Assembly: GCA_900696645.1 (NCBI GenBank)
Contig: CAADGV010000008.1
Location: forward strand, 1-10,948
DNA length: 10,948 nt
Source: an uncultured Chlorobiota bacterium
GTDB taxonomy: Bacteria > Bacteroidota > Ignavibacteria > UBA10030 > UBA6906
Reading direction: 5' to 3'
Under the pieces are notes generated by a model that did not search any database, was not told the origin of the DNA, and was given only the letters and a program-made list of their open reading frames with translations. The translations under genes and the position numbers were made by a program. Each line of letters begins with the position of its first letter. Position 1 is the first letter of the stretch. Below, one piece after another: positions 1-10,948 of this stretch.

Positions 1-62
1 ACAACTCCAAAGTTGCCTTCAATTGTCAAAACTCTTTGTTCTTTGACGTGCGGTGAGATGGC

Positions 63-79
63 GCACCGAGTGACGGTGC
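63..79. other. Small hairpin in leader of first gene
   Basis: GCACCG (63-68) and CGGTGC (74-79) form a perfect 6-bp stem with a 5-nt loop. No T-run follows, so it is not a convincing terminator. It could end a transcript entering from upstream or be a chance dyad. Confidence 0.25.
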
Positions 80-108
80 AGAGGAGAGCTCCCACAAGAG
101 ACCAGCCT

Positions 109-143
109 CGCCATTCGCCATTCGCCACACGCCATTCGCCATA
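109..143. repeat. Tandem heptanucleotide repeat, five units
   Basis: Five head-to-tail 7-bp units fill this 35-bp block: cgccatt three times, plus the one- or two-base variants cgccaca and cgccata. The block ends 17 bases before the ribosome binding site of the first gene, so it should lie in or near that gene's 5' leader. Heptanucleotide tandem arrays (STRR sequences) are known from heterocystous cyanobacteria. Whether this array is related to them is not known. Confidence 0.75.
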
Positions 144-160
144 GAATTCTCTTGTTTCAT

Positions 161-168
161 GGAGGTGA
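161..168 (+). promoter_or_regulatory. Strong Shine-Dalgarno that decides the first gene's start
   Basis: GGAGGTGA lies five bases before the ATG at 171. An in-frame ATG at 159 overlaps this site and has no ribosome binding site of its own. The downstream ATG is therefore preferred. It also gives a more typical lipoprotein leader (Met-Lys-Asn-Leu-Arg followed by a hydrophobic stretch). Confidence 0.8.
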
Positions 169-170
169 AA

Positions 171-1256
171 ATGAAGAATCTGCGTGCATTCGTTCTCTGT
201 TTTTTTCCAATAGTGTTAGCCGGACTTGCTGCCGAGGGGTGCAAGAAGGACACACCTCCCGAGGTGAAGGACCCCAAAAAGCCCGGCAAGCGGGAGTATG
301 CTTGGACGGTGGATACACTATCGTACCCTGGCAGTTTCCAAACGACCATGAGGCGTATTTGGGCGATTGCGCCAAGCAACGTCTACGTAGTGGGGCACAA
401 CGAACGGGGATTTGGCAAGATGTACCATTACAATGGAGAGAACTGGCAACCAGTTCGACTCGTGACAGTTGAGGGAGGACTGATAGAGGGTCCCATCGAT
501 CTGTCCGCAATCTACGGGTTTGCGGCTAACGACATCTACGCTGTCGGCCAACGCTTCGGTATCAACCCAAATCCACCACCAAACTTTTTGGACTCCAGCC
601 TAATCATTCATTTCGATGGTTCGAGGTGGAGAGAGGTAGAATTGCTGGAACGCGGAAGGGAACTCATTGCCCTGCAAGGGTTTGGAACCTCGACCATATG
701 GGCAGGAGGCCTATATGGCACGGCCTATCATCGATCGGGTGCGACCTGGAGCATGTCCGTCGCCGATACGGTATTCTGGTTTCGTGATTTCGCAATGGAG
801 GGCGGCGAGACCTACGCATTGGCGTACTATGTTCCTCCGGGGGGAGGTGGAAGCAAATCGTTCTCCTTGCGCTGGCAAGCGTCCCAATGGCAAATCGAAG
901 ATTCAACGTCCGACCACGCTTGGGGAAGTGCTCGCTTTGGTGAGAACGCATTGTGCAATATCGGGGGGACTCTGTACAGTGCCGGGCGCGGTGTGTTCCG
1001 CAAGGATGGGTCACAGTGGGTCAGAGTTATGGACACTTACCCCAAACCTATTTATGCAATATTTGGCACTCGAAGCGACAACATATTTGCCGCTGGCGAG
1101 AGCGCTCTGATCTATCATTTTAATGGTACAGATTGGGCCAAATTCGAGCAGTTCATGAAATCTGGAGTTGTTTGCGGCGGAATTTGGTGTACCGAAGAAG
1201 AGGTCTTCGTTGTGTGTGAAGACGGAAACAACACCTATGTCTATCACGGAAAATAA
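171..1256 (+). CDS. Probable lipoprotein with seven-bladed beta-propeller
   Basis: This 361-residue protein is predicted to be exported and lipid-anchored. Residues 1-24 are a short basic segment, a hydrophobic core and the sequence LAAEGC. Cys24 would be the acylated residue, although Ala rather than Leu at -3 makes the lipobox weak. A Lys/Asp/Pro-rich linker (25-40) follows. The rest is repetitive: about seven units of 35-50 residues, starting near 61, 111, 165, 201, 249, 293 and 333. The best-preserved units read roughly 'aIxGfxxndIyaVG' followed by 'hxHxnGxxW', for example IYAIFGTRSDNIFAAGE and YHFNGTDW near 294-322. Seven such four-strand units fit one closed seven-bladed propeller. No catalytic motif is visible, so ligand binding or a structural role at the cell envelope is the most one can infer. 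It has no T9SS sorting domain, unlike the two other secreted proteins here. The ATG at 171 is chosen over 159 because of the ribosome binding site. No function is recognised. Confidence 0.85.
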   Translation: MKNLRAFVLCFFPIVLAGLAAEGCKKDTPPEVKDPKKPGKREYAWTVDTLSYPGSFQTTMRRIWAIAPSNVYVVGHNERGFGKMYHYNGENWQPVRLVTVEGGLIEGPIDLSAIYGFAANDIYAVGQRFGINPNPPPNFLDSSLIIHFDGSRWREVELLERGRELIALQGFGTSTIWAGGLYGTAYHRSGATWSMSVADTVFWFRDFAMEGGETYALAYYVPPGGGGSKSFSLRWQASQWQIEDSTSDHAWGSARFGENALCNIGGTLYSAGRGVFRKDGSQWVRVMDTYPKPIYAIFGTRSDNIFAAGESALIYHFNGTDWAKFEQFMKSGVVCGGIWCTEEEVFVVCEDGNNTYVYHGK

Positions 1257-1299
1257 CAGCGTAAAGAGGAACCGCCCCACGGAAACCTGCGAAACATAG

Positions 1300-1334
1300 C
1301 CCGGAGCGAGATGATCTCGGCATCCCGCCCCGGG
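1300..1334 (+). other. Possible hairpin after lipoprotein gene
   Basis: CGAGA (1307-1311) and TCTCG (1315-1319) form a 5-bp stem with a TGA loop. CCCGG (1300-1304) can pair with CCGGG (1330-1334) around it. No U-tract follows. It may weakly terminate or stabilise the upstream message. The rest of the 215-bp gap (1257-1471) shows nothing convincing beyond an AT-rich stretch near 1421-1430 that could be a -10 element. Confidence 0.25.
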
Positions 1335-1460
1335 AACGATGCGCACTAGTCGGAGAAAGGTTTGGGCCCTTTGCACGCCGCACCTTTATGGCTACAGCGC
1401 GCACCCGCCTCGTACGCATCGATAATATAGCCAACCGAGTGTCCATTTACAAATGACCTC

Positions 1461-1465
1461 AGGGA
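1461..1465 (+). promoter_or_regulatory. Ribosome binding site for 944-residue secreted protein
   Basis: AGGGA is placed six bases before the ATG at 1472. This supports that start, which also begins a clean signal peptide. Confidence 0.55.
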
Positions 1466-1471
1466 CTTACA

Positions 1472-4306
1472 ATGAAGACACTCACAATTATTCTGAGTAT
1501 TGCACTGACGTTAGCCGTTCAGTGCACATTGACCGACGTGTGCTATTCCCAGCAACATGTTGTCGGCCAGATAACAAACAGCTTTGGTGCAGGGTATGTA
1601 AAGATGGACGGAAATGTGCGTTCTGTTCCAATAAATTATAGCTGGTTCGTTGGAACTTGTGCCGATCTTGAGGGATATGACCAGCCACCGCACTACTTCA
1701 TAAAGTGGATGAATGCCACGACGGGAACGGATATTCCAGGCAATCCAATCAGAATCTGTCCGACCACAAACACAGACTACGTTGCTGTCTATGAAAGGCT
1801 TTACGACGTAACATTCAGGAACAACTTCCCGCTACAACTAGATGGCACAAACGGAGAGATCAGGGTAGGAGATTGGAACTCAAGGCCGTCGCGTACCTCT
1901 CCGTACACCGAGCATTTGGTTCTAAACAGCACGCGGGTAATGGAAGGAGTGAATCAGAACTACCAAGCGCCGGGTGAGCACAACTATTTTAGAGTCTTCC
2001 GAGACTGGAGCAAAGGCGAAAGCTCATTCGGCTCCTCGAATCCTACACAAACGGATCCAGTTTCATCAGACGTCACCTACAAGGCAAATTTCAATCGCCA
2101 ATTCAACATCAACGTCGCAGAGGCAACCTATTTCGAGGCGGGGAGTGGTGGAACGTATAAAGTGAACGGGACTAATGTGGGATCAACATGGCAAGGAGTG
2201 TTTATCGAGAGTCAATCGCCATCCATTCTCCTCGAGGCCGTCCCACCTTCATCAGCGTGGTCCATACGTTGGAGCGACGGCAGTGACCAAAATCCAAGAA
2301 CCATAATCCCCAGCGATCACTTCAGCCTGCATGCAGTGTACAAACTCCACCTCGCCTCCTCCTCCCCCGAAGCCATGGCATTCAACAACCAGCGAAAAAT
2401 CACGCGCGACAATTCCGGCTACTGGCACAAGGTGTATCAATCGGCGGATCTCATTTGGTACACACGCTCGCTGAACACAAGTGGCACATCATGGGCGCCG
2501 GAGAAATTGGTAAGCCCAATGTTCGAGGGCTATCCTGAATACGTTCTCTATCGCGATCCCTCTATTGTCTATGTTCCCCGGGTGGCCACTGGAGACGGCG
2601 AAAAGCCCGATGCACAAGAGCACAGAATTCGTATCGCGTATGAAATTTACGCAACGGATGAGAGCGAACACGGAATCTATGTTTGTGAACTTGATCTCGA
2701 CGGAAACATTACCTATGGCCCGGAGCAACTCGGCTCACTGTGGCAGGGGCAGGGTGAGCGGGCGCGGCCCGTTCTTGGTGTTACACCCGACTATGTCCAT
2801 CCCCACCATCAGCCCACGGCGTTCTTCACGCTTGTAGCATGGTATCAGTCGGGCATGGATGAACTTCGGTGCAGCATGTGGCTACCGGACAATTCGACGT
2901 CGGGCATAACAGAACTCGGCAGCGGCATCACGGAGTTCTCCATCTCACCTTATGCCACTACATCCAGCACGTGGCATCTTGCATACATCGAAAACAACAA
3001 TGTGATGTATGTGCCGATCACCGCAGACTTCTGGCCTCAAACAGGAACACCGCAAACAGTTCTTGAAGGTGATGAATCGGTATATCTGAATGCGCCAGGT
3101 ATTTCGTCAGTCAATGCCAGCGCCTTTGGCGACCCTATCGGCATTTCGTGGCAGGCCTTCTATTGGGAGTTCGTCACCGGTGTGATACAATACTCGGAGC
3201 GCAATACGCAAACGTGGAGCTATCCGGCCACGTGGGTGCCGTACTATACGACGGCAAGCTATGTAAAACCGAGCGTTACGGGAAGCATCGGGACAGCGAA
3301 GGCTACGATAGCATGGCAAACAACGGAAACGCCGTTGATGCACACCGTGCGCGGCCGTCCCGGAAGCTGGGGTTCGGTTGCCTCGATGGGTGGCGGCGTG
3401 GACCCGACATTGAGCGCAGGCTATTTGGCGAACTCGTTCGAGTATCTCGTCTCACGCGGAACCTCCGCCCCGTATGCAATCCAGCGGCAGGGTATCTCGA
3501 CAACGGACGAAAACGAGGAGGGCGACAGTATGCCGTTCACCATAGAAGGTCGCGGCGGAAGGCTGATGTTTCGCAACGGCTCACTGCACATTGCGGTGCT
3601 GGATGCGCAAGCAAATGAGATGCGACTTGGTTTTGCGGAGATGAACGACACTGCGCGTATCAATCTCTCCCAGTTCGAGAATGTGTTTGCCACGGAGCCG
3701 TTTGCAGGAACCGGGATGTTGAAGCTTACTACATTGTTTACCGCAAAAGGGCAACTGCCGAACGGCATCAACATCCGCATGACGCTGCGGGATGCCGCAA
3801 CAGGAAATATTGTACAGAATCTCCGGACGTTCCACGTCGGTGATGACACTCTCGTAACGTTCCAGACTTCTCTCAATCACGGAAATCGCCAATTGAAGCT
3901 TGTGCTTCAACCGGTCGGCGTGGCGCAGGTGAGCCGCATCGATCTTGAACGTTGGTATGTGGTAGATGAGGCAGCATCATTAGCAAGGCAATTGGCTCAT
4001 GCAACAACACCAAACGGATTGCCCGAGGTGTTTGCTGTGCATCCGAACTATCCCAACCCGTTCAATCCCACTACCACCATCAAGTACGATCTCCCCGAAG
4101 CATCGCAAGTGTCGTTGGTGGTTTACGATCTTTTGGGCCGGAAGGTCACGGAACTCGTGAGTGGCCAAAAGGCCGAAGGGTATCACTCTGCAATATGGGA
4201 CGCTTCGAGCGTTGCAAGCGGGGTCTACTTCGCTCGGTTCATGGCAACCGACGGCAGCGGAAATGTCCGCTTGAACAAGGTGAGCAAGCTGGTGCTGACG
4301 AAATGA
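1472..4306 (+). CDS. Secreted multidomain protein with T9SS C-terminal sorting domain
   Basis: This 944-residue exported protein is of unknown specific role. Residues 1-26 are a signal peptide (MKT, then a hydrophobic core) probably cut after Cys-Tyr-Ser. Cys18 is preceded by Gln, so it is not a lipobox. Residues about 75-107, 171-206 and 263-290 are three related beta modules. Each has an aromatic-x-x-Trp or Asp-Trp strand, then a Pro-containing loop, then a strand ending 'Y/L-x-A-x-Y/F', which resembles divergent InlB B-repeats. Residues about 300-690 are rich in Trp-x-x-x-Tyr strands with Asp/Gly turns and Ser-x-x-x-x-Trp patterns. This suggests a sialidase/BNR-like beta-propeller, but no sialidase active-site set is evident. 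Residues about 690-850 look like a further beta-sandwich. Residues 857-944 are a T9SS type A sorting domain (NYPNPFNPTTTIKYDLP, then VVYDLLGRKVTEL, then SGVYFARF, ending KLVLTK). The tail should be recognised by the T9SS outer-membrane machinery and the protein then surface-anchored or released. Domain assignments outside the sorting domain are by eye. Confidence 0.9.
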   Translation: MKTLTIILSIALTLAVQCTLTDVCYSQQHVVGQITNSFGAGYVKMDGNVRSVPINYSWFVGTCADLEGYDQPPHYFIKWMNATTGTDIPGNPIRICPTTNTDYVAVYERLYDVTFRNNFPLQLDGTNGEIRVGDWNSRPSRTSPYTEHLVLNSTRVMEGVNQNYQAPGEHNYFRVFRDWSKGESSFGSSNPTQTDPVSSDVTYKANFNRQFNINVAEATYFEAGSGGTYKVNGTNVGSTWQGVFIESQSPSILLEAVPPSSAWSIRWSDGSDQNPRTIIPSDHFSLHAVYKLHLASSSPEAMAFNNQRKITRDNSGYWHKVYQSADLIWYTRSLNTSGTSWAPEKLVSPMFEGYPEYVLYRDPSIVYVPRVATGDGEKPDAQEHRIRIAYEIYATDESEHGIYVCELDLDGNITYGPEQLGSLWQGQGERARPVLGVTPDYVHPHHQPTAFFTLVAWYQSGMDELRCSMWLPDNSTSGITELGSGITEFSISPYATTSSTWHLAYIENNNVMYVPITADFWPQTGTPQTVLEGDESVYLNAPGISSVNASAFGDPIGISWQAFYWEFVTGVIQYSERNTQTWSYPATWVPYYTTASYVKPSVTGSIGTAKATIAWQTTETPLMHTVRGRPGSWGSVASMGGGVDPTLSAGYLANSFEYLVSRGTSAPYAIQRQGISTTDENEEGDSMPFTIEGRGGRLMFRNGSLHIAVLDAQANEMRLGFAEMNDTARINLSQFENVFATEPFAGTGMLKLTTLFTAKGQLPNGINIRMTLRDAATGNIVQNLRTFHVGDDTLVTFQTSLNHGNRQLKLVLQPVGVAQVSRIDLERWYVVDEAASLARQLAHATTPNGLPEVFAVHPNYPNPFNPTTTIKYDLPEASQVSLVVYDLLGRKVTELVSGQKAEGYHSAIWDASSVASGVYFARFMATDGSGNVRLNKVSKLVLTK

Positions 4307-4318
4307 CGGCAATGACCC

Positions 4319-4348
4319 GTAGATGTCGGGACAGGAGTCCCGACCTAC
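4319..4348. repeat. REP-like hairpin downstream of secreted-protein gene
   Basis: GTCGGGAC (4325-4332) and GTCCCGAC (4337-4344) form a perfect 8-bp stem with an AGGA loop. GTAG (4319-4322) and CTAC (4345-4348) extend it across a 2-nt bulge. It starts 13 bases after the stop codon. No T-run follows. It may be a dispersed palindromic element or a 3'-end stabiliser. Confidence 0.6.
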
Positions 4349-4356
4349 ACTGTCCG

Positions 4357-4383
4357 AAGGGCGAGTCAAGGCGGCTCGCCCTT
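4357..4383 (+). terminator. Candidate terminator hairpin after secreted-protein gene
   Basis: AAGGGCGAG (4357-4365) and CTCGCCCTT (4375-4383) form a perfect 9-bp GC-rich stem with a 9-nt loop, followed by GTTGAAT. The U-tract is short and interrupted, so termination may be partial. Its A and T flanks would allow weak bidirectional action. Confidence 0.5.
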
Positions 4384-4400
4384 GTTGAATGGTTTACTGG

Positions 4401-4440
4401 GCTGTCACGCTTTCCCGGAATCAACCGGTACTGTGACAGC
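4401..4440. repeat. Inverted repeat GCTGTCAC / GTGACAGC
   Basis: Perfect 8-bp arms lie at 4401-4408 and 4433-4440 around a 24-nt spacer. The arm core TGTCAC recurs at 4482-4486 and beyond in the next dyad, so the two may belong to one element. A protein-binding site or a mobile-element remnant are both possible. Confidence 0.4.
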
Positions 4441-4479
4441 AACTTTGTCCCTCGGTTCATTCTCACTGCTTCCGTATTG

Positions 4480-4499
4480 TTGTCACGGTGCCATGACAA
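4480..4499. repeat. Near-palindrome TTGTCA / TGACAA
   Basis: TTGTCA (4480-4485) and TGACAA (4494-4499) flank an 8-nt centre that is itself partly symmetric (GG-TG-CC). The symmetry suits a dimeric protein-binding site as well as an RNA hairpin. It lies just beyond the helicase terminator on the minus strand. Confidence 0.35.
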
Positions 4500-4501
4500 T
4501 C

Positions 4502-4533
4502 AATAAAACCCGCCATCGTACCGCTACGGCGGG
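4502..4533 (-). terminator. Intrinsic terminator of helicase gene
   Basis: On the minus strand this reads as a GC-rich hairpin followed by TTTTATT. CCCGC (4509-4513) pairs with GCGGG (4529-4533), and CGTA (4517-4520) pairs with TACG (4525-4528) around a CCGC loop, with a 3-nt bulge. The T-rich tract is the complement of 4502-4508. It lies about 35-65 bases past the helicase stop codon, as expected for a rho-independent terminator. Confidence 0.7.
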
Positions 4534-4543
4534 CAGGGTGACG

Positions 4544-4563
4544 ACCGAGAAGACGTACTCGGT
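4544..4563 (+). terminator. Weak hairpin next to helicase stop codon
   Basis: ACCGAG (4544-4549) and CTCGGT (4558-4563) form a 6-bp stem with an 8-nt loop. TTCTT follows on the plus strand. It could act as a last-resort terminator for plus-strand transcription heading into the helicase gene. The evidence is only the dyad and the short T-rich tail. Confidence 0.3.
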
Positions 4564-4566
4564 TTC

Positions 4567-7500
4567 TTACAAATACCCATCATACCGCATCGTCTGATTC
4601 ATATCCTTCCGGAATCCGAGCGAAGTAAGCAACGGGCCGAAAGGAGAATTGGAGGGGCGTTCCCCGTTGCAATGCTCAACAACGATTTCTTTGAACGGGC
4701 GCAGCGGGTCAGGCAGTTTCATCAAAGCAAGAAGCTGCTTCATCACGTGAACGATTGTTTCGTTGGCCGGCTCGCCAACAGTGTGAATCCGTGCCCCGTT
4801 GCTTTCGACTACGAGAACCGGATTTCCTCGAAGGAATGCAATGTAGTTTGAAGGAATGCGCGAAGGCTGAACCGGAAGCGAGAAGTTGGCAACTCCCACA
4901 GGATTTGCAGGATCACATGCGTTCAGCAGAATCGGCTGTTCGGCAGTTGACGGAGTGCTGCGAACTCTTCGCAACGCATCAACTGCCGCGGGCAAGGCAT
5001 ACTGCATTCCCGACAATCCCTCCACAAAATAACCGCGCCGGATTTCTCCCCGCATTTCCATCCGCTGCAATTGTGCTGCAATCATTGCCCACGGAAGAAG
5101 TTCTTCTCGCTTGTAGAACTCTCTTGCGAGAATGCCGTAGCGATTCAACAGTAGAGTGGCTTGCGCTTCAGCCTTTTCCTCGAGTGTCATTTCCGGGCCG
5201 AGCACGCCGGGTAGATGTACGAGAGACCATCGTCCGCTCCAGCCCGGAACCTGCTTGAGCGCTTTGCGAACCGATTGCATTGCTTTGAACCGATACGGAT
5301 TGCGGCGGCCTGTTACGAGGTCAATCGGCTCCAACGGTTTTTCTTCGACGGACTTCGAGAGTCGTTTGACGGCGAGAAGTTCTGCAAAGACGTCGTTGGT
5401 GACGAGGCCGTTCCAGAACAACTCGGCGATGCCGTTGTTGATGGAATCAAGCGAAAGATGTGCGCCGCTGCGAATGTCGTGCAGGAACGAAGCACCATTT
5501 GCCCGAAGATACGTCAGGATGCGGCGTGAGGCTTCGGAAAGTCCGGCTTCAAACTCAGATGATTGTTGTTCGAGAAACGCCGAGCCTTCTCCGCGAACAA
5601 TACACTTGAGCTTGCCCGGTCCGCCCCCCGTCCAGACGATTGTCCCCGCCGCCGTCAGCGATGCAAGCGATTCCCTCGAATAGTTCTTGACTCGCCTGAA
5701 CAGAATCTCCCGCTCCCAAATCTCAGCCGGAAGGGGAAGAGCCTGGAGGTGTTCCAACACGGTTTGAATTCCCTCGTTGCCGATTTCTTGAGTGGAGGGA
5801 TGAAGCTTCTGCCAATGAAGGAGGAAGTTTGTGAACTCGGAAATCGATGAGGGCTGGATTTCCTTCCGGAGAATCGAAATGGTTTGGCGATGTATGCGTT
5901 CAAGATTCGTGCTGTACACGAACTGGGTGTCGGATGCATGGGGGGAGAACTTGCCCTCGACAACTTCCCTTGCCGTCGCCAGCTTGTTCAATAGATCGTT
6001 GACATTCTCGTGCTTGAATCCATAGCGGGCAGCAAGTTCATGAGAAGAAACCGGACCGTGATTTTGTAAATAGCGGCGGATGATGGCTGTCTGGTTTCGT
6101 TCGGAATCAATATGAGAATAGAGTTCATCCTCTTCGCCAGCAATCCATCGGGGCCCGGAAGGGAAATTCATCCGTATTGCGCGGCCGTTTTTCTCCAACT
6201 CATACAACATTGAAAGGTCGCCATGAACGATCCGTTCTGTGATTTCTTCTTCGGAGAGATCGCCGACGCGAAGAAGGATTTCTAACAATTCTTCGGGCGA
6301 TCGGGCTTTGTAGCCTTCGGCGGCGTGCTGCAACTGGCGTTCAACGGTTTCAATCGCTTCGGGACGAAGCATCTCACTCATCGAGTCGAGATCAACAACT
6401 TCGGAGAGAAGCTCCCGGTTCACTTCGAGGTAACGACTCATCCTGTCCGTTTTCGGCTCGTCCCACTCGTACATGTACACTTGAATGAAATCGAACAGCA
6501 GACTTGCAGCGAATGGCGACGGTACTTCCGTGTGGATGGAGTGCACGCGGATTTTTCCGTCGACAATCTCGTGCACGATCTCCTTGAAGTGATCGAAATC
6601 GAGAACGTCATTCAGCACGTCACGAATTGTCTCGATAACGATGGGGAAGTCGCTGTATTGTCTCGCAATCTGGAGAAGATCTTTGGCGCGCAGCCGTTGC
6701 AGCCAGAGCGGCGTTCGTTTGCCCGGAGCAATCTTTGGCATGAGCAAAGCGCGGGCGGCGTTCATGCGAAACTGTCCGCCGAAGAGGGGGGAGGAGAGAA
6801 GGTCGGTAAGAACGATATCCTCCGCCTCGCTCAATGTGAGATTGTCGGCAAGATTGAGAGGCAACTCGTCAACGTCTGGGCAGCGGAGCAGAATGCCGTC
6901 GTCGTTGTACAGCATTTGCGGTTCCGTGCCGATGAGTTGCTGGAGGCGGCGGGAGAAAAGAAGTCCCAACAATCCGTTCACTCTTCTTCCGAACGAAGAA
7001 TGAATGACGATGCGCGGGTCGCCCACTTCATCCCGGAATCCTTCAATCACCAACAGCTCGCTATGCGGAACGACGCCGGTGATGTTCTTCTGCTTGAGAA
7101 AATACTGCTCGATGTTCCACGCCGCTTTCGAGTCAACGGGGAATTCGGTTTGCAGCCATTTCAAACAGTCGGGCGAGTCAACCCGCTCACTCATTTCTTT
7201 TCTGAAATCGGCAACCTTCATGCTCAGCTCAAAACTTCTGCCGATTCCTTCGCCGCGCCAGAAGGGCATGCGTGCGGGCATGCCGGGAGCGGGGGCGACG
7301 GTGATTCGGTTTGCATCAATCTCCAACATTCTCCAGACACTCGAACCCAGAATGAACGTGTCGCCGGCCCGACTTTCATACACAAACTCTTCATCTACTT
7401 CGCCGACTTTCGTCTTGCCGTCTTCAAGGTACACGCCGAAGTAGCCGCGGTCGGCAATCGTGCCGCCGCTGGTGATAGCGAGTTGTGAACTGCCGGGCAA

Positions 7501-9102
7501 TGCACGCAGCGTGTTGTTCACCTTGTCCCACGAGATGCGGGCTCTGAGTTCTCTGAACATTTCGTTCGTGTATCTTCCGGCAAGCATATTCAGAACGCCG
7601 AGATACAGCTTCTCGGACAAGTCACGATAGCAGTAGGATTGTGTGACGAGAGAGAAGAGTTCATCAACATCCCATTCTTCAACACTCACCATTGCAACGA
7701 TTTGCTGAGCGAGAACGTCGAGGCAATGCATGGGAATGTTTGTGAACTCGACGTCATGCTGGATCATCGCCTTTGACACAACCGCCGACTCGACCAAATC
7801 CTCGCGGAACGTCGGGAAGATTCTTCCTTTGCTTGTTGCAGCAATGACATGTCCCGAACGCCCGACACGCTGCAACCCGCGTGCAACACCCTTCGGCGAC
7901 TGAAGCTGAATGACGAGATCGATGCTGCCGATATCAATGCCGAGTTCGAGCGACGACGTTGCAACGAGACAGCGGAGGTTCCCGGCTTTAAGTTCTGCCT
8001 CCATCTGCTCGCGGGCAGTTCGTGACATTGAGCCGTGGTAGGCTTGCACAAGGTCATTCCTTGGGATTGCGGATTGCGAATTGCCAATTGCGAATTCGTT
8101 GGAGCTTGGATCTTGTGATTTGGCATTTTTGAGAGTTACCGGGACTGCATACATATTGAATGTTCGTCCCTGTCCTGATCCCTCATTATCATCCCCCGTC
8201 ATCATCTCGTTCAGCTTCGCCGCAACACGCTCGGCAAGTCGCCGGTTGTTGACGAAGATGAGTGTTGTTTTGTGGAGAAGGATGAGTTGGAGAATTTCGG
8301 TAAACACCATCGGCCAGACGCTTTCAGCGGGGAGGTCGGAGAAGTCGGGCGGGGCACATTCCACCAGCAAATCCATTTGCTTTTTCTGTCCGGCATCAAC
8401 GATGTTCACGGGCCGGGGAATGAGTTTCTCTCCCTCACGCATCAGGCCGCCTAAGAACGCCGCAATATCTTCTAAAGGCCGTTGCGTCGCCGAAAGCCCG
8501 ATGCGGACGAATTCTTGTTCGGCAACCTCCTGCAATCTCTCCAACGTCAGCGAGAGATGCACGCCTCGTTTGTTGTTGCAGACGGAATGAATCTCATCTA
8601 CAATCACATACTGGACAGTCGTGAAAATCTTGCGTGCCTGCTTTGACGTGAGCATCAAGTACAACGACTCGGGCGTCGTAATGAGAATATCCGGCGGCGT
8701 GCGGATCATGGCGGCTCTCCGGGATTGCGGCGTGTCTCCTGTTCGTACTGCCGTCGTGATTGTCGGGGGTTTCAAGCCATCCGCTTCGGCTTCTTTTCTT
8801 ATTCCCTCAAGAGGCAATTCGAGATTTCTCTGGATGTCGTTGTTGAGAGCCTTCAACGGCGAGACATAGAGAATACGGACGCCGGGACTCAGTTCTTCAG
8901 CAAGATGTTGCTCAACAAGATGATTGATTGCCCAGAGAAACGCGGCGAGCGTTTTGCCCGAACCTGTCGGTGCGAGAATGAGCGTGTGGTTACCCGAGGA
9001 AATGCTCGGCCACCCCTGTACCTGCGGCGGACTCGGCTCTCCGAAAGTTCTCTCGAACCACCGGCGAACGATGGGGTGGAAGTCGTTGAGGGAAGGATGC
9101 AT
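4567..9102 (-). CDS. lhr: Lhr-type ATP-dependent DNA helicase (full length, with Lhr C-terminal region)
   Basis: This is a superfamily 2 helicase of 1511 residues, close to the length of E. coli Lhr (about 1538) and far longer than short Lhr-core proteins. All core motifs are visible: Walker A APTGSGKT (44-51), Ia YVSPLKALNND (79-89), the TTPESL motif (142-147), DEIH (169-172), SAT (204-206), IV LIFVNNRRLAER (281-292), V SSLELGIDIGS (383-393) and VI QRVGRSGH (411-418). Winged-helix and beta-barrel regions follow to about 890, including the DEAD/H-associated domain. Trp590 sits where mycobacterial Lhr has a base-stacking Trp, as far as I recall. Residues 891-1511 match the Lhr C-terminal extension, with winged-helix-like segments and a LLHWQKLHP stretch. 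Family members translocate 3'-5' on single-stranded DNA, unwind RNA:DNA or DNA duplexes and act in DNA repair. The oddity is an insertion of about 50 residues (301-350) between motifs IV and V, partly encoded by a 7-bp repeat array. The start fits the family N-terminus (FHPIVRRWF). The gene is monocistronic, and no metallophosphoesterase partner is present. Confidence 0.95.
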   Translation of the reverse strand: MHPSLNDFHPIVRRWFERTFGEPSPPQVQGWPSISSGNHTLILAPTGSGKTLAAFLWAINHLVEQHLAEELSPGVRILYVSPLKALNNDIQRNLELPLEGIRKEAEADGLKPPTITTAVRTGDTPQSRRAAMIRTPPDILITTPESLYLMLTSKQARKIFTTVQYVIVDEIHSVCNNKRGVHLSLTLERLQEVAEQEFVRIGLSATQRPLEDIAAFLGGLMREGEKLIPRPVNIVDAGQKKQMDLLVECAPPDFSDLPAESVWPMVFTEILQLILLHKTTLIFVNNRRLAERVAAKLNEMMTGDDNEGSGQGRTFNMYAVPVTLKNAKSQDPSSNEFAIGNSQSAIPRNDLVQAYHGSMSRTAREQMEAELKAGNLRCLVATSSLELGIDIGSIDLVIQLQSPKGVARGLQRVGRSGHVIAATSKGRIFPTFREDLVESAVVSKAMIQHDVEFTNIPMHCLDVLAQQIVAMVSVEEWDVDELFSLVTQSYCYRDLSEKLYLGVLNMLAGRYTNEMFRELRARISWDKVNNTLRALPGSSQLAITSGGTIADRGYFGVYLEDGKTKVGEVDEEFVYESRAGDTFILGSSVWRMLEIDANRITVAPAPGMPARMPFWRGEGIGRSFELSMKVADFRKEMSERVDSPDCLKWLQTEFPVDSKAAWNIEQYFLKQKNITGVVPHSELLVIEGFRDEVGDPRIVIHSSFGRRVNGLLGLLFSRRLQQLIGTEPQMLYNDDGILLRCPDVDELPLNLADNLTLSEAEDIVLTDLLSSPLFGGQFRMNAARALLMPKIAPGKRTPLWLQRLRAKDLLQIARQYSDFPIVIETIRDVLNDVLDFDHFKEIVHEIVDGKIRVHSIHTEVPSPFAASLLFDFIQVYMYEWDEPKTDRMSRYLEVNRELLSEVVDLDSMSEMLRPEAIETVERQLQHAAEGYKARSPEELLEILLRVGDLSEEEITERIVHGDLSMLYELEKNGRAIRMNFPSGPRWIAGEEDELYSHIDSERNQTAIIRRYLQNHGPVSSHELAARYGFKHENVNDLLNKLATAREVVEGKFSPHASDTQFVYSTNLERIHRQTISILRKEIQPSSISEFTNFLLHWQKLHPSTQEIGNEGIQTVLEHLQALPLPAEIWEREILFRRVKNYSRESLASLTAAGTIVWTGGGPGKLKCIVRGEGSAFLEQQSSEFEAGLSEASRRILTYLRANGASFLHDIRSGAHLSLDSINNGIAELFWNGLVTNDVFAELLAVKRLSKSVEEKPLEPIDLVTGRRNPYRFKAMQSVRKALKQVPGWSGRWSLVHLPGVLGPEMTLEEKAEAQATLLLNRYGILAREFYKREELLPWAMIAAQLQRMEMRGEIRRGYFVEGLSGMQYALPAAVDALRRVRSTPSTAEQPILLNACDPANPVGVANFSLPVQPSRIPSNYIAFLRGNPVLVVESNGARIHTVGEPANETIVHVMKQLLALMKLPDPLRPFKEIVVEHCNGERPSNSPFGPLLTSLGFRKDMNQTMRYDGYL
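8064..8126. repeat. Nine-unit heptanucleotide array inside helicase gene
   Basis: On the plus strand, nine contiguous 7-bp units fill exactly 63 bp. Five are of the type gRattgc (ggattgc twice, gaattgc, caattgc, gaattcg). Four are of the type ttggNNY or close (ttggagc, ttggatc, ttgtgat, ttggcat). Because 63 is a multiple of three, the helicase frame is kept. The array encodes residues 326-347, in which the 7-residue period shows as recurring Asn-Ser-Gln / Ser-Ala-Ile. It lies in a loop between motifs IV and V. The array resembles the leader array at 109-143 in unit length only. Confidence 0.75.
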
Positions 9103-9361
9103 ATCTCTATAATGCTGGACAAATTCGAAGTTTTGCTTTGTAGATAATAATGGACGTGTGGTTGAATTGCAAATTGATTGCTTTCTTCACCTGAAACCAC
9201 CTGCGCGTTCATGTAGTCTAAGAAACAACTAATGCGCTACTTTGGCAGTGCTCAATATTTGCTTGTCTCGTAACATTGTAACTCGTGATACGTATCTACA
9301 CGGGAATCTCACCGCATTTCGATAAGATCCAATCAGTTATGACAGTCGTGGAGACACCATC
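9103..9361. other. Divergent intergenic region between helicase and FG-GAP gene
   Basis: These 259 bases should hold the promoters of both the minus-strand helicase and the plus-strand propeller gene. I see no strong hairpin, tRNA or small reading frame. AT-rich candidates for promoter elements exist around 9255-9295, but none matches a consensus well enough to call. Confidence 0.4.
9349..9354 (+). promoter_or_regulatory. Ribosome binding site for ATG at 9362
   Basis: TGGAGA lies seven bases before ATG 9362. This supports 9362 as the original translation start of the last gene, even though that frame closes after 25 codons. There is no comparable site before the in-frame TTG at 9396. Confidence 0.55.
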
Positions 9362-9439
9362 ATGAAAAAGAAGATCATCATTTCGACCGCAGGCGTTGCC
9401 GTGCTGCGTGCTTGTCGGCGATCTCGACAACGACGGTGA
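9362..9439 (+). pseudogene. Out-of-frame signal-peptide start of FG-GAP gene
   Basis: From ATG 9362 the reading is MKKKIIISTAGVAVL, a typical basic plus hydrophobic signal-peptide start. It is followed by an Arg-rich out-of-frame tail and a TGA at 9437-9439. The body of the gene is in another frame, which is closed upstream by a TGA at 9363. The fragment therefore looks like the original 5' end, separated from the body by an indel. The near-repeat cgtgctg / cgtgctt (9400-9413) sits at the junction. Confidence 0.65.
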
Positions 9440-10829
9440 GGCAGAGGTGGTCTACTATCTTTATGAGGGAGCGCCGGCAGCGAACGGTACATTGATAGTA
9501 TACAAGAATATTGGCAATAACCAATACATCGTCGTATGGGATACGCTCATGTCTTACGGCGGATACCCGTTTGCGATTACGGATATTGATAATGACGGAC
9601 GAAAAGAGATTGTTGTGCATTACAATTCAGGAGAGAACTGTTCAGCGATTGGCTTATTGGAGTGCTTCGGCCCCGGGCAATTCCGTTTCTACAGCACGAA
9701 TATCTGCGGCCCGCGAGGAGCGGTGAAAGTGCTGGAGACCGACGTGAACGACGATGGCGTCAAAGAACTCTCAGTTCTTTTTTCGGACACATGGCCCCAG
9801 TATGACCGTACGTTCGTTGACATCGCCCAGTATACAGGCAAATACCCTTGTGGCAGCGGATGTACGGGATGGTTTATGTCATTCAGCCCGCAACGCTTAG
9901 CACGGTACAATTGGTACATAACGGATTTTGCAGTGGGACAGGTGGATGGCGAAGGCTGGGATGAGATCATTTTGGGGGATGGCGGTTTCCTTTCAGGCGG
10001 AGGGCAGCCGGAGTATATCACCTACCTAAAGTACACGCCCCCGGATGGACCTTTCTCGTGGCGTCCACACTATTTTTCCGTTGGGCTCCCCGTTCTTTGT
10101 ACTGCGCCGATGTTCATCAACCTCGACGGCGACCGCGCCAAAGAAATGTTCATTGGTGGTGTGGGCCCGCACGGACGCGGCTCGGCGTACGCCATCAAAT
10201 ATACTTCCGACAGTACATGGCAGACAATGTGGATTGATTCTACGTTCCAGAGTTCTCCGCTGTGGGTAAACGATGGCACTTTCTATGAAAATCGAATCGT
10301 TGCTGGCGCGAACTGGTTCGAGATCCAGAATGAAACGTACAGTGGCATACGGCTCTACTCTCTTACAGGACAAGGTCTCGGGACGTGGCGTCGAGACAGT
10401 GCCGTGATTTGGATGTTTCATCTTCTGGATATTGATAGAGATTCATCACCCAATCTGGTTTTTGCGCAAGGCTCATTGGTATATGGGCATCGCGCTGTTG
10501 ATTTTGAGATTGCGCCGACATTGGCCATACAAACAATGCTACCCACCCCATCCCGGGCATTTCTTTATCAGAACTCTCCTAATCCTTTCAATCCATCCAC
10601 CACCATCATGATTGACCTCGAACAGCCGACTGCTATTCAACTCACAGTGTTTGATGTTCTGGGAAGGAGAGTTACCAGCCTTGCCAATGAAATGAAAGAC
10701 GCAGGCTTGCACATGTACGTCTGGCAGGGAACTGACGACAACACGGCCCCATTGTCGAGCGGCATCTATCTGTATGAGCTGAGAACTGATCATTCCTTAT
10801 TCCGCAAGAAAATGATTCTGTTGAGATAG
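9396..10829 (+). CDS. FG-GAP/VCBS repeat protein with T9SS sorting domain, 5' end disrupted
   Basis: The open frame from TTG 9396 gives 477 residues without a signal peptide. TTG is only the first possible start in this frame; the natural start is probably ATG 9362 in another frame. Six calcium-binding FG-GAP-type motifs recur: DLDNDGEAEV (9-18), DIDNDGRKEI (63-72), DVNDDGVKEL (116-125), VDGEGWDEI (183-191), NLDGDRAKEM (242-251) and DIDRDSSPNL (345-354). The last three are degenerate. Repeats of this kind build integrin-alpha-like beta-propellers. Residues 391-477 are a T9SS type A sorting domain (YQNSPNPFNPSTTI, then VFDVLGRRVTSL, then SSGIYLYEL, ending KKMILLR). The first FG-GAP motif falls only nine residues from the TTG, so some N-terminal sequence is probably missing. 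If the frame is really broken, the protein would not be exported. If the break is an assembly error, this is an ordinary T9SS cargo protein that binds an unknown surface or extracellular partner. Confidence 0.8.
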   Translation: MPCCVLVGDLDNDGEAEVVYYLYEGAPAANGTLIVYKNIGNNQYIVVWDTLMSYGGYPFAITDIDNDGRKEIVVHYNSGENCSAIGLLECFGPGQFRFYSTNICGPRGAVKVLETDVNDDGVKELSVLFSDTWPQYDRTFVDIAQYTGKYPCGSGCTGWFMSFSPQRLARYNWYITDFAVGQVDGEGWDEIILGDGGFLSGGGQPEYITYLKYTPPDGPFSWRPHYFSVGLPVLCTAPMFINLDGDRAKEMFIGGVGPHGRGSAYAIKYTSDSTWQTMWIDSTFQSSPLWVNDGTFYENRIVAGANWFEIQNETYSGIRLYSLTGQGLGTWRRDSAVIWMFHLLDIDRDSSPNLVFAQGSLVYGHRAVDFEIAPTLAIQTMLPTPSRAFLYQNSPNPFNPSTTIMIDLEQPTAIQLTVFDVLGRRVTSLANEMKDAGLHMYVWQGTDDNTAPLSSGIYLYELRTDHSLFRKKMILLR

Positions 10830-10879
10830 GTTCAAATGACCACTGGTGACAAAAGTAGACAGGTTTTTTGAGGCATATT

Positions 10880-10939
10880 CCACAGGAATGGAGGTCGAAA
10901 GCGGAGTCCCAAGTGGTTGGGACTCCGCCATTCCCGTGG
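10880..10939. repeat. Long two-part stem after FG-GAP gene
   Basis: The inner stem is GCGGAGTCCCAA (10901-10912) with TTGGGACTCCGC (10917-10928), 12 bp perfect with a GTGG loop. The outer stem is CCAC, one mismatch, GGAATGG (10880-10891) with CCATTCC, mismatch, GTGG (10928-10939), sharing one base with the inner stem. Nine unpaired bases (10892-10900) lie on the 5' side. No T-run follows on the plus strand; on the minus strand the inner stem is followed by TTTC. It may be a transcription-end structure for either direction, or a dispersed palindromic repeat. Confidence 0.65.
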
Positions 10940-10948
10940 GTCCGGCTA

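Follow-up and report, generated by a model that had tools for sequence, protein, structure and literature searches.

A heptamer array in the reading frame of a helicase gene

How does a run of seven-base repeats come to lie within the reading frame of a conserved helicase, and why is it tolerated there? The question is raised by the window, that is, the whole stretch of 10,948 nucleotides analysed here, in which a degenerate heptamer array occupies positions 8064-8126 on the minus strand. Its host is a full-length Lhr-type ATP-dependent helicase gene (4567-9102, minus strand; 1511 aa), assigned by domain and structure matches: the protein combines an SF2 helicase core with the Lhr winged-helix and DEAD_assoc domains (DEAD, Helicase_C, WH_Lhr, DEAD_assoc and WH3/4_Lhr), its top match is PRK09751, at 986 bits, which lies under the NCBIfam equivalog cut-off of 1496 bits, and its structure match is 7lhl_A (E 1.8e-289). 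The position of the array, in frame at about residues 326-347, is as it had been given in the earlier, sequence-only reading. That reading described nine unbroken 7-bp units over 63 bp; the period is real and beyond chance, but Tandem Repeats Finder accepts 8066-8096 alone (minus strand; 4.4 copies of ATTGCGA as written on the plus strand, score 48, 87% matches), and the remainder of the array is degenerate. The period-7 maximum of the entire 10.9-kb window starts at 8064-8066, where 37 of 56 positions match, and Markov simulations of the window reach a score of 31 at most. When codons were redrawn synonymously with the Lhr protein kept, none of 20,000 redraws attained the observed segment score; the period therefore belongs to the DNA and not to the peptide, and a protein-level origin is rejected. 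Chance periodicity, or an artefact of a metagenome-assembled genome, might be suspected here: the contig is short, the assembly has 46 contigs, and its near relative is a groundwater MAG. This suspicion is scarcely credible given that the null models fall below the score of the array and that a separate assembly of the genus has an orthologous one.

On the coding strand the array reads CAAATCA, CAAGATC, CAAGCTC, CAACGAA, TTCGCAA, TTGGCAA, TTCGCAA, TCCGCAA, in which the two unit families recognised earlier are visible in a single register, namely CAATTCG/CAATTGG/CAATCCG and a looser CAANNTC, the latter plainer in the sister genome (G001) than in the parent genome (G000). With 7-bp tandem units above chance, dispersed at many loci, the array has the features of a heptanucleotide long simple sequence repeat. 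Neither strand holds four G-runs of at least three bases, so it does not belong with the G-quadruplex heptamers (GGGNATC), and the TAACTGA/TCAGTTA unit was not found among its CAATTCG, CAATCCG and CAANNTC units. Since 7 and 3 share no factor, the three frames of a strand are, for any heptamer unit, either all open or all blocked; the Lhr units AATTCGC, AATTGGC, AATCCGC, CAAATCC and CAAGCTC are free of stops in three frames on both strands.

The loop that holds the array

The array lies within a variable loop of 62 aa (8044-8229, minus strand) that lies between FVNNRRLAE, in the motif IV region, and AYHGSMSR and measures 41-135 aa in relatives. It had been supposed that about 50 residues here are an insertion that arrived with the repeat, other Lhr proteins having a short loop only. 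The comparison does not sustain this: the 25 aligned Lhr loops, of which 22 come from other genera, are 41-79 residues long, apart from one of 135; beyond the genus, almost all genomes of the family and order have 41-68 residues here, again apart from the one with 135. Relatives that lack the array thus have a loop of similar length, and the M. smegmatis Lhr structures (5v9x, 7lhl) also have a long segment at this position, so the 50-residue stretch is the normal loop of the family. The same reading had named, as evidence against itself, relatives carrying the same 50 residues in non-repetitive form; a repeat-free loop of similar length does occur in relatives, but its residues differ.

No strong period-7 array was found in any of the 22 loops from outside the genus. 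Among the 25 loops tested, strong signals are confined to period 7 in G000 and G001 and period 8 in the third congener, G002, the others being weak; one of these (L019, G034), which belongs to a different family within the order, has a period-7 p of 0.047 and two AATCCG units. The loop of 135 residues (G017, L028 1116-1521, minus strand) contains a longer, protein-level tandem repeat, TLPVEGTER, which again points to a repeat-tolerant slot. In an AlphaFold2 model whose confidence is modest overall (mean pLDDT 63.1), the loop has pLDDT 27-38 and no secondary structure, and values are below 50 at residues 305-348. Between G000 and G001, 9 of the 24 loop codons outside the array differ nonsynonymously, compared with 25 of the 300 core codons that precede the loop, and these figures and the low pLDDT agree with the earlier suggestion of a neutral surface loop. 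Judged by alignment and structure prediction, the loop is old, fast-evolving and disordered, and only its content is repeat.

One loop in three congeners

The genus sample consists of three genomes and one Lhr locus: the parent, its sister G001, and G002, the Ignavibacteriae groundwater MAG with which the lineage is grouped. The G001 loop has the array as in G000 plus 51 bp, mostly of AATCCG units; 51 is 49 + 2, divisible by 3 and not by 7, as expected where only frame-keeping changes survive. The G002 loop has the same length, shares few residues with its congeners and carries four TCCATC units in period 8 (20 of 28 matches, p <0.001 against synonymous redraws). On the sequences of this one loop in three genomes, we take the site to be fixed and the units to follow the genome.

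The codons of the array itself add to this picture. G000 and G001 differ there by 4 nucleotides in 20 codons, with a single synonymous change; 1.6% of 20-codon windows are equally low in synonymous changes and 15% in total differences. The coexistence of few synonymous with some amino-acid changes points to a history at the level of the DNA rather than of the protein; the low divergence could alternatively reflect a constraint on the DNA, and with 4 nucleotide differences this is a weak test. It has to be asked whether the peptide encoded by the repeat serves Lhr as a functional linker under selection, as might be thought from a frame open in all genomes and a loop present throughout the family. 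We hold this to be very improbable, given that the residues are unconserved even within the genus, as in the G002 loop, and that 3 of the 5 array codons changed between G000 and G001 are nonsynonymous, the core proportion being about one in five.

A dispersed family of short repeats

The units of the Lhr array recur at other loci throughout the parent genome. A search with the AATYSGN array pattern gave 54 hits in G000, 54 in G001 and 20 in G002, with none for the reversed-pattern control, and for TCCATC arrays all 51 hits fell in G002, G000 and G001 having none. The case for a dispersed family is carried by these pattern searches with reversed controls, an imperfect control in that it also matches in some Bacteroidota genomes; for the CAARNTC pattern it also matches in G002, so that the second unit family is supported in G000 and G001 only. 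The survey of the parent genome covered 40 stretches (0.74 Mb), four of them chosen for holding arrays, and its period-7 count, biased upward for that reason, is used qualitatively. Across 296 genomes of the phylum, pattern matches are patchy: 92 genomes have any, mostly few, and three have more than 70. The idea of a spreading repeat family, put forward from the window alone, is supported in that a dispersed family with these units exists in the genome, and the absence of other arrays with the same units from the genome, which had been named as the finding that would speak against it, is not what is observed. An intragenic heptamer array had also been thought exceptional, which is not supported for this genome, as other arrays of the parent genome too lie within long open frames; those families that are open on one strand only sit, where they are in long frames, in the open orientation.

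Two observations concern related arrays. In G002, loci L213, L215 and L217 hold long, near-pure TCCATCA(N) arrays with 7- or 8-bp periods, and CCAACA(N) variants occur in L212. The window itself has a second period-7 array (TCGCCAT, 108-142), just upstream of the gene at 159-1256; positions 1-247, this array included, are 88% identical to a stretch on another contig (array at L044 18828-18887), which implies that array and flank were duplicated together.

Other sites where units differ

Similar slots are found in paralogous type IX secretion (T9SS) tails of the parent genome, where the motif NPFNP is followed by heptamer arrays, of six or more unit families in all (loci L193, L197, L050, L052, L058, L118, L121, L201, L206, L208 and L210), that encode peptides such as ISYQLSAFS, INYQLPTTS, IEFRISNFG and IKFQIPNSN. 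The period-7 slot is present in 8 of 54 tails (p <=0.01 against synonymous redraws; other periods in 0 or 1), a sample in which some tails were drawn from stretches selected for arrays. The slot in these tails is possibly of greater interest than the Lhr array. In addition, window positions 10819-10947 match the opening 129 bases of contig C12 at 99% identity, and a number of contigs start about 130 bases ahead of a T9SS tail (contig ends C9, C11, C12, C36, C39 and C40); repeated tails probably break the assembly. A signal-peptide-like start (MKKKIIISTAGVAVL, 9362-9440) lies out of frame with the FG-GAP/T9SS protein at 9396-10829, suggesting, from the sequence, a frameshift or deletion at the start of that gene.

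At two intergenic sites, L049 and L082, heptamer arrays lie in inverted arms in G000 as well as in G001, with differing units. At L082 (8850-8950; L139 in G001, L140 in G002) hairpins occur in all three congeners, built of dissimilar units (z = -5.0, -3.9 and -6.5), at L049 (7260-7350, with L131) they occur in G000 and G001 (z = -3.6 and -5.1), and at L079 a weak hairpin occurs in G000 alone (z = -2.0 versus +0.2). Both arms at L082 and L049 are built of repeat units, and they are swapped together between congeners. Given that the same kind of repeat makes intergenic hairpins in the genus, and that in-frame palindromic elements are known in conserved Rickettsia genes (PMC10969869), it could be imagined that a mobile element of that kind, or of the MITE kind, was inserted in frame into the Lhr loop. 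The Lhr copy, however, does not form a hairpin (fold z = 0.05 in G000 and 0.56 in G001), and a hairpin role is rejected for it. Conserved element boundaries are absent, the loop has an ordinary length without the array, neither a target-site duplication nor an empty site was seen in the three genus genomes, and array-free loops of similar length occur in other genera. An insertion of this type is, in our judgement, distinctly improbable.

How the array may have arisen

We propose, as the probable explanation, that the Lhr array is one copy of a dispersed, degenerate class of short tandem repeats, of about 7 bp, or 8 bp in one relative, occupying an old, disordered and poorly constrained loop. 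The loop would determine where a repeat can live, and the current family of the genome would determine its units. The array would do no visible work for the helicase and would survive on account of units that are free of stops in all six frames, so that only its total length must remain a multiple of three. Slippage would make arrays grow and shrink, and ectopic copying, by template switching or gene conversion, from arrays elsewhere in the genome would seed or overwrite them; we infer that the short repeats are neutral or selfish, that the loop is permissive and that the two processes together maintain the array.

It could be objected that replication slippage alone suffices, a chance 7-bp duplication having expanded in place with no exchange between arrays. 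Most genomes have heptanucleotides as their commonest long simple repeats, and slippage at the length of polymerase contact has been proposed, according to the passages of PMC4679880 (citing Mrazek 2007) and PMC4692102 that deal with this point; the copy number of the array also differs between G000 and G001. Slippage alone, however, predicts neither that the loop units match each genome's own family nor that AATTCG gives way to TCCATC at the same place in a congener, and we consider it rather unlikely. Some exchange between arrays is inferred because the units in the loop are those found genome-wide; a shared ancient array that drifted and was then re-expanded locally might yield part of the pattern. 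A stronger form of the proposal, which we advance only tentatively, is that active ectopic copying overwrites arrays at fixed permissive sites (the Lhr loop, the paralogous protein tails and both arms of the intergenic hairpins) with the current family of the genome, site and structure persisting as the sequence changes.

A fixed, tolerant slot in a conserved gene, with a repeat family that differs between congeners, separates where a repeat lies, which is inherited, from what it consists of, which is drawn from the units of the genome. This separation speaks against slippage that is local only and means that ectopic copying can be tested, and the slot bears on why bacterial short repeats prefer a 7-bp period and on how they spread, of which the Lhr loop is a small natural record. 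For annotation it is a warning: where peptides such as NSQFAIR, NPQSAIR and HHSIP turn up in unrelated proteins, a DNA repeat that has been read through can be the cause, and not homology.

Comparison with known repeat systems

The closest framework is that of the heptanucleotide long simple sequence repeats of Xanthomonas (GGGAATC) and Nostoc (GGGGA(C/T)T), dispersed arrays that count 2-26 units, often lie between genes of the same orientation, and differ in units and lengths at shared sites of close relatives; in Xanthomonas they form convergent inverted pairs, and 7-11% are intragenic (PMC4692102). Since that work already describes both the inverted pairs and the variation at intergenic sites that relatives share, the intergenic part of our results is not new in kind. 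The repeats described here differ in comprising several unit families per genome, in being richer in A+T and without obvious potential to form quadruplexes, and in occupying coding slots, namely the Lhr loop and the T9SS tails. In the open-licence literature we found no description of these unit families, of short repeats in T9SS tails or of the replacement of a unit family in a fixed coding slot. The TAACTGA heptamers of Beggiatoaceae, cyanobacteria and some Bacteroidetes are dispersed near start codons and sporadic across phyla; within genes they lie mostly at protein ends, in an orientation set by stop codons (PMC4679880). The TCAGCTA units of the T9SS tails resemble their complement, TCAGTTA (PMC4679880), whereas the Lhr units (AATTCGC/AATCCGC/CAAATCC) form another family, open in six frames. 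Geobacter metallireducens has a 49-copy element with four GGGACCG heptamers, inside and between genes (PMC2700814), which is comparable in being a multi-copy heptamer of both genic and intergenic location; it is a single, homogeneous, GC-rich family, and the part of PMC2700814 that treats it does not describe species-specific replacement. The palindromic elements of Rickettsia, mobile and about 150 bp long, differ from the Lhr array, which is tandem and has neither a hairpin nor a visible insertion event, but they share with it the tolerance of dispersed DNA in frame within conserved proteins (PMC10969869).
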